This document shows positions 1 to 64,000 of a stretch of DNA of 64,000 nt, in pieces. Where the stretch lies: the NCBI RefSeq assembly GCF_000240165.1, contig NC_017586.1, positions 5,903,228-5,967,227 on the forward strand. Direction: 5' to 3'. Source of the stretch: Streptantibioticus cattleyicolor NRRL 8057 = DSM 46488 (GTDB lineage: Bacteria > Actinomycetota > Actinomycetes > Streptomycetales > Streptomycetaceae). Below the pieces are notes generated by a model. It was not told where the DNA came from. It made no database searches and worked only from the letters and a program-made list of their open reading frames with translations. Every line of letters begins with the position of its first letter. Position 1 is the stretch's first letter. The position numbers were made by a program, and so were the translations under genes.

Positions 1-189
1 CTGCGTGCCTTCGTCGTCCCGCGCCGCCCGGTCAGCGACCCGGAGGCGTTCGCCACCGAACTCACCGGGCTCGCCCGCCGCCGCCTGGCCCCCTACAAGG
101 TGCCGCGCGGCGTCGAGCTGGTCCCGTCTCTACCCCGCACCGCCACCGGCAAGCTCCAGCGCTTCCTCGTCCGCCAAGGCAGCTGGTGA
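1..189 (+). CDS. AMP-dependent acyl/aryl ligase, C-terminal fragment
   Basis: Only the last 62 residues are present because the gene begins before the window. They match the small C-terminal domain of ANL-superfamily adenylating enzymes. The run LAPYKVPRGVELVPSLPRT leads into the A10-type motif PRTATGKLQR, whose lysine is the residue that completes the adenylate-forming site. Family knowledge says such enzymes activate a carboxylate as an acyl-AMP and pass it to CoA or a carrier protein. The next ligase gene starts 53 bases downstream on the same strand, so the two are probably in one operon of a biosynthetic cluster that continues upstream. The substrate cannot be judged from this fragment. 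Confidence 0.85.
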   Translation: MRAFVVPRRPVSDPEAFATELTGLARRRLAPYKVPRGVELVPSLPRTATGKLQRFLVRQGSW

Positions 190-242
190 TCCGGCGGCCA
201 CCGGAAAAGACCTTCCTCTCCTTCCACAGAAAGCAGCCGACC

Positions 243-1850
243 ATGTTCTCCACCACCCTCCCGGAAAAGGCCTTCTACCTCGGACACCTGTGGGAGAAGG
301 CGGCCGAACGGCACGGCGGCGTCCCGGTCGTCCTCGACCAGCCGCTGGCCACCTTCCCCGACCGCGGCACCGACCTCACCTACGCCACGCTCGCCGACAT
401 CGTCGACGACCTCGCCGCCCGGCTGTGGCACCTGGGGGTCCGCCCCACCGAGCGGGTCGCGGTGCACAAGACCGACAACTTCGACATCGCGCTGCTGGCC
501 AGCGCCGTCGCCCGGATCGGCGGGGTCCCGGTGATGCTCTCCTCCGCGCTCCCCGGCGAGATCGTCGGCACCCTGCTGCGCCGCCTCGACCAGCCCTGGC
601 TCATCAGCGACGCCGCCAAACTCGCCGGCCCGCTGGACGGCGTACCGGTCGGCGACCTCTCCCGCCAGGTGCTGCTGGCCGGCACCGAGGGCTACGGCGA
701 CCTGAGCCTCCTGGCCGAACTGACCGGCCTGCCGCGCCGCCCCGCGGTCAAGCTGCACCGCACCCAGCCCGCGCTGATCACCCACAGCTCCGGCACCACC
801 GGCGTCAACAAGCTGATGGTGCACACCGCCCGCGCCCTCTTCCACCGGCTGCTGCCGCAGCAGATGATCGCCTGGCCGATCCGGCGCAAGGAGACCGCCG
901 CCTTGTGCATGTCCTTCGTGCACTCGCGGTTCTACCACTCGCTCGGTGTCTTCCTGAACTACGGCAACCCGCTGGTCGTCCTCGTCGACCCGGACCCGGA
1001 CGTGATCGCCCCGATCTTCAACCGCACCCGCCCCGGGCTGGTGGAGACCCACCCCAACAACTTCATCCAGTGGGAGGACCTCGCCGACGCCCCCGGCGCC
1101 CCGCTGTCCAGCGTCCGCTACTACAGCAGCACCTTCGACGCCATCCACCCGCGCACCATCCAGCGCCTGCTCGCCGCCTCGCGCCGCCGCCGCCCGCTGC
1201 TCGTCCAGCTCTACGGGCAGAGCGAGACCGGCCCCATCTCCGGCGCCTGGTACACCGAGAAGAGCGCCGCGAAGAACGACGGCCGGGACGTCGGCTACGT
1301 CCTGCCCGGCTTCATCAAGCTGCGGGTGGTCGACGAGAACGGCAAGCCGGTGCGGCGCGGCGAGCCCGGCCAGCTCGAACTGCGCGGACGCGGCCGGATC
1401 CTGACCTACCTCGGCGAGGACGAGCGCTACCGCAAGCAGCTCGACGGCGACTGGTGGCGCCTGGGCGACATGGGCCGCCTCGGCCGGTTCGGCAAACTCC
1501 ACCTGATCGACCGGGAGATCGACCAGATCGACTCCATCGACAGCAACCTGGAGGTCGAGGACGTCCTGATGTCCCGGCTGGACGAGCTGCTGGAGGTCGT
1601 CGTCGTCCCCGGCGCCGGCGACGAGCCGGTGCCGGTGGTCTGCACCCGCCGCGACGCCCCGCTGGACCCGGAGCGCTGGGCGCGGGCCACCGCCGACCTG
1701 CCGGCCATGGCCGCGCCGCTGCACTGGCCGTTCCACCAGGTGCCGCGCACCTCCACCTGGAAGGTGCAGCGGGTGGCGATCTCCCGGATGCTGCGGGACG
1801 GGACGGCGCCCCGGCCGGTCACCGCCGAACCGGCCCGGTCGGCCGCCTGA
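243..1850 (+). CDS. AMP-dependent acyl/aryl-CoA synthetase
   Basis: A 535-residue ANL-family adenylating enzyme. The P-loop-like motif THSSGTTG lies near residue 181, the A5-type QLYGQSETG near 322, WRLGDMGRLGRFG followed by DREIDQI near 405-425, and a C-terminal STWKVQR near 505 carries the expected catalytic lysine. The residue before that lysine is Trp instead of the usual Gly. ATG at 243 is chosen because MFSTTLPEKAFYLGHLWEKA is a natural family N-terminus. An in-frame GTG at 186 would overlap the previous gene and add 19 unlike residues. It sits between another ligase and an FAD monooxygenase, which suggests activation of an aromatic or short acyl building block. The real substrate is unknown. 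Confidence 0.88.
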   Translation: MFSTTLPEKAFYLGHLWEKAAERHGGVPVVLDQPLATFPDRGTDLTYATLADIVDDLAARLWHLGVRPTERVAVHKTDNFDIALLASAVARIGGVPVMLSSALPGEIVGTLLRRLDQPWLISDAAKLAGPLDGVPVGDLSRQVLLAGTEGYGDLSLLAELTGLPRRPAVKLHRTQPALITHSSGTTGVNKLMVHTARALFHRLLPQQMIAWPIRRKETAALCMSFVHSRFYHSLGVFLNYGNPLVVLVDPDPDVIAPIFNRTRPGLVETHPNNFIQWEDLADAPGAPLSSVRYYSSTFDAIHPRTIQRLLAASRRRRPLLVQLYGQSETGPISGAWYTEKSAAKNDGRDVGYVLPGFIKLRVVDENGKPVRRGEPGQLELRGRGRILTYLGEDERYRKQLDGDWWRLGDMGRLGRFGKLHLIDREIDQIDSIDSNLEVEDVLMSRLDELLEVVVVPGAGDEPVPVVCTRRDAPLDPERWARATADLPAMAAPLHWPFHQVPRTSTWKVQRVAISRMLRDGTAPRPVTAEPARSAA

Positions 1851-1974
1851 CCCGGACCTCCCGCACCCACCGGCCGGCCCGCCTGGGGGAGCGCGGCGCC
1901 CCGCCCGCCGCGCCCCCCGCGCCGGCCGCCCCTCCCGCCACCCACCGCCGTACCCACGAGGAAGGCAGCTCACC

Positions 1975-3204
1975 ATGCCTGGCAACCACCCCGCCACGGG
2001 GCAGCACCCGGTCCTGGTCGTCGGCGCCGGCCCGGTCGGCCTCACCGCCGCGCTCGCGCTGCGCAGCCACGGACTGCCCGTCACCGTGCTGGAGGCCGAG
2101 CCCGCCGACCGGCAACGCCCCGGCAGCCGCGCCCTGTTCGTGCACCGCGAATCGCTCGCGCTGCTCGGCCGCATCCACCCCGGCCTGGACGCCACGCTCA
2201 TCCGCAACGGCGTCGTCTGGCCCACCCGGCGCACCGTCTACCGCACCAAGGACGTGTTCGTCCGCACCTACCCGCCGCAGTCGTTCGGCCCCCGGCCGCC
2301 CTTCACCAGCCTGCGCCAGGTGGAGACCGAACGCCATCTGCTCACCGCGTGCCACCAGGCCGGTGTCGACTTCCGCTGGGGCGCCGCCGTCACCGGCGTG
2401 GACACCGGCACCGACCGGGTACGGGTGTACACCGAGGACGGCACCACCTGGGACGCCGACTACGTCATAGCCGCCGACGGCGCCCGCTCCCAGGTGCGCC
2501 GCTCGCTCGGCATCACCATGCAGGGCGAACGCTCGCAGGCGTTCCACGTCGTCGTCGACATCGAGGAGGACCCGCACGACCCGCTGCCGCTGGAACGCGT
2601 CTTCACCTACGAGCACCCCGCGCTCGGCGGACGCAGCGTGATGCGGGTGCCGTTCGCCGGCGGCTTCCAGCTCGACCTGCAGTGCAAGGACGGCGACGAC
2701 CCCGAGGAATGGGCCACCGACGACGCCGCCCGCCGCTGGGTCGCCAAGGTGGTGGGGGACAAGTACGCCGACCGCCTGCTGTGGGTCTCCCGCTACCACT
2801 TCCTGCACGTGGTCGCCGACTCCTTCGCCGACGCCGGGCGGCGGGTGCTGCTGGTCGGCGAGGCGTCGCACCTCTTCCCGCCGTTCGGCGCCCGCGGCAT
2901 GAACAGCGGCATCGCCGACTCGGTGGCGGCGGCCGGGGCGGTGGCCCGGGCGCTGGCGGTGCCGGACGAGCGCGACCGCAGCATCGACGCGTTCGCCCTC
3001 GCCCGCCGCGAGGCGGCCCGCTTCAACAGCGACGCGGCCTCCACCGCCCTGGCCCACCTGCGTCCGCGCACCCGCGCCGCCCGGCTGCGGCAGGCCGTCG
3101 GCGCCGCGCTTTCCCCCGTCGTGCCGGCCTGCGGAGAATGGCTGGAGCGGGCCCCCTACGGGCCGCGCACCGCTCCGCCCACCAACACCGAGGGACGGTA
3201 CTGA
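1975..3204 (+). CDS. FAD-dependent monooxygenase (PHBH fold)
   Basis: A 409-residue group A flavoprotein monooxygenase. The N-terminal Rossmann motif VVGAGPVGL (residues 15-23) binds the ADP part of FAD, and AADGARSQVRRSLGI is the DG motif contacting FAD and NAD(P)H. The third motif reads VGEASHLFPPFGARGMNSG near residues 295-313. There the usual GD is GE, a conservative change at a normally invariant aspartate. Such enzymes hydroxylate or epoxidise aromatic or quinone substrates. AGGAAGG before ATG 1975 is a good ribosome-binding site. The following PLP-enzyme gene starts 4 bases after the stop, so the two are translationally linked. The role in a pathway with the neighbouring ligases is inferred from position. 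Confidence 0.88.
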   Translation: MPGNHPATGQHPVLVVGAGPVGLTAALALRSHGLPVTVLEAEPADRQRPGSRALFVHRESLALLGRIHPGLDATLIRNGVVWPTRRTVYRTKDVFVRTYPPQSFGPRPPFTSLRQVETERHLLTACHQAGVDFRWGAAVTGVDTGTDRVRVYTEDGTTWDADYVIAADGARSQVRRSLGITMQGERSQAFHVVVDIEEDPHDPLPLERVFTYEHPALGGRSVMRVPFAGGFQLDLQCKDGDDPEEWATDDAARRWVAKVVGDKYADRLLWVSRYHFLHVVADSFADAGRRVLLVGEASHLFPPFGARGMNSGIADSVAAAGAVARALAVPDERDRSIDAFALARREAARFNSDAASTALAHLRPRTRAARLRQAVGAALSPVVPACGEWLERAPYGPRTAPPTNTEGRY

Positions 3205-3208
3205 GACC

Positions 3209-3991
3209 GTGACCGCGTCCGACCCCGCCACCTGGCTGACCTGGCGCCCCGGCACCGGGCTCGTCCCCGGCCCGGCCACCACGGGCGCACCGGCGCTCGC
3301 CGTCGCCGACTCCTGGCTGGTCGACTCCGGCCGGGTGCGGGGGCTGGACCGGCACCGGGCCCGGTTCACCGCCGCCTGCGCCGCCGAGGGGCGGGACACC
3401 GGGGCGTTCTGGGCCGCCGCCGTCGCCGCCCTGCCGCGTACCGGCGCCTGGTTCCCCCGCGCCGAACTCCACCGGGACGGCACCCTGGGCCTGCGGCTGC
3501 GGCCCGCCCCGCCGCGCGGCACCACCATCCGGGTGCTGCCCTGGGCCGGCCCCGACCCGCGCCGGGCCCCCCGGGTCAAGGGCCCCGACCTCGACCGGCT
3601 GGGCGAGGTGCGGTCCCGGGCGCTGGCGGCCGGCGCCGACGACGCGCTGCTCACCACGGACGGCGGCGTGCTGCTGGAATCGGCCACCGCCACCCTGCTG
3701 TGGTGGCAGGACGAGGGGTTGTGCACCCCCGACCCCGCGCTGCGGCTGCTGCCCGGGGTCACCCTCGCCCTCGTCCGCGACCTGGCCGACGCCGCCGGGG
3801 TCCCGGTACGCCACCGCCGGGCCCGCTTGGCCGACCTGGCCGGACGGGAGGCGTGGCTGGTCAACGCGCTGCACGGGATCCGTCCGGTGACCGAGTGGAC
3901 CGGCACCGGTCTCCCGCCGGGGCCGGCCCGGCACGCCGCCGAGTGGCGCCGCCGCCTGGACGCCCTCGCCCGCCCCCTCGACGACCGCTGA
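3209..3991 (+). CDS. Class IV aminotransferase / aminodeoxychorismate lyase-like protein
   Basis: A 260-residue fold-type IV PLP enzyme. The middle segment RVKGPDLDRLGE holds the lysine expected to form the Schiff base, near residue 122. Further on, DALLTTDGGVLLESATATLL is the typical strand and helix following it, with the PLP-contacting glutamate near 157. The product is closest in style to PabC-type aminodeoxychorismate lyases and branched-chain or D-amino acid aminotransferases. Which reaction it performs cannot be decided here. It starts at GTG 3209, 4 bases after the monooxygenase stop. With two carboxylate ligases and a hydroxylase, a role in making or tailoring an amino-aromatic unit is plausible but not shown. 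Confidence 0.8.
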   Translation: MTASDPATWLTWRPGTGLVPGPATTGAPALAVADSWLVDSGRVRGLDRHRARFTAACAAEGRDTGAFWAAAVAALPRTGAWFPRAELHRDGTLGLRLRPAPPRGTTIRVLPWAGPDPRRAPRVKGPDLDRLGEVRSRALAAGADDALLTTDGGVLLESATATLLWWQDEGLCTPDPALRLLPGVTLALVRDLADAAGVPVRHRRARLADLAGREAWLVNALHGIRPVTEWTGTGLPPGPARHAAEWRRRLDALARPLDDR

Positions 3992-4025
3992 CCCGAGGCG
4001 CCAAATGCGCACCGTTCGGGAGCAG

Positions 4026-4052
4026 TTGGCCACCCCCGTCCCAGGCTAGGGT
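4026..4052 (+). promoter_or_regulatory. Possible promoter for the oxidase gene
   Basis: TTGGCC (4026-4031) and TAGGGT (4047-4052) are separated by 15 bases, slightly short of the usual 16-18. It lies in the 306-base gap between the PLP-enzyme gene and the oxidase gene. The gap holds this element and a short ORF with a strong ribosome-binding site (4115-4192). Tentative. Confidence 0.25.
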
Positions 4053-4114
4053 CGTCTGCCGACCACGCAGCACGGGTGCCCGGGGGACGACGGGCGAGGC
4101 GAAAAGGGGACGCT

Positions 4115-4192
4115 ATGAGCCGTCGCGGGCCACGGGAGCGCACCACCCACCGGTTCACCGGCCGCGCCCGGCGCCGTACGGAGCCCGCCTGA
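4115..4192 (+). CDS. Possible 25-residue leader peptide
   Basis: ATG at 4115 follows AAAAGGGGACGCT, one of the best ribosome-binding sites in the region. It opens a 25-codon frame rich in arginine (MSRRGPRERTTHRF...) that ends at TGA 4190-4192, 105 bases before the oxidase start. It could be a translated leader of the oxidase mRNA or a chance frame. No homolog is recognised. The supporting points are the ribosome-binding site and its place in an otherwise empty gap. Confidence 0.25.
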   Translation: MSRRGPRERTTHRFTGRARRRTEPA

Positions 4193-4297
4193 CCGCCGGT
4201 GCCCACCGCCGGGCCGGCGCCGGACGCCGCCCTCCGCCCGGTGGCCGACGCCGCCGGGCACCCACCGGCACCACCGACACCCTAAGGAAGCCAACGC

Positions 4298-5821
4298 ATG
4301 ATCAACCGTAGGGCATTCATCGGGGCCGGCGCGGCCCTGACCACCGGGCTGCTCGCCACCGGGGCCGCGGGGGCGGGCGCCGCGCCGCGCCGCTCCGCGG
4401 CCAAGTGGGACCAGCTGCGCGCCGCGCTCGGCGGCGACCTGGTGCTGCCCGGCGACGCCGGCTACGACACGGCCCGCCAGCTGGCCAACGCCCAGTTCGA
4501 CACCATCCACCCGCAGGCCGTGGCCTACTGCGACTCCGCGCGGGACGTCAGCACCTGTATCCGGTTCGCCCAGGACCACGGCATCCACACCGCGGTGCGC
4601 AGCGGCGGCCACAGCTACGCCGGCTGGTCCACCACCGAGGGCCTGGTGATCAACCTGACCCGGCTCGACCACGTCCGGGCCGCCGAACGCACCGTCCACC
4701 TCGGCCCCGGGGTGCAGGCGGTGGACGTGATACCGCAGCTTGCCCCGCTCGGGCTCTCCGCGCCGGCCGGCTTCTGCGCCACGGTCTCCCCGGGCGGCTT
4801 CGTCACCGGCGGCGGCACCGGCTGGCAGTACCGCAAGTACGGGCCCGCCTCCGACCGGCTGGTCGCCGCCCAGGTGGTCCTCGCCGACGGCCGGATCGTC
4901 ACCGCCTCCGAGCGGTGCCACCCCGACCTGCTGTGGGCGCTGCGCGGTGGCGGTGGCGGCAACTTCGGCGTGGTCACCGACTTCGAGCTGGCCCCCACCC
5001 ACCTGACCCACCTGGCCCACTACACCCTCACCTGGAGCTGGGACGTGGCCGACCGGGCGGTCGCCGGCTACCTGGACTGGCTGATCCAGGCGTCGGCCGA
5101 CATCGCCTGCGACGGCGTCGTGCTGCTCGCCGACGCCGCCCCCGGCGCCGCCCCGGTCTTCCTGGTCACCGGCGTCCACCTCAGCTCCATGGAGGCGCTG
5201 GAGGACGAACTGCGCACCCTCACCGACCTGGTGGGCACCCCGCCCGCGAGCCGGGTGGTGCAGGAGATGACGTACCAGCAGGCCATGATGACCGTCTTCG
5301 GCTGCGAGGGCGACACCGTCGACCAGTGCCACATCACCGGCAGCAACCCCCACGCCCAACTGCCGCGCCGCTCCTACGTCAAGAACCGCGGCCGGATGTT
5401 CGACCGGCGGATGCCGCAGGAAGGCATCGACCGCATGCTCGCCGCCTTCGACGCCGACCGCAAGGCCGGCCAGAACCGCATCATCAGCCTGCTCGGCCTG
5501 GGCAAGAACGCCAACGAGCCGGCCGTCGACGCCACCGCCTGGCAGCACCGCGACGCCCTCTACAGCGCCACCATGACCGTCAGCACCCCCACCGCCACCC
5601 CGGAGCCGGCCGAACAGGCCGCCGCCGACCAGTGGCTGGACGGGGTCTTCGACGCCGTCGACCCGTTCTCCAACGGCCACTCCTACGTCAACTTCCCCGA
5701 CACCGGGCTGCGTGACTGGGCCGACGCCTACTACGGGCCCAACCTGCCGCGGCTGAGCCGGATCAAGCGCCACTACGACCCGCACGGCTTCTTCCGCTTC
5801 CCGCAGTCCGTGCCCAGGTAG
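4298..5821 (+). CDS. Tat-exported berberine bridge enzyme-like FAD oxidase
   Basis: A 507-residue FAD-linked oxidase of the BBE/PCMH family. The N-terminus MINRRAFIGAGAALTTGLLA is a twin-arginine signal ending near AGAGAAP, so the folded flavoprotein is exported. The FAD domain carries SGGHSYAG (His near 104) and GFCATVSPGG (Cys near 161). These are the two sites used for bicovalent 8-alpha-histidyl/6-S-cysteinyl FAD. The C-terminal BBE motif, AYYGPNLPRLSRIKRHYDP, is intact. Family members oxidise sugars or finish natural products by ring closure or alcohol oxidation using O2. It is the last forward gene of the left cluster and ends 10 bases from a convergent gene. Export suggests late or extracellular tailoring, which is an inference. 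Confidence 0.9.
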   Translation: MINRRAFIGAGAALTTGLLATGAAGAGAAPRRSAAKWDQLRAALGGDLVLPGDAGYDTARQLANAQFDTIHPQAVAYCDSARDVSTCIRFAQDHGIHTAVRSGGHSYAGWSTTEGLVINLTRLDHVRAAERTVHLGPGVQAVDVIPQLAPLGLSAPAGFCATVSPGGFVTGGGTGWQYRKYGPASDRLVAAQVVLADGRIVTASERCHPDLLWALRGGGGGNFGVVTDFELAPTHLTHLAHYTLTWSWDVADRAVAGYLDWLIQASADIACDGVVLLADAAPGAAPVFLVTGVHLSSMEALEDELRTLTDLVGTPPASRVVQEMTYQQAMMTVFGCEGDTVDQCHITGSNPHAQLPRRSYVKNRGRMFDRRMPQEGIDRMLAAFDADRKAGQNRIISLLGLGKNANEPAVDATAWQHRDALYSATMTVSTPTATPEPAEQAAADQWLDGVFDAVDPFSNGHSYVNFPDTGLRDWADAYYGPNLPRLSRIKRHYDPHGFFRFPQSVPR

Positions 5822-5831
5822 CGGCGGACGG

Positions 5832-6572
5832 TCAGTGCCGGTGCACCGCGTCCGGCAGGCTGGGGTCCCCGGGGTGCTCGTACCCCGGGGCGAGCCGCAC
5901 CACCTCGGCCCGGCGCGCCGCCAGCCAGTCGTCGAACACGCTGCCCCGGGCCGCGGCGAGCAGATCGGCGTGGACGGCGTCGCGCACCGCCTCGTACGGT
6001 TCGGTACGGGCCGGCTCCACCGCGCGCACCACGGCGGCGTGCCAGCCGAACGGGGTGCGCGCCGGGGCGATCCACTCGCCCGGCGCGGCGGCGAAGACGG
6101 CGTTCTCGAAGGCACCGCTCAGCTGGCCGCGCAGGAGCCGTTCCGGCGGCCCGAGTTCGTCGGTGCGCACCGCGAGGGCGGCGGCCCGGTCCGGGCGCAC
6201 CGCCTGGCACACGGTGCGCACCTCGGGGCGGGCCCACAGGTCGGGGTTGGCCCGGTAGTAGCGGCGCACCTCCTCCTCCGGCACCGTGACGCCCGCGGTG
6301 ACGTGGGCGAAGAGCGCCGCCGCCGCGTCGGCGGGGGTACGCCCGCGGGCGTACTGGGCCGGCACCGCGCGCCGGGTCTCGTGCACCACCAGCGCCTCGG
6401 CGGCCAGCAGTTGGGCCACCCAGCGGCGCAGCCGCACCCCGGCCGGGGTGTCCTCGCCGGGTAGCCGGTCCCCGAGCGGGCCGCGGCGGATCGCCGCCAG
6501 CCGCTCGGCCAGCGCCGCCTCGGTGACCACCTCGTCGCCCACCTCGGCGACGACCCCGTGCCGGTGGCTCAC
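5832..6572 (-). CDS. Parvulin-like (PpiC-type) foldase-like protein
   Basis: A 246-residue protein resembling the SurA/PrsA/PpiC class. An N-terminal helical chaperone-like region (EVVTEAALAERLAAIRRG) is followed by VPEEEVRRYYRANPDLWARP, then GQLSGAFENAVFAAAPGEW and TPFGWHAAVVRAVEP, which read as a degenerate rotamase core and flanks. There is no signal peptide or lipobox, which is odd for a class usually acting outside the cell. The start is GTG 6572, which overlaps the TGA of the upstream mannosidase gene (GTGA). Translational coupling to a large Tat substrate suggests a dedicated folding helper, by inference. Peptidyl-prolyl isomerase activity is not certain because the catalytic pattern is weak. 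Confidence 0.7.
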   Translation of the reverse strand: MSHRHGVVAEVGDEVVTEAALAERLAAIRRGPLGDRLPGEDTPAGVRLRRWVAQLLAAEALVVHETRRAVPAQYARGRTPADAAAALFAHVTAGVTVPEEEVRRYYRANPDLWARPEVRTVCQAVRPDRAAALAVRTDELGPPERLLRGQLSGAFENAVFAAAPGEWIAPARTPFGWHAAVVRAVEPARTEPYEAVRDAVHADLLAAARGSVFDDWLAARRAEVVRLAPGYEHPGDPSLPDAVHRH

Positions 6573-9500
6573 GACGTCCTCCCGGCCGCCGGGGCCTGCG
6601 CCCGGTCCGCGTCCCGCCGCTGCCCGGGCGGCACCTGCCGGGGGCCCACCACGACGGCGGCGGCCGGCGTGTACAGCAGGCGGCCGAAGTACATCACCTT
6701 CACCAGCGCCCACCACTCGCCCGGCCGCAGGGTCGGCGGCGCGGCGATCCGGTAGACCAGCTCGGTGCCGCCGCCGGGGGCGACGGTGAAGCCTTGCGTC
6801 CACGGCGAGGTCAACGGCCAGACGGCGTACGGGGCGATCAGCTGGGCCTCGCCGCGGATCTCGCTCGCCGCGGTGTTGGCCAGCCGCACCGTCAGCCGCG
6901 CGGTGTGCCCGGCGGCCAGCTCCACCCGCGCGGTGGCCAGCGTCGCGGTCAGCCCCGGTCCCTGCGGCCGGGGACCGCGTACCCCGGGCGCCGGGGCCAC
7001 CAGCCGTGCCTTGCGGGTGATGCGGTCCACCGAGAGCGCCAGCGCCCGGTCGGCCGCGCTCTCCGGCACCGGAACGCTCGGCGTCGACCCCGGCAGCGCG
7101 GGCGGCACCGGTGCCGAGGAGGCGCGGGCGGCCGGGGTGTGGTCGACGGTCACCACGTCCTCGGCGACGTGCCCGCCCGGCTCGGTGATCCGCACCGCCA
7201 CGTAGTAACGGCCGCCGGGTCCCGCCGGGTCGATCCGCACCCCGTACCGCAGGTGGGCGCCGGGGGCCAGCGCGTACATCCGGCGCGGCGGGTCGGCGGT
7301 CCACCCCTCGGGGAGCACCACCTCCACCGTGCCGGCCAGCCGTTCCCGGGTGTGCCCGGAGGAGACGGTGACCTCGATGTCGTACGGCCCGTGGCCGCTG
7401 ACGCCGTCCGGGGACGCCTGGACGCAGGTGGCCTGGCAGCCCATGGGGGCCGCGCCCTTGTTGTGGCGCCAGTAGCGGGTGAAGACCGGGTGGGCCGGCT
7501 CGGCGCGGGGGGCGAGTTCGCGCCGGGGTCCGCGTACCGCGTCACCGGGGGCGCGGCGCGGTACGGCGGTCAGCGTGCGGATCTCGAAGGCGCCCAGTTC
7601 GGTGGTGAGCCGGCCGCCGTCCACCGTCACCGGGCGCGGCCCCTCCTCCAGCAGGTTGACGGTGGCGGCGCGCTCCAGCGGCCGGAAGAAGCGGAACGTG
7701 GCGGTGGCCGGCCTGCCGCTGGACTCGTAGGCGCGCACCGTGATCCCGCGTGCCGGGTCCGCGCTGGTGCCGGCCATGGCCGCCATCGGGTTGCCGGCCG
7801 GCTTGAGCGCGGTCACCACCACGCTGTCGCCCTCCGCGGTGAGCAGATCGGCGGCGGCCGGCAGCGTACCGGGATGCGCGGTTTCCTGACGAGTAGTCAG
7901 CGGATTGTTGTAGGCGTGGCCGCGGCGCGCCAGCCCGGCCGCACGCCAGTCGGCGCGGTGGCCGACGAGGGCGTACTGGAAGGTGTGACTCCAGTGGTTG
8001 GTCTGGAAGTTGGCGCCGTCCGGCAGGGTGCGCCGCGGCGGGTCGATCCAGGTGCCCGAGGGCCACCCGGTGGACGACCGCAGCAGGCCCAGGTAGAGGT
8101 CGCCGGCCGGATCGGCGTTGAACCCCGGCAGCCCCCGGTTGAGCAGCGCGAATCCGTACGGTTCGACCCGTCCGGTGGTGCCGTCCAGCGCCGCGGGCTG
8201 GACCACCTCGACGCGTGGCGCGCGCCGCAGCTCGGCGGCGAGCGCGGTGAGCGCCTCACGGGTGTCGGCCCGGGTGCGTCCGGCGACGACGAGCACCGGC
8301 AGCGCCCGCGGGCCGCGCAGGTCGGCGTCGGGCACCCAGGTCTCGGCCAGCGGCCGGGCGGCCGGCACCCACACCCGGGCGGTCGCGCCCGAGGCCAACT
8401 GCCGCTCCAGCCGCGCCCGGTAGCCCGGCGGGGCGGCGGCCAGCACCGCGTCGGTGAAGCGGTTCTCGGCCGGCCCGCCCACGCTGATGCGTACGTCCGG
8501 CAGGTTGGAGTCGACGTCCAGGCTGCCGTAGCGGGCGCCGTCGTGGGTGGAGGTGGTCGCGGTGACCCCGGTGGCCACCAGCGCGGTCACCGCGTCCCGG
8601 GCGCAGCCGGCGTACCCGGTGATCTCCGGTACCACCACCTCGGCGACGCTCACCGCCCGGGAGGCGCGGGCGGCGCCGCCACGCCGGTCGGTCAGCGCCA
8701 CGGTGAGCGTGGACCCCAGCTCCACCCAGTTGTAGGCCGGGTAGTCCAGCGTCCACTTGGTGTCCTTGTAGTCGACGTTGGGGAAGCCGAACCCGCGGCC
8801 CACCACCGCGTCGCCCACCTCGCACACCGGCATGGCGCCCTCGACGTCCGGCTGGAAGCGCACCCGCACCATCCGGTCGTGCCCGGTGAAGCCGTCGATC
8901 CGGGTGGCCAGGTCGACCCGGTCGATTCCGTCCCACAGCGTGATCTCCTGGGTGTGCCGGCACCCGGCGAAGGCACCGGTGACCGTGATGCGCCGGCCCA
9001 CCGGGCAGCGCTCCACGGTGACCGTGGCCGGCTGCCGCGAACTGCGCGCCACCGGGCCGCCCTTGGGCACGTTGACCCACGGCCCGCCGGCCGGGGCGTC
9101 CGGGCCGTCCGGGTACTCGTCGTAGGCGAGCAGCTCGTTGGCGCAGCCGCCGGGCCGCAGCATCTGCTTGCCCGCCTTCTTGTCGTACAGCGAGGTGATG
9201 ACGCCGCCGCGCGCCGGGTCGACGGTGACCCGGTAGTGCTCGTTCTCGATCCGCGTGCCGCCCACCGCGGTCCAGGTGGTGGCCGGCAGCGCGGCGGCCG
9301 AGGGCACCACGCGGTAGGTGGCGTACCCGGTGGCGGGCACCTGGCGGGCGAGGAAGGCCAGCGCGACGGTGGCCACCCCGCCGCCCGGGTGCCGGGTGAC
9401 GTGGTCGACGTGGTACGCCACCGGCTCCCCGGCCGGGTCCCGCACCTCGACGCCGGCCGGACCGGGGGCGGGGAAGGCGACCTCGGCCCGGGCGACGTCG

Positions 9501-11791
9501 GTGCGCCGCCAGGACATCGCGTTGAACACCAGCAGCGGCACCCCCGGCCCGCGGGTGTCGGCCCTGGACCCCAGATGGGCCTGGGCGCCCTCCAGCGCGG
9601 TGCGCCCCAGCTCCAGCGCCTCCCGCCAGCCGCCCAGCAGGTCGATGTACGACTGGTCGGACTCCGACCCGGTGATGGCGTCGTGGTGCGCCCCGAAACA
9701 CAACTGCCGCCACGCCTTGTCCAGCGCCTCGGTGGGGTAGCGGGCGCCCAGCAGCGCGGCGACGGTGGCGAACCGCTCGGCCGCCAGCAGGGTGTTCTCC
9801 GCCTCCCGCTGGGCCTGCTTGGTGTCGATGAACGAGATGTCCTTGCCGGTGAAGATGGGGTTCATGTCGCGGGTCTGCGGGGAGAACGCCACCTTGTCGC
9901 GGGCCGCGTCCCGGCGCACCGCGGCGAAGAAGTCACGCGGCAGCGCGGTGACGAACCTCGGCCACACGTAACGCTCGCGCCAGGAGCGGTGGATGCGGGT
10001 CACCCACCGGTTGGGCGGCGAGTAGTCGGTGCCCACCGGAAGCAGGCAGTTCTTGGTGGCCGCCACCGTCTTCAGGTCGCGGAAGAGCTGGTAGGCGGCG
10101 GCCTCCGCGGACGGCAGGTCCTTGGCGCTGTCGATCTGCCAGCCGGCCGAGTAGTGGTTGGGCATGTAACTGGTCAGCAGCGAGGCGCCGCTGGGCGCGA
10201 TCCAGTCGAACTCGCTGCGGAACTGCATCCGCCGGTTGTCGCCGACCGTCTGCTTGGGCCCCCACTCGTGGTGCGGCCCGCGCGCCCAGGAGCTGGAGGT
10301 GTGGCCGGCGTCCGCCATCAGCCCCGGGAACTGCGGGTCGTGGCCGAAGACATCGAGCTGCCAGGCGCTCGCCGGCGCCCCGCCGAGCACGTCGCGCTGG
10401 TACCCCATGCCGTACACCGCGCTGCGGATGGTCAGCTCCACGCTGGTGAGGTTGGTGTTGGGCTCGTTGTACAGCCCGCCGACGAACTCCAGCCGGCCCT
10501 CACGCAGCAACTGCCGTACGTACGCCCGGTCTTCGGGGTGGCTGTCCCAGTACGGCTTGAGGTAGTCCAGCTCGGCGAGGACGAACCTGAAGTCGGGGTC
10601 CCGGCGGGCCATGTCCAGGTGCCCCTTGACCAGGCGCAGCCCCGGCTGCTGGAAGCCGGTGTTCTCCCACGACTCGGTGTAGGCCCCCTGGGTGTTCCAC
10701 CACACCGGGTCGTAGTGGAAGTGGGAGACCATGTACATCGTCCACCCCGGCTCGGCCGCGGTGAGCCGGGCCGACTGGGTGTCGCGGACGTCCCGGGTGG
10801 CCGCGGTGACGTGCGCGGGGACGGTCTCGCCCTCGCGCCGCGGCCGGTCGTACACCACGCCGACCTCGACGGTCTCCTGGTGGCCCGGGGCCAGCGAGGT
10901 GAGGGTGACCGGTTGCGGGGTGGTGACGCCCTCGCCGGTCACGGTGACGGTGACCGGGGCGGCGGCGGTGGCCGGCCGGGTGCCGATGTTGGCCACCGTC
11001 ACCTGGATCACCTGGCGCGGTTCGCGTTCGGTGCCGGTGAACAGGTCGGTCGGGGCGAGCGCGGTGACCTTGGCGGCGGTGCCGGCGACGGCGGGCTGCG
11101 CGGTGAGCGCGATGAGCTTCAGCCGTGGTTCGGCGGGGAGTTCGAGGGCGACCGCGCGGCGTTCCGGGTCGCACGGGATCACCTGGAGGTAGAGGCGCAC
11201 CCGGGGCCCGGAGTCGCCGGCCGCGCGGTGCCGGTGGGTGGTCTCGGCCACCACGGCCTCGCCGAAGCGTGGCGTCTGCGCCCAGTCGGCGAACCGCACC
11301 GGGACGGTGCCGGCCGGGCCGGTCTCGTAGTGCACCCGCCCCTTGGTGTCGGCGGCGCCGCCGGAGGCCGCGCCGATCAGGTAGAGCACCGCGTAGCGGC
11401 CCGGCGGCAGGTCGAGGGTCTGGCCGCGCGCGGTCAGGAAGTTCTTGGCGCCGGCCCGGTAGGCGGGGAAGGCGAACGGCAGCCCGCACACCGTGCTCCG
11501 GCCGCTGGGCAGCTCCTCGGCCGGGTACGACCAGCCGTGGCCGTCGAAGTCGGCCGAGCCCCGGCGGCCGTTGCCGGAGACCCCGTCGAGGTCGTAGGCG
11601 AGCGGCACCGGGACCGCCCGGGGCACCACGACACCGGCGCGGGCCGGGGTGGTGGCGCCGCCTTCCAGGCCCACCACGGCCGCCGAGGCGACCGCGAGGC
11701 GGGACAGGAAGTCACGTCTGCTCAGCCCGGCCGGTGTGGTCCCGGTGTGGTCTTCCGATTCCGGACGGCGATTCCCGCAACTGTCTGGCAC
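6569..11791 (-). CDS. Tat-exported GH38 alpha-mannosidase-type glycosidase, multidomain
   Basis: A 1740-residue protein. A twin-arginine signal (SRRDFLSRLAVASAAVVG, residues 24-41) is followed by a beta-sandwich region with a CARDB-like segment, then the GH38 catalytic domain from about residue 350. SHFHYDPVWWNT gives the His/Asp zinc ligands, and WQLDVFGHDPQFPG near 477 contains the expected nucleophile aspartate. The middle GH38 C-terminal beta domains continue to about 1200. The far C-terminus holds NPCBM/NEW3-like segments (residues ~1450-1560 and ~1620-1710). GH38 enzymes hydrolyse alpha-mannosides by a retaining, zinc-dependent mechanism. The start is GTG 11791 behind GCGGGAG. It is about 700 residues longer than ordinary GH38 enzymes because of the added binding-type domains. 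Confidence 0.9.
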   Translation of the reverse strand: MPDSCGNRRPESEDHTGTTPAGLSRRDFLSRLAVASAAVVGLEGGATTPARAGVVVPRAVPVPLAYDLDGVSGNGRRGSADFDGHGWSYPAEELPSGRSTVCGLPFAFPAYRAGAKNFLTARGQTLDLPPGRYAVLYLIGAASGGAADTKGRVHYETGPAGTVPVRFADWAQTPRFGEAVVAETTHRHRAAGDSGPRVRLYLQVIPCDPERRAVALELPAEPRLKLIALTAQPAVAGTAAKVTALAPTDLFTGTEREPRQVIQVTVANIGTRPATAAAPVTVTVTGEGVTTPQPVTLTSLAPGHQETVEVGVVYDRPRREGETVPAHVTAATRDVRDTQSARLTAAEPGWTMYMVSHFHYDPVWWNTQGAYTESWENTGFQQPGLRLVKGHLDMARRDPDFRFVLAELDYLKPYWDSHPEDRAYVRQLLREGRLEFVGGLYNEPNTNLTSVELTIRSAVYGMGYQRDVLGGAPASAWQLDVFGHDPQFPGLMADAGHTSSSWARGPHHEWGPKQTVGDNRRMQFRSEFDWIAPSGASLLTSYMPNHYSAGWQIDSAKDLPSAEAAAYQLFRDLKTVAATKNCLLPVGTDYSPPNRWVTRIHRSWRERYVWPRFVTALPRDFFAAVRRDAARDKVAFSPQTRDMNPIFTGKDISFIDTKQAQREAENTLLAAERFATVAALLGARYPTEALDKAWRQLCFGAHHDAITGSESDQSYIDLLGGWREALELGRTALEGAQAHLGSRADTRGPGVPLLVFNAMSWRRTDVARAEVAFPAPGPAGVEVRDPAGEPVAYHVDHVTRHPGGGVATVALAFLARQVPATGYATYRVVPSAAALPATTWTAVGGTRIENEHYRVTVDPARGGVITSLYDKKAGKQMLRPGGCANELLAYDEYPDGPDAPAGGPWVNVPKGGPVARSSRQPATVTVERCPVGRRITVTGAFAGCRHTQEITLWDGIDRVDLATRIDGFTGHDRMVRVRFQPDVEGAMPVCEVGDAVVGRGFGFPNVDYKDTKWTLDYPAYNWVELGSTLTVALTDRRGGAARASRAVSVAEVVVPEITGYAGCARDAVTALVATGVTATTSTHDGARYGSLDVDSNLPDVRISVGGPAENRFTDAVLAAAPPGYRARLERQLASGATARVWVPAARPLAETWVPDADLRGPRALPVLVVAGRTRADTREALTALAAELRRAPRVEVVQPAALDGTTGRVEPYGFALLNRGLPGFNADPAGDLYLGLLRSSTGWPSGTWIDPPRRTLPDGANFQTNHWSHTFQYALVGHRADWRAAGLARRGHAYNNPLTTRQETAHPGTLPAAADLLTAEGDSVVVTALKPAGNPMAAMAGTSADPARGITVRAYESSGRPATATFRFFRPLERAATVNLLEEGPRPVTVDGGRLTTELGAFEIRTLTAVPRRAPGDAVRGPRRELAPRAEPAHPVFTRYWRHNKGAAPMGCQATCVQASPDGVSGHGPYDIEVTVSSGHTRERLAGTVEVVLPEGWTADPPRRMYALAPGAHLRYGVRIDPAGPGGRYYVAVRITEPGGHVAEDVVTVDHTPAARASSAPVPPALPGSTPSVPVPESAADRALALSVDRITRKARLVAPAPGVRGPRPQGPGLTATLATARVELAAGHTARLTVRLANTAASEIRGEAQLIAPYAVWPLTSPWTQGFTVAPGGGTELVYRIAAPPTLRPGEWWALVKVMYFGRLLYTPAAAVVVGPRQVPPGQRRDADRAQAPAAGRTS

Positions 11792-11975
11792 GGCACTCCC
11801 GCTACGTGGCGTGAACGCGCGCGGAAACCGCCTCGGGCGGCGCGCGCTGGGTCTCGCCTCACAACATGCCAGGGCCCGGCCGTCCGTTTTGTGATCAACG
11901 TGGCGTCCAACGGTAACTGTGACGATACGACCGGATGCGGTACCCGGGAGCGGAACCGGGGGCGCCCCTCGAAAT

Positions 11976-12008
11976 CATGGGATGTTTCATTGGTAGGATG
12001 ATTCCATG
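11976..12008 (+). promoter_or_regulatory. Promoter and possible operator of the CynX/NimT-type MFS gene
   Basis: TAGGAT (11994-11999) lies 6 bases before the ATG at 12006, the spacing of a leaderless Streptomyces transcript. No good -35 is visible 17 bases upstream. CATGGGAT (11976-11983) and ATTCCATG (12001-12008) form an imperfect inverted repeat enclosing the -10. AATCAT and ATGATT (11973, 11998) add a second, wider pair. This could be an operator for a regulator encoded elsewhere. The rest of the 214-base divergent gap (11792-12005) must also hold the mannosidase promoter, which I cannot place. Confidence 0.4.
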
Positions 12009-13286
12009 TCTCAGCGTTCACAGCTCCAGGCCGCGGGCGATCGCGCGATCACCGTCCCGGACCGGCCGACCCCGCCGCACGGCGTCACCGGCGCCCGGGC
12101 GGCGTGGCTGGTGGCGGGCGTCCTGCTGGTCGCGCTCAACCTGCGGCCGGCGATCGTCGCCGTCTCCCCGCTGCTCGACACCATCCGCGCCACCACCGGG
12201 CTCTCCGGCACCGCCGCCGGGCTGCTCACCACGCTGCCCGTGGCCTGCTTCGGGCTCTTCGCCCCCTTCGCCCCCAAGCTGGCGCGCAAGGTGGGCATGG
12301 AGGCCGGGCTCGCCGGCGTGCTGGTGCTGTTGCTCGCCGGGGTGCTGGTGCGGCTGGCCGACTCCGCCGTCGCGCTCTTCGCCGGCACCTTCCTGATCGG
12401 CGTCGCCATCGCGGTCGGCAACGTGCTCCTGCCCGGCCTGATCAAACGCGACTTCCCGCACCGCGGCGGCCCGATGACCGGGCTGTACTCGATGGCCCTG
12501 TTCGCCGGTGCCGCCCTCGCCGCGGGCGGCACCGTCCCGCTGGGCCACGCCACCGGCCTGGGCTGGCGGGCCACCCTCGCGCTGTGGGCGGTGCTGGTGG
12601 GCGTCGGCGTCCTCGCCTGGCTGCCGCAGCTCGCCGGCGGCCGGGCCACCCGTCCCTCCGCGGCGAGCGCCGCCGCCGCGGCCCATCCGGTACGCGGCCT
12701 GTGGCGCGAGGCGCTCGCCTGGCAGGTGGCGCTGTTCATGGGGTTGCAGTCGCTCAACTACTACACCGCCACCGCCTGGCTGCCCGCGGTCTTCGGCGCC
12801 CACGGCATGTCCGACGGGCAGGCCGGGTGGATGCTCTCCTTCAGCAGCCTGCTCGGCATCGCCGGCGCGCTCTTCGGCCCGGTGCTGGCCGGCCGGATCC
12901 GGCGGCAGGGAATGGTCGCGGTCTGCGCCGGGGTGCTGTGCGCCGCCGGGATCGGCGGGATGGCCGTCGCGCCGGTGGGCGGCGCCTACCTGTGGATGGT
13001 GCTGCTCGGCCTCGGCCAGGGGCTGGCGATCAGCCTCTCCCTCGCCTACCTGGTGCTGCGCGCCCCCGACGCCCGGCACGCCGCCCAGCTGTCCAGCATG
13101 GCGCAGTGCGTCGGCTACCTGCTGGCCGCCGTCGGCCCGCTGGTGCTCGGCGCCCTGCACGACGCCACCCACGACTGGACCGTGGCGCTGGTCGTCCTCG
13201 GCGCGCTGCTGGTGCCGCAGACCGTCGTCGGCGTGCTGGCCGGACGGCGCCGGCACGTCGGACGCCACGACCCCGGCGCCGGGTGA
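12006..13286 (+). CDS. MFS transporter, CynX/NimT family
   Basis: A 426-residue membrane protein with about 12 hydrophobic helices. VLLVALNLRPAIVAVSPLLD at the first helix and the loop KLARKVGMEAGL between helices 2 and 3 are typical of the CynX/NimT branch of the major facilitator superfamily. That branch moves small anions and nitro-heterocycle-like compounds. The natural substrate is unknown. ATG 12006 has no ribosome-binding site but has a -10-like TAGGAT 6 bases upstream, so the message is probably leaderless. It is transcribed alone, divergent from the mannosidase and convergent with the metallo-hydrolase gene. Confidence 0.85.
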   Translation: MSQRSQLQAAGDRAITVPDRPTPPHGVTGARAAWLVAGVLLVALNLRPAIVAVSPLLDTIRATTGLSGTAAGLLTTLPVACFGLFAPFAPKLARKVGMEAGLAGVLVLLLAGVLVRLADSAVALFAGTFLIGVAIAVGNVLLPGLIKRDFPHRGGPMTGLYSMALFAGAALAAGGTVPLGHATGLGWRATLALWAVLVGVGVLAWLPQLAGGRATRPSAASAAAAAHPVRGLWREALAWQVALFMGLQSLNYYTATAWLPAVFGAHGMSDGQAGWMLSFSSLLGIAGALFGPVLAGRIRRQGMVAVCAGVLCAAGIGGMAVAPVGGAYLWMVLLGLGQGLAISLSLAYLVLRAPDARHAAQLSSMAQCVGYLLAAVGPLVLGALHDATHDWTVALVVLGALLVPQTVVGVLAGRRRHVGRHDPGAG

Positions 13287-13314
13287 CCCGACGTCCGCCC
13301 GGGGCGGGGCCGCG

Positions 13315-14262
13315 TCAGCGCCAGGTGTCCGGCGCGAACGCGGTCGCCGCCGCGCGGTCGTGGGCGGGGACCACCTCGACGTCGTCCGGGAGCGCGTGCA
13401 GCCGGTGCAAGGTGGCGAAGGCGGCGTCCCGGTCGGCGTCGACCAGGTCACCGGGGAACGGTGCCTTCTCCCGCAGCCGGGAGACCTGCAACCCGTGCCA
13501 GGCGGCGTCACCGGCGAGCAGCACCCGCCGGCCGCCGTCCAGGGCCAGCAGGACGCCGACGCTGCCGGGGGTGTGGCCGGGCAACGGCACCACGAGCACC
13601 GAGCCGTCACCGAAGACGTCATGGCTGCCGGTGAACGTCAGCACCGGCGGCCCGTCGCACGCGAACTCGGCGAACCGCACGTCCCGCAACGGCCCCCGGG
13701 CCACCCCGAACGGCGGCCGGTCCGGACCGAGGGCGAACCGGCGCTCCCCGGCCAGGACGCGTACCTCCACCCCGGTGGGGAGTTCGGTGAGCCCCGAGAC
13801 GTGGTCCCAGTGCAGATGGGTGGGGAGAGTGAAGGCGATCTCCTCGGGGGCCACCCCGGCCTCGGTGAGGGCGGCGCCGAGGCCGGCGACCGGACGCTCG
13901 GGGGCCACCACCGTCCGCAGGCCGCGCGGGAGTTCGGGCAGCACCCGGTCGTGGACGTCGGCGCAGAGCGCGGGGTCGACCAGGAAACGCGCCCGTGGAT
14001 GCTCCACCAGCCAGCTCGTCATGGCCAGCGTCACCACCGGGGGCCGCAGCACCCCCTCGGCCACCGCCATCGTCGGCGCGCTCTGCAGGCCTTGCGGGAA
14101 CGCGGTGAGCGCGACGGTGGCACGGGCCGGCGGCAGCGGGCGCGGGGATCCGGTGAGCGAGGCCAGCAGCCGGCGGTCCGGACGGCGCGGGCGGGCCAGC
14201 CGGTACGGCATGGTGGCGAACGCCCGGCAGCAGGCGCCCCACATGGCGAGGTCCGCGTTCAC
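13315..14262 (-). CDS. Metallo-beta-lactamase-fold hydrolase
   Basis: A 315-residue MBL-fold protein. The metal site is clear: THLHWDHVSGL is the HxHxDH motif, PLPGHTPGSVGVLL gives the next histidine, and LLAGDAAWHGLQ the bridging aspartate. The pattern fits lactonase or esterase-like members (AttM/quorum-quenching style) as well as general hydrolases, so the substrate stays open. GTG 14262 is chosen because GAAAGGGGCACACCA precedes it. An ATG at 14331 in the same frame has no such site. It is the last gene downstream of the DHA2 pump (79-base gap) and may be read through from that promoter. Confidence 0.82.
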   Translation of the reverse strand: MNADLAMWGACCRAFATMPYRLARPRRPDRRLLASLTGSPRPLPPARATVALTAFPQGLQSAPTMAVAEGVLRPPVVTLAMTSWLVEHPRARFLVDPALCADVHDRVLPELPRGLRTVVAPERPVAGLGAALTEAGVAPEEIAFTLPTHLHWDHVSGLTELPTGVEVRVLAGERRFALGPDRPPFGVARGPLRDVRFAEFACDGPPVLTFTGSHDVFGDGSVLVVPLPGHTPGSVGVLLALDGGRRVLLAGDAAWHGLQVSRLREKAPFPGDLVDADRDAAFATLHRLHALPDDVEVVPAHDRAAATAFAPDTWR

Positions 14263-14340
14263 TGGTGTGCCCCTTTCGTCGGCGACCCGCGCCACCTCAG
14301 CGTAGGTGCCCCGGTCCGCGCAAGAGGGCACCGGCTCCGC

Positions 14341-15807
14341 TCAGCCGTCCCGGCGCGTCCGGCGCGCGGGCAGCAGCAGGGCGGGCAGCACGGCGAGCGC
14401 CATCAGGGCCACCGCCCATCCGTAGGTGTGCTGGAAGGCGTCGGCGAGACGCGGCGCGTCGGCGGCGGTGTGGTCATCCGTGGTCACCCCGCGGGCCGTC
14501 ATGGCGCCGGTGAGCAGCACCGACATCACCACACCGCCGACCGAGGCGGCGATCTGGCCGGTGATACCGATGGTGGCCATGGCCTGCGGCACCTGGGCGT
14601 GGGACAGCTCCCGGGTGGCGGCGGTCTGGGCCGGCATCATCGTCATCCCCACCCCGACGCCCATCACCGCCAGCGCGGCGACCAGCCGAGGGAACGGGGT
14701 GCCGGCGCCCACCTGGAGGGTGAAGGCGAGGAAGCCGGCCGAGGCGGTCAGCACACCGGTGACCACCACCCGGCCCGGGGCGGCGCGGTCCACCAGCCCC
14801 CCGGCCACCTGCATCATCAGCCCGGTGGCGAGCACCTGCGGGATGCCCAGCAGCCCGGCCGTGGTGGCGCTCACCCCCCGCACCACCTGGTAGTACATCG
14901 GCGTCAGCAGCATCGAGCCGAAGTACGCGCACGGGAACAACGCCATCACCCCGGCCCCGGCGGCGAACGTCCGGCGGCCGAACAGCCGCAGATCCACCAG
15001 TGGTTGGCGTACCGTCAGCGCCCGGACGGTGAAGACGGCGATCAGCGCGGCCCCGAGCGCCATCGGCACCAGCGCCCCCGGCGCGGCCGGCGAGCGTTCC
15101 CGGCCGGCCACGGTGAGCCCGTACAACAGCGCCACCAGGCCGGGGGAGAGCGTCAGCAGCCCGGGGACGTCCAATCGTGGCGCGGTGGCGGTTCCGGCCG
15201 GATCGCGCGGGAGGACGCGCACCGCGAGGAAGGCGGCGACCACGCCGAGCGGCACGTTGACGAAGAACATCCAGCGCCAGTCGGCGTGGTCGAGCAGCCA
15301 GCCGCCCAGCACCGGTCCGGCCATCGGGCCGATCAGCACCGGGATGCCCAGCAGCGCCATCGTCCGGCCCATGCTCGCCTTGTCGGCCGCGCGCACCACC
15401 ATGGTCATCCCCACCGGCATGATCAGCCCGCCGCCGAGCCCCTGCACCACCCGGAAGGCGATCAGCGCCCGCACGTCCCACGCCAGCCCGGCCAGCACCG
15501 AACCCGCGGTGAACAGGCAGATCGCCAGCGTGTACAGGCGCTTGGTGCCGAACCGGGCGACGCTCCAGCCGGTGGCCGGGACCACCGTGGCCAGCGCCAG
15601 GGTGTAGGCGGTGGCCACCCACTGGATGACGGTGAGCGGTGCCGCGAAGTCCCGGGCGAGCGGGGCGAGGGCGACGTTGACGATGGTGGTGTCGAGCACC
15701 GACATCAGCGAGCCGACGACCACCACCAGGGCGATCGCGGTGGCGCCGGGGCTGCCCCGGACGGGGGTGGCGGGCGGCGCCGCGGGGTGGGAGGGGGTGG
15801 TCTTCAC
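14341..15807 (-). CDS. DHA2-family (EmrB/QacA-type) MFS drug exporter
   Basis: A 488-residue membrane protein with about 14 hydrophobic segments. LMSVLDTTIVNVALAPLARD in helix 1 is the motif D of 14-helix drug:H+ antiporters. FRVVQGLGGGLIMPVGMTM and ARFGTKRLYTLAICLF (motif A region) are also present, and WRWMFFVNVPLGVV is diagnostic of the DHA2 group. It exports lipophilic or cationic toxic compounds using the proton gradient. Start GTG 15807 follows GGGAAGGCAGGCACCCC. The gene lies 33 bases after the FMN reductase in the same direction. Both lie downstream of a palindromic operator next to the divergent TetR gene, a usual arrangement for an inducible resistance unit. Confidence 0.9.
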   Translation of the reverse strand: MKTTPSHPAAPPATPVRGSPGATAIALVVVVGSLMSVLDTTIVNVALAPLARDFAAPLTVIQWVATAYTLALATVVPATGWSVARFGTKRLYTLAICLFTAGSVLAGLAWDVRALIAFRVVQGLGGGLIMPVGMTMVVRAADKASMGRTMALLGIPVLIGPMAGPVLGGWLLDHADWRWMFFVNVPLGVVAAFLAVRVLPRDPAGTATAPRLDVPGLLTLSPGLVALLYGLTVAGRERSPAAPGALVPMALGAALIAVFTVRALTVRQPLVDLRLFGRRTFAAGAGVMALFPCAYFGSMLLTPMYYQVVRGVSATTAGLLGIPQVLATGLMMQVAGGLVDRAAPGRVVVTGVLTASAGFLAFTLQVGAGTPFPRLVAALAVMGVGVGMTMMPAQTAATRELSHAQVPQAMATIGITGQIAASVGGVVMSVLLTGAMTARGVTTDDHTAADAPRLADAFQHTYGWAVALMALAVLPALLLPARRTRRDG

Positions 15808-15840
15808 GGGGTGCCTGCCTTCCCGGTCCCCGACGGGCCG

Positions 15841-16437
15841 TCAGATGCCGTACGGGCGGGTGGCCTTGGCGTCCCGCAGCGTGGTGCCCCACCACACGAG
15901 CTGGTCGAGCATGCCCTTGGCGGCGCCCTCGGGGACGGTGGGGTCCAGCGGCGAGCCGTCGTCGCCGAAGCACTGCCCGGCGCTGTGGAAGCTCACCGAG
16001 TCGCGCATGGTGACCGCGTGCAACTCGGCGAAGACCAGCCGCAGTTGCTCCACCGCGCGCAGTCCGCCGCCGAGTCCGCCGTAGGAGACGAAGCCCACCG
16101 GCTTGGCCCGCCACTGCGCGTAGTGCGCGTCGATGAGGTTCTTCAGGGAGGCCGGGAAGCTGTGGTTGTACTCGGGGGTGATCACCACGAAGGCGTCGGC
16201 CTCGGTCAGCCGCGCGGTCAGCCGCTCGGCCCGCGGCCCGAGGTCCTCGGGGACGCCGCCGAGGGTCTGCCCCAGCGGCTCGTCGGCCAGGTCGACGACG
16301 TCCAGCACGAGGTCGTCGCGGTGCCCGGCGAAGCCGGCGAACCAGTTGGCGACGGTCGGGGCGAAGCGGCCCTGGCGGACGCTGCCGACGATGACGGCGA
16401 CCTTGAGGGGTGCGGTGCGGGCGGTCGGTGCGGACAT
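15841..16437 (-). CDS. NADPH-dependent FMN reductase
   Basis: A 198-residue flavodoxin-fold protein. GSVRQGRFAPTVANW near residues 16-30 is the FMN phosphate-binding loop, and VITPEYNHSFPASLKNLID near 87-105 is the signature of the NADPH-FMN reductase/azoreductase family (PF03358). SYGGLGGGLRAVEQLR follows as the third flavin loop. Members reduce FMN, quinones, azo dyes or chromate with NAD(P)H and often protect against quinones. ATG 16437 heads a probable two-gene operon with the DHA2 pump and is divergent from a TetR gene. A role in detoxifying the inducing compound is inferred from this arrangement. Confidence 0.9.
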   Translation of the reverse strand: MSAPTARTAPLKVAVIVGSVRQGRFAPTVANWFAGFAGHRDDLVLDVVDLADEPLGQTLGGVPEDLGPRAERLTARLTEADAFVVITPEYNHSFPASLKNLIDAHYAQWRAKPVGFVSYGGLGGGLRAVEQLRLVFAELHAVTMRDSVSFHSAGQCFGDDGSPLDPTVPEGAAKGMLDQLVWWGTTLRDAKATRPYGI

Positions 16438-16516
16438 GGCTGTTCTCGCTTTCGGCGGGCGGGGAGAAGGTGGGTGCGGCCGGCCCGGTCGTCCGGTCGG
16501 CCGCCGCACCGGTAAA

Positions 16517-16555
16517 GTACAACGTGCATGGCAAACGCTGCAACGGTCGTTGTAC
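16517..16555. promoter_or_regulatory. TetR-type operator between FMN reductase and tetR
   Basis: GTACAACG (16517-16524) and CGTTGTAC (16548-16555) are perfect inverted copies. Inside the right half, CAACG-GT-CGTTG (16541-16552) is itself a compact palindrome. The site sits between divergent start codons 16437 and 16609, where both promoters must be. It is therefore the likely binding site of the adjacent TetR protein, controlling itself and the reductase/exporter operon. I do not see an unambiguous -35/-10 pair. Confidence 0.65.
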
Positions 16556-16608
16556 CTAGGTCTCCGGGACCAGAGCGCCGTTGCACCGAGCGAGGAGGGA
16601 ACGGGCGC

Positions 16609-17313
16609 ATGACCCCCGACGAAGCGGACGCACCGGCCCGCGCGGACCAGGACCCGAGGCCGGCCGGCCGGCCCAGGCGCGGCCTGGCCGAGAAACGCGC
16701 CGCGATCCTGCGCGCCGCGCTCACCGTCTTCGGCCGCGACGGCTACACCCGGGCGGGCATCGACACGATCGCCAAGGAGGCCGGGGTCTCCACCCGCACC
16801 ATCTACAACCACTTCTCCGGCAAGGAGGAGCTGTTCCGGGTGGTCGTCGAGGAGAGTTCGGTACGCGTCCGCGAGGCCCAGCTCGACGTGCTGCGCCGCC
16901 ACCGGGAACGGCCGGGCGGCGAGCCGGCCGCCGAGCTGACGGCGCTCGCCCGGGCCTGGCTGGAGCCGATGACGACCTTCCCCGACCACTTCGCCCTGGT
17001 CCGGCAGATCGGCGCGGAGGCCGCCCACATCCCCCGCGAGGTGCTCGAAGCCTGGCAGGAGGCCGGTCCGCACGCCACCCACCGGGCGCTCGCCGGGCAC
17101 CTGGCCGAACTGGCCGGGCGGACCGCCCTGGAGCTGCCCGATCCCGCCCGGGCCGCCACCCACTTCACGCTGCTGACCGCCACCGAGGTGGTCAACCGCA
17201 CCTACTACGGCGCCTTCCCGCTCCCCGCCGCCGAGGTCGACGCCATCATCGCCGCCGGGGTGCGCACCTTCCTCCACGGCCATCTGCCCCGCGAGGCCGG
17301 CCCGCCGCGCTGA
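16609..17313 (+). CDS. TetR family transcriptional repressor
   Basis: A 234-residue protein with an N-terminal TetR helix-turn-helix. RAALTVFGRDGYTRAGIDTI then AKEAGVSTRTIYNHFSGKEE (about residues 33-75) is the canonical fold. The C-terminal part (AELAGRTALELPDPARAATH) resembles the TetR_C_7 (AefR-like) ligand domain. ATG 16609 is chosen because GAGGAGGGAACGGGCGC precedes it. An upstream frame extension would run into the operator. It is divergent from the FMN reductase and DHA2 pump and presumably represses both until a toxic ligand binds. Confidence 0.9.
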   Translation: MTPDEADAPARADQDPRPAGRPRRGLAEKRAAILRAALTVFGRDGYTRAGIDTIAKEAGVSTRTIYNHFSGKEELFRVVVEESSVRVREAQLDVLRRHRERPGGEPAAELTALARAWLEPMTTFPDHFALVRQIGAEAAHIPREVLEAWQEAGPHATHRALAGHLAELAGRTALELPDPARAATHFTLLTATEVVNRTYYGAFPLPAAEVDAIIAAGVRTFLHGHLPREAGPPR

Positions 17314-17412
17314 CCGGCGGATCCAGGTCGCCCTTCCCGTACCCCGGGGGCACAATCACAGCGGTCGCCGACGACGCCGGCGACGAGACCGCATCAACAG
17401 CGAGGAGCCGGT

Positions 17413-17922
17413 ATGAAGAGCGCGGAACTGCTGGTCGACGCCTACAACCGCATCCAGGAATCCGTGCACGAGACGGTGGACGGCCTGACCGGGGACCAGC
17501 TGACCGCCCGCCTGGACGACGAGGCCAACACCATCGCCTGGCTCGTCTGGCACCTGACCCGCGTCCAGGACGACCACATCGCCGACGTCGCCGGCACCGA
17601 GCAGATCTGGACCGCCAACGGCTGGGCCGACCGCTTCGCCCTGCCGCTGCCCGCCGAGGCCACCGGCTACGGCCACTCCGGCGACGACGTGGCCGCGGTA
17701 CGGGTCACCGACGCCGCGCTGCTCACCGGCTACTACGACGACGTGCACGAGCACACCGTCCGCTACCTGCGCGGCCTGGCCGACGACGACCTCGACCGCG
17801 TGGTCGACAAGCGCTGGACCCCCCATGTGACGCTCGGCGTGCGGCTGGTGAGCGTCATCGGCGACGACCTCCAGCACATCGGGCAGGCCGCGTTCATCCG
17901 CGGGGTGCTGGAGCGGGGCTGA
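17413..17922 (+). CDS. DinB-superfamily / DUF664 mycothiol transferase-like protein
   Basis: A 169-residue four-helix-bundle protein. The metal ligands typical of DinB/DUF664 are visible: IAWLVWHLTRVQDDHIAD supplies the first histidine region near residue 46-55 and the C-terminal DDLQHIGQAAFIRG the last near 155. Related actinobacterial proteins are thiol transferases using mycothiol with a divalent metal. This one could detoxify electrophiles or play an unrelated metal-dependent role. GAGGAGCCGGT precedes the ATG. It stands alone, and its end faces the FAD monooxygenase across a strong shared terminator. Confidence 0.82.
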   Translation: MKSAELLVDAYNRIQESVHETVDGLTGDQLTARLDDEANTIAWLVWHLTRVQDDHIADVAGTEQIWTANGWADRFALPLPAEATGYGHSGDDVAAVRVTDAALLTGYYDDVHEHTVRYLRGLADDDLDRVVDKRWTPHVTLGVRLVSVIGDDLQHIGQAAFIRGVLERG

Positions 17923-17930
17923 ACGCGACG

Positions 17931-17970
17931 GCCGGTGCCCTCCCGCGCGGCGACGCGGGAGGGCACCGGC
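17931..17970. terminator. Bidirectional hairpin terminator
   Basis: A perfect 17-base-pair stem (GCCGGTGCCCTCCCGCG at 17931-17947 against its complement at 17954-17970) closes a 6-base loop. It lies between the convergent ends of the DinB-type gene and the FAD monooxygenase gene, with no U-run, as is usual in this GC-rich group. Confidence 0.85.
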
Positions 17971-17987
17971 CGGCCGCCGTTCGCGGC

Positions 17988-19115
17988 TCAGTAGTCCTTG
18001 AGCTTGAGGGCCTCCACCACCTCGGCGACGTCCGGGACGGCGCCCTCGGTCTCCATCCGCTCCCGGTTGGTCAGCGCCAGCTCCTGGTTGGCCGCCACGT
18101 AGTCGCGCAGCTCGGCCTCGTACGCCGCGAACGCCCGGTGGTGGTCGCCGCCGGCCGCCTTCAGCTCGCCGGCGAGCACGTAGGCGCCGACCATGGCCAT
18201 GCTGGTGCCCTGGCCGGACAGCGGTGACCCGCAGTAGCCGGCGTCTCCCAGCAGGGTGACCCGGCCGTCGGACCAGCGGTCCATCCGGATCTGGGCCATG
18301 GCGTCGAAGTGGAAGTCCTCGGCGCCCGCCATGTACTCCAGCGCCCGGGGGAACTCCCAGCCGGTGCCGGCCAGGCGCTCGGTGATCAGCCGCTTGTGGG
18401 CGGCGGTGTCGCGGTGGTCGTAGGCGACCGGCTCCGCGCTCTCGAAACCGGCGTACACCCGCAGTTCGGTGTTGTCCCGCGCGGTCATCACGCACCCGCC
18501 GCCGGTCTCCCCGCGGTGCCACACCTGCCAGCGGTCCAGGCCGAGGAAGTTGGGGGTGGTGAAGACACCCAGGTAGGTGCCGAGGTGGTGGATGAAGTCC
18601 GCCTCGGGGCCGAAGGCGAGCCGGCGCACCGTGGAGTGCAGCCCGTCGGCGCCGACCACCAGGTCGAAGGTGCGCGGCGCGGACCGCTCGAAGGTGACCC
18701 GCACCCCCGCCCCGTCCTGCGTCATACCGGCGATGGAGTCGTCGTAGAGGTACTCGGTGCCCTCGGTGACCGAGGCGATCACCGCGCACAGGTCGTCGCG
18801 GAGGATCTCCACGTCCGGGCTGTCCAGGTCACCGCCGCTGATGGTGTGCTCGGTGGAGCGGTACAGCTCGGTACCGTCCGCGTCGACCACGGACATCCCG
18901 CGCATGTCGGTGCGGCGCCGGCGCAGCTCGTCGAGGATGCCCATCCGCCCGGCCACCTCCAGCGCCGGTCCGCGGACGTCCACCGGGTGGCCGCCGGGAC
19001 GCGGCCCCGGCGCGCGCTCCACCACGGTGGCCTCGAAGCCGTGCCGGGTGAGCCAGTGGGCCAGGGCCGGGCCCGCGACGCCGGCGCCCGAGATGAGGAT
19101 GCGGCGGTTGTCCAT
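17988..19115 (-). CDS. FAD-dependent monooxygenase (TetX/PHBH-like)
   Basis: A 375-residue flavoprotein. ISGAGVAGPALAHWLTRHG (residues 8-26) binds FAD, VGADGLHSTVRRLAFG is the DG motif and LLGDAGYCGSPLSGQGTSMA is the GD motif, here complete. The overall layout is that of small single-component hydroxylases, including tetracycline destructase-like enzymes. ATG 19115 has AAGGAGACTCGCC in front. Upstream in the same direction lies an MFS exporter gene (147-base gap), so the pair may handle one xenobiotic by oxidation and export. The substrate is unknown. Confidence 0.88.
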   Translation of the reverse strand: MDNRRILISGAGVAGPALAHWLTRHGFEATVVERAPGPRPGGHPVDVRGPALEVAGRMGILDELRRRRTDMRGMSVVDADGTELYRSTEHTISGGDLDSPDVEILRDDLCAVIASVTEGTEYLYDDSIAGMTQDGAGVRVTFERSAPRTFDLVVGADGLHSTVRRLAFGPEADFIHHLGTYLGVFTTPNFLGLDRWQVWHRGETGGGCVMTARDNTELRVYAGFESAEPVAYDHRDTAAHKRLITERLAGTGWEFPRALEYMAGAEDFHFDAMAQIRMDRWSDGRVTLLGDAGYCGSPLSGQGTSMAMVGAYVLAGELKAAGGDHHRAFAAYEAELRDYVAANQELALTNRERMETEGAVPDVAEVVEALKLKDY

Positions 19116-19262
19116 GGCGAGTCTCCTTGTGCGTTGCTGCGGTGTCCGGCACGGGTTCCGCTCCGTGCGCCGCACACAAGGTGCCGCCGGCCGCGCACCA
19201 CGGCCTGACCGGCGGCTGACCGCCCGCTGACCGCCGGTGCGGCGGCCCGGTCAGGCCACGGT

Positions 19263-20627
19263 TCAGGCCGCGGTGACCACCGGCTTGCCCACCGCCTCGG
19301 TCGGGTGCACCGCCACCTCGGTCACCCGGGCGGTACGGCGGCCGTGGGCGAGGGCGCCTGCGCCGATCACCCCGACGATGACCAGGCCGCCGGCGACCAG
19401 CGCGCCCCGGGCGCCCGCCGCCTGCACCAGCAGACCCAGCAGCGGCGGGCCGACCAGACCCCACCCGGTGCTCAGGCTCCGCCACACACCCAGCACCCGC
19501 CCCCGGGCCCGCGCCGGCGGATCGGTCTGGAGCACGGTGGTCGCCGCGGTGTCCGACACCGACTCCACCACGGCCATCGGCACCACCAGCACCAGCAGGA
19601 AGAGCAGCACCGGGCTGAAGCCCGCCACCACCTGGAGCGCCGCGCCGGCCACGGCCAGCGCGCCGACCAGCCGCACCGACGGCCGCCGCAGCCGCCCGGC
19701 GAGCACCGCCCCGGCCGTGCCGCCGACCGCCAGCACGGTGGAGACCACCCCGTACGCGCCCGCCCCGCCGTGCAGCGGACCGGTGACCAAGGTCGCCAGC
19801 GTCAGCCCGTAGTTGCGGCCCAGCACCGAGCTGACCGCGCAGATCACGGCGAGCGCCACCAGCCGCGGCCGGCCGAGGAAGTACCCCAGGCCGTCGCGGA
19901 GCGCGGCGACGGTGCCGGCGCGCCGCGCGGCGGGCGCCGGGGCGGCCGGGCGCACCACGGGCTCCGGCGGCTGTTCCACCAGCTTCAGGAACGGCACCAC
20001 GGCGGTGACGAACAGGAACGACAGGCCGTTGACGGCGTACGCCCCGGCCGGGCCCACGGTGGCCAGCCCCACCCCGGCGAGCGCGGTGCCCGCCAGCCGG
20101 CCGACGCTGTGCACCACCGAGCCGAGCGCGATCGCCGAGGGCACGTCCTCGCGGCGCACCAGGTCGTTGCCGAGCAGCGAGGTGGCCGGGCCGTCCACGG
20201 TGGCGATGGTGCCGGTGACGGCGGAGAGCACCAGCAGCAGCGGCACGGTGAGCAGGTGGAAGGTGACCAGCCCGGCGGTGGTGAAGGCCACCGCGGCCAG
20301 GACCGCCTGGCTGACCGCGGCGGTCAGCTTGCGCGGCCAGGCGTCCACCGCCGCGCCGCCGACCAGGCCCAGCAGCAGGCCCGGCGCCGCCTGCACCGCC
20401 AGCGAGACCCCGGTGGCCGCCGCGGACCCGGTCAGCTGGAGCACCAGCAGGTTCTGGACCGTGAGCTGCATCCAGGTGCCGAGGTTGGAGAAGAGGTTCG
20501 CCGCCGACCACCACCGCATGCTCGGGGTGCGCAGGCAGCGCCACGGGGAACGGTCGGCGGAGCGCTCGGTACGGGAGGCGGCGGGGCGCAGGCGGGCCCG
20601 GAGCCGGGCGGCGGCGGGGGAAGGCAT
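19263..20627 (-). CDS. MFS transporter, DHA3/MFS_3 type
   Basis: A 454-residue membrane protein with about 12 hydrophobic helices. WWSAANLFSNLGTWMQLTVQ in helix 1, GVSLAVQAAPGLLLGLVGGA in helix 2 and the central GRPRLVALAVICAVSSVLG are typical of the MFS_3 (enterobactin exporter-like, DHA3) family. The first roughly 35 residues are arginine-rich and cytoplasmic. ATG 20627 is the first start before this family-like region. The ribosome-binding site is poor (CACTCCTG), so a start near the MRWWSAAN methionine (20516) is possible. The gene precedes the FAD monooxygenase in the same direction. Confidence 0.82.
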   Translation of the reverse strand: MPSPAAARLRARLRPAASRTERSADRSPWRCLRTPSMRWWSAANLFSNLGTWMQLTVQNLLVLQLTGSAAATGVSLAVQAAPGLLLGLVGGAAVDAWPRKLTAAVSQAVLAAVAFTTAGLVTFHLLTVPLLLVLSAVTGTIATVDGPATSLLGNDLVRREDVPSAIALGSVVHSVGRLAGTALAGVGLATVGPAGAYAVNGLSFLFVTAVVPFLKLVEQPPEPVVRPAAPAPAARRAGTVAALRDGLGYFLGRPRLVALAVICAVSSVLGRNYGLTLATLVTGPLHGGAGAYGVVSTVLAVGGTAGAVLAGRLRRPSVRLVGALAVAGAALQVVAGFSPVLLFLLVLVVPMAVVESVSDTAATTVLQTDPPARARGRVLGVWRSLSTGWGLVGPPLLGLLVQAAGARGALVAGGLVIVGVIGAGALAHGRRTARVTEVAVHPTEAVGKPVVTAA

Positions 20628-21074
20628 CAGGAGTGGGTGTCCCAGGTGACGACGGGGCGGGGGCGGCACCGCGTCGGAAACGCGGCGGCGCTGCGGTGCC
20701 CGGTGACGGCGTGGACCCCGGCGACCGGCCGGACCGGTCAGGGGCCGGCCCCCGCGGGAGCGATCCCGGACGGGGGCCATGGATCCACGCCGTACGCGCG
20801 CTCGTCGGTGAGTCACGGCTACGCGGACAGCGGCCCGGCCATTCTGGCCCAGCGCTTTCCGGCGGGGGAAGTGGCCGGGATGTCCGATTGGCCGGTAGTC
20901 ACGGTAAACGCCCTGCTGGCGGCGGCTTTTCGTGCCGGGAGTGCGGTTGCTCACGTGACCTCGGCCACGTGACGGGCACCACGTTCCGGCGGTCCGCCGC
21001 GTGGCCCGGCTCACACCGCCCGGAACGGGCAACGCGCCGCACGGCGGCCGGTGTTGTCGGCGTACCGTGATCCG
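20628..21074. other. 447-base divergent intergenic region
   Basis: No gene can be supported here. It separates the MFS gene (reverse) from the methyltransferase gene (forward) and is less GC-rich around 20860-20950. The only notable structure is TCACGTGA (20951-20958), a perfect palindrome, with a second CACGTGA core at 20966-20972. Together they could bind a regulator. A -10-like TACCGT occurs at 21063-21068 just before the methyltransferase start. Confidence 0.5.
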
Positions 21075-21680
21075 GTGGCAGGCGACTACTGGAACCACAA
21101 CACCCACTACCACCGGCTGGTGCTGGACGCGGTGCCCGCCGGCTGCCGCGCCGCGCTCGACGTGGGCTGCGGCGACGGACTGCTGGTGAGCAGGCTCGCC
21201 GCCCGCGCCCGCGAGGTCACCGGCGTCGAGCGCTCACCCGGGATGCTCCGGCTCGCCGCCGAACGCACCCGGCACCTGGACAACGTACGCCTGGTGCGCG
21301 CCGACTTCCCGGCCCCCGCCGGCCTCCTCCCGGCCGGCGGCTACGACCTGGTCACCGCGGTCGCCGTGGTGCACCACATGGACTTCGCCGAGGCGGTCAC
21401 CGCGATGCGCGCGCTGCTCGCCCCGGGCGGACGGCTGGTGCTCGTCGGGCTCGCCCGCAACGCGACCTGGTGGGACTGGACGGTCTCCGCCGCCGGGGTG
21501 CCCGCGGCGTGGCTGGCGGCGCGGCGGCACGGCGGGAAGAGCGACCCGCCGGGGATGCCGGTGACCGACCCGGCCCTCAGCTGGGGCCAAGTCCGCGCCG
21601 CCGCACGGCGGTTGCTGCCGGGCTGCCGGATCAGGCGCCATCTGCTGTGGCGTTGGTCGCTGGTGTGGACCAGGCCCTGA
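21075..21680 (+). CDS. Class I SAM-dependent methyltransferase
   Basis: A 201-residue Rossmann-fold methyltransferase. ALDVGCGDGLLVSRLA is motif I (SAM binding), the acidic VERSPGML end of strand 2 follows, VRLVRADFPAP is motif II, and LAPGGRLVLVGL is the post-motif strand. The opening GDYWNHNTHYHRLVL is shared with a common actinobacterial group of unknown substrate. GTG 21075 is chosen because TACCGT lies 6 bases upstream, giving a leaderless message, and because neither it nor GTG 21051 has a ribosome-binding site. It is monocistronic, and the role is unknown. Confidence 0.85.
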   Translation: MAGDYWNHNTHYHRLVLDAVPAGCRAALDVGCGDGLLVSRLAARAREVTGVERSPGMLRLAAERTRHLDNVRLVRADFPAPAGLLPAGGYDLVTAVAVVHHMDFAEAVTAMRALLAPGGRLVLVGLARNATWWDWTVSAAGVPAAWLAARRHGGKSDPPGMPVTDPALSWGQVRAAARRLLPGCRIRRHLLWRWSLVWTRP

Positions 21681-21842
21681 GCGATCCGGTACGCCGACCG
21701 CGGACCACGCGGCCCGGCGCCCCGGCGGCGGGGGAGCCGCCGACCGGAACCGCGCCGTCCGCCGCCCCCGCCGGTGCCGCCACCCGGGGGTGCGGACGCC
21801 CGGCGCACACATGGCGGGCCGCCCGGCGGGTACGGAAGGGGC

Positions 21843-22127
21843 ATGGGACAGCGATTCACCGTCGAACCCCTCGGCCAGCAGGAGTACCTCGTCAGGGCGG
21901 AGTCCAGCACCCAGATCGTCGAGTCGCGGCTGCAACTCACCAAGAGCGATCTCGACATGCTGGACGTCCCCGCCGCCGACGAGCGCCGCGTCGCTGAGGC
22001 CGCCATGGAGTTCCTCGCCGAGCGCCAGCCGACGCTCAACCTCCCGGACTTCATCGACCTCCGCGACATCGCCGCCAACTACGACGACTTCGCCGACGAA
22101 CTCCGGCGACGGCTGACCGCCGCCTGA
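21843..22127 (+). CDS. Conserved hypothetical protein, 94 aa
   Basis: A small acidic cytoplasmic protein, MGQRFTVEPLGQQEYLVRA at the start, then a central helix with TKSDLDMLDVP and an acidic C-terminal stretch ending DDFADELRRRLTAA. I do not recognise a named domain. GGAAGGGGC directly before ATG 21843 makes the start secure. It lies between the methyltransferase and the Mut7-C gene on the same strand, 51 bases before the latter. No cysteine and no membrane segment are present. Confidence 0.7.
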   Translation: MGQRFTVEPLGQQEYLVRAESSTQIVESRLQLTKSDLDMLDVPAADERRVAEAAMEFLAERQPTLNLPDFIDLRDIAANYDDFADELRRRLTAA

Positions 22128-22177
22128 CGCGGCGCCGCGCGCCGGGCACAGCGGACCGTCCCCGGCGCCGCGGTGCC

Positions 22178-23017
22178 ATGCTGGAGCACGTGCGCGGGAA
22201 CGACGACGACGGCACGGGGCGGCTGCGGCTGCGCTTCGACCCCGCGCTGCGTCTCTTCCTGGCCGCCCGCGACCGGGGCGGCCAGTGCGTGGTGGCCCAC
22301 GACGGAACGTCCTCGCTGGGCCACGTGGTGCAGTCGCTCGGGGTGCCGCTGACGGAGGTGGGCGCCCTGACGGCGGACGGCCGCGAGGTGGGCGCGGGCC
22401 ACCGGCCACGGGACGGCGAGACGATCCGGGTCACCGCCGTGCCCCGCCCGCAGCCGCTGCCGGGACCGCCGCGTTTCCTGCTCGACGTCCACCTCGGCGC
22501 GCTCGCCCGGCGACTGCGCCTGGTCGGGGTCGACACCGCGTACCACAACGACCGCGCCGACGACGCGCTGGTCGCCCAGGCCAACGCCGAACGCCGGGTG
22601 CTGCTCACCCAGGACCGCGGTCTGCTGCGCCGCCGTGCCCTGTGGTGCGGCGCCTACGTACGGGGCGCCCGCGCCGACGAGCAGCTCACCGACGTCCTGA
22701 CCCGGTTCGCCCCGCCGCTGGCCCCGTGGACCCGGTGCACCGCCTGCAACGGCGAGCTGGCACCGGTGGCCAAGGCCGAGGTGGACCACCTGCTGCGCCC
22801 CGGCACCCGGCGTACCTACCAGGCGTTCACCCGCTGCCGCCGCTGCGGCCGGGTCTACTGGCCCGGCGCCCACCACGACCGGCTGGAGGCGGTGGTGGCG
22901 GCGGCCCGCCGCGCGGCCACCCCGCGCCGACCGCCGCCCGCCCAGCGGATCAGCGCAGCCGCAGACACACCTCCACTTCCTGGTCACCGGCGACCCGGCC
23001 GGCGTCCTCCACGGTGA
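22178..23017 (+). CDS. Ubiquitin/MoaD-like domain fused to Mut7-C PIN-type RNase domain
   Basis: A 279-residue two-domain protein. Residues ~12-92 form a small beta-grasp domain (LRLRFDPALRLFLAARD ... DGETIRVTAV), the 'Mut7-C ubiquitin' type. Residues ~100-245 form Mut7-C: RFLLDVHLGALARRLRLVG with its conserved aspartate, then RRVLLTQDRGLLRRR with a second acidic site. A zinc ribbon made of CTACNGEL and CRRCGRVYWPGAHHDRL follows. Mut7-C domains are predicted nucleases, though the target is not known. The last 68 bases overlap the convergent gene at 22950. The arginine- and proline-rich tail after residue 245 looks unstructured and may be a recent extension. Confidence 0.85.
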   Translation: MLEHVRGNDDDGTGRLRLRFDPALRLFLAARDRGGQCVVAHDGTSSLGHVVQSLGVPLTEVGALTADGREVGAGHRPRDGETIRVTAVPRPQPLPGPPRFLLDVHLGALARRLRLVGVDTAYHNDRADDALVAQANAERRVLLTQDRGLLRRRALWCGAYVRGARADEQLTDVLTRFAPPLAPWTRCTACNGELAPVAKAEVDHLLRPGTRRTYQAFTRCRRCGRVYWPGAHHDRLEAVVAAARRAATPRRPPPAQRISAAADTPPLPGHRRPGRRPPR

Positions 23018-23306
23018 ACGCCTCCTTCAGGACCTGGGTGAGCAGCCGCACCGAATGCGGGCACCCGGACACCTCCGCGGTGACCGGTCCGTTCAGCGAC
23101 TCGCCGACGGCGGAGCCGTGCGCCTCCTCGGCGTCGTAGGTGGCCGACCACACGGTGGGGTGGTCCGGCGGGCCGCCACGGATCTCACCGGTCTCCTGGT
23201 CGGCGGGGAACCGGGCGTCGAGGGTGTGGAAGACGGCCCGCGCGTCGTCCGGCGCGCAGTCGGTCAGCAGGACGGTGACGTCGGATTTCGGATGGCCGTT
23301 GGACAT
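22950..23306 (-). CDS. Conserved hypothetical protein, 118 aa
   Basis: A soluble protein beginning MSNGHPKSDVTVLLTDCAPD with an alternating strand/helix pattern (DARAVFHTLDARFPAD, SVRLLTQVLKEAFTVED, EVEVCLRLR). It is probably a small alpha/beta fold, and I do not recognise the family. GAGGGAAGGTGCACC precedes the ATG. A GGGTAC element on the reverse strand (23344-23349) lies 38 bases before the start and suggests sigma-B-type stress control. Divergent from the holin-like gene, which has a similar element. Confidence 0.7.
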   Translation of the reverse strand: MSNGHPKSDVTVLLTDCAPDDARAVFHTLDARFPADQETGEIRGGPPDHPTVWSATYDAEEAHGSAVGESLNGPVTAEVSGCPHSVRLLTQVLKEAFTVEDAGRVAGDQEVEVCLRLR

Positions 23307-23343
23307 GGTGCACCTTCCCTCGGAGCGGGGTTCCCGTCAGCGT

Positions 23344-23349
23344 GTACCC
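23344..23349 (-). promoter_or_regulatory. Sigma-B-type -10 element for the 118-aa protein gene
   Basis: GGGTAC on the reverse strand fits the -10 of Streptomyces SigB-group promoters (GNNT-N14-16-GGGTAC). The matching -35 (GCGT) is at 13 bases spacing, shorter than consensus, so the call is weaker than for the divergent element at 23396-23420. Confidence 0.35.
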
Positions 23350-23395
23350 GCCGGGCACCGGGACGCACCCGCCGGGCGGGGTGGCCGACGACCGC

Positions 23396-23420
23396 GTTAG
23401 CCACCCCGTCCCACGGGTAC
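23396..23420 (+). promoter_or_regulatory. Sigma-B-type promoter for the holin-like/DUF3618 operon
   Basis: GTTA (23396-23399), 15 bases, then GGGTAC (23415-23420) matches GTTT/GNNT-N14-16-GGGTAC except for the fourth -35 base. It lies 34 bases before the TTG start at 23455. Sigma-B-type factors in Streptomyces drive osmotic and oxidative stress genes. Confidence 0.5.
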
Positions 23421-23454
23421 CCGCAGCCGTCCAGACCATGGGAGGTGGACGACG

Positions 23455-23904
23455 TTGAGTACCTCTGTGGAACACCGTCCCGACCGGACCGCGGCCCGCC
23501 CCGACGGACAGCGGCCACTGGCCGACCGTTCGGTGGGCGAACTCGTCCGGCTCGCCTCGGAACAACTCTCCGACCTGGTCCGCCAGGAGATGCGGCTGGC
23601 CCAGGTGGAGATGGCCGCCAAGGGCAAGCGGTTCGGCCTCGGCGGCGGCCTGCTCGGCGGGGCCGGGGTCTTCGGGCTGGTCGCGCTGATGGCCGCGGCG
23701 GCCACCGCCATCGCCGCGATCTCCCTGGCGCTGCCGGTGTGGGCCTCCGCCCTGATCGTCACCGGCGCCCTCGGCCTGATCGCCGGCGTCCTCGCCCTGG
23801 CCGGCCGCGCCCAGTTGCGCCGGGCCGCCCCGCCCAAGCCGGAACGGGCGATCGCCGGGGTCAAGGCCGATGTCGCCCAGCTCAAGGAGAGTGCACACCG
23901 ATGA
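23455..23904 (+). CDS. Holin-X / DUF1469-type membrane protein
   Basis: A 149-residue protein. A hydrophilic N-terminal third contains ADRSVGELVRLASEQLSDLV then RQEMRLAQVEMAAKGKRFGL, the signature of the actinobacterial 'phage holin family' (DUF1469). Two membrane helices follow (GVFGLVALMAAAATAIAAIS and VWASALIVTGALGLIAGVLA) and then a short charged tail. Despite the family name it is a chromosomal stress-type protein, with no lysis genes nearby. Start TTG 23455 follows GGGAGGTGGACGACG. Its stop overlaps the next ATG (ATGA), so the two membrane-associated proteins are made together. Confidence 0.85.
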   Translation: MSTSVEHRPDRTAARPDGQRPLADRSVGELVRLASEQLSDLVRQEMRLAQVEMAAKGKRFGLGGGLLGGAGVFGLVALMAAAATAIAAISLALPVWASALIVTGALGLIAGVLALAGRAQLRRAAPPKPERAIAGVKADVAQLKESAHR

Positions 23905-24251
23905 GCAGCACAGCACCCGGTGACCGCCACCCCGCCGACCCGGCGGAGCTGCGGGCCGGCATCGAACGCACCCGTGCCGAGCTCGGCCACACCGTGCAGG
24001 AACTGGTGGCCAAGGCCGACGTGCCGGCCCGTGTCCGCCACAAGGCGGACAGCCTGCGCCACCGGGCCGCACGGCGGCGCGACGAGGCCGGCGGCGCGCT
24101 CCACGACCACACCCCGCCCCCGCTGCGCGGCGCCGTGACGCACGCCGCCGAGTTCGGCCGCCGTCACCCCAAGGGCGTGGCCGCCGCGGGCGCCGCCGTG
24201 GGCATCGCGGTGGTCGCCGCCACCCGCGCCGGACACCATTCACATAACTGA
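23901..24251 (+). CDS. DUF3618 domain protein
   Basis: A 116-residue protein. DPAELRAGIERTRAELGHTV followed by QELVAKADVPARVRHKA is the DUF3618 signature (residues 14-50). A basic coiled region (RHRAARRRDEAGG) and a C-terminal hydrophobic segment GVAAAGAAVGIAVVAATRAG, probably membrane-inserting, complete it. Family members sit beside the holin-X type protein in many actinobacteria and are thought to act at the membrane under stress, by association only. ATG 23901 overlaps the preceding TGA by 4 bases. The stop is 7 bases from the convergent ligase gene, with no obvious terminator between. Confidence 0.85.
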   Translation: MSSTAPGDRHPADPAELRAGIERTRAELGHTVQELVAKADVPARVRHKADSLRHRAARRRDEAGGALHDHTPPPLRGAVTHAAEFGRRHPKGVAAAGAAVGIAVVAATRAGHHSHN

Positions 24252-24258
24252 CACAACG

Positions 24259-25338
24259 TCAGATCGCGTCGGCGGCCCGGGGCGGCAGCACGTCCGCCAG
24301 CTCGTAGCGCACCGGCTCCGCCAACTGCGCGTAGGTGCAGTCACCGGGGTCGCGGTCGGGGCGCCAACGGCGGAACTGCGCGGTGTGCCGGAACCGGTCG
24401 CCCTGCATGTGGTCGTAGGCCACCTCGCAGACCCGCTCCGGACGCAACGGGATCCACGACAGGTCCTTCTTGCCGCTCCACCGGCTCGGCGCCCCCGGCA
24501 TCCGATCGGTGGTGTGCGCCTCGGGGTCGGCCCAGTGCGCCCACGGATGGCCCTCGAAGGACGCCATGCGCAACGGCTCCAGCTCGGTCAGCAGCGCCTT
24601 GCGGCGGGCCATCGGGAACGCCGAGGTGACGCCCACGTGGCGCAGCCCGCCCGCCGCGTCGTGGAGCCCGAGCAGCAGCGAGCCGACCACCGGGCCGCTC
24701 TTGTGGTACCGGAAGCCGGCCACCACGCAGTCGGCGGTCCGCTCGTGCTTGACCTTGACCATCACCCGCTCGTCCGGCCGGTACGGCAGATCCAGCGGCT
24801 TGGCGACCACCCCGTCCAGCCCGGCCCCCTCGTAACGGCTGAACCACTCCTCGGCCAGCGCCAGGTCCGTGGTGGCCGGGGCGATGTGCACCGGGTGGAC
24901 GGCACCGGCCAGCGCCTCGGCCAGCAGCGCGCGGCGGTCGCGCTGCGCGGCGGCCATCAGCGACCGGTCCCCGAGCGCCAGGATGTCGAAGGCCACGAAG
25001 GAGGCCGGGGTCCGGCGGGACAGCAGCTCCACCCGGGACTTCGCCGGATGGATGCGTTCCAGCAGCGCGTCGAAGTCCAGCCGCCCGCCGCGCGCGATCA
25101 CGATCTCACCGTCCAGCACGCACCGCCCGGGGACGTTGGCCCGCACCGCCTCCACCACCTCGGGGAAGTAGCGGGTGAGCGGCTTGGCGGTACGGCTGCC
25201 GAGTTCCACCTCGTCGCCGTCGCGGAAGACGATCGCCCGGAACCCGTCCCACTTGGCCTCGTAGCTCATCCCGGGCGGAATCGTCGCCGCGAGCCTGGCC
25301 AGCATCGGCTTGACCGGCGGCATCACCGGAAGGTCCAT
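24259..25338 (-). CDS. Stand-alone ATP-dependent DNA ligase (LigC/LigD ligase-domain type)
   Basis: A 359-residue protein. SYEAKWDGFRAIVFRDGDEV (residues 25-44) holds motif I, KWDGFR, whose lysine is adenylated. CVLDGEIVI is motif III, AGLDGVVAKPLDLPYRP motif IV, and RVMVKVKHERTADCVVAGFR motif V with both lysines. A C-terminal OB domain follows. It seals nicks using ATP and is of the kind used in bacterial end joining or repair. No nuclease or polymerase domain is fused. A LigD-type polymerase is encoded divergently 76 bases away. No Ku gene is visible in the window. ATG 25338 is followed by the natural family N-terminus. Confidence 0.92.
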   Translation of the reverse strand: MDLPVMPPVKPMLARLAATIPPGMSYEAKWDGFRAIVFRDGDEVELGSRTAKPLTRYFPEVVEAVRANVPGRCVLDGEIVIARGGRLDFDALLERIHPAKSRVELLSRRTPASFVAFDILALGDRSLMAAAQRDRRALLAEALAGAVHPVHIAPATTDLALAEEWFSRYEGAGLDGVVAKPLDLPYRPDERVMVKVKHERTADCVVAGFRYHKSGPVVGSLLLGLHDAAGGLRHVGVTSAFPMARRKALLTELEPLRMASFEGHPWAHWADPEAHTTDRMPGAPSRWSGKKDLSWIPLRPERVCEVAYDHMQGDRFRHTAQFRRWRPDRDPGDCTYAQLAEPVRYELADVLPPRAADAI

Positions 25339-25402
25339 GCCCCGATTGTGCGGCCCGCCCCGCCGGGGCGCTCGCCGACGGGCGCCCGGCCCGCGGCCGT
25401 CC

Positions 25403-25408
25403 TACCGT
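25403..25408 (+). promoter_or_regulatory. -10 element of a leaderless promoter
   Basis: TACCGT lies 6 bases before ATG 25415 and no ribosome-binding site is present, so transcription probably starts at the ATG. No clear -35. Confidence 0.45.
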
Positions 25409-25414
25409 GGCGGC

Positions 25415-26422
25415 ATGGCAGAGGCGGTGGAGTTGCGAGCGGGGGAGCGCACGGTACGTGTCTCCCACCCCGACAAGGTGTACTTCCCGGAACGCGGGCT
25501 GACCAAGCTCGACGTGGTGCGCTACTACCTCGCGGTCGGCGACGGCGTGCTGCGCGCCCTGCGCGACCGCCCCACCATGCTGGAGCGTTACCCCGACGGG
25601 GTGGGCGGCGAGTCGTTCTTCCAGAAGCGCGCCCCCAAGAACCTGCCGGAGTGGATCCCCACCGGCCGGATCGCCTTCCCCAGCGGCCGGTACGCCGACG
25701 AGATCTGCCCCACCGAGACCGCCGCCGTGCTGTGGGCCGCCAACCTCGGCTGCCTGACCTTCCACCCCTGGCCGGTACGGCGGGCGGACGTCGACCACCC
25801 GGACGAACTGCGCATCGACCTCGACCCGCAGCCCGGCACCGGCTTCCCCGAGGCCCGGCGGGCCGCCCGGGAACTGCGCCCGCTCCTGACCGAACTGGGG
25901 CTCACCGGCTGGCCCAAGACCTCGGGCGGCCGTGGCCTGCACGTCTTCGTCCCCATCGAACCGCGCTGGACCTTCACGCAGGTGCGCCGGGCCGCCATCG
26001 CCGTCGCCCGCGAACTCGAACGCCGCATGCCCGAGCAGGTGACCACCGCCTGGTGGAAGGAGGAACGCGGCGCCAAGATCTTCGTCGACTACAACCAGAC
26101 CGCCCGGGACCGCACCATCGCCTCCGCCTACTCGGTGCGCCCCCGGCCGCACGCCCCGGTCTCCGCGCCGCTGCGCTGGGAGGAAGTGGACGACGCCGAC
26201 CCGCGCGACTTCGACGTGGTCACCATGGCCGCCCGCTTCGCCGAACTCGGCGACGTGCACGCGCCGATGGCCGACCGGCCGTGCTCGCTGCTGAGCGCGC
26301 TGGAACTCGCCGACCGCGACGAACGCGACCACGGCCTCGGCGACCTGCCCTACCCGCCCGAGCACCCCAAGATGCCGGGGGAGCCGGCCCGGGTGCAGCC
26401 CAGCCGGGCCAAGCGCCGCTGA
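25415..26422 (+). CDS. LigD-type polymerase/primase (AEP) domain protein
   Basis: A 335-residue archaeo-eukaryotic primase-superfamily polymerase. VSHPDKVYFPERGLTKLDVV opens the domain, LRIDLDPQPG (near 130) gives the two metal-binding aspartates, TSGGRGLHVFVPI the nucleotide-binding histidine, and KIFVDYNQTARDRTIASAYS the last conserved block. In LigD this domain fills gaps and adds nucleotides, often ribonucleotides, at breaks before ligation. Here it is a separate protein divergent from a separate ligase. It is of normal length for the isolated domain, with a basic tail PSRAKRR. A 15-base-pair hairpin follows the gene. Confidence 0.92.
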   Translation: MAEAVELRAGERTVRVSHPDKVYFPERGLTKLDVVRYYLAVGDGVLRALRDRPTMLERYPDGVGGESFFQKRAPKNLPEWIPTGRIAFPSGRYADEICPTETAAVLWAANLGCLTFHPWPVRRADVDHPDELRIDLDPQPGTGFPEARRAARELRPLLTELGLTGWPKTSGGRGLHVFVPIEPRWTFTQVRRAAIAVARELERRMPEQVTTAWWKEERGAKIFVDYNQTARDRTIASAYSVRPRPHAPVSAPLRWEEVDDADPRDFDVVTMAARFAELGDVHAPMADRPCSLLSALELADRDERDHGLGDLPYPPEHPKMPGEPARVQPSRAKRR

Positions 26423-26442
26423 GCCGCCGGGCCCGGACGCCC

Positions 26443-26478
26443 GTGGTCCCCGCGGCCAGCGCGGGCCGCGGGGACCAC
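26443..26478. terminator. Bidirectional hairpin terminator
   Basis: GTGGTCCCCGCGGCC (26443-26457) pairs perfectly with its complement at 26464-26478 around a 6-base loop. It lies between the convergent polymerase and DUF2795 genes. Confidence 0.85.
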
Positions 26479-26498
26479 ATCGGGCGCGGACCCGCGGG

Positions 26499-26702
26499 TC
26501 ACCGGCCGCCGAGGTCCTTGTTGACCTCGTTGGGGCCGTCGAACCGTTCGTGCGGCAGGTGGCGCAGCGCGTCCACGAGGTGGTCGTCGGCGCCGTTCTT
26601 CTTGGCGAGTTTCGCCAGGTCCTCCCGGCTCTCCGGGTAGGACGCGCCCTTGAGCGCCTTCTGCACGTCGATCGGGTTGAACTTCTCGGACTTCTCGGCC
26701 AT
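26499..26702 (-). CDS. DUF2795 domain protein
   Basis: A 67-residue protein with the DUF2795 pattern: NPIDVQKALKGASYPESRED then LAKLAKKNGADDHLVDALRH and LPHERFDGPNEVNKDLG. The fold is small and helical. The same family occurs in many actinobacterial stress loci, with function unknown. CTAGGAGCTGGTC precedes the ATG. Its upstream region carries the best sigma-B-type promoter in the window (26751-26775), supporting stress induction. Confidence 0.88.
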   Translation of the reverse strand: MAEKSEKFNPIDVQKALKGASYPESREDLAKLAKKNGADDHLVDALRHLPHERFDGPNEVNKDLGGR

Positions 26703-26750
26703 GACCAGCTCCTAGGGAAATGTCTGGTTCGTCCTGCGGGTGGCGTAGGG

Positions 26751-26775
26751 GTACCCCCGGCCCGGGGCGTTATGC
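26751..26775 (-). promoter_or_regulatory. Sigma-B-type promoter for the DUF2795 gene
   Basis: On the reverse strand GCAT (26775-26772), exactly 15 bases, then GGGTAC (26756-26751) fits GNNT-N14-16-GGGTAC completely. The DUF2795 start at 26702 is 48 bases downstream. Confidence 0.6.
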
Positions 26776-26798
26776 ACCCGTATGTTCCATGGGGGAGG

Positions 26799-27146
26799 TC
26801 AGTCGAAGGCGCGGACCGGGCGGACCTCGACGCCGCCGAAGGGCGCCGGGACCTCCTGGGCCAGGGCGACCGCCTCGTCCAGCCCGGCCGCCTCGACCGC
26901 GTAGAAGCCGCTGAGCGCCGTCCGCCCGCCGGTGAACGGCCCCTCGGTCACGGTGACCCGGCCGGGCGCCTCGTGGCGCACGCTGACCGCGGTACGGGTC
27001 GGGTGGAGCGCGTGTCCGCCGCGCAGCAGCGTGGCGTTGCGCCGGCCGAACGCCCGGTGTTCCTCCAGCGTGCGGGCGTGCGTCCGCGGGCCCGCCTCCT
27101 CCGCGGCCTCCTCGTCGGCGTAGACCAGCAGCAGGTACAGCGGCAT
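26799..27146 (-). CDS. YCII-related domain protein
   Basis: A 115-residue single-domain protein of the YciI/DUF1330-like ferredoxin-fold group. MPLYLLLVYADEEAAEEAG, RTLEEHRAFGRRNATLLRGG, VTEGPFTGGRTALSGFYAVE and AVALAQEVPAPFGGVEVRPV follow the family order. The GPF...K-type segment reads GPFTGGRTALSGFY. Such proteins often accompany ECF sigma factors in other genomes, but none is next to it here. The reaction is unknown. GGAAAGGACGCGCC precedes the ATG. Confidence 0.85.
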   Translation of the reverse strand: MPLYLLLVYADEEAAEEAGPRTHARTLEEHRAFGRRNATLLRGGHALHPTRTAVSVRHEAPGRVTVTEGPFTGGRTALSGFYAVEAAGLDEAVALAQEVPAPFGGVEVRPVRAFD

Positions 27147-27454
27147 GGCGCGTCCTTTCCGGCCGGCCGGGCACCGCGCGGGACACCGGCGGCCCGCCGG
27201 CCCGGCCGATAGTGGGGGGATCGGCCGGACCCGGGTCGCCGCGGCGGCGGAGGGGTTGCCGCCCACGTGCGCGAGTGCCTGCCCGCCTCGCGCCACGCTA
27301 AACCGGAACCGGCGAAACCGCCCGGCGGGAACGGTCGTCTCCCGGCCAACCGCGCCGCCGACGCGCCCTTGTGCGCCGCCCCCGCCGGGGCGACCATAGT
27401 TGTGTCACATCAGCTAACTATCGGGTCCGACTCTTCGATGTCACGGGGGACGTC
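27147..27454. other. 308-base divergent intergenic region
   Basis: It separates the YCII gene (reverse) from the MFS/MarR operon (forward). The first 230 bases are GC-rich with no coding sense. The last part holds the inverted repeat at 27396-27421 and GGGGGACGTC, the ribosome-binding site of the MFS gene. Confidence 0.5.
27396..27421. promoter_or_regulatory. Probable MarR operator
   Basis: ATAGTT (27396-27401) and AACTAT (27416-27421) form an inverted repeat in a locally AT-rich island, with inner TGTG/CACA symmetry at 27401-27409. It lies 34 bases before the MFS start. The MarR-type repressor is encoded by the second gene of the same operon, so autoregulation is likely. Confidence 0.6.
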
Positions 27455-29200
27455 ATGGTGGCCGATGGAGCGTCACTGGGCACGACCGGCCGCAGGCCGG
27501 AAGGGGGAGCGCGGGGCGGCGGCGCGCTGCCCGGCGGACCGCGCTACAAGTGGGTGGCGCTCTCCAACACCACGCTGGGCACCCTCATCGCGCTGATCAA
27601 CAGCTCCATCGTGCTGATCTCGCTGCCCGCCATCTTCAACGGGGTGCGCCTCGACCCGCTGCGGCCGGGCAACATCGGCTACCTGCTGTGGATGCTCATG
27701 GGCTACATGCTGGTGACCGCGGTGCTCGTGGTCACCCTCGGCCGCCTCGGCGACATCTTCGGCCGGGTCCGCATCTACAACGCCGGCTTCCTGATCTTCA
27801 CGGTCACCTCGGTGATCCTCTCGCTGGACCCGTTCTCCGGCGGCGCCGGGGCGCTGTGGCTGATCGGCTGGCGGGTGGTGCAGGCGGTCGGCGGCTCGAT
27901 GCTGATGGCCAACTCGGCCGCGATCATCACCGACGCCTTCCCCGCCACCCAGCGCGGCATGGCGCTCGGGGTCAACGTGGTGGCGGGGATCTCCGGCTCG
28001 TTCATCGGCCTGATCCTCGGCGGGCTGCTCGCCGAGTGGAACTGGCGCTCGGTCTTCTGGGTCAACGTCCCCATCGGGGTGCTGGGCACCGTGTGGGCCT
28101 ACCGTTCGCTGCGCGAGACCGGGACCCGGCGCCCCGCCCGGATCGACTGGTGGGGCAACGTCACCTTCGCCGTCGGGCTCACCGCGCTGCTGGCCGGGAT
28201 CACCTACGGCATCCAGCCCTACGGCGGCCACGCCATGGGCTGGACCAACCCGTGGGTGCTCGCCGGGCTGATCGGCGGCGCCGCCGTGCTCGGGGTCTTC
28301 TGCCTGGTGGAGGCGAAGGCGGCGGAACCGATGTTCCCGCTGCGGCTGTTCCGGGACGCCTCGTTCACCGGGGCGAGCGCGGCCACCCTGCTCGGCTCGG
28401 TGGCCCGCGGCGGCCTGCAGTTCATGCTCATCATCTGGCTCCAGGGCATCTGGCTGCCGCTGCACGGCTACGACTACGCCGACACCCCGCTGTGGGCCGG
28501 GATCTACCTGGTGCCGCTCACCGTGGGCTTCCTCGGGGCGGGGCCGGTGGCCGGCCATCTGTCGGACCGCTTCGGTCCGCGTCCGTTCGCCTCCGCCGGA
28601 CTGCTGGTCATCGCGGTCTCCTTCGGCGGGCTGCTGCTGTTGCCGACCGACTTCGGCTACCCCGGCTTCGCCGCGCTGGTCTTCCTCAACGGCCTGGGCA
28701 GCGGGCTCTTCTCCGCCCCCAACACCTCGATGATCATGTCCAGCGCGCCCGCCGAGGCACGCGGCGCCGCCTCCGGGATGCGGGCCACCTTCCAGAACGC
28801 CGGCATGGTGCTCTCCATCGGGGTCTTCTTCTCGCTGATGGTCGCCGGACTCGCCGGCTCGCTCCCCGCCGCCCTGGCCGGCGGCCTCACCGCGCAGGGC
28901 GTCCCCGCGCCCGCCGCCCACCAGGTGGCCGCGCTCCCCCCGGTGGGCACCCTGTTCGCCGCCTTCCTCGGCTACAACCCGGTACAGCAACTGCTCGGCC
29001 CCCACGTCCTCGCCGCCCTCCCGCCCGGCCACGCCCACATTCTGACGGGGCGTCAGTTCTTCCCCAGGCTGATCTCCGCCCCCTTCCACGACGGCCTCGT
29101 CGTCGTCTTCTGGCTGGCCATCGCCATGTCCCTGGTGGCCGCCGCCACCTCCGCCGTCCGATCCCGCACCGCGGCCACCCCGGAAGGGCCGCGGCCATGA
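27455..29200 (+). CDS. MFS drug exporter (DHA2-type, 14 helices)
   Basis: A 581-residue membrane protein with about 14 hydrophobic helices. IALINSSIVLISLPAIFNG in helix 1, VTLGRLGDIFGRVRIYNAGF (motif A), WRVVQAVGGSMLMANSAAII (motif B/C region) and WRSVFWVNVPIGVLGTVWAY are diagnostic. Two extra-long loops occur near residues 470-540. ATG 27455 is placed by GGGGGACGTC in front; an earlier in-frame GTG would add 28 unlike residues. Its stop overlaps the MarR start (ATGA). It is probably an efflux pump induced when the MarR protein binds a drug-like ligand. Confidence 0.88.
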   Translation: MVADGASLGTTGRRPEGGARGGGALPGGPRYKWVALSNTTLGTLIALINSSIVLISLPAIFNGVRLDPLRPGNIGYLLWMLMGYMLVTAVLVVTLGRLGDIFGRVRIYNAGFLIFTVTSVILSLDPFSGGAGALWLIGWRVVQAVGGSMLMANSAAIITDAFPATQRGMALGVNVVAGISGSFIGLILGGLLAEWNWRSVFWVNVPIGVLGTVWAYRSLRETGTRRPARIDWWGNVTFAVGLTALLAGITYGIQPYGGHAMGWTNPWVLAGLIGGAAVLGVFCLVEAKAAEPMFPLRLFRDASFTGASAATLLGSVARGGLQFMLIIWLQGIWLPLHGYDYADTPLWAGIYLVPLTVGFLGAGPVAGHLSDRFGPRPFASAGLLVIAVSFGGLLLLPTDFGYPGFAALVFLNGLGSGLFSAPNTSMIMSSAPAEARGAASGMRATFQNAGMVLSIGVFFSLMVAGLAGSLPAALAGGLTAQGVPAPAAHQVAALPPVGTLFAAFLGYNPVQQLLGPHVLAALPPGHAHILTGRQFFPRLISAPFHDGLVVVFWLAIAMSLVAAATSAVRSRTAATPEGPRP

Positions 29201-29862
29201 GAGCCCCCGAGGGGAGGGGTGGAGACGTGGGTGTGGGCGCCGCGGGCGGTCCGGGTGCCCCCGGTTCCGGCGCCGCCGGCGGTTCGGCCGGTCCCGACGG
29301 GCCGGGGGCCTCTGCCGGTCGGGGCGCCGGCGTCGGCGCTTCCGGCGCGGCCGGGCACGGTGCGGCTGTCGGGCGCTCGGCTCCCGGCGACCCCGCCGCC
29401 CCGTCCGGCCCCGTCGGTGACGCGGCCACCGCGGACCCCGCGGTGGTCGCCCGGCTGCGGCTGGCCGTGGCGCGGCTGCATCGGCGGCTGGTGCAGGCGT
29501 CGAGCGGGCAGGGGCTGACGTACGGGCAGTTGTCGGCGCTGGCGCGGATCGAGCAGCACGGGCCGGTGCGGCTCGGGGAGTTGGCGGGGCTGGAGCGGGT
29601 TTCGGCGCCGTCGATGACGCGTACGCTGGCGCCGCTCGGCGCGGCCGGGCTGATCCGGCGTACGCCCGACCCGGTGGACCGCCGGTCCGCCCTGATCGAG
29701 CTGACCGGGGAGGGCGCCCACGTCCTGGACGAGGTGCGCCGGGAACGTTCGGAGCTGCTCGCCGCCCGGATCGAGGCGCTCACCCCGGCGCAGCGCGCGG
29801 CGCTGGAGGCCGCCGTCCCGGTGCTGGAGACCCTCGCCGAGGAGCCCGGCCCCGGCCGGTGA
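29197..29862 (+). CDS. MarR family regulator with Gly/Ala-rich N-terminal extension
   Basis: A 221-residue protein. From about residue 85, VVARLRLAVARLHRRLVQAS, LTYGQLSALARIEQHG, VRLGELAGLERVSAPSMTRT and LIRRTPDPVDRRSALIELT form the complete MarR winged helix with its basic wing. The first ~75 residues are low-complexity Gly/Ala/Pro/Ser, unusual for this family. ATG 29197 overlaps the exporter stop (ATGA). GTG 29227, ten codons later, has GAGGGGTGGAGAC before it and may be the main start. It presumably represses its own operon from the repeat at 27396-27421. Confidence 0.87.
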   Translation: MRAPEGRGGDVGVGAAGGPGAPGSGAAGGSAGPDGPGASAGRGAGVGASGAAGHGAAVGRSAPGDPAAPSGPVGDAATADPAVVARLRLAVARLHRRLVQASSGQGLTYGQLSALARIEQHGPVRLGELAGLERVSAPSMTRTLAPLGAAGLIRRTPDPVDRRSALIELTGEGAHVLDEVRRERSELLAARIEALTPAQRAALEAAVPVLETLAEEPGPGR

Positions 29863-30054
29863 CCCGAAGGCGCCGGGTTCACCCGGATGGCGCAACCCCC
29901 GCGACGGCCGCGCCGCACCGTCCGCCACCCCGACGTACCGGGGCGTACGCCACCACCGGGCGGCGCTGCCGGGCGCACCGCACCGGTCGCGCCACGCCGG
30001 AGCCGTCCTTACGTTTGCCGGTACTGGGCGTTTCTGGTGAGTGGAGGGGTAGTC

Positions 30055-31386
30055 GTGCGTGTGAATCGACTGCGCGTCGTCATGCTGAGCGGGGCGGTGC
30101 TCACCGCGGCCGGGTTCGCGGCGCTCGCCGGTGCCATGGCCGCCCCCGACGGCCCCGCCGCGGACGGCGGCCGGGCCACCGCGTCCCGCCCGCCGTCCGC
30201 AGCGGGTGACCCGCGCGCCACGCTCTCCCTGCCGTTGCCACCGGACCGGGCGGCGGCCGGCGGACGTTACCTCGGCGGAGCGGCCGGACCGGTCCACGCC
30301 GGCGGCCTCGACCGGCTGATATCCCCCGACCGGCCACGCGACCCGGCGGCCGGCGAACTGTACGGCGGCACCCGGGCCGGCATGTTCAGCCCCGCCGTGG
30401 CCGGCGACCGGGAACTCGTCTACGTACCCAACAGCGGCGAGACCGGCATGGGTGGCACCAACCCGTCGGCCAGCAAGGACCGCGACACGGTGACCGTGAT
30501 CGACCCGCACACCTTCAAGGCCGTCGGTCACTTCCCGGTCGGACGGCTGCCGCAGCACGTCACACCCTCGTGGGACCTCAAGACGCTGTGGGCCGACGCC
30601 AGCGGCAGCAACCAGCTCGTGCCCATCGACCCGCGCACCGCCAAGCCCGGCCGGCCGGTGCCCGTCGACGCCCCCTACAACCTGTACTTCACCCCCGACG
30701 GACGCTCCGCCATCGTCATGGCCGAACGCCGCAACCGCCTCGACATCCGCGACCCGCACACCATGCGGCTGCGCCGCTCGGTGGACGTGCCCTGCGACGG
30801 CATCAACCACGCCGACTTCTCCGCCGACGGCCGCTACTTCATCGCCACCTGCGAATTCTCCGGCCAACTGCTCAAGTACGACACCGACTCGCTCAAACTG
30901 CTGGGCACCCTGCCGCTGGGCACCCGTTCCATGCCGCAGGACATCCGGCTCGGACCCGACGGCCGCACCTTCTTCGTGGCCGGCTTCCACGACGGCGGCC
31001 TGATCCCGGTGGACGGCACCACACTGCGCAAGGGCGCCCTGATCCGCACCGGCGCCGGCGCCCACGGCATCTACCCCAGCCGGGACGGCAAGGTGCTCTA
31101 CGTCTCCAACCGCCAGGCCGGATCGGTCACCGTGGTCGACCCCGGCCACGGCAAGGCGGTGGCCCAGTGGCGCATCCCCGGCGGCGGCTCGCCCGACATG
31201 GGCGGGGTCACCGCGGACGGCCGCCAACTGTGGCTCTCCGGACGGGACAACGACGAGGTCTACGTCTTCGCCACCGACTCCGGCCGCATGGTGCGCCGCA
31301 TCCACGTCGGCGCCAACCCGCACGGCCTCGCCGTCTTCCCGCAGCCGGGCCGCTACAGCCTCGGCCACACCGGCAACTACCGCTGA
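30055..31386 (+). CDS. Secreted YVTN-type beta-propeller protein
   Basis: A 443-residue exported protein. The N-terminus LRVVMLSGAVLTAAGFAALA is a signal peptide. A seven-bladed propeller follows, with repeats such as ELVYVPNSGETGMGGTNPSA, RDTVTVIDPHTFKAVGHFPV, KVLYVSNRQAGSVTVVDPGH and GRQLWLSGRDNDEVYVFATD. These are typical of YncE/40-residue YVTN repeat proteins. They may bind DNA, cell wall or partner proteins; there is no lactonase signature. GTG 30055 follows GGAGGGGTAGTC. A 12-base-pair hairpin overlapping its stop separates it from the convergent transpeptidase gene. Confidence 0.88.
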   Translation: MRVNRLRVVMLSGAVLTAAGFAALAGAMAAPDGPAADGGRATASRPPSAAGDPRATLSLPLPPDRAAAGGRYLGGAAGPVHAGGLDRLISPDRPRDPAAGELYGGTRAGMFSPAVAGDRELVYVPNSGETGMGGTNPSASKDRDTVTVIDPHTFKAVGHFPVGRLPQHVTPSWDLKTLWADASGSNQLVPIDPRTAKPGRPVPVDAPYNLYFTPDGRSAIVMAERRNRLDIRDPHTMRLRRSVDVPCDGINHADFSADGRYFIATCEFSGQLLKYDTDSLKLLGTLPLGTRSMPQDIRLGPDGRTFFVAGFHDGGLIPVDGTTLRKGALIRTGAGAHGIYPSRDGKVLYVSNRQAGSVTVVDPGHGKAVAQWRIPGGGSPDMGGVTADGRQLWLSGRDNDEVYVFATDSGRMVRRIHVGANPHGLAVFPQPGRYSLGHTGNYR

Positions 31387-31415
31387 CGCGGCGGGCGTTG
31401 ATACCGCCGCGTCAG
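31383..31415. terminator. Bidirectional hairpin terminator
   Basis: CTGACGCGGCGG (31383-31394, containing the TGA stop of the propeller gene) pairs perfectly with CCGCCGCGTCAG (31404-31415) around a 9-base loop, between two convergent genes. Confidence 0.75.
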
Positions 31416-31428
31416 CGTGCCGGGTCGG

Positions 31429-32121
31429 TCAGGTGCCGGGCTTGCGGCCGTAGACGAACACGTTGCTGCCGGTGCGCAGCAGGTTCCAGTACGCCTTCGC
31501 GTCGGACGGCCGCATGTTGACGCAGCCGTGCGAACCGGGCGGCGAGTAGACGTTGCCCGCGATCGAGTGGAACGCCTCACCGCCGTCGAAGAACTGGCTG
31601 TAGGGCATGGCCACGTGGTAGATCGTCGACCAGTGATGCAGATCCCGCCAGTAGATCTTCTTCGGGCCGGTGCGGGTGACGAACCCGGCCCGTCCGGTAC
31701 GCACCGGCACCGGGCCGTACACCAGCTTGCGGCCGTCCTGGACCCAGCTCAGCTGACGGGTCAGGTCCACGCAGGCGATCCGGCCCCGGTTGACCGGGCA
31801 GCGTCCCGGCACCGTGGCCCGCCAGCGGGTGATCCGCTGCATCTCCGCCCAGGTGACCGGGCCCGCGTACCCGATGGCGGGCGAGATCTCATGGTTGACC
31901 TGGAACGACCGGATGGCCCGGCAGTCGGCCGCCGACTGCCGCCCGTCCACCGGGCGCCCCAGGAAACGCTCCACCTGCTTCTGGTACGGGCCGGTCTTCG
32001 TGGTGCAGCCGGGCGTGGCCGCCTGCGCCGCCGGGGCGGCCAGCACCGCCGCCGGCACCGCCAGCACCGCCGCCCCCAGCCCCACCGAGATCCGCCGTAC
32101 CATGTCCGCCGGTCTGCTCAT
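31429..32121 (-). CDS. Secreted L,D-transpeptidase (YkuD) with peptidoglycan-binding domain
   Basis: A 230-residue exported protein. A signal peptide (VGLGAAVLAVPAAVLAAPAA ending AQA) is followed by a peptidoglycan-binding-type helical segment (YQKQVERFLGRPVDGRQSAA ... IRSFQVNHEI). The YkuD catalytic domain then ends HSIAGNVYSPPGSHGCVNMR, the HX(14-17)SHGC signature with the nucleophile cysteine. It makes 3-3 cross-links in peptidoglycan or attaches proteins to it. ATG 32121 follows GGGGAGGAGTCGCCG. It is a single gene facing the propeller protein gene. Confidence 0.9.
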   Translation of the reverse strand: MSRPADMVRRISVGLGAAVLAVPAAVLAAPAAQAATPGCTTKTGPYQKQVERFLGRPVDGRQSAADCRAIRSFQVNHEISPAIGYAGPVTWAEMQRITRWRATVPGRCPVNRGRIACVDLTRQLSWVQDGRKLVYGPVPVRTGRAGFVTRTGPKKIYWRDLHHWSTIYHVAMPYSQFFDGGEAFHSIAGNVYSPPGSHGCVNMRPSDAKAYWNLLRTGSNVFVYGRKPGT

Positions 32122-32249
32122 CGGCGACTCCTCCCCTTCACCCCAACGCCTTCCACCCGCCGGGCCCGGGCAATCCGCGCCGGGGCCGGCGATTCGTCGG
32201 GTAGGACACTCCACGGGCGCGCGTGGTTGCCCGTGCGCCCGGCGCTCGC

Positions 32250-32255
32250 TACCGT
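32250..32255 (+). promoter_or_regulatory. -10 element of a leaderless promoter
   Basis: TACCGT lies 7 bases before GTG 32263, with no ribosome-binding site, as for the polymerase gene at 25415. Confidence 0.4.
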
Positions 32256-32262
32256 CACCGGC

Positions 32263-32769
32263 GTGCGGCTGCTGCTGACCTCCGACACCCACGTGCCCAA
32301 ACGCGCCAGGCGCCTGCCGGACCAGCTGCTGACCGCCCTGGCCGAGGCGGACGTGGTGATCCACGCCGGCGACTGGGTGGACACCGACACCCTCGACCTG
32401 TTCCAGGCCACCGCGAAACGGCTGATCGGGGTCTACGGCAACAACGACGGACCGCCGCTGCGCGCCCGGCTGCCCGAGGTGGCCCGCGCCGAACTCGGCG
32501 GCCTGCGCTTCGGCGTCGTCCACGAGACCGGCCCGGCGGCCGGCCGGGAACGCCGCTGCGCCGAACGCTTCCCCGACCTCGACGTCCTGGTCTTCGGCCA
32601 CAGCCACATCCCCTGGGACACCACCACCGGCACCGGGCTGCGGCTGCTCAACCCCGGCTCGCCCACCGACCGGCGCCGCCAGCCCTACCGCACCTACCTC
32701 ACCGCCGAGGCCGGCCACGGCGAGCTGACCGGCGTCACCTGGCACCGGATCCCGCCGCCCGGACGGTGA
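32263..32769 (+). CDS. Metallophosphoesterase, YfcE/MJ0936 type
   Basis: A 168-residue calcineurin-like phosphoesterase. LLLTSDTHVPKRARRLPD (DxH motif), VIHAGDWVDTDTLDLF (GDxxD-like), LIGVYGNNDGPPLRARLP (GNND), and VFGHSHIPWDTTTGTGLRL with NPGSPTDRR give the full set of metal ligands. Members hydrolyse phosphodiesters or phosphomonoesters with Mn2+ or a di-iron centre. The biological substrate is unknown. GTG 32263 is chosen by the leaderless -10 and the natural N-terminus VRLLLTSDTH. It is monocistronic. Confidence 0.88.
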   Translation: MRLLLTSDTHVPKRARRLPDQLLTALAEADVVIHAGDWVDTDTLDLFQATAKRLIGVYGNNDGPPLRARLPEVARAELGGLRFGVVHETGPAAGRERRCAERFPDLDVLVFGHSHIPWDTTTGTGLRLLNPGSPTDRRRQPYRTYLTAEAGHGELTGVTWHRIPPPGR

Positions 32770-32788
32770 CCCGCCGGGCGCGTACGGC

Positions 32789-33271
32789 TCACCAGGCGTA
32801 GATCCGCGTCATGATCTCGCGCCGGGCGGCGCGGTCCGGCCCCGGGTAGGAGACCAGCACCGGCACACCGTTCGGGTCCCGCCCCTCCACCAGGGTGAAA
32901 CCGTCCCCCGACTCGGTGGTCAGATAGGCCCCGCGGTCCTTGAGGAAGTCCTCGCAGCGGCGCAGGTCGTCGGGGTCGCGCGCGGTCCAGATCGCGTACT
33001 GGATGCCCACCGCGCCCATCGGATGCTCCCCGTGCGGGCCGATCTCCCGCAGGTAGACCTGGGAGCCCTCGGCGCCGGTCAGCAGCGCCGCCGACGTCTC
33101 CCGGGCGGTGGTGCGCAAACCCAGCAACCCGCTGTAGAAACCGGCCGATTCCTCCAGGTCGTGCACGAAGAGCACCACCGAGGCCAGCCGGAGACCGGGC
33201 CGCTCCGGCTCCTCGCCGACTCCGGCGGCCCCGTCGCGGCCGGCCCGCGTCCCGTGCGGCTCAGACGACAT
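32789..33271 (-). CDS. VOC (glyoxalase/bleomycin resistance) superfamily protein
   Basis: A 160-residue protein with one VOC module pair: LASVVLFVHDLEESAGFYSG then LLGLRTTARETSAALLTG, and a second half with QYAIWTARDPDDLRRCEDFL and FTLVEGRDPNGVPVLVSYPG. Metal ligands are not all obvious (a His in VLFVHDLE is present), so it may be a dioxygenase-like, lyase-like or drug-binding member. The first ~27 residues are a polar extension. GGGAAGGGCGCCG precedes the ATG. Confidence 0.8.
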   Translation of the reverse strand: MSSEPHGTRAGRDGAAGVGEEPERPGLRLASVVLFVHDLEESAGFYSGLLGLRTTARETSAALLTGAEGSQVYLREIGPHGEHPMGAVGIQYAIWTARDPDDLRRCEDFLKDRGAYLTTESGDGFTLVEGRDPNGVPVLVSYPGPDRAARREIMTRIYAW

Positions 33272-33373
33272 CGGCGCCCTTCCCTTCCCGTGTGCTCGAA
33301 GGCTTCCCGCGGCCGTGCCCCGTCCCCTCCCACGGTATCGGGCCGCGCGCCGGGGCGCCCCGGCGCGCGGCGC

Positions 33374-34159
33374 TCACTCCTCCCGGTACGCCAGCCCCGC
33401 CAGCGCCGCGCCCTGGCGCAGCACGTCACGGAGCATCACCGGGGTCAGCCGCCCGGTGAAGACGTTGCGCTGACTGGGGTGGTAGCAGCCCAGCACCGCC
33501 AGCCCCGGGCCGCCGGTCCGGTCCGGCAGCGTCACCCGCACCCCGTGGCCGAACGCCGGACGCGGCCGGCCCACCGTCCATCCGGCGCCCTCCAGCACCG
33601 GCAGCAGCGCCTGCCAGCCGAAGCCGCCGAGCACCACCACCGCCCGCAGCGTCGGCCGCAGCAACGCCAACTCCCGCTCCAGCCACGGCCGGCAGGTGTT
33701 CCGCTCCCGCGTCGTCGGCCGGTTCTCCGGCGGCGCGCAGTGCACCGGCATGGTGATCCGCGTCCCCAGCAGCTCCAGCCCGTCGCCGGGGCGCTCGGCG
33801 GTCGGCCGGGAGGCCAGCCCCACCGCGTGCAGCGCCGCGTAGAGCACGTCCCCGGACGGGTCGCCGGTGAAGGCCCGCCCGGTGCGGTTGCCGCCGTGCG
33901 CCGCCGGGGCGAGGCCCACCACCGCGAGCGCCGCGTCGGACGGCCCGAACCCCGGCACCGGACGCGCCCAGTACTCCCAGTCCAGGTAGGCCCGGCGGCG
34001 TACCCGGGCGACCTCCTCGCGCCACGCCACCAGCCGCGGGCAGGCCCGGCAGCCGGTGACCGCGGTGTCCAGCGCGGCCAGTGTCCCGGCCCGCCCGGCG
34101 GCGCGCACCGGGTACCCCGCCTCGTCCTCCGGCCGCACCGTGTCGCGCCCGCCCGCCAT
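33374..34159 (-). CDS. Uracil-DNA glycosylase, family 5-like (4Fe-4S)
   Basis: A 261-residue UdgB-type enzyme. CRACPRLVAWREEVARVRRR near residues 36-55 gives the first two cluster cysteines. VVGLAPAAHGGNRTGRAFTG is motif A, in which family 5 enzymes lack the polar catalytic residue of other UDGs. VHCAPPENRPTTRERNTCRP supplies the other cysteines, and GCYHPSQRNVFTG is motif B. It removes uracil or other deaminated bases from DNA, useful in a GC-rich genome prone to cytosine deamination. ATG 34159 follows AGGAGGCACGCG. Confidence 0.9.
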   Translation of the reverse strand: MAGGRDTVRPEDEAGYPVRAAGRAGTLAALDTAVTGCRACPRLVAWREEVARVRRRAYLDWEYWARPVPGFGPSDAALAVVGLAPAAHGGNRTGRAFTGDPSGDVLYAALHAVGLASRPTAERPGDGLELLGTRITMPVHCAPPENRPTTRERNTCRPWLERELALLRPTLRAVVVLGGFGWQALLPVLEGAGWTVGRPRPAFGHGVRVTLPDRTGGPGLAVLGCYHPSQRNVFTGRLTPVMLRDVLRQGAALAGLAYREE

Positions 34160-34357
34160 CGCGTGCCTCCTGTTCGTCCGTCGCCACCGGCACACCCGGA
34201 CGGCTGCCCCGCGCCGTCCCTCCGATGCGCGCCCCGGGTGGCGCGCCGCCCCGGGGCCGGTTAGGTCTTACCTCAACCGAAGGACCGACCCGGGCACCGG
34301 CGACCCACCGGTGGCCGGCCGCACCCGTCCCGCCTCGCGTCACAGTGGAGTCGCGCC

Positions 34358-35530
34358 ATGTTCCCAGAGCCAGCATCCCGCACCCCGCGCGACGCCGAGC
34401 GCTCCGCGAGCCACCCCGGGCTCTCCGCGCCGCCGACGCTGGAGGAACAGCAGGAACAGGCGCGCACCCTGCTGCGTACCGCCGCCACCCAGCGCCCGGT
34501 GGCCGAGGTGGCGGCGCTGGTGTCGCTGCTGAAGCAGACCGGCGGGGTGCCCGACCCGGCGGAGGAGGCGCTGCACGCGGCGGCGCTGGCCCGTCCGGTC
34601 GAGGAGGTCACCGAACTCGTCGCCCTGCTCAACCGGCCGCCGCACGACCCGGAGGTGGCCACCGCCGCCCTGCGCGCCGCGGCCCTCGCCCGCCCCATCG
34701 ACGAGGTGAACGCCCTGGTGGTCGCCCTCAACCGGCCGCCGCACGACCCCTCGGTCGCCGACGACGCGCTGCGCGCCGCCGCGACGGGCCGCCCGGTGGA
34801 GGAACTGGTGCAGCTCGTCCGGCTGCTCGGCCACCGCGTGGACGAGCAGGACGCCCTGCCGCCCGAACCGCCGGCCGGCCACGACGTGTACCCGGCCGAC
34901 GACCACCACGGCGGGGGCTGGGCGGACGAACCCGCCGCGACGACCGCCTTCGCCCTCCCCGACCCCGGCTACGAGCCCGCCATGGAACCGGAACCGGTCA
35001 CCGACGTCTACCCGGCCGAGCCCGCCATGGTGTCCGAACACCGCGAGCTGTTCGCCCCGTTGCCGCCCATCCCCGCCTACGCCGGCCCGCTGTCGGCCGT
35101 GGACCCGGCGGCCACCGGGGGCGGACGCGGCCTGGACGCCATGGCGCGCGGGGCGCTGCGCTGGCCGGCCGCCGCCGCGCTGGCGGTCTGCGGGCTGATC
35201 CATCTGCCGCCCGGATTCCCGCAGTTGCGCGCGGACGGCTTCGCCGACGTGGTCTCCCTCGCGGTGACCGCGCTCTGCCTGGTGCTCGCGGTCTGCCTGG
35301 CCGGCCGGGACACCGCGCGGCTGTGGCTGGCCGGCGCGGCGGCCGGGCTGGCGGTGATCGTCCTGCACGCGCTGGCCGGCGTCCCCGCGCTCGCCGGCCT
35401 CGGGCTGGACGCCATCGGCACCGCGGCGGGGCTGGCGGCGGGCACCTTCGCGCTGCTCGCCGTGGTGCTCTCCGCCGCCGCCCTGCTGTGGCGGCCCCGT
35501 GCCGAGCGGGACGCGGCCCCCGGGGCGTGA
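34358..35530 (+). CDS. Helical-repeat membrane protein of unknown function
   Basis: A 390-residue protein. Residues 43-159 form three full and one partial 33-residue repeats with the pattern RPVEEVTELVALLNRPPHDP, each a predicted helix-turn-helix pair. A Pro/Asp-rich linker follows (~160-255). The C-terminal third has four hydrophobic helices (AAALAVCGLIHLPPGFPQL, DVVSLAVTALCLVLAVCLA, LAGAAAGLAVIVLHALAGV, AAGTFALLAVVLSAAALLW). No named family is recognised. The repeats look like a protein-binding platform held at the membrane (inference). ATG 34358 has GGAG 9 bases upstream. It is a single gene, divergent from the glycosylase. Confidence 0.8.
   Translation: MFPEPASRTPRDAERSASHPGLSAPPTLEEQQEQARTLLRTAATQRPVAEVAALVSLLKQTGGVPDPAEEALHAAALARPVEEVTELVALLNRPPHDPEVATAALRAAALARPIDEVNALVVALNRPPHDPSVADDALRAAATGRPVEELVQLVRLLGHRVDEQDALPPEPPAGHDVYPADDHHGGGWADEPAATTAFALPDPGYEPAMEPEPVTDVYPAEPAMVSEHRELFAPLPPIPAYAGPLSAVDPAATGGGRGLDAMARGALRWPAAAALAVCGLIHLPPGFPQLRADGFADVVSLAVTALCLVLAVCLAGRDTARLWLAGAAAGLAVIVLHALAGVPALAGLGLDAIGTAAGLAAGTFALLAVVLSAAALLWRPRAERDAAPGA
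34484..34834 (+). repeat. In-gene 99-base tandem repeat
   Basis: Three and a half copies of a 99-base unit encode 33-residue helical repeats starting at residues 43, 76, 109 and 142. Copies 2 and 3 are most alike (ALARPVEEV / ALARPIDEV, LLNRPPHDP / ALNRPPHDP), which suggests recent duplication of that pair. Confidence 0.8.
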
Positions 35531-35542
35531 CCGGCGGCCGGG

Positions 35543-36571
35543 TCACCGGGGCTCCAGCACCACCCACACCTGGCCCGGCCGGAACGTCATCCGCCGCCCG
35601 CGGAAGGTGAACACCGTGCCGCCGTCCGGCTCCGGCCGCGACCAGGCGGCGTCGTACCGCCGGCCGTCCCGCAGCACCACCGCGTCCCCGCCGCCGACCG
35701 TCGGCGCGAACGGCGAGCGCACCCCCGGGGAGTCCATGAAACCGCGCGGCGACGTCGTCTCCGCGACCTTCTGCACCACCACCGTGGCCGCGCCCAACGG
35801 CCCGCCGTCGGTGGTCCGCCCCGCCGTCCCGTCCAGCGCCACCAGGTACTTCCCGGCCGCCGGCGACCAGGTGAAGGTGAACGAGGCGGCCGGCATCCGC
35901 GCCGTGTACGCACCGGCCGCCACCCCGCCGTCCGGCGCCGGGCCGAACCGGAAGCCCACGTCCCGCGCCGGCGCCGCCCCCGGGCAGTGGCGCAGCGCGG
36001 CGGCGGGGGAGACGTACTCGTTGTACGGCGGCGCGCCCGGGCCGCGGTGGAAGGCCGCGTCCGCCTGCGACGGCGAGCAGTTGACCACGTCCGCCGCCGC
36101 CAGCACCGGCAGGAACCCCGTCAGCGCCCCCGAGTAGACGAAGGCCGCCCGGCCGTAGGCGCGCAGGATCTCCAGGTCGGTCTCTCGGGCGCTGCGCACC
36201 GGGCCGATGGCGTCACCGGGCGGCAGATGGCGGTCGTCGTAGACGGCGAGGAACCGGGAGAGGCCGCCTTCCACCTCGGCCGCGTAGACCACGTCGGCCG
36301 CCGCCAGCCCGGTCTGCGGACGGGCGAACGAGACGTTGTCCACCTTCACCGCCAGCACCCGCCCGGCCGCCCCGGGCACCCCGGTCAGCGGGGAGACCAC
36401 CGGTCCGCCGGGCGCCGCCGGCCGGGTGCGCGGGCCACCGGTGCCCAGCACCACCACCGCCACCACGACCCCGGCCACCACCGTGAGCACCGCCCCGGCC
36501 AGCGCCACCCGGCCGCGTACCGGCAGCGCCGTCCACCACGACCGCAGCCGGGCGAGGGAATCGGCCACCAC
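35543..36571 (-). CDS. DUF3048 domain protein, membrane-anchored
   Basis: A 342-residue protein. One N-terminal membrane helix (VALAGAVLTVVAGVVVAVVV, residues 21-40) is followed by an external DUF3048 (YerB-like) domain: VLAVKVDNVSFARPQTGLAA then DVVYAAEVEGGLSRFLAVYD, IGPVRSARETDLEILRAYG, and a C-terminal DUF3048_C region with FTWSPAAGKYLVALDGTAGR. Family members are extracytoplasmic lipoproteins or anchored proteins of unknown role. GTG 36571 follows GGAGGTGAGCTGT. It is convergent with the helical-repeat gene, 12 bases apart. Confidence 0.88.
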   Translation of the reverse strand: MVADSLARLRSWWTALPVRGRVALAGAVLTVVAGVVVAVVVLGTGGPRTRPAAPGGPVVSPLTGVPGAAGRVLAVKVDNVSFARPQTGLAAADVVYAAEVEGGLSRFLAVYDDRHLPPGDAIGPVRSARETDLEILRAYGRAAFVYSGALTGFLPVLAAADVVNCSPSQADAAFHRGPGAPPYNEYVSPAAALRHCPGAAPARDVGFRFGPAPDGGVAAGAYTARMPAASFTFTWSPAAGKYLVALDGTAGRTTDGGPLGAATVVVQKVAETTSPRGFMDSPGVRSPFAPTVGGGDAVVLRDGRRYDAAWSRPEPDGGTVFTFRGRRMTFRPGQVWVVLEPR

Positions 36572-36736
36572 AGCTCACCTCCGCGACGCCCGGCCGGATA
36601 CCGGACGTGACCGACGGTAACCACCCGCCGGGCGCCGGCCGGGCAACCGCCCGGGGTGTTTCCCCGCGCGATGCGCGGCGACCCGCCGGGGAGGACGATG
36701 GATGCTGGAAGCGGAGCCGGTGCGAGGGAGGCCGCC

Positions 36737-37228
36737 GTGGAGTTCGACGTCGTCGTGGAGATACCGCAGGGGTCGCGCAACAAGTACGAGGTGGACCACG
36801 ACACCGGGCGCATCCGGCTGGACCGGATGCTCTTCACCGCGACCCGCTACCCGGCCGACTACGGCTACGTGGACGGCACCCTGGGCCGGGACGGCGACCC
36901 GCTGGACGCCCTCGTCCTGGTCGGCGAACCCACCTTCCCCGGCTGCGCCATCGAGTGCCGCGCCATCGCCATGTTCTGCATGACCGACGAGAAGGGGCCG
37001 GACGAGAAGGTGCTGTGCGTCCCGGCGCACGACCCGCGCTACGACGAGGTGCAGGACATCGGTGACGTGCCGGAGTTCGACCGGCTGGAGATCACCCACT
37101 TCTTCGAGGTCTACAAGGATCTGGAGCCGGGCAAGTCGGTGGAGGGCTCGCACTGGGAGGGCCGGGCGAGCGCCTACGCCGAGATCGAGGCGGCCCGGCA
37201 GCGCGCGGCCGGCGCCGGCCACGGCTGA
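36737..37228 (+). CDS. ppa: Inorganic pyrophosphatase
   Basis: A 163-residue family I soluble pyrophosphatase. [20 protein letters not shown] gives the Lys/Glu/Arg residues around the active site, [20 protein letters not shown] the key aspartate cluster (DGDPLDAL), and [20 protein letters not shown] the third acidic block. It hydrolyses pyrophosphate to two phosphates with Mg2+, pulling biosynthetic reactions forward. GTG 36737 follows GAGGGAGGCCGCC and gives the standard family N-terminus [10 protein letters not shown]. An ATG at 36656 would add 27 unlike residues. Convergent with the Rv1733c-like gene, 7 bases away. Confidence 0.95.
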
Positions 37229-37235
37229 CCGCGGC

Positions 37236-37814
37236 TCAGGCGCGCGGGCCGCTGCTCCACCGCGGTCCGATCTCCTCCCACTCGCGCTCCCACTCGGCGG
37301 CCCGGTGCCGGTCGAGGGCGGCCCGCGCGACCCGGTCGGCCCCCAGCACCACCCCGCACACCCCGCACCCCACGGCGGTGCCCATCGCCCACCCCTGCGC
37401 GTCGGCCTGGAGGCCCCCGGTCGGCGGCAGGGCCACCCGGCCCCGGTCGTCGAGCCAGATCGTGGTGGCGGACCCCGCCCTCGTCCCCTCCGGCACCGTG
37501 GCCTCGCCGGAGTGCGGCAGGCCGTCCGGCCCCGTCCAGCGCACCGCCGTCGGCACCCGCGTCGCGCCGAGGCCGGCCGCCCCGAACGCCGCCCGGTCGC
37601 CCGCGTCGCGCAGCAGCACCGCGGCCACCGGATGGCGGTGGAGCGCCTGGTCGTGCAGCGAGTCCACCACGGCCGACGCGGCGGCGGCACCGGCGGCCGG
37701 CGCCCCCACCAGGGCGAGCATCGCGCAGACCAGGCCGATCCACCCCTCGGCCACATCCGAGCGGCGTCGCAGCGGATTGCGCCGCCACCGCCACAGCTTC
37801 ACCGTGCTGCCCAT
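37236..37814 (-). CDS. Rv1733c-family membrane protein
   Basis: A 192-residue protein. A basic N-terminus KLWRWRRNPLRRRSDVAEG is followed by a first helix WIGLVCAMLALVGAPAAGAA, an external domain (RVPTAVRWTGPDGLPHSGEA ... TIWLDDRGRVALPP), and a second helix AMGTAVGCGVCGVVLGADRV. The C-terminus is charged. This two-helix layout and the RRNPLRRRSD opening are the hallmark of Rv1733c-like proteins, a family of unknown function first noted in the mycobacterial dormancy regulon. No dormancy motif is recognised upstream. Confidence 0.85.
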   Translation of the reverse strand: MGSTVKLWRWRRNPLRRRSDVAEGWIGLVCAMLALVGAPAAGAAAASAVVDSLHDQALHRHPVAAVLLRDAGDRAAFGAAGLGATRVPTAVRWTGPDGLPHSGEATVPEGTRAGSATTIWLDDRGRVALPPTGGLQADAQGWAMGTAVGCGVCGVVLGADRVARAALDRHRAAEWEREWEEIGPRWSSGPRA

Positions 37815-37885
37815 CGCAGGCCCCCATGGTTCCCGGTGCCCTGAAGACATCATCCGCCCGCGGCGCCCCTCCGCCCAAGCGCCGG

Positions 37886-38998
37886 TCAGCCCCGGGCCGC
37901 CCGCGCCTGGAGCAGCCGGGTGATGTCGTGGGCGGTGACGATCCCGGCCAGCCGGCCCTCCTCGTCGACCACGAGGATCCGGGCGCCGGACGCCGTGCCG
38001 AGCCGCCCCATCACGTCCAGCAACTGCTCGTCCGGGCGGGCCACCGGACACGCCACCGCCACATCCCGCACCCGCACCTCGTCGCGGCGGGCCGGCGCCA
38101 CCATGGCCAGCCGGCGCAGCGTCACGATGCCGCTGGGCCGGCCGTCGAAGTCCACCAGCGCGAACGCCGAATGGCGCGGCGCCTCCGCCATCCGCTCCAG
38201 GAAGCGGTCCACGGTGAACCAGTCCGGCCCGAAGACCACCGGCGCCGACATCGTCCGCCCCACCGTCACCCCGCGCAGCGCGGACTCCAGCATCGAGCGG
38301 CGCAACTCGGCGGTGGCCGTACTGGAGACGAAGAACCCCACCAGCACCAGCCACAGCCCCCCGCCCCAGCCGCGCAGGAAGCCGATCCCGCCGACCGCGA
38401 CCAGCGCCACCCCGATCACCCGCCCGCTGCGCCCGGCCACCTGGTCGGCCCGCTCCCGGTCCTTGCCCCACCACCACACCGCCGACCGCAGCACCCGACC
38501 ACCGTCCAGCGGCGCGGCCGGCAGCAGGTTGAAGACCCCGAGCAGCACGTTGGCCCAGGCCAGCCACGTCAGCACGGCGGCCGGCAACAGCAGCGCGGGC
38601 GCCGTCGCCACCCCGCGGGCCACGCCCAGCGCCGCACCGCCGAACGCCAGCGAGACCAGCGGACCGCTCACCGCGATCGCCAGCGCCGCGCGCGGCGACT
38701 CCGCCCGGCCCATCCGGGTCATGCCGCCCAGCGCCCACAACGTCATGTCCTCGACCTTCACCCCGGCCCGGCGCGCGGTCAGCGCGTGCGCCGACTCGTG
38801 CAGCAGCAGACTCCCCAGCAGCAGCACGGCCCCGGCCACCCCGCCCACCGCGTACGCGGCGCGCGAGTGCCCCGGCACCCACACCGGCAGCGTCTGCCTG
38901 CCCAGGCTGTAACCGAAGACGAGCAGCAGCAACGGGGCGCTCCAGTGCAACCGCAAGGGCACCCCGAACAGCCGTCCCATCCGCCACGAACCGTCCAT
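37886..38998 (-). CDS. Site-2 protease (M50) with C-terminal CBS pair
   Basis: A 370-residue membrane metalloprotease. Six hydrophobic segments contain SLLLHESAHALTARRAGVKV (HExxH zinc motif near residue 67) and VFNLLPAAPLDGGRVLRSAV (NxxPxxPLDGGR, third zinc ligand). From about 245, two CBS domains (TVGRTMSAPVVFGPDWFTVD ... VRVRDVAVACPVARPDEQLL) form a cytoplasmic sensor that usually binds adenine nucleotides. It cleaves membrane-embedded substrates such as anti-sigma factors, resembling mycobacterial Rip3 and SpoIVFB-like enzymes. The substrate is unknown. The start may be ATG 38998 or the internal ATG six codons later; neither has a strong ribosome-binding site. Confidence 0.9.
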   Translation of the reverse strand: MDGSWRMGRLFGVPLRLHWSAPLLLLVFGYSLGRQTLPVWVPGHSRAAYAVGGVAGAVLLLGSLLLHESAHALTARRAGVKVEDMTLWALGGMTRMGRAESPRAALAIAVSGPLVSLAFGGAALGVARGVATAPALLLPAAVLTWLAWANVLLGVFNLLPAAPLDGGRVLRSAVWWWGKDRERADQVAGRSGRVIGVALVAVGGIGFLRGWGGGLWLVLVGFFVSSTATAELRRSMLESALRGVTVGRTMSAPVVFGPDWFTVDRFLERMAEAPRHSAFALVDFDGRPSGIVTLRRLAMVAPARRDEVRVRDVAVACPVARPDEQLLDVMGRLGTASGARILVVDEEGRLAGIVTAHDITRLLQARAARG

Positions 38999-39086
38999 CG
39001 CCGACCACCCGCCACTCGTCCCGCCCCCATGCCAGCATCGCGCCCGCGCCGCCGGTGCGGGAGTCCGGCCTACCCATCGGCGGCGG

Positions 39087-40119
39087 TCATTGCGCCATCA
39101 GCACCGCCACCCCCGTCACCTCGCCCGCCGCCAGGTCGGCCAGCGCCCGGTCGGCCCGGCGCATCGGATAGCGGGTCAGCCGCACGGAGGGGCGCAGCCG
39201 GGCGGCCTCGGCGAGGAACGCCCGGCCGTCCTCACGGGTGTTGGCGGTGACGCTGCGCACCGTACGTTCCTGGAACAGATGGCGCCGGTAGTCCAGCGCG
39301 GGAACGGCGGACAGGTGGATGCCCGCGATGGCGAGGGTGCCGCCCCGGTCGAGCGCGGCCAGCGCCACCGGCACCAGCTCACCGGCGGGCGCGAACAAGA
39401 TCGCCGCGTCCAGCGGCTCCGGCGGTGTCTCGTACGCGTCCCGGGCGGACGCCGCGCCCAGGTCGAGCGCGAGCCGGCGGGCCCGCTCGCCACGGGTGAG
39501 CACGTGCACGGTGGCGCCGCGGGCCAGCGCGAGCTGCGCGGTCAGATGGGCGGAGGCGCCGAACCCGTAGACGCCCAGACGTCCGCCGGGCGGCAGTTCG
39601 GCGCGGCACAGGGCGCGGTAGCCGATGATGCCGGCGCACAGCAGCGGCGCCGTCTCGTCGTCCGCCCAGCCGGCCGGGGGCCGGTAGGCGTAGCGGGCGT
39701 CCACCAGCACGTGGCCGGCGTACCCGCCGTCGACGTCCCAGCCGGTGTACCGGGAACGCGGGCACAGGTTCTCCCGCCCCGACCGGCAGTAGGCGCAACG
39801 GCCGCAGGTGCCGGCCAGCCAGGCGGCCCCGACCCGGTCGCCGGGGGCGAAGCCGCGCACCGCGTGGCCGGCCTCGACCACCCGCCCGACGATCTCGTGG
39901 CCGGGCACGCACATCGGGCGGCGCGGGGGCAGGTCACCCTCGGCCAGGTGGAGATCGGTGCGGCAGACCCCGCACACGGTGACCTCGACCAGCAGCTCGT
40001 CCGGGCCGGGGGGCGGGGAGTTCGCGGGTGACCCGGCGCAACGGGGCGGTGGCCAGGGGGCCGGGCTCGGCCACGGCCCACGCCGTGGTGGTGATCGCGG
40101 TGGGCCGGTGCGGGTCCAT
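39087..40119 (-). pseudogene. Zinc-dependent alcohol dehydrogenase, frameshifted
   Basis: The full gene should encode about 343 residues. ATG 40119 (with GAGGAGACC in front) opens [20 protein letters not shown] and runs in one frame to about 40015. The remainder, from [20 protein letters not shown] to the stop at 39087, is in another frame. One extra base in the C/G run at about 40001-40014 explains it. Downstream of the break everything is intact: catalytic zinc (CGVCRTD, GHE), structural zinc ([15 protein letters not shown]) and the nucleotide fold [12 protein letters not shown]. The product would be an NAD(P)-dependent MDR-type dehydrogenase. Either a real inactivating mutation or a sequence error in a homopolymer is possible. 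Confidence 0.78.
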
Positions 40120-40286
40120 GGTCTCCTCGGGCACGTCGGTCGGGGGGTCCGGTGGCGTCCCGGGCGCGGTGAGCCGTTTGCCCGCGGCGTGCGCGGTCAG
40201 GAGTCCGGTCAGGGCGTGCCGGACGCGTTCGCGGATGCGTTTCCGGATGCGTACGGGTGCGTTCCAGCGGGCGAAGGAGGCCGAAG

Positions 40287-40388
40287 ATGCTGCATGCCAT
40301 CGCCGATGTGCTCAAGACGGTCGGCGGGACCGTCGCCGATGTGGTGACGCTGCCGTTCCGGGCGCTGGCCCGCCTCTTCGGAGGCTGA
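40287..40388 (+). CDS. LPFR motif small protein
   Basis: A 33-residue peptide, starting MLHAIADVLKTVGGTVADVV and ending TLPFRALARLFGG, behind an excellent ribosome-binding site (GAAGGAGGCCGAAG). The LPFRALARLFGG ending is the signature of the actinobacterial 'LPFR motif' small-protein group, whose function is unknown. It is amphipathic and likely membrane-associated. It stands alone, divergent from the broken dehydrogenase. Confidence 0.75.
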   Translation: MLHAIADVLKTVGGTVADVVTLPFRALARLFGG

Positions 40389-40452
40389 GGCGGCGCCCCC
40401 GGCGACCAGGGCGGCCCGAGCGGGCGGCCGTGGCCTCGACGTGTGCGACCCG

Positions 40453-40497
40453 CGGGAAGATCCCCCCCAGGACGATCCCGTGAGGGGGACCTTCCCG
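40453..40497. terminator. Hairpin terminator between convergent genes
   Basis: CGGGAAGATCCCCC (40453-40466) pairs with GGGGGACCTTCCCG (40484-40497) with one mismatch around a 17-base loop, between the LPFR gene and the secreted repeat protein gene. Confidence 0.6.
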
Positions 40498-40559
40498 GGC
40501 CCGCGCGGACGGCCGGTCAGGGCCGGGGTGTTCCGCGCGGTGGTGCGGCGGGGCCGAGG

Positions 40560-41576
40560 TCAGCCCTTGGCACCACTGTGCTGCCTGCGGCGCAGGTACA
40601 GCACGCCGCTGCCGATGGCGGCGGCCAGCAGGGCGCCGCCGCCCGCCATCGTGCCGGTGGTCACACCACTCGCCGCGCCGCCTTGGCCGGCGTGCACGCC
40701 GTGGTGGATGTGACCGGTGATGACGCGGACGGAGGTTTCGAACCGGCGGCCGTCGGGGCAGTGCCCGTAGATGCGGAAGCGCGGTACTTCGTGGTCGCGG
40801 TAACCGTCCCGGCCCTCGCCGAAACCGTCCCGTCCCTCGCGCCCCTCGTCACGGCCGTCGCCGAACCCGTCGCGGTCCTCGCGACCGTCACGGAACCCGT
40901 CCTCGCGGCCCTCCTGCCCGGCCCGGAGGCTCTTCCTGCCTTCCTGGACGCCTTCCTGGCCGTCCCGGACGCCGTCGGAGCTGTCCGTGCCGATGCCGGG
41001 TGCCTTCTCCGGCTCGGACCCCGCCCTGCCGGCCTCGGGCCCCTCCGCGCCAAGGCCGGGCCGGGACTTGCCGGACTCCGGTCCCTCCTTGCCGTGGTCG
41101 AAGCCGTCCCGGCCACGGTCGTCACCCTCACGCCCGTGGTCGAAGCCGTCCCGGCCGTGGTCGTGGCCCTCACGCCCGTGGTCGTAGCCGTGACCGCCGT
41201 CCCAGAAGTGCCAGTGGGGAGCGATCTTGGCAACGCCCACGTAGACGGCATCGTGGTCACGGTGGTAGTAGTCACCGTGCCCGTGATCACGGTCACCGTA
41301 TTCGTGGTCACCGTGTTCGTGGTCGCCGTGTTCGCGGACCAGGTGGAGCCGGGCGGTGTCCCCGGCGAACGCCCGGGAGTGCGCCTCGATCTCGTGCCGT
41401 CCGTCGTAACGGCAGGCGACGAAGAGTGAGACGAACGACCCGGGGGTGGTGACCTCCGGGTGGACGTGGGCCACGGGACGGTAGTAGCCGTCGGAGTCGG
41501 CCACGGCGGTCGGTGCGGCCATGCCTATGAGAGTCGTGCCCGCGAACGCGGCGGCAACCAGACGAGTGCGACGCAT
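40560..41576 (-). CDS. Secreted His/Asp/Gly/Arg-rich repeat protein with C-terminal anchor
   Basis: A 338-residue exported protein. A signal peptide (VAAAFAGTTLIGMAAPTAVA) is followed by a small folded region (residues ~28-80: GYYRPVAHVHPEVTTPGSFV). A long low-complexity part (~80-265) holds irregular repeats such as HGDHEHGDHEYGDRDHGHGD and YDHGREGHDHGRDGFDHGRE, then Glu/Gly/Arg runs. A short conserved-looking segment follows (FRIYGHCPDGRRFETSVRVI). Last come a hydrophobic helix, GTMAGGGALLAAAIGSGVLY, and a basic tail LRRRQHSG. The layout suggests a surface protein anchored by its C-terminal helix; histidine clusters could bind metal ions. No family is recognised. GGGAAAGTGGGAAAACCAC precedes the ATG. 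Confidence 0.78.
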   Translation of the reverse strand: MRRTRLVAAAFAGTTLIGMAAPTAVADSDGYYRPVAHVHPEVTTPGSFVSLFVACRYDGRHEIEAHSRAFAGDTARLHLVREHGDHEHGDHEYGDRDHGHGDYYHRDHDAVYVGVAKIAPHWHFWDGGHGYDHGREGHDHGRDGFDHGREGDDRGRDGFDHGKEGPESGKSRPGLGAEGPEAGRAGSEPEKAPGIGTDSSDGVRDGQEGVQEGRKSLRAGQEGREDGFRDGREDRDGFGDGRDEGREGRDGFGEGRDGYRDHEVPRFRIYGHCPDGRRFETSVRVITGHIHHGVHAGQGGAASGVTTGTMAGGGALLAAAIGSGVLYLRRRQHSGAKG

Positions 41577-41954
41577 GTGGTTTTCCCACTTTCCCGGGGC
41601 GCGGCCACAGACTCATGCATCTGTGTAATCACGTAACCACGCTCCGTGATTCCGAACGCTAGGTGCGTGCCACAGGGCCCGCAACGCCACTCCGCCATTA
41701 GGGAGTACCGCCGAACGGGGCCCGGTCCGCGGGCCACCGGCCCCGGCCCGCAAGCGGTTTCCGGCCCGCGCGCGGTGGCGTCGACCCGCCGGGAAGGCAC
41801 CGGCGGACTCCCCGTCTTCGAGCGGAAATCATCTCCCGCCCGCCGACGGGGAGTTGGCCGCCCGTCGCCTCCGGGCCGACACCATCGAGCGGGCGTTGTC
41901 GTCGCCATGGCGTGCCGTCGCCGCCCGCACCGGCGCGTCCGGGCCGCCCGGACT
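41577..41954. other. 378-base intergenic region
   Basis: It lies between the GH65 gene end (reverse) and the secreted repeat protein start (reverse). The first 100 bases hold the promoter region of the repeat protein, including the inverted repeat at 41627-41651 and a locally AT-rich stretch. The remainder (41700-41954) is GC-rich without a supported gene or clear hairpin. Confidence 0.5.
41627..41651 (-). promoter_or_regulatory. Inverted repeat upstream of the secreted repeat protein
   Basis: AATCACG (41627-41633) and CGTGATT (41645-41651) are perfect inverted copies 11 bases apart, about 50-75 bases before the start codon at 41576. A regulator site is likely; I cannot name the protein. Confidence 0.4.
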
Positions 41955-44789
41955 TCACCGCCGCGCAACTCGGCCCGCGGTGACCGGAGTTCGACCCTCC
42001 GCCGACAGCACCCCGGCCGTCCGCGCCCACCGCGGGACCGGCGTCGTGCGCCGCCACGGCCCCGAGGCGGCCTGGCCCGCCGTCAACTCCGCAAGCCCCG
42101 GACGTTCGTGGGCGTCCGCCGCGCGCACCGTGACCCGGACGAAGCGGGCCGGCCACGTCACGGGCAGCCGGCCGCCGGCTCCGGGGGACACCGGCCGCCA
42201 GTGGGTGCCGTCCGGGGAGAGCGCCACCGTGGAGGAGGCGGGCCGGACGGCCGTCCAGCGGGTGGTGATCCGGGAGACCGGGACGGTGCGGCCCAGGTCG
42301 ACGGTGAGCGTGGCGCGCGGGGCCGCGGGCACCCACGCGGTCTCCGGGCTGCCGTCCACCGCCGCGTCGGCGTACCGGCCCGGCTGCTCGGAGTCGGCGG
42401 AGGCCGGACGGCAGCGGGCCGCGTCGTCGGTGGGCGCCAGGTCCGGGCGGCGGGTCTTGAGCACCAGCGGCACCCCCGCGCTCACCACCTGGGCGCCCTG
42501 CGGCCCGTACACGGTCATCGGCCCGCCGCCGGTGAGCCGCACCGTGGTGGTGTGCGCCCCGATCGCCACGTCGAAGGCGCGCCCCCGCCAGCGCAGCCCG
42601 CGCAGCACCACCCCGTCGGCCAACTGCGGTGGCAGCGACGGGTCCAGGCGCACCCCGTCCGCCTGCCACCGCAGCCCGCCCAGCCCCGCCGGGAACGTCT
42701 GGAGGAAGCCGCCCGCGCCGGTCAGGAAGTCCTGCGCCGGCGCCCCCGCCAGCGGATCGGCCGCCCCCGCCTTCGCCCCGCGCGCCTCGGAGAACTCGTC
42801 GAACGGCCCCCGCACGAACGGCTCCACGGAACGCCGCAGATAGGTGTACGTGGCGCACCCCGGCGCCCCGACGACGGCCGCGTCCACCGCGTGCACCGAA
42901 TCGGTCATCGCGGGGCCGTCCGGGTCGGTCCGCGCCGCGTAGTACGCCAGCGTGGCCCGCGCCGCGCCCGGCGGCATCGGCCAGTTGAGCGGATACAGCA
43001 GCATCACGGTGTCGGCCTGCTTGATCAGCGAACCGTGGTACCCCGCGTACTGCTCGAAGATGTCGCGCGACCGGTCGAACGGCACCCGCAGCCGGTCGGC
43101 GATCCGCGTCCAGGCGGCCGGGGCGGGCCGGCCCAGCAGCCGGGCGGCCCGGACGGCGGCGCGCAGCGCGGTGGCGGCACCGGCGTTGGTGAACGCGCCG
43201 TCGGTCACCCCGTTGCTGTATTCGTCGGGGCCGGCGACGTTCCGCACCGAGTAGCCGCCGTCCGGATCACGGGTCGCCCGGCCGGCCCAGAACCGGGCGA
43301 CCCCGGAGAGCACCGGCCAGCCGTGGCCGCGCAGCCAGCCCAGGTCGCCGGTGGCCAGGTAGTACTGCCACACCGCCAGCGCGATGTCGCTCTGCAGGTG
43401 GATCTGGGTCACGCAGTGCGGCGGCTGCCAGCTCTGGCACTCGGTGCGCAGATCCCCGCTGGAACCGCTCTCCCACGAGTAGAACAGCCCCCGGTACCCC
43501 AGCCGGCGGGCGTTGGCGCGGGCCGCCTTCCGGGTGCGGTAGCGGTACTCCACCACCGAACGCGCCAACCGCGGATGGAACGCCAGCAGGCTGGGGAACA
43601 TCCACGTCTCGGCGTCCCAGAAGACCAGCCCCGCGTAGTTGTCACTGGTCAGTCCGGTGGGCGCGACGCTGTCGGCGGCGCCCGCCCGCAGGCTCGACAG
43701 CAGCCCGTACTCCGAGGCGCGTACCCACCCGGTCAACTCCGGCCGCCCGGGCACCTCGACGCCCGAACGCCACAGCCGCGCCCACCGCCGTGCCTGCTCC
43801 GCCAGGAGCGCCGGCCACCCCAGCCGGGCCGCCCGCACCGCCGCCGCCCGCGCGCCGGCGTCCGGGTCCGGCGCCGTCAACGCGGTGTCCACGCCGACGT
43901 ACTTGGTGAACGTGTACGTCCGCCCGGCCCGCACCGGGAACGTCACCGCGCGGCGCCCGGTCAGCGGTGCGGCGCCGTCCGCCGGGCGGACGGGCCGTGC
44001 CGCGACCTCCGGGCCGGGGCGCAGCACCGAGACGACGGAGCCGGCGACGCCGGTGCCCAGGGTGCGGAAGGACACCCGGTTGGCGCCGCCGGGGCCGGCC
44101 GCCGGGCGGGGGCGCAGCATCCGGGCGCCCCGGCCGTCGATCAGGTCGGTCACGGTGGACTCGCCGTTCCAGCGCGGTGTCATCCGCAGCCGTACCGCGC
44201 CCACGTGCGGATCGGCGCGGTCGGCGAGGACGTCGAGGACCAGGCCGGTCACCCGGCCGTCGGAAGCCGTCCAGGTGAGCGAGGTACGCACCAGCCCGCA
44301 GCGCAGCCACAGCGTCTGCCGGTAACCCGACACCCGCCCGGCCGGCGTACCGGAGGAGAAGGTGTCCGCCCCGACGCCCACGGTCAGCGGCGTCCAGGTC
44401 GGCAACGCGGCGATCACCTGCCGGCCCGAGGTGACCGACTTCTCGCGCGCGTACAGCCCGGCGACGAACGACCCGTCGTAGCGCGGCGTGAACAGCGGCC
44501 AGCCGGTCCTCGCCGTCCCGGCCCAGTAGCCCGCGCCGAGCGGCGGGACCCGCTGGCCGAGGTAGCCGTTGCCGACGAACGCGTGGTAGCTGTCGGCCGG
44601 ATCGATCCGGGTGGCCGTCGGCGCCCACGACGGGTCCACCGCGCCGTCACCGTCCGGGCAGCCCGCGGCGGGCGGCGCGGTGGCGGTGCGGGGTGTGCCC
44701 CGGTGTCCGCCGGGCACCGCGCAGACGGTGAGGGCCAGCGCCAGCGCCAGCGGAACCGCCCCCGCGGCACGGCGCGTCAGGGGGCCCAT
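41955..44789 (-). CDS. Secreted GH65 glycosidase (acid trehalase-like) with discoidin domain
   Basis: A 944-residue exported enzyme. A signal segment (AGAVPLALALALTVCAVPGG) is followed by an N-terminal beta-sandwich (YHAFVGNGYLGQRVPPLGAG ...). The GH65 (alpha/alpha)6 barrel holds FWDAETWMFPSLLAFHPRLA near residue 388 and RNVAGPDEYSNGVTDGAFTN near 518 with the catalytic glutamate. A C-terminal F5/8 type C domain (~800-915: RYADAAVDGSPETAWVPAAP ... RFVRVTVRAADAHERPGLAE) completes it. GH65 includes acid trehalases and disaccharide phosphorylases; the YLGQRVPP opening and secretion favour an ATH1-like hydrolase acting outside the cell on trehalose or a similar alpha-glucoside. It starts 26 bases after the oxidoreductase operon, so it is probably its last gene. 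Confidence 0.87.
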   Translation of the reverse strand: MGPLTRRAAGAVPLALALALTVCAVPGGHRGTPRTATAPPAAGCPDGDGAVDPSWAPTATRIDPADSYHAFVGNGYLGQRVPPLGAGYWAGTARTGWPLFTPRYDGSFVAGLYAREKSVTSGRQVIAALPTWTPLTVGVGADTFSSGTPAGRVSGYRQTLWLRCGLVRTSLTWTASDGRVTGLVLDVLADRADPHVGAVRLRMTPRWNGESTVTDLIDGRGARMLRPRPAAGPGGANRVSFRTLGTGVAGSVVSVLRPGPEVAARPVRPADGAAPLTGRRAVTFPVRAGRTYTFTKYVGVDTALTAPDPDAGARAAAVRAARLGWPALLAEQARRWARLWRSGVEVPGRPELTGWVRASEYGLLSSLRAGAADSVAPTGLTSDNYAGLVFWDAETWMFPSLLAFHPRLARSVVEYRYRTRKAARANARRLGYRGLFYSWESGSSGDLRTECQSWQPPHCVTQIHLQSDIALAVWQYYLATGDLGWLRGHGWPVLSGVARFWAGRATRDPDGGYSVRNVAGPDEYSNGVTDGAFTNAGAATALRAAVRAARLLGRPAPAAWTRIADRLRVPFDRSRDIFEQYAGYHGSLIKQADTVMLLYPLNWPMPPGAARATLAYYAARTDPDGPAMTDSVHAVDAAVVGAPGCATYTYLRRSVEPFVRGPFDEFSEARGAKAGAADPLAGAPAQDFLTGAGGFLQTFPAGLGGLRWQADGVRLDPSLPPQLADGVVLRGLRWRGRAFDVAIGAHTTTVRLTGGGPMTVYGPQGAQVVSAGVPLVLKTRRPDLAPTDDAARCRPASADSEQPGRYADAAVDGSPETAWVPAAPRATLTVDLGRTVPVSRITTRWTAVRPASSTVALSPDGTHWRPVSPGAGGRLPVTWPARFVRVTVRAADAHERPGLAELTAGQAASGPWRRTTPVPRWARTAGVLSAEGRTPVTAGRVARR

Positions 44790-44815
44790 GGGCCGCTGGG
44801 TGAGGCCGCCCGTCG

Positions 44816-46921
44816 CTACCCCTCCGCGCCCAGGTACGGCAGCAGCGCGTCGGGCCGGGCCGGCAGGGTGCGCACCCGGATGCCGGTGGCGTGGTGGATG
44901 GCGTTGGCGACGGCCGCCGCGGTGCCGACGATGCCGATCTCGCCGATGCCCTTGGACCCCATCGGGTTCAGGTGCGGGTCGTCCTCGTGCAGCCAGTGGG
45001 CCTCGATACGCGGTACGTCGGCGTTGCTCGCCACGTGGTAGGTGGCCAGGTCGCGTTCGGCGTAGTCGCCGAACTCCGGGTCCATGGTGCTGCCTTCCAT
45101 CAGCGCCATCGACATCCCCATGGTCATCCCGCCGATGAACTGCGAACGCGCCAGCCGGGGGTTGAGGATGCGGCCCGCCGCGAAGACCCCGAGCAGCCGG
45201 CGCACCCGGGTCTCCCCGGTGTCGACGTCCACCTGCACCTCGGCGAACTGGGCCCCGAAGGCGTGCCGGGCGTACCCCTGGCCGGCCTCGACGTCCTCGG
45301 TGGTGTCGGCGAACGCGGACAGCCCGCCGGCCGGCACCGAGCCTCCGTGCCGCGCGATCGCCGCACGCAACTCCACGCACGCCTGGTGCACCGGCCACCC
45401 CCACGACGCGGTGCCCGACGAACCGCCGGCCACCGGAGCCCGGCCCAGCTCGCTGGCGCCGATCCGGATGCGTACCCGTTCCAGCGCCACGTCGAGGGCG
45501 TCGGCGGCGATCTGGGTGAGCACGGTGCGCGCGCCGGTGCCGATGTCGGTGGCGTTGACGTGGACCCGGAAGCCGCCGTCGGGGTCGGCGAACGCGGCGG
45601 CCTGGCAGGGGGAGACGTACACCGGATAGGTGGAGGCGGCCACCCCGCTGCCGATCATCAGCCGGCCCTCCTGCCGCACGGCGTTGCGCGGGTCCCGGTC
45701 GTGCCACCCGAACCGGCGGGCCCCCTCGCGCAGACAGTCCACCAGATGACGGCTGCTGAACGGATGGCCGCTGTCCGGCTCGAACTCCGGCTCGTTGCGG
45801 ATCCGCAGCTCCACCGGGTCCACGTCGCACGCCTGCGCCAGCTCGTCCATCGCCGACTCCAGCGCGAACATCCCCGGGCACTCGCCCGGCGCCCGCATCC
45901 ACGACGGGGTGGGTACGTCCAGCCGGACCACCTGGTGCGTGGTGCGGCTGTGCGGGGAGTGGTACATCGTGCGGGAGACCACCGCCGCCTGCTCGACGAA
46001 CTCCTGGCCGGTGGAGGTGTCGGTGACCACGTCGTGGGCGAGCGCCCGGATCCGGCCGTCGGTCTCCGCGCCCAGCCGCAACCGCTGGAAGGTCTCGGCA
46101 CGGTGGCCCACCACGGCCGCCATCTGCTGTCTGGGCAGGGCGAGTTTGACCGGACGGCCCACCACCCGGGCCGCCATCGCCGCCAGCACCACGTGCGGAC
46201 GCGGCGTACCCTTGGAGCCGAAGCCGCCGCCCACGTGCTCCCCGATCACCCGCACCTGCCCCGGGTCCAGCCGGAACAGCCCGGCCAGCGCCTCCTGCAC
46301 CGCGCTGGCCCCCTGGCACGAGTCGTACACCGTCAGCTCGTCGCCGTCCCACAACGCGGTGGCCGCGTGCGGTTCCATCGGGTGGTTGTGCAGCGGCGGG
46401 ATGTGGTACAGCCGGTCGATGCGCACCGGGGCGCCCGCGTACTCGGCGTCGAAGTCACCGCGGCTGCGCACCGCCGGGAAGCCGCCGTTGACCGTCTCGG
46501 GCACGTACAGCCCCGGGTGGTCGCGGGTGAGCACCACGTCGTACGGCTCGGTGGCGTACTCGACGCGCACCGCCTCGGCGGCGGCGCGGGCGGCCTCCAG
46601 CGTGGTGGCGACGGCGAGCGCCACGAACTGGCCGTGGTGGGCGACCCGGGGGGACTGCAGGACGTCCGTCATCGGGTCGCCGGCGACCTGAAGGCGCGGC
46701 GCGTCGGCGTGGCTGAGCACGGCGAGCACGGCGGGGTCGGCCAGCGCCGCCTCGGTGTGCACCGCCGTCACCGTGCCGTGTGCCACGGTGGCCGGCACCG
46801 GCCAGGCGTAACCGACGTCCGGCGGCTGGTACTCGGCGGCGTACCGGGCCTCGCCGGTCACCTTGGCCCGGCCCTCCAGCCGGGCCGCCGGAGCGCCGAG
46901 CAGGGGCTGGGTGGTCGTCAT
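44816..46921 (-). CDS. paoC: Aldehyde oxidoreductase, molybdenum cofactor-binding subunit (PaoC type)
   Basis: A 701-residue large subunit of the xanthine oxidase family. LEGRAKVTGEARYAAEYQPP is the standard opening. GEHVGGGFGSKGTPRPHVVL and TPSWMRAPGECPGMFALESA contact the molybdopterin, and GSKGIGEIGIVGTAAAVANA near the C-terminus contains the catalytic glutamate. The enzyme hydroxylates aldehydes or heterocycles, moving electrons from molybdenum through the FeS and FAD subunits. ATG 46921 overlaps the stop of the FAD subunit gene (ATGA). The PaoB/PaoA-like partners point to a PaoABC/YagTSR-type aldehyde oxidase. No Tat signal is visible on any subunit, unlike the exported E. coli complex. 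Confidence 0.9.
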   Translation of the reverse strand: MTTTQPLLGAPAARLEGRAKVTGEARYAAEYQPPDVGYAWPVPATVAHGTVTAVHTEAALADPAVLAVLSHADAPRLQVAGDPMTDVLQSPRVAHHGQFVALAVATTLEAARAAAEAVRVEYATEPYDVVLTRDHPGLYVPETVNGGFPAVRSRGDFDAEYAGAPVRIDRLYHIPPLHNHPMEPHAATALWDGDELTVYDSCQGASAVQEALAGLFRLDPGQVRVIGEHVGGGFGSKGTPRPHVVLAAMAARVVGRPVKLALPRQQMAAVVGHRAETFQRLRLGAETDGRIRALAHDVVTDTSTGQEFVEQAAVVSRTMYHSPHSRTTHQVVRLDVPTPSWMRAPGECPGMFALESAMDELAQACDVDPVELRIRNEPEFEPDSGHPFSSRHLVDCLREGARRFGWHDRDPRNAVRQEGRLMIGSGVAASTYPVYVSPCQAAAFADPDGGFRVHVNATDIGTGARTVLTQIAADALDVALERVRIRIGASELGRAPVAGGSSGTASWGWPVHQACVELRAAIARHGGSVPAGGLSAFADTTEDVEAGQGYARHAFGAQFAEVQVDVDTGETRVRRLLGVFAAGRILNPRLARSQFIGGMTMGMSMALMEGSTMDPEFGDYAERDLATYHVASNADVPRIEAHWLHEDDPHLNPMGSKGIGEIGIVGTAAAVANAIHHATGIRVRTLPARPDALLPYLGAEG

Positions 46922-47922
46922 CGGATGCCTTCCGTTCCGTTGCCGCCGGCCAGGTCGGCGAGCACGCGCACCGCGAGGTTGGCGGCCATCGCCACCTTGT
47001 AGCCGTTGTCCCGCAGCGGTTCGGCGGCGGCCAGTTCGCCGGCCACCGCGTGCCGGAACGCGGTCTCCACCGCCGGGCCCCCCACCAGCGTCTGCTCCGC
47101 GGTACGCGCCCGCCACGGCTTGGCCGCCAGCGCCCCGAGGACCAGCCGCACGTCGTGCACCGCCCCGTCGCGCACCTCCAGCAGCGCCGCCACCGACGCC
47201 AGCGCGAAGGCGTAACTGGCCCGGTCGCGCGCCTTGCGGTACGCGCCGCGGGCGCCCGGCAGCGGCGGCGGCAGCTCCACCGCCGTGATCAGCTCGCCGT
47301 GGCGCAGCACGGTGTCCCGTCGCGGCTCGTCGCCGGGCAGCCGGTGCAGTTCGGTGACGGGGATCCGGCGCGACCCCTCGGCGGAGAGCACGTGCACCTC
47401 GGCGTCGAGCGCCGCCAGCGCCACCGCCATGTCACCGGGGTGCGTGGCCACGCAGTGCTCGGAGGCGCCCAGCACCGCCAGGTCCCGGTGCTCGCCCTCG
47501 CGGGCCGGGCAGCCGGAGCCGGGCACCCGCTTGTTGCAGGGCTTGGCGACGTCCTGGAAGTACACGCAACGGGTGCGCTGGAGCAGGTTGCCGCCGATCG
47601 TCGCGGTGTTGCGCAGCTGCGCGGAGGCGCCGGAGAGCAGCGCCTGCGACAGCACGTGGTAGCGCTCGCGCACCAGCGGATGGGCGGCGAGGTCGCTGTT
47701 GCGTACCGTGGCCCCGATCAGCAGGCCGCCGCTCCCGGTGGGCTCCACCCGGTCCAGCGGCAGCCGGCTGACGTCCACCAGCAGCCCGGGCACCTCCACG
47801 CCGAGCTTCATCAGGTCGACCAGGTTGGTGCCGCCGCCGAGGAACCGCGCGTCCGGCTCGTCGGCGAGCAGCGCGACCGCCGACCGCGGGTCGGCGGCGC
47901 GTTCGTACCGGAACGGCTTCAC
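46918..47922 (-). CDS. paoB: Aldehyde oxidoreductase, FAD subunit with extra 4Fe-4S site (PaoB type)
   Basis: A 334-residue FAD_binding_5/CO_deh_flav_C protein. KFLGGGTNLVDLMK-type residues (ARFLGGGTNLVDLMKLGVEV) and SGASAQLRNTATIGGNLLQR bind FAD. The insert RTRCVYFQDVAKPCNKRVPG then SGCPA carries the cysteines that bind an additional 4Fe-4S cluster in PaoB, absent from ordinary xanthine dehydrogenase FAD subunits. GARGAYRKARDRASYAFALA opens the C-terminal domain. GTG 47922 overlaps the stop of the FeS subunit gene (GTGA), so all three subunits are translationally coupled. Confidence 0.9.
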   Translation of the reverse strand: MKPFRYERAADPRSAVALLADEPDARFLGGGTNLVDLMKLGVEVPGLLVDVSRLPLDRVEPTGSGGLLIGATVRNSDLAAHPLVRERYHVLSQALLSGASAQLRNTATIGGNLLQRTRCVYFQDVAKPCNKRVPGSGCPAREGEHRDLAVLGASEHCVATHPGDMAVALAALDAEVHVLSAEGSRRIPVTELHRLPGDEPRRDTVLRHGELITAVELPPPLPGARGAYRKARDRASYAFALASVAALLEVRDGAVHDVRLVLGALAAKPWRARTAEQTLVGGPAVETAFRHAVAGELAAAEPLRDNGYKVAMAANLAVRVLADLAGGNGTEGIR

Positions 47923-48437
47923 CGGGCGCCCACCTCCTGCACCGCGTCGACGATGTGCGGATAGGCCCCGCACCGGCACAGGTTGCCGCTCATCCGCTCG
48001 CGCACCTCGGTGTCGGTCAGGGCCACCGGGCCGTCCGGCACCCCCGGCGCCGTGACCGCGCTGGGCCACCCCCGGGCCGCCTCGTCGATCGCGCCCACCG
48101 CCGAGCACAGCTGACCGGGCGTGCAGTAACCGCACTGGAAGGCGTCGAGGTCGACGAAGGCCCGCTGCAACGGATGGAGCCGCCCGTCGTGCGCCAGCCC
48201 CTCGACCGTGGTGATCCGCTCGCCGTCCGCGCTGACCGCCAGCCGCAGACAGGCGTTCTCCCGGCGGCCGTTCACCAGGACCGTGCACGCGCCGCACTGC
48301 CCGTGGTCGCAGCCCTTCTTCGTCCCGGTCAGCCCGGCGTGCTCGCGCAACAGGTCGAGCAGGGTCGTCCGGTTGTCCAGGGTGAACGTCCGGCGGTCGC
48401 CGTTGATCTCCACAGTGACCGGCGTAGAGGTGCCCAT
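47919..48437 (-). CDS. paoA: Aldehyde oxidoreductase, 2x[2Fe-2S] subunit (PaoA type)
   Basis: A 172-residue iron-sulfur protein. The N-terminal ferredoxin domain has GTKKGCDHGQCGACTVLVNG plus the later cysteine in RRENACLRLA. The C-terminal helical domain has DAFQCGYCTPGQLCSAVGAI and MSGNLCRCGAYPHIVDAVQE. Together they hold two [2Fe-2S] clusters that relay electrons from the molybdenum site to FAD. It is the first gene of the operon; GCGAGGGAAGGCGGGGCC precedes ATG 48437. No twin-arginine signal precedes the domain. Confidence 0.93.
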   Translation of the reverse strand: MGTSTPVTVEINGDRRTFTLDNRTTLLDLLREHAGLTGTKKGCDHGQCGACTVLVNGRRENACLRLAVSADGERITTVEGLAHDGRLHPLQRAFVDLDAFQCGYCTPGQLCSAVGAIDEAARGWPSAVTAPGVPDGPVALTDTEVRERMSGNLCRCGAYPHIVDAVQEVGAR

Positions 48438-48747
48438 GGCCCCGCCTTCCCTCGCGTTGGAACGGCACAGCCTTCCTGGCTAACCGCTGCGTGCCGCCGT
48501 CAAACCCGCCGCGGCGGGCCCGGTGCGCCATCGGACGTACCGCGCCCCTCGCGTCGCGCGTGGGCGAACGGGAGCGCCGCGCGGATGCCGTGCGCCCGGC
48601 TCCCACGGCGTGCGGCGCCCCAACGCTTCCGGCGGGCGGCGGCGACACCTGGCCTTCGCGCATGTCGCGGGGGGTCAATGGACGGGACGGACCACGCCGG
48701 CGCCGTGCCGCGCCGGCCACCCCGACCGCCACCAGAGAGGACAGCCG
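48438..48747. other. 310-base divergent intergenic region with possible pao promoter
   Basis: On the reverse strand TTGACG (48503-48498) and TAGCCA (48482-48477) are 15 bases apart, a somewhat short but plausible promoter about 40 bases before paoA. Toward the forward gene, 48600-48747 shows only AGAGAGGACAGCCG, the ribosome-binding site of the coiled-coil protein. Confidence 0.3.
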
Positions 48748-49083
48748 ATGACGGCTCCGACCAGCCCCTCCGACCGGCATCCCAGCAGCGCCGTCGAGTT
48801 CATCGGCGGCATCGTCGACGACGCCAGGAGACTCTTCGACGACTGCCTGGACCGGGCCCAGGTCCTCAAGCAGGACGCGCGCCGGGCCATCGGCGACGGC
48901 ATGCGGTCCCTGGACCACCAGGCCCGCGAAGCGGCGGAGGCCGAGCTGAACCGACTCCAGGAACGCCTGGCCCACCTCCAGAGCCAACTCGCCCAGCTCT
49001 CCGACACGTTGGCCTCCCAGGACCGGGACCGGGACCGGGACCAGAACCAGCACCAGGACGACGGCGGCGGTCACGCGGGCTGA
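48748..49083 (+). CDS. Coiled-coil protein of unknown function
   Basis: A 111-residue soluble protein, mostly helical. VEFIGGIVDDARRLFDDCLD, AQVLKQDARRAIGDGMRSLD and ELNRLQERLAHLQSQLAQLS show heptad spacing, so it probably forms a coiled-coil bundle. The tail is a run of Asp/Arg/Gln/His (DRDRDRDQNQHQDD). The middle resembles phasin or apolipoprotein-like helices, but I cannot assign a family. AGAGAGGACAGCCG precedes ATG 48748. The stop lies inside a hairpin shared with the convergent monooxygenase gene. Confidence 0.72.
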   Translation: MTAPTSPSDRHPSSAVEFIGGIVDDARRLFDDCLDRAQVLKQDARRAIGDGMRSLDHQAREAAEAELNRLQERLAHLQSQLAQLSDTLASQDRDRDRDQNQHQDDGGGHAG

Positions 49084-49099
49084 GGCCCGCTCAGCCCGC
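49075..49099. terminator. Hairpin overlapping both convergent stop codons
   Basis: GCGGGCTGAG (49075-49084) pairs perfectly with CTCAGCCCGC (49090-49099) around a 5-base loop. The TGA of the coiled-coil gene and the TGA of the monooxygenase gene both lie within the stem. Confidence 0.65.
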
Positions 49100-50647
49100 G
49101 GGGACGTACCCCGGGGCGGACGAGGGCGCGCCGGCCCAGCGGCGCAGCGCGGCCTCCAGACCGACGGGATCGGCGGTGTCGCAGGCCCAGGCGACCACCC
49201 CGTCCGGGCGCACCAGCACCCCGGTGGGCGTCGCCCGGTCGTCGGCCACGACGGTGACCCGGCCGCTCCAGGCCGCGGCGAGGCGGGCGAACGTGCCCTG
49301 CGCGGTGCGGTCGAGCAGCAGGAACCCGCCGCCGTGGCCGTGGTCGGCCGGCCGGGAACCGTCGTTGAGCCACAGGTCGGGGGCGTACCGGCCGACCAGC
49401 GGGTGTCCGCCGGGCAGGTCGACGCGCTGGGTGACGCCGGAGATCTTCTTGACCGCGTAGGTCGTGCCCGCCCGGGTGGCCAGCAGGTCGGCGACGACCT
49501 CCCGGAGCGCGGCCGACCCGGCGTCGCCGCGCATCACCGCGGTCTGGGCCCGCGTCCAGTCCAGCACCCAGGCGCCGAGGGGACGACGCTCGGCGTCGTA
49601 GGTGTCGAGCAGCCCCTCGGGTGCCCAGCCGGTCACCACGGCACCGAGTTTCCAGCCGAGGTTCATCGCGTCGCCGACCCCGAGGTTGAGCCCCTGGCCG
49701 CCGAACGGCGGGTGCACGTGGGCCGCGTCGCCGGCCAGCAGCACCCGCCCCGCCCGGTAGGACGCGGCCTGCCGGGCGTTGTCGGTCCAGCGGGTCGCGG
49801 GGCCGCGCAGCGCGGTCAGCGTGACGTCGGTGCCCGAGACCCGGCGCAGGCTGCTGCGCACCTCCTCCAGGGTCACCGGCGCCGAGCGGTCGGCGGGGGC
49901 GCCGCCGAACTCCACGGTCACCACGCGCCCCGGCTGCGGCCCGTGGCGGTACGCGCCCCGGGGCGACCACACCCAGCCTTCCGCGAGCTTCTCCGGGTCG
50001 GCGATGTCGGCGACCGCGAGGTGCCCGGTGAGTTCCGGGCCGGTGCCGGGGAAGCCGATGCCCGCGAGACGGCGCACGGTGCTGCGCCCGCCGTCGCAGC
50101 CGACCAGCCACCCGGTGCGCAGCGGCCCGGCGGTGGTGCCCACGAGCACGCCGTCGCCGGTGTCCTCCAGCGCGGTGACCTCCACCCCGCGCCGCACGGT
50201 CACGCCGAGCCGCGCGACGTGGGCGGCCAGCAGTTCCTCCAGCTCACGCTGCGGCACCATCCTGGCTCCGGCGACCGCGGTGTGCGCGGCGAGGTCGGGG
50301 TCGGACCAGTCCACCAGGTCGGGGTCGAGGACCATCCCGGCGAAGTGCCCGGTGAACCGCGGCCGGGTCGTCCGCCGTCCGCCTCCGGTCCGCCGGTCGA
50401 ACGGCCCCACCCGCAGGAGCTGTTCGCGCTGGATCCGTTCGGCGGCGGGCAGCAGGCCGCGCCGGTCGAGCGCCTCGGCCGTCGGTACGTTGATCGCCCC
50501 CGCCTTCATCCCCTCGTCCGGCTCGGTCCGCCGCTCCAGCACCTGAACCGTCGCCCCGGCGAGCGCCAGCTCCGCGGCGAGCACCAGGCCCACCGGACCG
50601 GCTCCGGCCACGGTCACGTCCACATCTTGATTCACGTTCGTTGACAC
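49091..50647 (-). CDS. FAD-dependent aromatic hydroxylase (PheA/TfdB, RdmE-like)
   Basis: A 518-residue monooxygenase. VAGAGPVGLVLAAELALAGA (near residue 13) binds FAD, LVGCDGGRSTVRRLAGIGFP is the DG motif, and LLAGDAAHVHPPFGGQGLNL with VGDAMNLGWKL the GD motif. The C-terminal ~110 residues form the thioredoxin-like domain of polyketide/anthracycline and rifamycin hydroxylases (FLLLDRTAQGTFARLAAAWS ... LVRPDGVVAWACD). The substrate may be an aromatic drug or polyketide. GTG 50647 is chosen because a strong promoter lies exactly upstream with its -10 7 bases away, implying a leaderless message. No biosynthetic genes adjoin, which favours a detoxifying role. Confidence 0.9.
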   Translation of the reverse strand: MSTNVNQDVDVTVAGAGPVGLVLAAELALAGATVQVLERRTEPDEGMKAGAINVPTAEALDRRGLLPAAERIQREQLLRVGPFDRRTGGGRRTTRPRFTGHFAGMVLDPDLVDWSDPDLAAHTAVAGARMVPQRELEELLAAHVARLGVTVRRGVEVTALEDTGDGVLVGTTAGPLRTGWLVGCDGGRSTVRRLAGIGFPGTGPELTGHLAVADIADPEKLAEGWVWSPRGAYRHGPQPGRVVTVEFGGAPADRSAPVTLEEVRSSLRRVSGTDVTLTALRGPATRWTDNARQAASYRAGRVLLAGDAAHVHPPFGGQGLNLGVGDAMNLGWKLGAVVTGWAPEGLLDTYDAERRPLGAWVLDWTRAQTAVMRGDAGSAALREVVADLLATRAGTTYAVKKISGVTQRVDLPGGHPLVGRYAPDLWLNDGSRPADHGHGGGFLLLDRTAQGTFARLAAAWSGRVTVVADDRATPTGVLVRPDGVVAWACDTADPVGLEAALRRWAGAPSSAPGYVPAG

Positions 50648-50683
50648 GAACACCGTTCTACGGGCGAACAGTGTTCGTGTCAA
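50636..50683 (-). promoter_or_regulatory. Strong sigma-70-type promoter covered by a large palindromic operator
   Basis: On the reverse strand TTGACA (50683-50678), 17 bases, TAGAAC (50660-50655) is a near-consensus promoter whose start falls on the GTG at 50647. The same DNA contains a 13-base perfect inverted repeat (TTGACACGAACAC at 50641-50653 and its complement at 50671-50683). Two smaller palindromes lie within it: GTTCGT-TGAC-ACGAAC (50636-50651) and GAACA-G-TGTTC (50666-50676). A TetR-like repressor is the likely ligand, and it is not encoded next door. Confidence 0.8.
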
Positions 50684-50735
50684 GGGCGACGATGCCCGGC
50701 CGGGCATCGTCCAGGGGGACGGGACGGCCGGGCGG

Positions 50736-52292
50736 TCAGTCGCCCAGGCCGGCTTCCTCCAGGTCCAAGGCGCGCTGGAGGCGGCGCCGGGTGGTGTCGC
50801 TGATCTCGTTGCCGGCGTAGAGGCGGTGGAGTTCGGCCGTCTCCTTGGCGATCACCGAGCGGCGCAGCGCGTGGTAGGCGGCGATCGTCTCGGCGGGCGC
50901 CCCGGTCGCCGGTTCCTGCTCCGGGTCCTCGTCCAGCCGGGCCTGGAGCGCGCGGCGCACCTGGTCGATGGCGGCGGCCGGAGCCGCCTCCAGGCCGGCG
51001 AGTTCGTCGAGGTGGTCCAGGCCGGCCCGGGCGATCGCGGCGCGGGCCCGGGCCTCCTCGCGCGCGGTGTGCTCCGGCTCCAGCGCGATGCCGGACCAGC
51101 GGACCACCGGGGCCAGGGTGAACCCCTGGAGGACCAGGGTGGCGACCACCACACCGGTGGTGATCACCAGCACCAGCGGACGGTGCGGCAGCGGGCTCCC
51201 GTCGTGCGCCGCCAACGGGATGGAGAGCGCGGCGGCCAGCGGCATCACCCCACGGGTACCGGCCCAGGTGACCACGGCCGGAACGCGCCACGAGACGGCG
51301 GACGCGCGCCGTCGCTGGGTCAGCGCGGAGAGCGGGAAGACACCCAGCAGCCGGATCCCGATGACCGTCGCCGCCACCGCGCACACCCCCAGCGGCCAGT
51401 CCCGGTCGGCCGCCGACAACTCGTGGATCAGCGTGGGCAGTTCCAGCCCGATCACCGCGAAGACCACGCTCTCCAGCAGGAAGACCACCGTGGCGTAGAC
51501 CGCGTGCACCTGGATGCGGATGGCGGCGTTGGTCAGCCGGTGCCCGGTGCTGCCCAGCACCACCCCGGCCACCACCACCGCGGTCACCCCCGAGGTGTGC
51601 AGATCCTCCGCGACCAGATAGGCGGCGTACGGGGTGGCCAGCGCTATCACCGTCTCCAGCACCGGATCCTCGGTGCGCCGGCGGATCAGGGCGACCACAC
51701 CGGCCACCGCCGCGCCCACCGCCGCGCCGCCACCGCCCAGCACCGCGAACTCGCCCGCGCCACCCGGCACCGAGACGGCACTGGCGGCCACCGCGGCCCC
51801 CACCGCCACCTTGAACAGCACCAGACTGGTCGCGTCGTTGAACAGGCTCTCCGACTGCACCATGGTCTGCAGCCGGGCGGGCAGCGACAACCGCCGGCCC
51901 AGCGCGGTCACCGCCACCGGGTCGGTGCTGGCCAGCACCGCGCCCAGCACGAACGCCATCGGCCCGGTCAGCGGGGTGACCGTGTGCGCGACCAGCGCCA
52001 CCACCGCCGCCGTCACCAGCACCAGGCCCAGCGCCAGCACCGTGACCGGCCGCCACACCGCCCGCAGCTCACGCCAGGAGATCTCCTCGGCGGAGGCGTA
52101 CAGCAACGGCGGCAGCACCACCACACTGATCACCTGCGGGGAGACGTGCAGATCCGGCACCCACGGCAGCAGCCCGATCGCCACCCCGACCACCACGAGC
52201 AACGACGGCGCCGGTATGCGCCAGTGCCGCGCGCCGGTCGCCACGGCGGTCGCCAGGACGACGAGGAGAAGGACGGCGGTCACAACGGTCAC
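50736..52292 (-). CDS. Na+/H+ antiporter, CPA1 family
   Basis: A 518-residue membrane protein with about 12 helices. VISVVVLPPLLYASAEEISW, VLGAVLASTDPVAVTALGRR and MVQSESLFNDATSLVLFKVA are CPA1/NHE motifs; the FND of the last is an ion-binding site. WAGTRGVMPLAAALSIPLAA is the re-entrant region. A ~110-residue cytoplasmic tail with several helices (YHALRRSVIAKETAELHRLY) follows the membrane part. It exchanges Na+ or K+ for H+. GTG 52292 follows GGGAGCCAGC; an upstream in-frame start would add 18 polar residues. Confidence 0.9.
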   Translation of the reverse strand: MTVVTAVLLLVVLATAVATGARHWRIPAPSLLVVVGVAIGLLPWVPDLHVSPQVISVVVLPPLLYASAEEISWRELRAVWRPVTVLALGLVLVTAAVVALVAHTVTPLTGPMAFVLGAVLASTDPVAVTALGRRLSLPARLQTMVQSESLFNDATSLVLFKVAVGAAVAASAVSVPGGAGEFAVLGGGGAAVGAAVAGVVALIRRRTEDPVLETVIALATPYAAYLVAEDLHTSGVTAVVVAGVVLGSTGHRLTNAAIRIQVHAVYATVVFLLESVVFAVIGLELPTLIHELSAADRDWPLGVCAVAATVIGIRLLGVFPLSALTQRRRASAVSWRVPAVVTWAGTRGVMPLAAALSIPLAAHDGSPLPHRPLVLVITTGVVVATLVLQGFTLAPVVRWSGIALEPEHTAREEARARAAIARAGLDHLDELAGLEAAPAAAIDQVRRALQARLDEDPEQEPATGAPAETIAAYHALRRSVIAKETAELHRLYAGNEISDTTRRRLQRALDLEEAGLGD

Positions 52293-52507
52293 GCTGGCTC
52301 CCGGGGCTGAGGACGAGGACTCACCGCCGACCAGACTTCCCGGCACACCGCAAGCGAACTTACACGACGCTGACGCGATCCTGCCACGATGGTAACGCCC
52401 TCACCCCCCACGCGACCTGCGCGGAAGCCGGTGCGCACGCCGCATGCGGGCACCCCGGCGGCTCCGGCCGGAATTCGCCCCCACCAGGTCACCGCGGCGT
52501 GATATCA

Positions 52508-52529
52508 CCGTACCGTCCGGACGGTACGG
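52508..52529. promoter_or_regulatory. Perfect 22-base palindrome upstream of the serine hydrolase
   Basis: CCGTACCGTCC is followed directly by its exact complement, giving a 22-base dyad without spacer, ending 8 bases before the ATG at 52538 and abutting the ribosome-binding site GGAGGG. A dyad of this size at this place is very likely an operator (TetR-like). No regulator gene adjoins. It could equally act as an mRNA hairpin limiting translation. Confidence 0.65.
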
Positions 52530-52537
52530 GAGGGTTC

Positions 52538-53767
52538 ATGAGTGATTTCTCGGTGGAGGCGGAGGCCGGTGAACTCGGCTTCGACCAGCGGCGGTTGGCG
52601 CGCATCGACGCCTATCTGCGCCCGTTCGTGGACGACGGGCGGCTGCCCGGCTGGCTGATGACGGTCAGCCGCCGCGGCAAGCTGGTGCATCTGTCGTCCT
52701 ACGGCGAACGGGACAAGGAGGCGGGGCGGCCGGTCACCACGGACACGGTGTGGCGGCTGTACTCGATGACCAAGCCGATCACCTCGGTGGCCGCCATGAT
52801 GCTGTGCGAGGAGGGCGCGCTGTCGCTCACCGACCCGGTGGCCGCGTACCTGCCGGCCTTCGCCGACATGCGGGTCTTCACCGGCGGCAGCGCCACCGAC
52901 CCGGTGACCGAGCCCGCCCGCACGCCGATCACCGTATGGCACCTGCTCACCCACACCGCCGGGCTCACCTACGGCTTCCTGCGCGGCCACCCGGTGGACT
53001 CCATCTACCGCGCGCACGGCTTCGAATGGGGCCGCCCCAAGGGGTACGACCTGGCCGCCTGCTGCGACGCCTGGGCCGCGATGCCGTTGCAGTTCGAGCC
53101 GGGCACGGGGTGGAACTACTCGGTGGCCACCGACGTCCTCGGCCGGGTCGTCGAGGTCGTCTCCGGGCTGAGCCTCGACGCGTTCCTGCGCACCCGCATC
53201 TTCGAACCGCTCGGCATGACCGACACCGCCTTCCACGTCGGCCCGGCCGACACCGAACGCCTCGCCGCGCTCTACGTACCCGGCCCCGGCGCCACCGCCA
53301 CCCGCGGCGACTTCGGCCCGGTGCCCACCAGCCCGCCGCGCTTCCTCTCCGGCGGCGGCGGACTGCACGGCACCGCCGCCGACTACCACCGCTTCGCCCG
53401 GATGCTGCTGGGCCGCGGCGAACTCGACGGGGTACGCCTGCTGGGGTCGCGCACCGTCGACCACATGACCCGCGACCACCTGCCGGCCGGCGTCAGCCTC
53501 AAGACCTTCGGCAACCAGGTCCTCGGCGAGACGGCCGCCGCGGGCAGCGGATTCGGCCTCGGCTTCGGCGTCCTGAAGGACCCGGTGGCCCTGCGCGCCC
53601 TCGCCTCCCCGGGCCAGTACGCCTGGGCCGGCGCGGCCACCACGCTCTTCTGGGTCGACCCCGTCGAGGAGATCATCGCCATGTTCTTCACCCAGATGCT
53701 GCCGATCGGCACCTACCCGCTGCGGACCACGCTCGGCACGCTGGTGCAGCAGGCCCTGGTCGACTGA
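52538..53767 (+). CDS. Beta-lactamase-family serine hydrolase (EstB-like esterase)
   Basis: A 409-residue class C beta-lactamase/DD-peptidase-fold protein. RLYSMTKPITSVAAMMLCEE contains the SxxK nucleophile (Ser near 75). GTGWNYSVATDVLGRVVEVV has the YxN-like tyrosine motif (YSV, near 193-195), and VPTSPPRFLSGGGGLHGTAA marks the later substrate-binding strand. There is no signal peptide, so it acts in the cytoplasm, as esterase or transesterase members do. Known relatives include EstB-type esterases; a defence against beta-lactams is unlikely. GGGAGGGTTC before ATG 52538 fixes the start. Confidence 0.9.
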   Translation: MSDFSVEAEAGELGFDQRRLARIDAYLRPFVDDGRLPGWLMTVSRRGKLVHLSSYGERDKEAGRPVTTDTVWRLYSMTKPITSVAAMMLCEEGALSLTDPVAAYLPAFADMRVFTGGSATDPVTEPARTPITVWHLLTHTAGLTYGFLRGHPVDSIYRAHGFEWGRPKGYDLAACCDAWAAMPLQFEPGTGWNYSVATDVLGRVVEVVSGLSLDAFLRTRIFEPLGMTDTAFHVGPADTERLAALYVPGPGATATRGDFGPVPTSPPRFLSGGGGLHGTAADYHRFARMLLGRGELDGVRLLGSRTVDHMTRDHLPAGVSLKTFGNQVLGETAAAGSGFGLGFGVLKDPVALRALASPGQYAWAGAATTLFWVDPVEEIIAMFFTQMLPIGTYPLRTTLGTLVQQALVD

Positions 53768-53796
53768 GCCGGACGGGCGCGGCGGCGCGCGGCGCA

Positions 53797-53802
53797 TATC
53801 GT
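53797..53802 (+). promoter_or_regulatory. -10 element of a leaderless promoter
   Basis: TATCGT lies 7 bases before GTG 53810, the chosen start of the histidine kinase; there is no ribosome-binding site. Confidence 0.4.
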
Positions 53803-53809
53803 GAGGGAC

Positions 53810-55072
53810 GTGGAGCACAGCGACGGCGTCCGGCGGGACGTGCCGGGGTGGCTGCTGCCCGGTGAGTTCACCGCCGGCGGCGACCCGACGCGGATCCGCC
53901 GGACCCCGCGGGACTGGGCGGTCGACACCGCGACCTGCGGCGGCGCCTTCCTGCTGGGGCTGGTGGTCTGCGGCGTCGCCCAGCGATACGACCCCCGCCC
54001 CTCGCAGTGGCTGCTCGCGGCCGATCTGCTGCTGGGCACCCTCGCGTGTGCGTCGCTGTGGTGGCGCCGCCGGTTCCCGCTGGCCGTGGCGTTGCTGGCG
54101 CTGCCCGCGCTGGCCGTCTCCACCAGCGCGTTCGGCGCGGGCATCGTGATCACCGTGAACACGGCGCTGCGGCTGCCGTGGCGGCGTTCGCTCCCGGTGC
54201 TCGCCGCGTTCCTGACGGCGGGCCTGCTGGGGGTGGCCCTTCTCCAGGGCGCGAACACGGACGGGCTGGTCGGCGCCGCCGTCACGCTGGTGTACTTCCT
54301 GGTCTCCTTCGCGTGGGGCAGCACCCTGCGGGCCCGTCGGCTGTGGACGCTGGCGGTGCGGCGCGAGGCCGAGCGGGAACGCGCCGAGCACGCCCGGCGA
54401 CTGGCCGACACCCGCCGCGCCGAGCGCGAAGCCATCGCCCGCGAGATGCACGACGTGCTCGCCCACCGCATCTCCTTGCTGTCGGTGCACGCCGGCGCGC
54501 TGGCGTACCGGGCCAAGCGGTCCGCCGCCGGCACCGGACCGGGCCTCGACGGCACCGAGATCTCCCGCAGCGCGCAGATCATCCGCGACAACGCCCACCA
54601 AGCCCTCGGCGAGCTGCGCGACGTACTGCTGGTGCTGCGCGCGGACGGCGCCGACGGCGCGGCAACGCCCCCGCAGCCGACCCTCGCCGACCTTCCGGGC
54701 CTGGTCGAGGAGGCCAGGGCGGCCGGACAGGACGTGGACCTCCACGACGAACTCGCCGGCCCGGCGCGGCCCCCGCGCCCGCAACTCCAGCGCACGGCCT
54801 ACCGCGTCGTCCAGGAGGGCCTGACCAACGCGCGCAAGCACGCCCCCGGCGCCCGGGTGACCGTACGGCTGACCGGCGAGCCCGGCTCCCACCTGACGAT
54901 CGAGGTCGGCAACCGCCTGCCCGCCGAGGCGTCCGCACCAGGCGTCCCCGGCGCCGGAGCCGGGCTGACCGGCCTGGCCGAACGGGTCCGGCTCGACGGC
55001 GGCGCACTGGAACACGGCAGTGACGACGGCGTCTTCATCCTGCGGGCCCGGCTACCCTGGCGGGCGGGGTGA
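53810..55072 (+). CDS. Sensor histidine kinase (HisKA_3 / NarL-partner type)
   Basis: A 420-residue membrane kinase. Four or five hydrophobic helices (GGAFLLGLVVCGVAQRYDPR, LAVALLALPALAVSTSAFGA, LPVLAAFLTAGLLGVALLQG, LVGAAVTLVYFLVSFAWGS) form the sensor. REAIAREMHDVLAHRISLLS holds the phosphorylated histidine near residue 215. The HATPase_c domain ends with VVQEGLTNARKHAPGARVTV (N box) and GAGLTGLAERVRLDGGALEH (G boxes). There is no large extracellular domain, so it may sense membrane stress. GTG 53810 is preferred over GTG 53801 because TATCGT lies 7 bases upstream. Its stop overlaps the response regulator start. Confidence 0.9.
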   Translation: MEHSDGVRRDVPGWLLPGEFTAGGDPTRIRRTPRDWAVDTATCGGAFLLGLVVCGVAQRYDPRPSQWLLAADLLLGTLACASLWWRRRFPLAVALLALPALAVSTSAFGAGIVITVNTALRLPWRRSLPVLAAFLTAGLLGVALLQGANTDGLVGAAVTLVYFLVSFAWGSTLRARRLWTLAVRREAERERAEHARRLADTRRAEREAIAREMHDVLAHRISLLSVHAGALAYRAKRSAAGTGPGLDGTEISRSAQIIRDNAHQALGELRDVLLVLRADGADGAATPPQPTLADLPGLVEEARAAGQDVDLHDELAGPARPPRPQLQRTAYRVVQEGLTNARKHAPGARVTVRLTGEPGSHLTIEVGNRLPAEASAPGVPGAGAGLTGLAERVRLDGGALEHGSDDGVFILRARLPWRAG

Positions 55073-55725
55073 CGACGATGATCCGGGTGCTGCTGGTCGA
55101 CGACGACCCGCTGGTGCGGGCCGGGCTGACGATGATGCTGCGCGGCGCGGCCGACATCGAGGTGGTCGGCGAGGTGGCGGACGGCGCGGGCGTGGCCGGG
55201 GCGGTCCGGCGGCACACCCCGGACGTCGTGCTGATGGACATCCGGATGCCGGTCATGGACGGGATCGCCGCCACCCGCACCGTGGCCGGCGGCGACCGCA
55301 CGCCCAAGGTGATCGTGCTGACCACCTTCGACACCGGCGGCACGGTGCTGGCGGCGATGCGCGCCGGAGCCGCGGGCTACCTGCTCAAACACACCGAGCC
55401 CGACGAGATCGTGGACGCGGTCCGCCGGGCCGCCCGCGACGAGCCGGTGCTCTCCCCGGCAGCCGCCCGTACCCTGATCGACCACGCCGCGGCGGGCACC
55501 GGCACCCGCACCGAGCGGGCACGACGCAAGCTCGCCGGGCTCTCCGACCGGGAACGCCAGATCGCCCGGGCGGTGGCCGACGGGCTGTCCAACTCCGAGA
55601 TCGGCGACCGGCTCCACCTGTCCACCGGCACCGTCAAGGCCCACCTGTCGAGCGCGCTGACCAAACTCGACCTGGACAACCGCGTCCAGCTGGCCCTGCT
55701 CGCCCACGACGCGGAAGCCGAGTGA
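55069..55725 (+). CDS. NarL/LuxR-family response regulator
   Basis: A 218-residue two-domain regulator. The receiver domain has RVLLVDDDPLVRAGLTMMLR (acidic pocket), VVLMDIRMPVMDGIAATRTV (phosphorylated Asp near 57), and AAGYLLKHTEPDEIVDAVRR (conserved Lys). The C-terminal LuxR helix-turn-helix is LSDRERQIARAVADGLSNSE then GTVKAHLSSALTKLDLDNRV. GTG 55069 overlaps the kinase stop (GTGA). ATG 55078 three codons later is the alternative. It is the cognate partner of the kinase and may control the membrane protein gene that follows. Confidence 0.93.
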   Translation: MTTMIRVLLVDDDPLVRAGLTMMLRGAADIEVVGEVADGAGVAGAVRRHTPDVVLMDIRMPVMDGIAATRTVAGGDRTPKVIVLTTFDTGGTVLAAMRAGAAGYLLKHTEPDEIVDAVRRAARDEPVLSPAAARTLIDHAAAGTGTRTERARRKLAGLSDRERQIARAVADGLSNSEIGDRLHLSTGTVKAHLSSALTKLDLDNRVQLALLAHDAEAE

Positions 55726-55834
55726 CCCGGGGCGGCGGTCGGGCCGGACGGCCGGGCAGGTCTGGCCGGGTGGCCGGCACACCTGGCCGGTCGGCGGAGG
55801 CGGCGGCCGGGGTCCCGTTCCTAGCCTCGGGGGA

Positions 55835-56896
55835 ATGATTGACGTTCGTGGCACCGCGCACCGCCGCCGGTCGGTCCTCGCGCTGGCGCTGGTGGCCCCG
55901 CTGGTGGGCGAGTTCCTGCTGGGCAACACACCGATCAGCGAGCTGGGGTCGCTGATCGGCCTTGTCCCGCTGTACGGGTGCGGGGCCGTGCTGATCCGGG
56001 AGGCCGCCCGGCGTACCGGTCGCGGGTGGCCGGCGATGCTGCTGCTGGGGGCGGCCTACGGACTGTTCGAGGAGGGGCCGGTCGACCAGATGTTGTGGAA
56101 CCCCCGCTACGGCGGCGTCGACTTCGGCCTCACCTACGCGGGAACGCACGTGCCGTGGCTGGGCACGAGCGTGGCCCTGCTCCAGGACGTCGTCACGATG
56201 CACATGGTGTGGAGCGTCTGCGTGCCGATCGCCCTGGTCGAAGCGTTCGGCGGCGGTCCGCGGCGGCCCTGGCTCGGCCGGCCCGGGCTGATCGTCACGG
56301 CGCTGGTGTTCGCCGGCGGCTCGGCGTCCCTGGCCGCCGTCCAGTACGTCGGCAACGACCGCTTCATGGCGTCGCCGTGGCAGTGGGCGGTGTGCGTGGC
56401 CGCGATCGCCGGCCTGATCGCGGCGGCCTTCCGCACCGGCCGTCGCCCCGTGCCCGCCGTCCCGGCCGCCGCCCCCGGCCCGGTGCCGACCGGCTGCGCC
56501 GCCTTCGCCCTCACCAGCGCCTACTGGGCAGGTCAGGCGCTGCTGCGCGACCGCGTACCCGACTGGGCGATGGCCGCCGCCTGGGCCCTGCTGGCCGCGG
56601 CGGCCGTGCTGACGGTCACCGGCTGGTCACGCCGCCACGGCTGGGGCCCCCGGCACCACACCGCCCTGGCCGCCGGCGCCCTGCTCACCTACGTCTGGGT
56701 CGGCTTCACCCAGGCCGGCCAGACGGGCACCCCACCGGCCACCGCCCTGATCGGCAACGTGGTCTTCGGCACCGGAGCCTGCGTCCTCGCCGTTGCCGCC
56801 GTCCGATCCGCCGGCCGCCGAGGGGACGACCCCGTCCCGGGCGGTTCAGGTGACCAGCGGGATGAAGACGGTGTCGACGATCTCCTCCAGGGCTGA
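55835..56896 (+). CDS. Polytopic membrane protein of unknown function
   Basis: A 353-residue protein with about nine hydrophobic helices, for example SVLALALVAPLVGEFLLGNT, WPAMLLLGAAYGLFEEGPVD, DVVTMHMVWSVCVPIALVEA and AMAAAWALLAAAAVLTVTGW. Charged residues in helices (GEFLLGN, LFEEGPVDQMLWNPRYGGVD) recall CPBP-type intramembrane proteins but the full motif set is not present. I do not recognise a named family. TAGCCT lies 7 bases before ATG 55835, and GGGGGA could serve as a weak ribosome-binding site. It follows the two-component genes by 109 bases. The last 51 bases overlap the convergent TetR gene. Confidence 0.8.
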   Translation: MIDVRGTAHRRRSVLALALVAPLVGEFLLGNTPISELGSLIGLVPLYGCGAVLIREAARRTGRGWPAMLLLGAAYGLFEEGPVDQMLWNPRYGGVDFGLTYAGTHVPWLGTSVALLQDVVTMHMVWSVCVPIALVEAFGGGPRRPWLGRPGLIVTALVFAGGSASLAAVQYVGNDRFMASPWQWAVCVAAIAGLIAAAFRTGRRPVPAVPAAAPGPVPTGCAAFALTSAYWAGQALLRDRVPDWAMAAAWALLAAAAVLTVTGWSRRHGWGPRHHTALAAGALLTYVWVGFTQAGQTGTPPATALIGNVVFGTGACVLAVAAVRSAGRRGDDPVPGGSGDQRDEDGVDDLLQG

Positions 56897-57442
56897 CGAG
56901 GACAACGGCCGCAGGTTCATGAGCACGTCGTGCCTGAGCAGGTCGTACGGCAACCGCGTGATGCGCGGGGTGAGCTTCGCACCGTCGATCTCGCCCCGTT
57001 CGACGGCACGCCGCGTCACGGACTCGATCAGTGACCACCGCTGTTCGATCAGGGACGCGCGCAGTTCGGCGGGTGTCGTCCCGGTCTCCTCGAAGTAGGC
57101 GGCCAGTTGCGCGGTCATCGCCGCGGCGAACATGGTGAAGGCGCCGTTGAGCTGTTCCAGCAGCGCGACGGTGTCGTCGCGCAGCGATCCGGTGTCGGGG
57201 TCGGCCAGCGAGAACCGGTCGCTGGCGCGGGTGATTGCGTCCCGGACGAGCGCGTCCTTGGTGGCCCAGTGGCGGTTGACGACCGGCCGGCTGGTGCCGG
57301 CGCGCTGTGCGACTGCGGCGAAGGTGAGCGCGGAGTATCCGCGTTCCATCAGCTCGTCCCACGCGGCGTCGAGCAGCGCCGCCTCCAGTTCCGCGCCGTG
57401 CCGGCGGCGCTGGGGGCCGGAATCCGTACTTGCAAGATGCAT
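56846..57442 (-). CDS. TetR family regulator
   Basis: A 198-residue TetR protein. DAAWDELMERGYSALTFAAV then AQRAGTSRPVVNRHWATKDA (residues 26-65) is the helix-turn-helix. The C-terminal ligand domain contains TMFAAAMTAQLAAYFEETGT and SLIEQRWSLIESVTRRAVER. ATG 57442 lies inside the operator palindrome 57434-57453, and TAAGAT on the reverse strand lies 6 bases upstream, so the message is leaderless and autorepressed. The divergent gene at 57556 is the likely target. Confidence 0.9.
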   Translation of the reverse strand: MHLASTDSGPQRRRHGAELEAALLDAAWDELMERGYSALTFAAVAQRAGTSRPVVNRHWATKDALVRDAITRASDRFSLADPDTGSLRDDTVALLEQLNGAFTMFAAAMTAQLAAYFEETGTTPAELRASLIEQRWSLIESVTRRAVERGEIDGAKLTPRITRLPYDLLRHDVLMNLRPLSSSALEEIVDTVFIPLVT

Positions 57443-57458
57443 GAGTGCATCTTACGCT
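57430..57458 (+). promoter_or_regulatory. Promoter with TetR operator in the spacer
   Basis: Forward promoter: TTGCAA (57430-57435), 17 bases, TACGCT (57453-57458). The spacer contains AAGATGCA-TGAG-TGCATCTT (57434-57453), an 8-base perfect inverted repeat. On the reverse strand TAAGAT (57454-57449) is the -10 of the divergent tetR. One operator thus covers both promoters and the tetR start codon. Confidence 0.8.
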
Positions 57459-57555
57459 CGTCATCGAGCCCACGGCACGCGGCTGGCGCACACCTCGCAT
57501 GCCGTGGCATCCCGCTGATTCCAGCACACCTCGCCATCTCCTGAAGGGGAACGCC

Positions 57556-58263
57556 ATGCACACCCATACCGACCAGCGGTCACCGCACCCCGTGACGGTC
57601 GACGTCCACACGATGGGCCGCACCTTCGAGGAGTCCGCGGTGGACCGGTGGGAACTCGAGGCCGCGCGGCGAGCCCTCAAGAACCTCAAGGCGGTGGCCG
57701 GCGGTCAGGTGATGATGGACCTCCTCGCCGACCAGATCGAGGCCGGCGACCGCTTCCACGCCGGCCTCGTCGAGGCGTCCGGCGGCACCTACCGCGAGTC
57801 GCGCACCGAGTTCACGGTACGCGGACTCAGCGGCACCGACCTGGCCCGCTGGTTCCGGTCGCAGGCCGCCACCGGACGCTTCCAGGACAAGACGGCGCTC
57901 CTCAACGCCCACCCCGAGCACTACGTCGAGCCGCCGGAGTACACCGGCGGCATGGTGGAGACGATCGGCAATCACCTCACCCGGTTCAAGGTGTCGGTCG
58001 CCCGCGAACTGCCCCCGCCGGTCAGCGCCCACCTCGACGCCTCGTACCCGATCTCGCTGATGAACGCCCTGCTCAGCCTGGACGACGGCACCCCCTTCGC
58101 CTACTGCCTGCACCAGGCGCGGGACACCGCCACCGGCGCGGACGTCGTGGTACGCGTCGTCTACCCGTCCGCCGCCCCGGACTCGATGATCGAGGGGCAC
58201 TGCGAACACCTGGCGATCGAATTCCGCAGCTGGATCCGGAACGCGGCAGCCGCGACCCGGTGA
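57556..58263 (+). CDS. Hypothetical protein, probable TetR target
   Basis: A 235-residue soluble protein with no recognised family. The N-terminal part (HPVTVDVHTMGRTFEESAVD, RWELEAARRALKNLKAVAGG) is helical. A mixed alpha/beta region follows with EFTVRGLSGTDLARWFRSQA, HLTRFKVSVARELPPPVSAH and a strand-rich end (DVVVRVVYPSAAPDSMIEGH, HLAIEFRSWIRNAA). There is no signal peptide. The segment from 80 on, with paired strands and a final helix, could be a ligand-binding fold. GAAGGGGAACGCC before ATG 57556 fixes the start. A 5' leader of about 90 bases separates it from the operator-controlled promoter. Confidence 0.72.
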   Translation: MHTHTDQRSPHPVTVDVHTMGRTFEESAVDRWELEAARRALKNLKAVAGGQVMMDLLADQIEAGDRFHAGLVEASGGTYRESRTEFTVRGLSGTDLARWFRSQAATGRFQDKTALLNAHPEHYVEPPEYTGGMVETIGNHLTRFKVSVARELPPPVSAHLDASYPISLMNALLSLDDGTPFAYCLHQARDTATGADVVVRVVYPSAAPDSMIEGHCEHLAIEFRSWIRNAAAATR

Positions 58264-58291
58264 CCGGCCCGGCCGGTTCCGCGCCGCCGGG

Positions 58292-59923
58292 TCACAGTCG
58301 TACCTCGAACCACACGACCTTGCCGCCGGCGGTGCGGCTCGCGCCCCACTCGTCGGAGAGCCGGCTGACCAGGCCCAGACCGCGCCCGTCCTCGTCGGTG
58401 GCGCTCGCCGGGCGCAGGGTGGGCATGTTGTGGTCGTCGTCGCTGACTTCGACGAGCAGTTTGTTGTCGGTGCGCATCAGGCGTAGTTGGACGTCGTGCC
58501 GGGCCACCCGCAGGGCGTTGGTGACCAGTTCGCTGACGAGGAGTTCGGCGAGTTCGACGAGGTTGTGCAGGCCCCAGGCGGCGAGGCGTTCCACGGTGGC
58601 GGCGCGGGCGACGCGGGCTTGGGAGGGGTGACGGGGCAGTTGCCATTCGGCCACGTCGTCGGGTGCGATGCCGTCGAGCCGGGCGACGAGCAGGGCGACG
58701 TCGTCGTCGCAGTAGTCGGGTTGCAGGCGGGTCATGATCTGTTCGCACACCTCCTGGGGGCTGTCGGCGGGCCCGTCGGTGATGCCGGCGCACAGCGCCT
58801 CCAGGCCCTCGTCGATGGGGCGGCTGCGGCTCTCCACCAGTCCGTCGGTGCACATCACCAGCCAGCTGCCGTCGTCTATCGGGACCCGCATCTCCTCGAA
58901 GGCCACACCGCCGACGCCGATCGGCGCGCCGGTGGGTATCTCCAGCAGCCGGGGCTTGCCGTCCGCGTCGACGAGGACCGGCGGGACGTGACCGGCGTTG
59001 GCGAGGGTCAGGGTGCGCCGCACCGGGTCGTAGACGCTGTAGATGCAGGTGGCGAGGTGCTCGGTGCTCAGGTGGTGGGTGAGGTTGTCCAGTTGGCGCA
59101 GGAGTTGGGCGGGCGGCAGGTCCATCGAGGCCATGGTGATGATGGAGGTGCGGAACTGGCCCATCACCGCGGCGCTCATCAGGCCGTGCCCCATGACGTC
59201 GCCGACGACCAGGGCTACCCGGCCGCTCGGCAGCCGGATGGCGTCGAACCAGTCGCCGCCCGCCGCGTTGCCGTGCCCGGGGTGGTAGTCGTAGGCGATC
59301 CGCACCCCGGGGATCCGGGGCGGACGGATGGGGAGCAGGCTGCGTTGCAGGTTGACCGCGGTCACCGACTCCAGGCGGCTGAGGCGGGCGTTGTCCAGCG
59401 TCGCGCTGACCTCGGCCCCGGCCAGGCGTAGTTGGGCCAGCTGCTCCCGGAGGGTCTCGGCGGTGGCGGTGGCCTCGTTGGTGATGGCGGCCAGCCGTTC
59501 CTCGGCGTCCGACCAGGTGGGCTCCAGCAGGTCCTCGGCCTCGTCGTCGTGCATGCCGAGCCCGAGTTCCACGGCTGCCTGCTCGCCGGCGGACCCCAGA
59601 CGGCTGATGCCCGGCTGCTGGCGGCGCCGTTCCTCGGCCAGCCGGTTCCACGCGGTCTCCCAGCGCGGGTCGTCGGCGGGCTCCACCCCGCACACCTGGA
59701 GGAAGGCGAAGAGCCGGGCCTTGGTGGGGAAGGTGCGTCCCGCCAGCATGTCCGCGACCGCCGAACGCGACAGCGACTTGCCGTGCCTGATGGCCCACCG
59801 CTCCATGGTCCGCAGCGACGGCTGATCGGCGCGGGTGCGTAATCGCCTCAGCAGTTCCGCGAAGTCCTCGACGGTGACGGCCGTGGCCGGGTCGATGTCG
59901 GGATGCAAGGGCACAGCGTCCAT
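58292..59923 (-). CDS. HTH-PP2C phosphatase-HATPase fusion regulator
   Basis: A 543-residue signalling protein. Residues ~15-85 form an Xre-like helix-turn-helix (FAELLRRLRTRADQPSLRTM, SRSAVADMLAGRTFPTKARL). A coiled linker follows (~120-195). A SpoIIE/RsbU-type PP2C phosphatase covers ~205-400 (GHGNAAGGDWFDAIRLPSGR, VALVVGDVMGHGLMSAAVMG, GSWLVMCTDGLVESR). A C-terminal HATPase of the RsbW type covers ~410-543 (LAELLVSELVTNALRVARHD, DEDGRGLGLVSRLSDEWG). PP2C acts on anti-anti-sigma factors and HATPase on sigma or anti-anti-sigma proteins, so this one chain could both phosphorylate and dephosphorylate. The added HTH is unusual. ATG 59923 follows GCGAGGAGCTG. Confidence 0.88.
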   Translation of the reverse strand: MDAVPLHPDIDPATAVTVEDFAELLRRLRTRADQPSLRTMERWAIRHGKSLSRSAVADMLAGRTFPTKARLFAFLQVCGVEPADDPRWETAWNRLAEERRRQQPGISRLGSAGEQAAVELGLGMHDDEAEDLLEPTWSDAEERLAAITNEATATAETLREQLAQLRLAGAEVSATLDNARLSRLESVTAVNLQRSLLPIRPPRIPGVRIAYDYHPGHGNAAGGDWFDAIRLPSGRVALVVGDVMGHGLMSAAVMGQFRTSIITMASMDLPPAQLLRQLDNLTHHLSTEHLATCIYSVYDPVRRTLTLANAGHVPPVLVDADGKPRLLEIPTGAPIGVGGVAFEEMRVPIDDGSWLVMCTDGLVESRSRPIDEGLEALCAGITDGPADSPQEVCEQIMTRLQPDYCDDDVALLVARLDGIAPDDVAEWQLPRHPSQARVARAATVERLAAWGLHNLVELAELLVSELVTNALRVARHDVQLRLMRTDNKLLVEVSDDDHNMPTLRPASATDEDGRGLGLVSRLSDEWGASRTAGGKVVWFEVRL

Positions 59924-60160
59924 CAGCTCCTCGCCGGTCCGGGGGACACCGGAAATGTAGAGGACGTCCACCGGCCTCCACCCGGGAACCGGAACGGGCA
60001 CTGTCCGTAGTTGGCCGATGTTGGCAGGAAATGGCCGTGACCGGCCGATGCCGTCCGCAGGTGGCGACTCCGCTGGCGGGACACCACGGGCACGGGCGTC
60101 CATGGCATCCGGCGCACCGGAGCCGGTGCGTTCCCATGGCACCCGAAGGAGAAGACGTAC

Positions 60161-60448
60161 GTGTCGGGACCCCTGGACACCCTGCAGGCGGCAGCCGTCC
60201 TGCTCAACCTCGCCGGCGCGCTCGTCGAGGCGGGCGCCGCGGTGGTGACCGCCGTGGTGAAGCTGCGCGCGTCCCCCTCACCCGCCGGGGAACCACGACG
60301 GGTACGACCGCCCCGGCACGCCACGGCCGTCAGGCGCCGGCGGCCACGGCCCCCAGTTCGTCGAGCGTGTCGAGGACGAGCCGCGGCAGGTCGGGTGCGT
60401 CGTCCCGTTCGCCGGGCGCGGCGAGCCAGCACGCGAAGGCGACCTTGA
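60161..60448 (+). CDS. Possible small membrane-associated protein
   Basis: GTG 60161 follows GAAGGAGAAGACGTAC, a good ribosome-binding site, and opens a 95-residue frame. The first ~38 residues (MSGPLDTLQAAAVLLNLAGA, LVEAGAAVVTAVVKLRASPS) form a plausible single hydrophobic helix. The rest is an arginine-rich run that overlaps the convergent TetR gene by 119 bases and looks non-biological. Either the true protein is short, with its stop lost by mutation, or the frame is spurious. It is divergent from the HTH-PP2C regulator. Confidence 0.35.
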   Translation: MSGPLDTLQAAAVLLNLAGALVEAGAAVVTAVVKLRASPSPAGEPRRVRPPRHATAVRRRRPRPPVRRACRGRAAAGRVRRPVRRARRASTRRRP

Positions 60449-60905
60449 GGGCGGCGATCCCGGCCTCCGCGGCCAGGCTCGCGGTGCGGTCGGGGACGCC
60501 GCGTTCGCGCAGCGCGTCGGCGATGGCGGCGGAGAGGGAGGCGAGCTTGACCAGTTCGCGTTCCTGGAGTTCGGGGTTGGCGGCGATGACCGCCTGACGG
60601 ACCCGGGAGCCCTCGCGGTCGAGGAAGATCGCGGTGGCGGCCTTGAGGCCCTCGGCGACCGCGGCGATGGGCCGGACGGAGTCGGGGGCCTCGGCGACCG
60701 CCCGCACGGTCACCTCGTGCAGATGGCCCGAGCCCGCGAAGAGCACGTCGCGCTTGTCGGCGAAGTGCCGGAAGAACGTGCGCTTGGTCAGCCCGGCCCG
60801 CGCGGTGATCTCCGCCACCGTGGTCCGGTCGAACCCGTGCTCCGCGAAGAGCTCCAAGGCCGCCTGCAACAGCCGGCCACGCGCGTCCGGCTCCCATCGT
60901 CCCAT
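60330..60905 (-). CDS. TetR family repressor
   Basis: A 191-residue TetR protein. GRLLQAALELFAEHGFDRTT then EITARAGLTKRTFFRHFADK (residues 10-51) is the helix-turn-helix, followed by RDVLFAG, a common junction. The ligand domain includes SAAIADALRERGVPDRTASL. TAGAAT lies 6 bases upstream of ATG 60905 on the reverse strand, so translation is probably leaderless. Its -35 overlaps the operator at 60919-60939. It presumably represses itself and the divergent epimerase-like gene. Confidence 0.93.
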   Translation of the reverse strand: MGRWEPDARGRLLQAALELFAEHGFDRTTVAEITARAGLTKRTFFRHFADKRDVLFAGSGHLHEVTVRAVAEAPDSVRPIAAVAEGLKAATAIFLDREGSRVRQAVIAANPELQERELVKLASLSAAIADALRERGVPDRTASLAAEAGIAALKVAFACWLAAPGERDDAPDLPRLVLDTLDELGAVAAGA

Positions 60906-60911
60906 GGCGTC

Positions 60912-60968
60912 ATTCTAGTGATGACACCTGGTGTCGTCAGTGTTAGGGTGATGACACCTGGTGTCATC
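60912..60968. promoter_or_regulatory. Overlapping divergent promoters with two TetR operators
   Basis: Operator 1 (60919-60939, TGATGACACC-T-GGTGTCGTCA, one mismatch) and operator 2 (60950-60968, GATGACACC-T-GGTGTCATC, perfect) have centres 30 bases apart. Reverse promoter for tetR: CTGACG (60940-60935), 17 bases, TAGAAT (60917-60912). Forward promoter: ATGACA (60921-60926), 17 bases, TAGGGT (60944-60949). Operator 1 covers both -35 boxes and operator 2 the forward start site. Confidence 0.85.
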
Positions 60969-61026
60969 GGCTCCGGGTCTTCCCGTGCCGTGCGGTCGTT
61001 TCCCCCTTTTTCCTCGGAGGTTTCCC

Positions 61027-61944
61027 ATGCGTGTTTTCGTCACCGGCGCGTCCGGTCACATCGGCAGCGCCGTCGTCCCCGAACTGCTCGGCGCCGGCCA
61101 CCAGGTCGTCGGGCTGGCCCGCTCCGACGCCTCGGCCGACAAGGTCGCGGCGCTCGGGGCCGAGGTCCGCCGCGGCGACCTGGACGACCTCGACGGGCTG
61201 CGGGAGGCCGCCGCCCTGGCCGACGGCGTCCTCCACCTCGCCTACAAGCACGAGGCGATGCTCCGCGGCGACCTCGTCACCGGCGCCGTCGCCGACCTGC
61301 GGGCCGTCGAGGCGATGGGCGAGGCGCTGACCGGCTCCGACAAGCCGCTGGTGATCATGGGCGGGACGCTGCTCCTCACCTTCGCCGGCATCACCGGACG
61401 CCCGGGAACGGAGGAGGACGTCCTGGCCTCGGCGCCCCGGGCCGACTCGGAGAACGCGGTGATCGCGCTCGCCGGACGCGGGGTGCGCTCGGCGGCCGTA
61501 CGGCTCTCACCGGTCGTCCACAGCGCCTACGACCGCGGCGGCTTCATACCGACGCTGATCTCCATCGCCGCCGGGAAGGGCTTCTCCGCGTACGTGGGGG
61601 AGGGGGCCAACCACTGGCCCGCCGTGCACACCCTGGACGCGGCACGGCTGTGCCGGCTCGCGCTGGAGAAGGCACCGGCCGGCTCGCGGCTGCACGCGGC
61701 GGCCGACGAGGGGATCCCGTTCCGGCGGATCGCCGAGTCCATCGGCCGCCACCTCGACGTCCCGGTCAAGTCCGTCACCGCCGAGGAGGCGGCGGACCAC
61801 TTCGGCTTCCTCGGCGCCCTGGTCACGCTCGACAACCCGGTCTCCACCGCCCGAACCCGCGAAGTCCTCGGCTGGCAGCCGGTCCACCCCGGTCTCCTCG
61901 CGGACCTGGACGAGGGCCACTACTTCGCCGGCCGGACGGCGTAG
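61027..61944 (+). CDS. NAD(P)-dependent epimerase/SDR (extended, NmrA-like) protein
   Basis: A 305-residue extended short-chain dehydrogenase-fold protein. RVFVTGASGHIGSAVVPELL (residues 2-21) is the dinucleotide-binding motif TGxxGxxG, and GLARSDASADKVAALGAEVR gives an arginine after strand 2 that favours NADP(H). The usual YxxxK is not evident (the region reads SENAVIALAGRGVRSAAVRL), so it may be an atypical reductase or a redox-sensing binder. WPAVHTLDAARLCRLALEKA is the typical extended-SDR C-terminal segment. TCGGAGGTTTCCC before ATG 61027 is a strong ribosome-binding site. It is controlled by the divergent TetR. Confidence 0.88.
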   Translation: MRVFVTGASGHIGSAVVPELLGAGHQVVGLARSDASADKVAALGAEVRRGDLDDLDGLREAAALADGVLHLAYKHEAMLRGDLVTGAVADLRAVEAMGEALTGSDKPLVIMGGTLLLTFAGITGRPGTEEDVLASAPRADSENAVIALAGRGVRSAAVRLSPVVHSAYDRGGFIPTLISIAAGKGFSAYVGEGANHWPAVHTLDAARLCRLALEKAPAGSRLHAAADEGIPFRRIAESIGRHLDVPVKSVTAEEAADHFGFLGALVTLDNPVSTARTREVLGWQPVHPGLLADLDEGHYFAGRTA

Positions 61945-62058
61945 CACCCCACGGCACCCTCCTGGACCACCGGAGGCGTACCCTCCCCGCCCGCCCCGGC
62001 GTTGTACGCGGCGACGCGCGGCGTACCGGACGCCGGGCGGGCGGGACGGGAGGCGTGG

Positions 62059-63252
62059 ATGGGGCCGGCACGCGACGGTGCCCTGGTGATGGGGGTCGTG
62101 GTGGCGCGTTCCGGGCGGCTGGCCGGGCTCGGTGACCCGCCGGCGTTCGCCATGTCGTCGCTGGAGCCCTGGCTGGACCGGGTGCGCGCCGGCACGGCCA
62201 CGTACCCGGTGCGGCTGGTGAGCCGGGACAGCCGTTCCACGGCGGAGGGCGGACGCCGGGCGGTACGCGAGCTGGCCGGCCAGAAGGGCGCGCGGATCGT
62301 CGTCACGCTGGCCGGCACCCAGGTGCTGCCCGCCGTCGCCGACGGCTGCGAGGAGGCCGGGGTGCCCTGTGTCTCCAGCGCGTTCCCCTGGCAGGCCTAC
62401 TACTACGGGCGCGGCGCCACCGAGGCCACCCCGTTCCGCTGGACGTACCACTTCTGCTGGGGACTGGACGCCATCGCGGAGACCTTCACCGACCTGTGGG
62501 CGCTCTCCGGCGCCGGGCCCACCGTGGGGTGCCTGTGGAACGACGGCCCGCAGGGCACCTGGTCACGGGAGGCGGAACGCGGCTTCGCGGCCGTCGCCCG
62601 CGCCCGTGGCTACCGGCTGGTGGACCCGGCCGCCTACCAGGAACCCGCCGCCGACCTCGGCGGCCACGCCGACGCCTTCGCGGCGGCCGGCGCCGAACTG
62701 GTCACCAGCGCCGCCACCGCACGCGACCTGGCGCTCTTCCGCACCACCGCCGCCGAACGCGGCACGCACCCACGGCTGATCACCTGCTCGCGCCGGCTCG
62801 CCTACCCGCCCTCGGTCACCGGCGGCGAGCGGCCCGCCCAGGCCGACGTGGCCACCCTGGCCTACTGGACGCCCCGCCACCCCTACCGTTCCTCCCTCGA
62901 CGGCACCACCGCCGCCCGGCTCGCCGAGGAGTACGAGCGGCACACCGGCTGCCAGTGGCTCCAGCCGCTCGGCCTCGCCCACGCGCTCATCGAGGTCGCC
63001 GTCCACGCGCTGCGCACCGCGGCCGACCCCACGGACCGCGCGGCCGTCGCCGACGCGATCGCCCGCACCAAGCTGGAGACCGTCGCCGGACCGCTGGACT
63101 GGACGGCCGGCCCGGTCCCCAACGTCGCCACGGTGCGCCTCGCCGGCGGCCAGTGGCGACCGGGCCGCCACCACGACGACGAACTGTCCCTGGTGACCGA
63201 CGGCGGCATCGACGGACTGCGCGCCGAGGCCGACCTCGTCCTCAGCCGGTAG
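62059..63252 (+). CDS. Periplasmic-binding-type (Peripl_BP_6) protein without signal peptide
   Basis: A 397-residue class I ligand-binding protein of the branched-chain amino acid/urea/amide receptor type. ALVMGVVVARSGRLAGLGDP opens lobe 1, RLVSRDSRSTAEGGRRAVRE and IVVTLAGTQVLPAVADGCEE are typical, and WTYHFCWGLDAIAETFTDLW with TVGCLWNDGPQGTWSREAER forms the hinge/lobe 2. There is no signal peptide or lipobox at ATG 62059 (preceded by GGGAGG) or in the 19-codon upstream extension. No permease or ATPase gene adjoins. It may act as a cytoplasmic sensor, or export could depend on a missed start. Confidence 0.85.
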   Translation: MGPARDGALVMGVVVARSGRLAGLGDPPAFAMSSLEPWLDRVRAGTATYPVRLVSRDSRSTAEGGRRAVRELAGQKGARIVVTLAGTQVLPAVADGCEEAGVPCVSSAFPWQAYYYGRGATEATPFRWTYHFCWGLDAIAETFTDLWALSGAGPTVGCLWNDGPQGTWSREAERGFAAVARARGYRLVDPAAYQEPAADLGGHADAFAAAGAELVTSAATARDLALFRTTAAERGTHPRLITCSRRLAYPPSVTGGERPAQADVATLAYWTPRHPYRSSLDGTTAARLAEEYERHTGCQWLQPLGLAHALIEVAVHALRTAADPTDRAAVADAIARTKLETVAGPLDWTAGPVPNVATVRLAGGQWRPGRHHDDELSLVTDGGIDGLRAEADLVLSR

Positions 63253-63278
63253 CCGGCCGAGGATGGTTGAATCCCCGC

Positions 63279-63956
63279 ATGAATGATCTTGTCGTACTGC
63301 GGGTCTTCCTCGGGCCGGACGGCGGGGGAGGCAACCTGCTGGGCGTCGTCCCCGACGGCACCGCGCTGCCCGGCCGTCCGGAACGCCAGGAGCGCGCCGC
63401 CCGACTCGGCTTCAGCGAGACCGTGTTCATCGACGACCCGGTCCGCGGCGAGGTGGACATCTACACCCCGAGCACCCGACTGCCGTTCGCCGGGCACCCG
63501 TTGGTCGGCACCTCCTGGCTGCTGCGTCGGGACGGTCACGACCCGGCGGTGCTGCGTCCGCCGGCCGGTGAGGTGGCGGCCTGGCGGGAGGGGGAGTTCG
63601 ACTGGATCCGCGGGCGCGCCGAGTGGGCCGCCGGCCGCCGCACCCAGCGGTACGACTCGGTGGCCGAGGTCGACGCGCTGCCCGCCCCGCCGCCCGGCGA
63701 GGGGTGGTTGTACGCCTGGGCCTGGCAGGACGAGGCCGCCGGGGTGGTCCGGGCCCGCGGCTTCCCGCGCCGCTCGGACGGGATCACCGAGGACGAGGCC
63801 ACCGGCGCCGCCGCCGTCGTCCTCACCGCGGAACTCGGCCGCCCGCTCGACATCCGCCAGGGCGCCGGCTCGCAGATCCTCACCCGCCACCACCCCGACG
63901 GCTGGATCGACGTCGGCGGCCGGGTCGCCGAAGCGCCCCGGGCCACCCGGCGCTGA
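63279..63956 (+). CDS. PhzF-family protein
   Basis: A 225-residue protein of the PhzF/diaminopimelate-epimerase fold. LVVLRVFLGPDGGGGNLLGV replaces the usual FT..pf.GN.. opening, STRLPFAGHPLVGTSWLL is the hallmark PhzF motif (LPFAGHP), and GITEDEATGAAAVVLTAELG with RQGAGSQILTR forms the second-lobe active-site signature. It is shorter than typical PhzF (~280 residues) because the domain crossover region is reduced. Family enzymes isomerise small acids; the substrate is unknown. TTGAAT lies 6 bases before ATG 63279 and there is no ribosome-binding site, so it may be leaderless. Only 44 bases without features follow to the window end. Confidence 0.86.
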   Translation: MNDLVVLRVFLGPDGGGGNLLGVVPDGTALPGRPERQERAARLGFSETVFIDDPVRGEVDIYTPSTRLPFAGHPLVGTSWLLRRDGHDPAVLRPPAGEVAAWREGEFDWIRGRAEWAAGRRTQRYDSVAEVDALPAPPPGEGWLYAWAWQDEAAGVVRARGFPRRSDGITEDEATGAAAVVLTAELGRPLDIRQGAGSQILTRHHPDGWIDVGGRVAEAPRATRR

Positions 63957-64000
63957 CCCGGCGGACGCCACAGCCCCGGTTCCGTACCGGCGCCGCGCCC

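Follow-up and report, generated by a model that had tools for sequence, protein, structure and literature searches.

The fusion gene and its surroundings

The window, by which we mean the whole stretch of 64,000 nucleotides that was analysed, comes from a member of the Streptomycetaceae whose genome consists of two contigs (6,282,967 and 1,812,548 bases). Near its end lies a gene in which a helix-turn-helix (HTH) domain is fused to a SpoIIE phosphatase and a HATPase domain, and across a divergent gap there is a short open reading frame (ORF). The features of the locus are as follows.

58292-59923, minus strand: HTH-SpoIIE-HATPase fusion gene, 543 amino acids, ATG start at 59923, GAGGAG at 59927-59932
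58307-58636, minus strand: RsbW-like HATPase_c_2 domain (residues 430-539), with the N-box and G-box residues kept
58676-59398, minus strand: last part of the ancestral GAF helix (LDNARLxRLES) and SpoIIE/PPM phosphatase (residues 176-416), with the active-site aspartates kept
59399-59614, minus strand: acidic linker followed by a predicted long helix (residues 104-175), from alignment and a low-confidence full-length model
59615-59875, minus strand: HTH domain of XRE/HTH_31 type (residues 17-103), from PF13560, an AF2 model and structural matches
60113-60130, no strand: candidate operator in the divergent gap, a perfect 8-bp inverted repeat, CGCACCGG-AG-CCGGTGCG
60161-60448, plus strand: tiny divergent GTG ORF of 95 codons, unlikely to be a gene or to belong to the system

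In the ORF list the fusion is a single intact frame on the minus strand (58292-60142), with GTG 60142 as its first start codon and a product of 616 residues. The G+C content at the three codon positions is 0.76/0.61/0.72 in the 73 codons upstream of ATG 59923 and 0.74/0.53/0.91 in the HTH part, so that the third-position value (GC3) of the upstream codons, 0.72, stands against about 0.90 for the remainder. Two potential starts upstream of ATG 59923 both lack a ribosome-binding site, while GAGGAG precedes ATG 59923 itself. GTG 60142 was ruled out as the start by GC3 and by the missing ribosome-binding site. Because the upstream codons are without the GC3 bias and their starts without a ribosome-binding site, we count the protein as 543 residues long; its true start is almost certainly ATG 59923, and the 73 codons before it are probably non-coding.

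The preliminary description had placed an Xre-like domain, an RsbU-like phosphatase and an RsbW-like ATPase on one chain, and PF13560, PF07228 and PF13581 all scored above their Pfam cut-offs. The SpoIIE domain (PF07228) gave 175.5 bits (E 1.6e-51, cut-off 25) and retains the motifs GGDWFD, GDVMGHG, TDG and DDD; HATPase_c_2 (PF13581) gave 43.4 bits (E 4.2e-11, cut-off 27.4) and retains E465, N469, D495, G513 and G515. The HTH was not picked up in the Pfam scan of the whole protein, and 78 residues of it taken in isolation matched HTH_31 (PF13560) at 29.1 bits (cut-off 27). The three-domain protein, in which the HTH is followed by a predicted helical linker, the phosphatase and the ATPase, is real.

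The short ORF across the gap had been described as hydrophobic, with a good ribosome-binding site, and as a possible target or signal of the fusion. The GTG 60161 ORF does exist and AAGGAG precedes it, but its hydrophobic look is limited to the first 36 codons or so. Equally strong ribosome-binding sites belong to 24 of the 1173 comparable start codons in the window. The last 40 codons (60330-60448) run antisense to a TetR gene and the end is rich in arginine. A scan against Pfam and NCBIfam returned no match, with Pfam taken at E up to 1; there was thus no match to DUF397, the family of the small protein that neighbours WhiJ in WhiJ-like clusters. No plasmid matched, and the best match in 150 genomes reached 21 bits, which is within noise. 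Having no homologues and a tail antisense to TetR, the ORF was rejected as a candidate gene and is probably no gene. With homologues absent and coding evidence poor, its proposed role as target or signal of the fusion is not upheld.

On the other side of the fusion, the convergent ORF at 57445-58263 (plus strand) gave no credible match in Pfam or NCBIfam. Tandem ORFs resembling a histidine kinase and a response regulator of LuxR/NarL type were seen, from translations only, at 53801-55725 (plus strand).

Origin of the catalytic half

The best matches to the protein in 60 related genomes begin at about residue 243 of the 616-residue form (170 of 543), with 59-67% identity, and belong to frames of about 870-1450 amino acids that carry GAF sequence upstream. 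Pairwise alignments of the fusion with the paralogue in its own genome and with two other proteins begin exactly at residue 176 (LDNARLxRLES). This joint corresponds to the tail of the GAF region in GAF-SpoIIE-HATPase proteins, with which the fusion shares about 67% identity over the core. Homology to GAF proteins was not detectable in residues 104-175; the N-terminal GAF domain is absent and the HTH stands in its place.

The GAF-SpoIIE-HATPase family is conserved across the Streptomycetaceae, and its member in the host genome (L132, at G000:C2:3236703) has a catalytic half about 67% identical to that of the fusion and falls into the same clade; the members carry GAF and other N-terminal sequence, whereas the fusion has the HTH. 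In a maximum-likelihood tree of 69 cores, the fusion lies within the clade of these proteins (17 rows, SH-aLRT 98), although long branches, among them the end branch of the fusion at 0.59 (the median end branch is 0.06), make the placement less sure. Because core identity and joint agree, we derive the fusion from this family by replacement of the N-terminus. As judged from these alignments, it is a paralogue in which an HTH module has taken the place of the N-terminal sensor part, and this domain swap seems to be rare and specific to its lineage.

A chance fusion that is now drifting, a decaying or functionless paralogue, would also leave a long branch, and 42 of the 224 clade-invariant positions are altered in the fusion, of which no orthologue was found in the genomes sampled. 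Against this, the frame is open with a strong GC3 bias, and 80 of the 82 non-gap positions that are near-invariant in 68 other proteins are kept, including D224, D242, D360 and D408 and the HATPase residues named above, which are the presumed sites of metal and ATP. By the Nei-Gojobori method, dN and dS between the fusion and its own paralogue are 0.24 and 0.63, a ratio of about 0.38; comparisons of that paralogue with its relatives give a dN of 0.06-0.15, a dS of 0.38-0.59 and a ratio of 0.14-0.30. We therefore consider decay very unlikely. By these comparisons the fusion evolves faster yet stays constrained, and its fast branch could reflect relaxed constraint.

The HTH module and the rarity of the fusion

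A profile built from 20 relatives of the HTH retrieved structures of XRE type such as ClgR. The AF2 model of the domain, made from two sequences, has five helices in an XRE-like layout (pLDDT 86.6). Its structural matches were mainly XRE, HigA, EspR and CI domains, and with Z of about 5-5.8 they are only suggestive for such a small helical domain; MPnS, an enzyme, was also among them (Z 5.9). The best matches were thus mostly of XRE type, with Foldseek E above 0.1 and Z below 6. The XRE fold also occurs in an enzyme, as MPnS shows, and is by itself no proof that the domain binds DNA.

The closest relatives of the module, at about 50% identity, head STAND proteins with HTH-NB-ARC-TPR architecture (L033 and L034, the latter matching L111 of Streptomyces sp. 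NRRL F-6131), whose effector is an NB-ARC ATPase with TPRs, unlike the phosphatase and ATPase of the fusion. Further relatives head NB-ARC proteins or predicted membrane proteins whose tails are RICIN-like; others stand alone or in tandem. The module is, on this comparative evidence, a mobile regulatory module of actinomycetes.

Two groups of relatives may be added as observations. The host genome has a second relative of the module on its smaller contig (L032, G000:C1:389250-389516), in a frame of 206 amino acids with a hydrophobic C-terminal segment. Several other proteins (L038, L040, L041, L047 and more), of about 240-290 amino acids, consist of two tandem modules and no other evident domain.

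It has to be considered that the HTH does not bind DNA and serves for contacts with other proteins or for dimerisation, as it possibly does on the STAND and membrane lectin-like proteins. The N-terminal position of its relatives on NB-ARC/TPR proteins and on predicted membrane proteins with RICIN-like tails is consistent with this, as is a motif around (P)RST..D.L that is common to the modules in all these contexts. The HTH nevertheless falls among ordinary XRE/HTH_31 proteins and grades into them, and we regard a purely protein-binding role as unlikely.

The architecture is rare among the genomes sampled, and only one of 69 SpoIIE ORFs examined, the window gene, carries the HTH. A query of the HTH plus linker found no second orthologue of the fusion in 395 genomes of the family and 396 of the phylum (the two sets share a few genomes and together make nearly 790). 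With the whole protein as query against 297 genomes of the class, a search that scored about 4 loci per genome, there was no orthologous fusion among the alignments listed, and only that of the window gene starts before residue 96. The SpoIIE motif was sought at about 50 HTH loci and found at none. Contig scans gave no match with the HTH-linker sequence and one STAND protein only with a three-row HTH alignment; because the back-translated patterns are narrow, these negatives are weak evidence. Fusions that arose independently, from another HTH or around a less closely related core, would escape the rarity searches. A direct description of such fusions was not found in the part of the literature that was searched.

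Possible mode of action

Single chains that combine phosphatase and kinase have a precedent in Rv1364c of Mycobacterium tuberculosis (PAS-PPM-RsbW-STAS; PDB 3ke6, E 7e-28 against the fusion). Like the fusion, it joins a phosphatase and an RsbW-like domain to an N-terminal regulatory domain, but that domain is a PAS sensor and the chain ends in a STAS domain, whereas the fusion has the HTH and no STAS. In OsaC of S. coelicolor and in PPM phosphatases of RsbU/RsbP type, a helical linker joins the N-terminal regulatory domain to the PPM phosphatase, as is predicted for the fusion (PMC12143880). The regulatory domains named in that paper are GAF, PAS, receiver, HAMP and the RsbU N-domain; a helix-turn-helix, which the fusion has, is unmentioned there. 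RsbU is activated when its linker orders into a coiled coil and dimerises the phosphatase domains, and the N-terminal regulatory domains of PPM phosphatases (GAF, PAS, receiver) are argued to be exchangeable, with control passing through dimerising coiled-coil linkers (PMC12143880).

Because the HTH replaces the N-terminal sensor and is followed by what is predicted to be a helical connection to the phosphatase, it most likely acts, by analogy with these proteins, as an input that controls the enzyme, by binding either DNA or a partner. We suggest, with about even confidence for and against, that the fusion is a chimeric protein, peculiar to its lineage, that regulates partner switching: a GAF-SpoIIE-HATPase copy into which an XRE-type HTH was swapped. 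The HTH would bind a partner or a DNA site, and in its bound state might alter dimerisation or the helical linker. This change would switch the activity of the SpoIIE phosphatase and perhaps also that of the RsbW-like kinase; the switched enzyme would act on one or more STAS anti-sigma-factor antagonists of the host, whose state would then set a sigma-B-like factor. The analyses show the domain order, the intact catalytic residues, the descent by exchange of the N-terminus, the constraint and the presence of STAS proteins in the host; we infer the dimerisation, the signalling through the linker, the binding of DNA or a partner, the substrate and the direction of signalling. Dimerisation and linker signalling are proposed by analogy only, because the full-length AF2 model, made without homologues, is poor and unusable (pLDDT 38); residues 134-195 form one long helix in it, at low confidence. 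The host genome has 13 STAS domains as candidate substrates, none of them inside the window.

DNA could instead be the output. The fusion would then be a transcription factor whose binding to DNA is set by the phosphatase and kinase as they read STAS phosphorylation. The HTH_31 domain carries a net positive charge, and the upstream gap contains one perfect palindrome, the candidate operator, which has a single exact copy genome-wide. Because its arms are 8 bp long and the DNA is GC-rich, chance is a fair explanation of the palindrome, and the operator is a mere candidate. Streptomycete XRE genes of WhiJ type often adjoin genes for HATPase anti-sigma-like proteins (PMC10294661, PMC4255298), so that neighbouring genes offer a parallel to the union of these two kinds of function in a single protein. 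In these WhiJ/AbaA-like/BldB-like (DUF397) clusters the paired proteins come from separate genes and a SpoIIE phosphatase is not described (PMC4255298, PMC10294661, PMC6262351), whereas the fusion is one chain. Against DNA as output, the HTH occupies the position of the input sensors in the family, and a SpoIIE protein with DNA output is not described in the literature searched. DNA as output thus seems to us rather unlikely.

Also rather unlikely is a single-chain switch that would couple DNA, or the occupancy of an operator, directly to the partner switching of sigma factors. Its HTH would sense a promoter or sit on it while the tethered phosphatase and kinase set the state of a STAS anti-sigma antagonist, or the reverse; if true, a promoter and a sigma-factor circuit would feed back on each other inside one protein. 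If the HTH binds DNA at all, the chain would unite DNA recognition of the one-component type with the partner switching of sigma factors. The fusion appears to be a natural swap of a sensor for an HTH at a precise joint, and because the unswapped paralogue is present in the same genome, the proposal of exchangeable domains (PMC12143880) becomes directly testable.

The region between the divergent frames, 59924-60160, includes CGCACCGGAGCCGGTGCG, and a sigma-70 promoter scan of the gap found none. By eye, and without statistics, a direct repeat with 10-bp spacing, GCCAAC-N4-GCCAAC, can be seen upstream of the fusion (60008-60030, minus strand). Beyond the gap, the palindrome TGACACC-T-GGTGTCA occurs twice at 60920-60968, between the TetR gene (60330-60905, minus strand) and an NAD-epimerase-like gene (from about 61027, plus strand); the first copy differs at one position. 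The two copies are likely to be operators of the adjoining TetR regulator.
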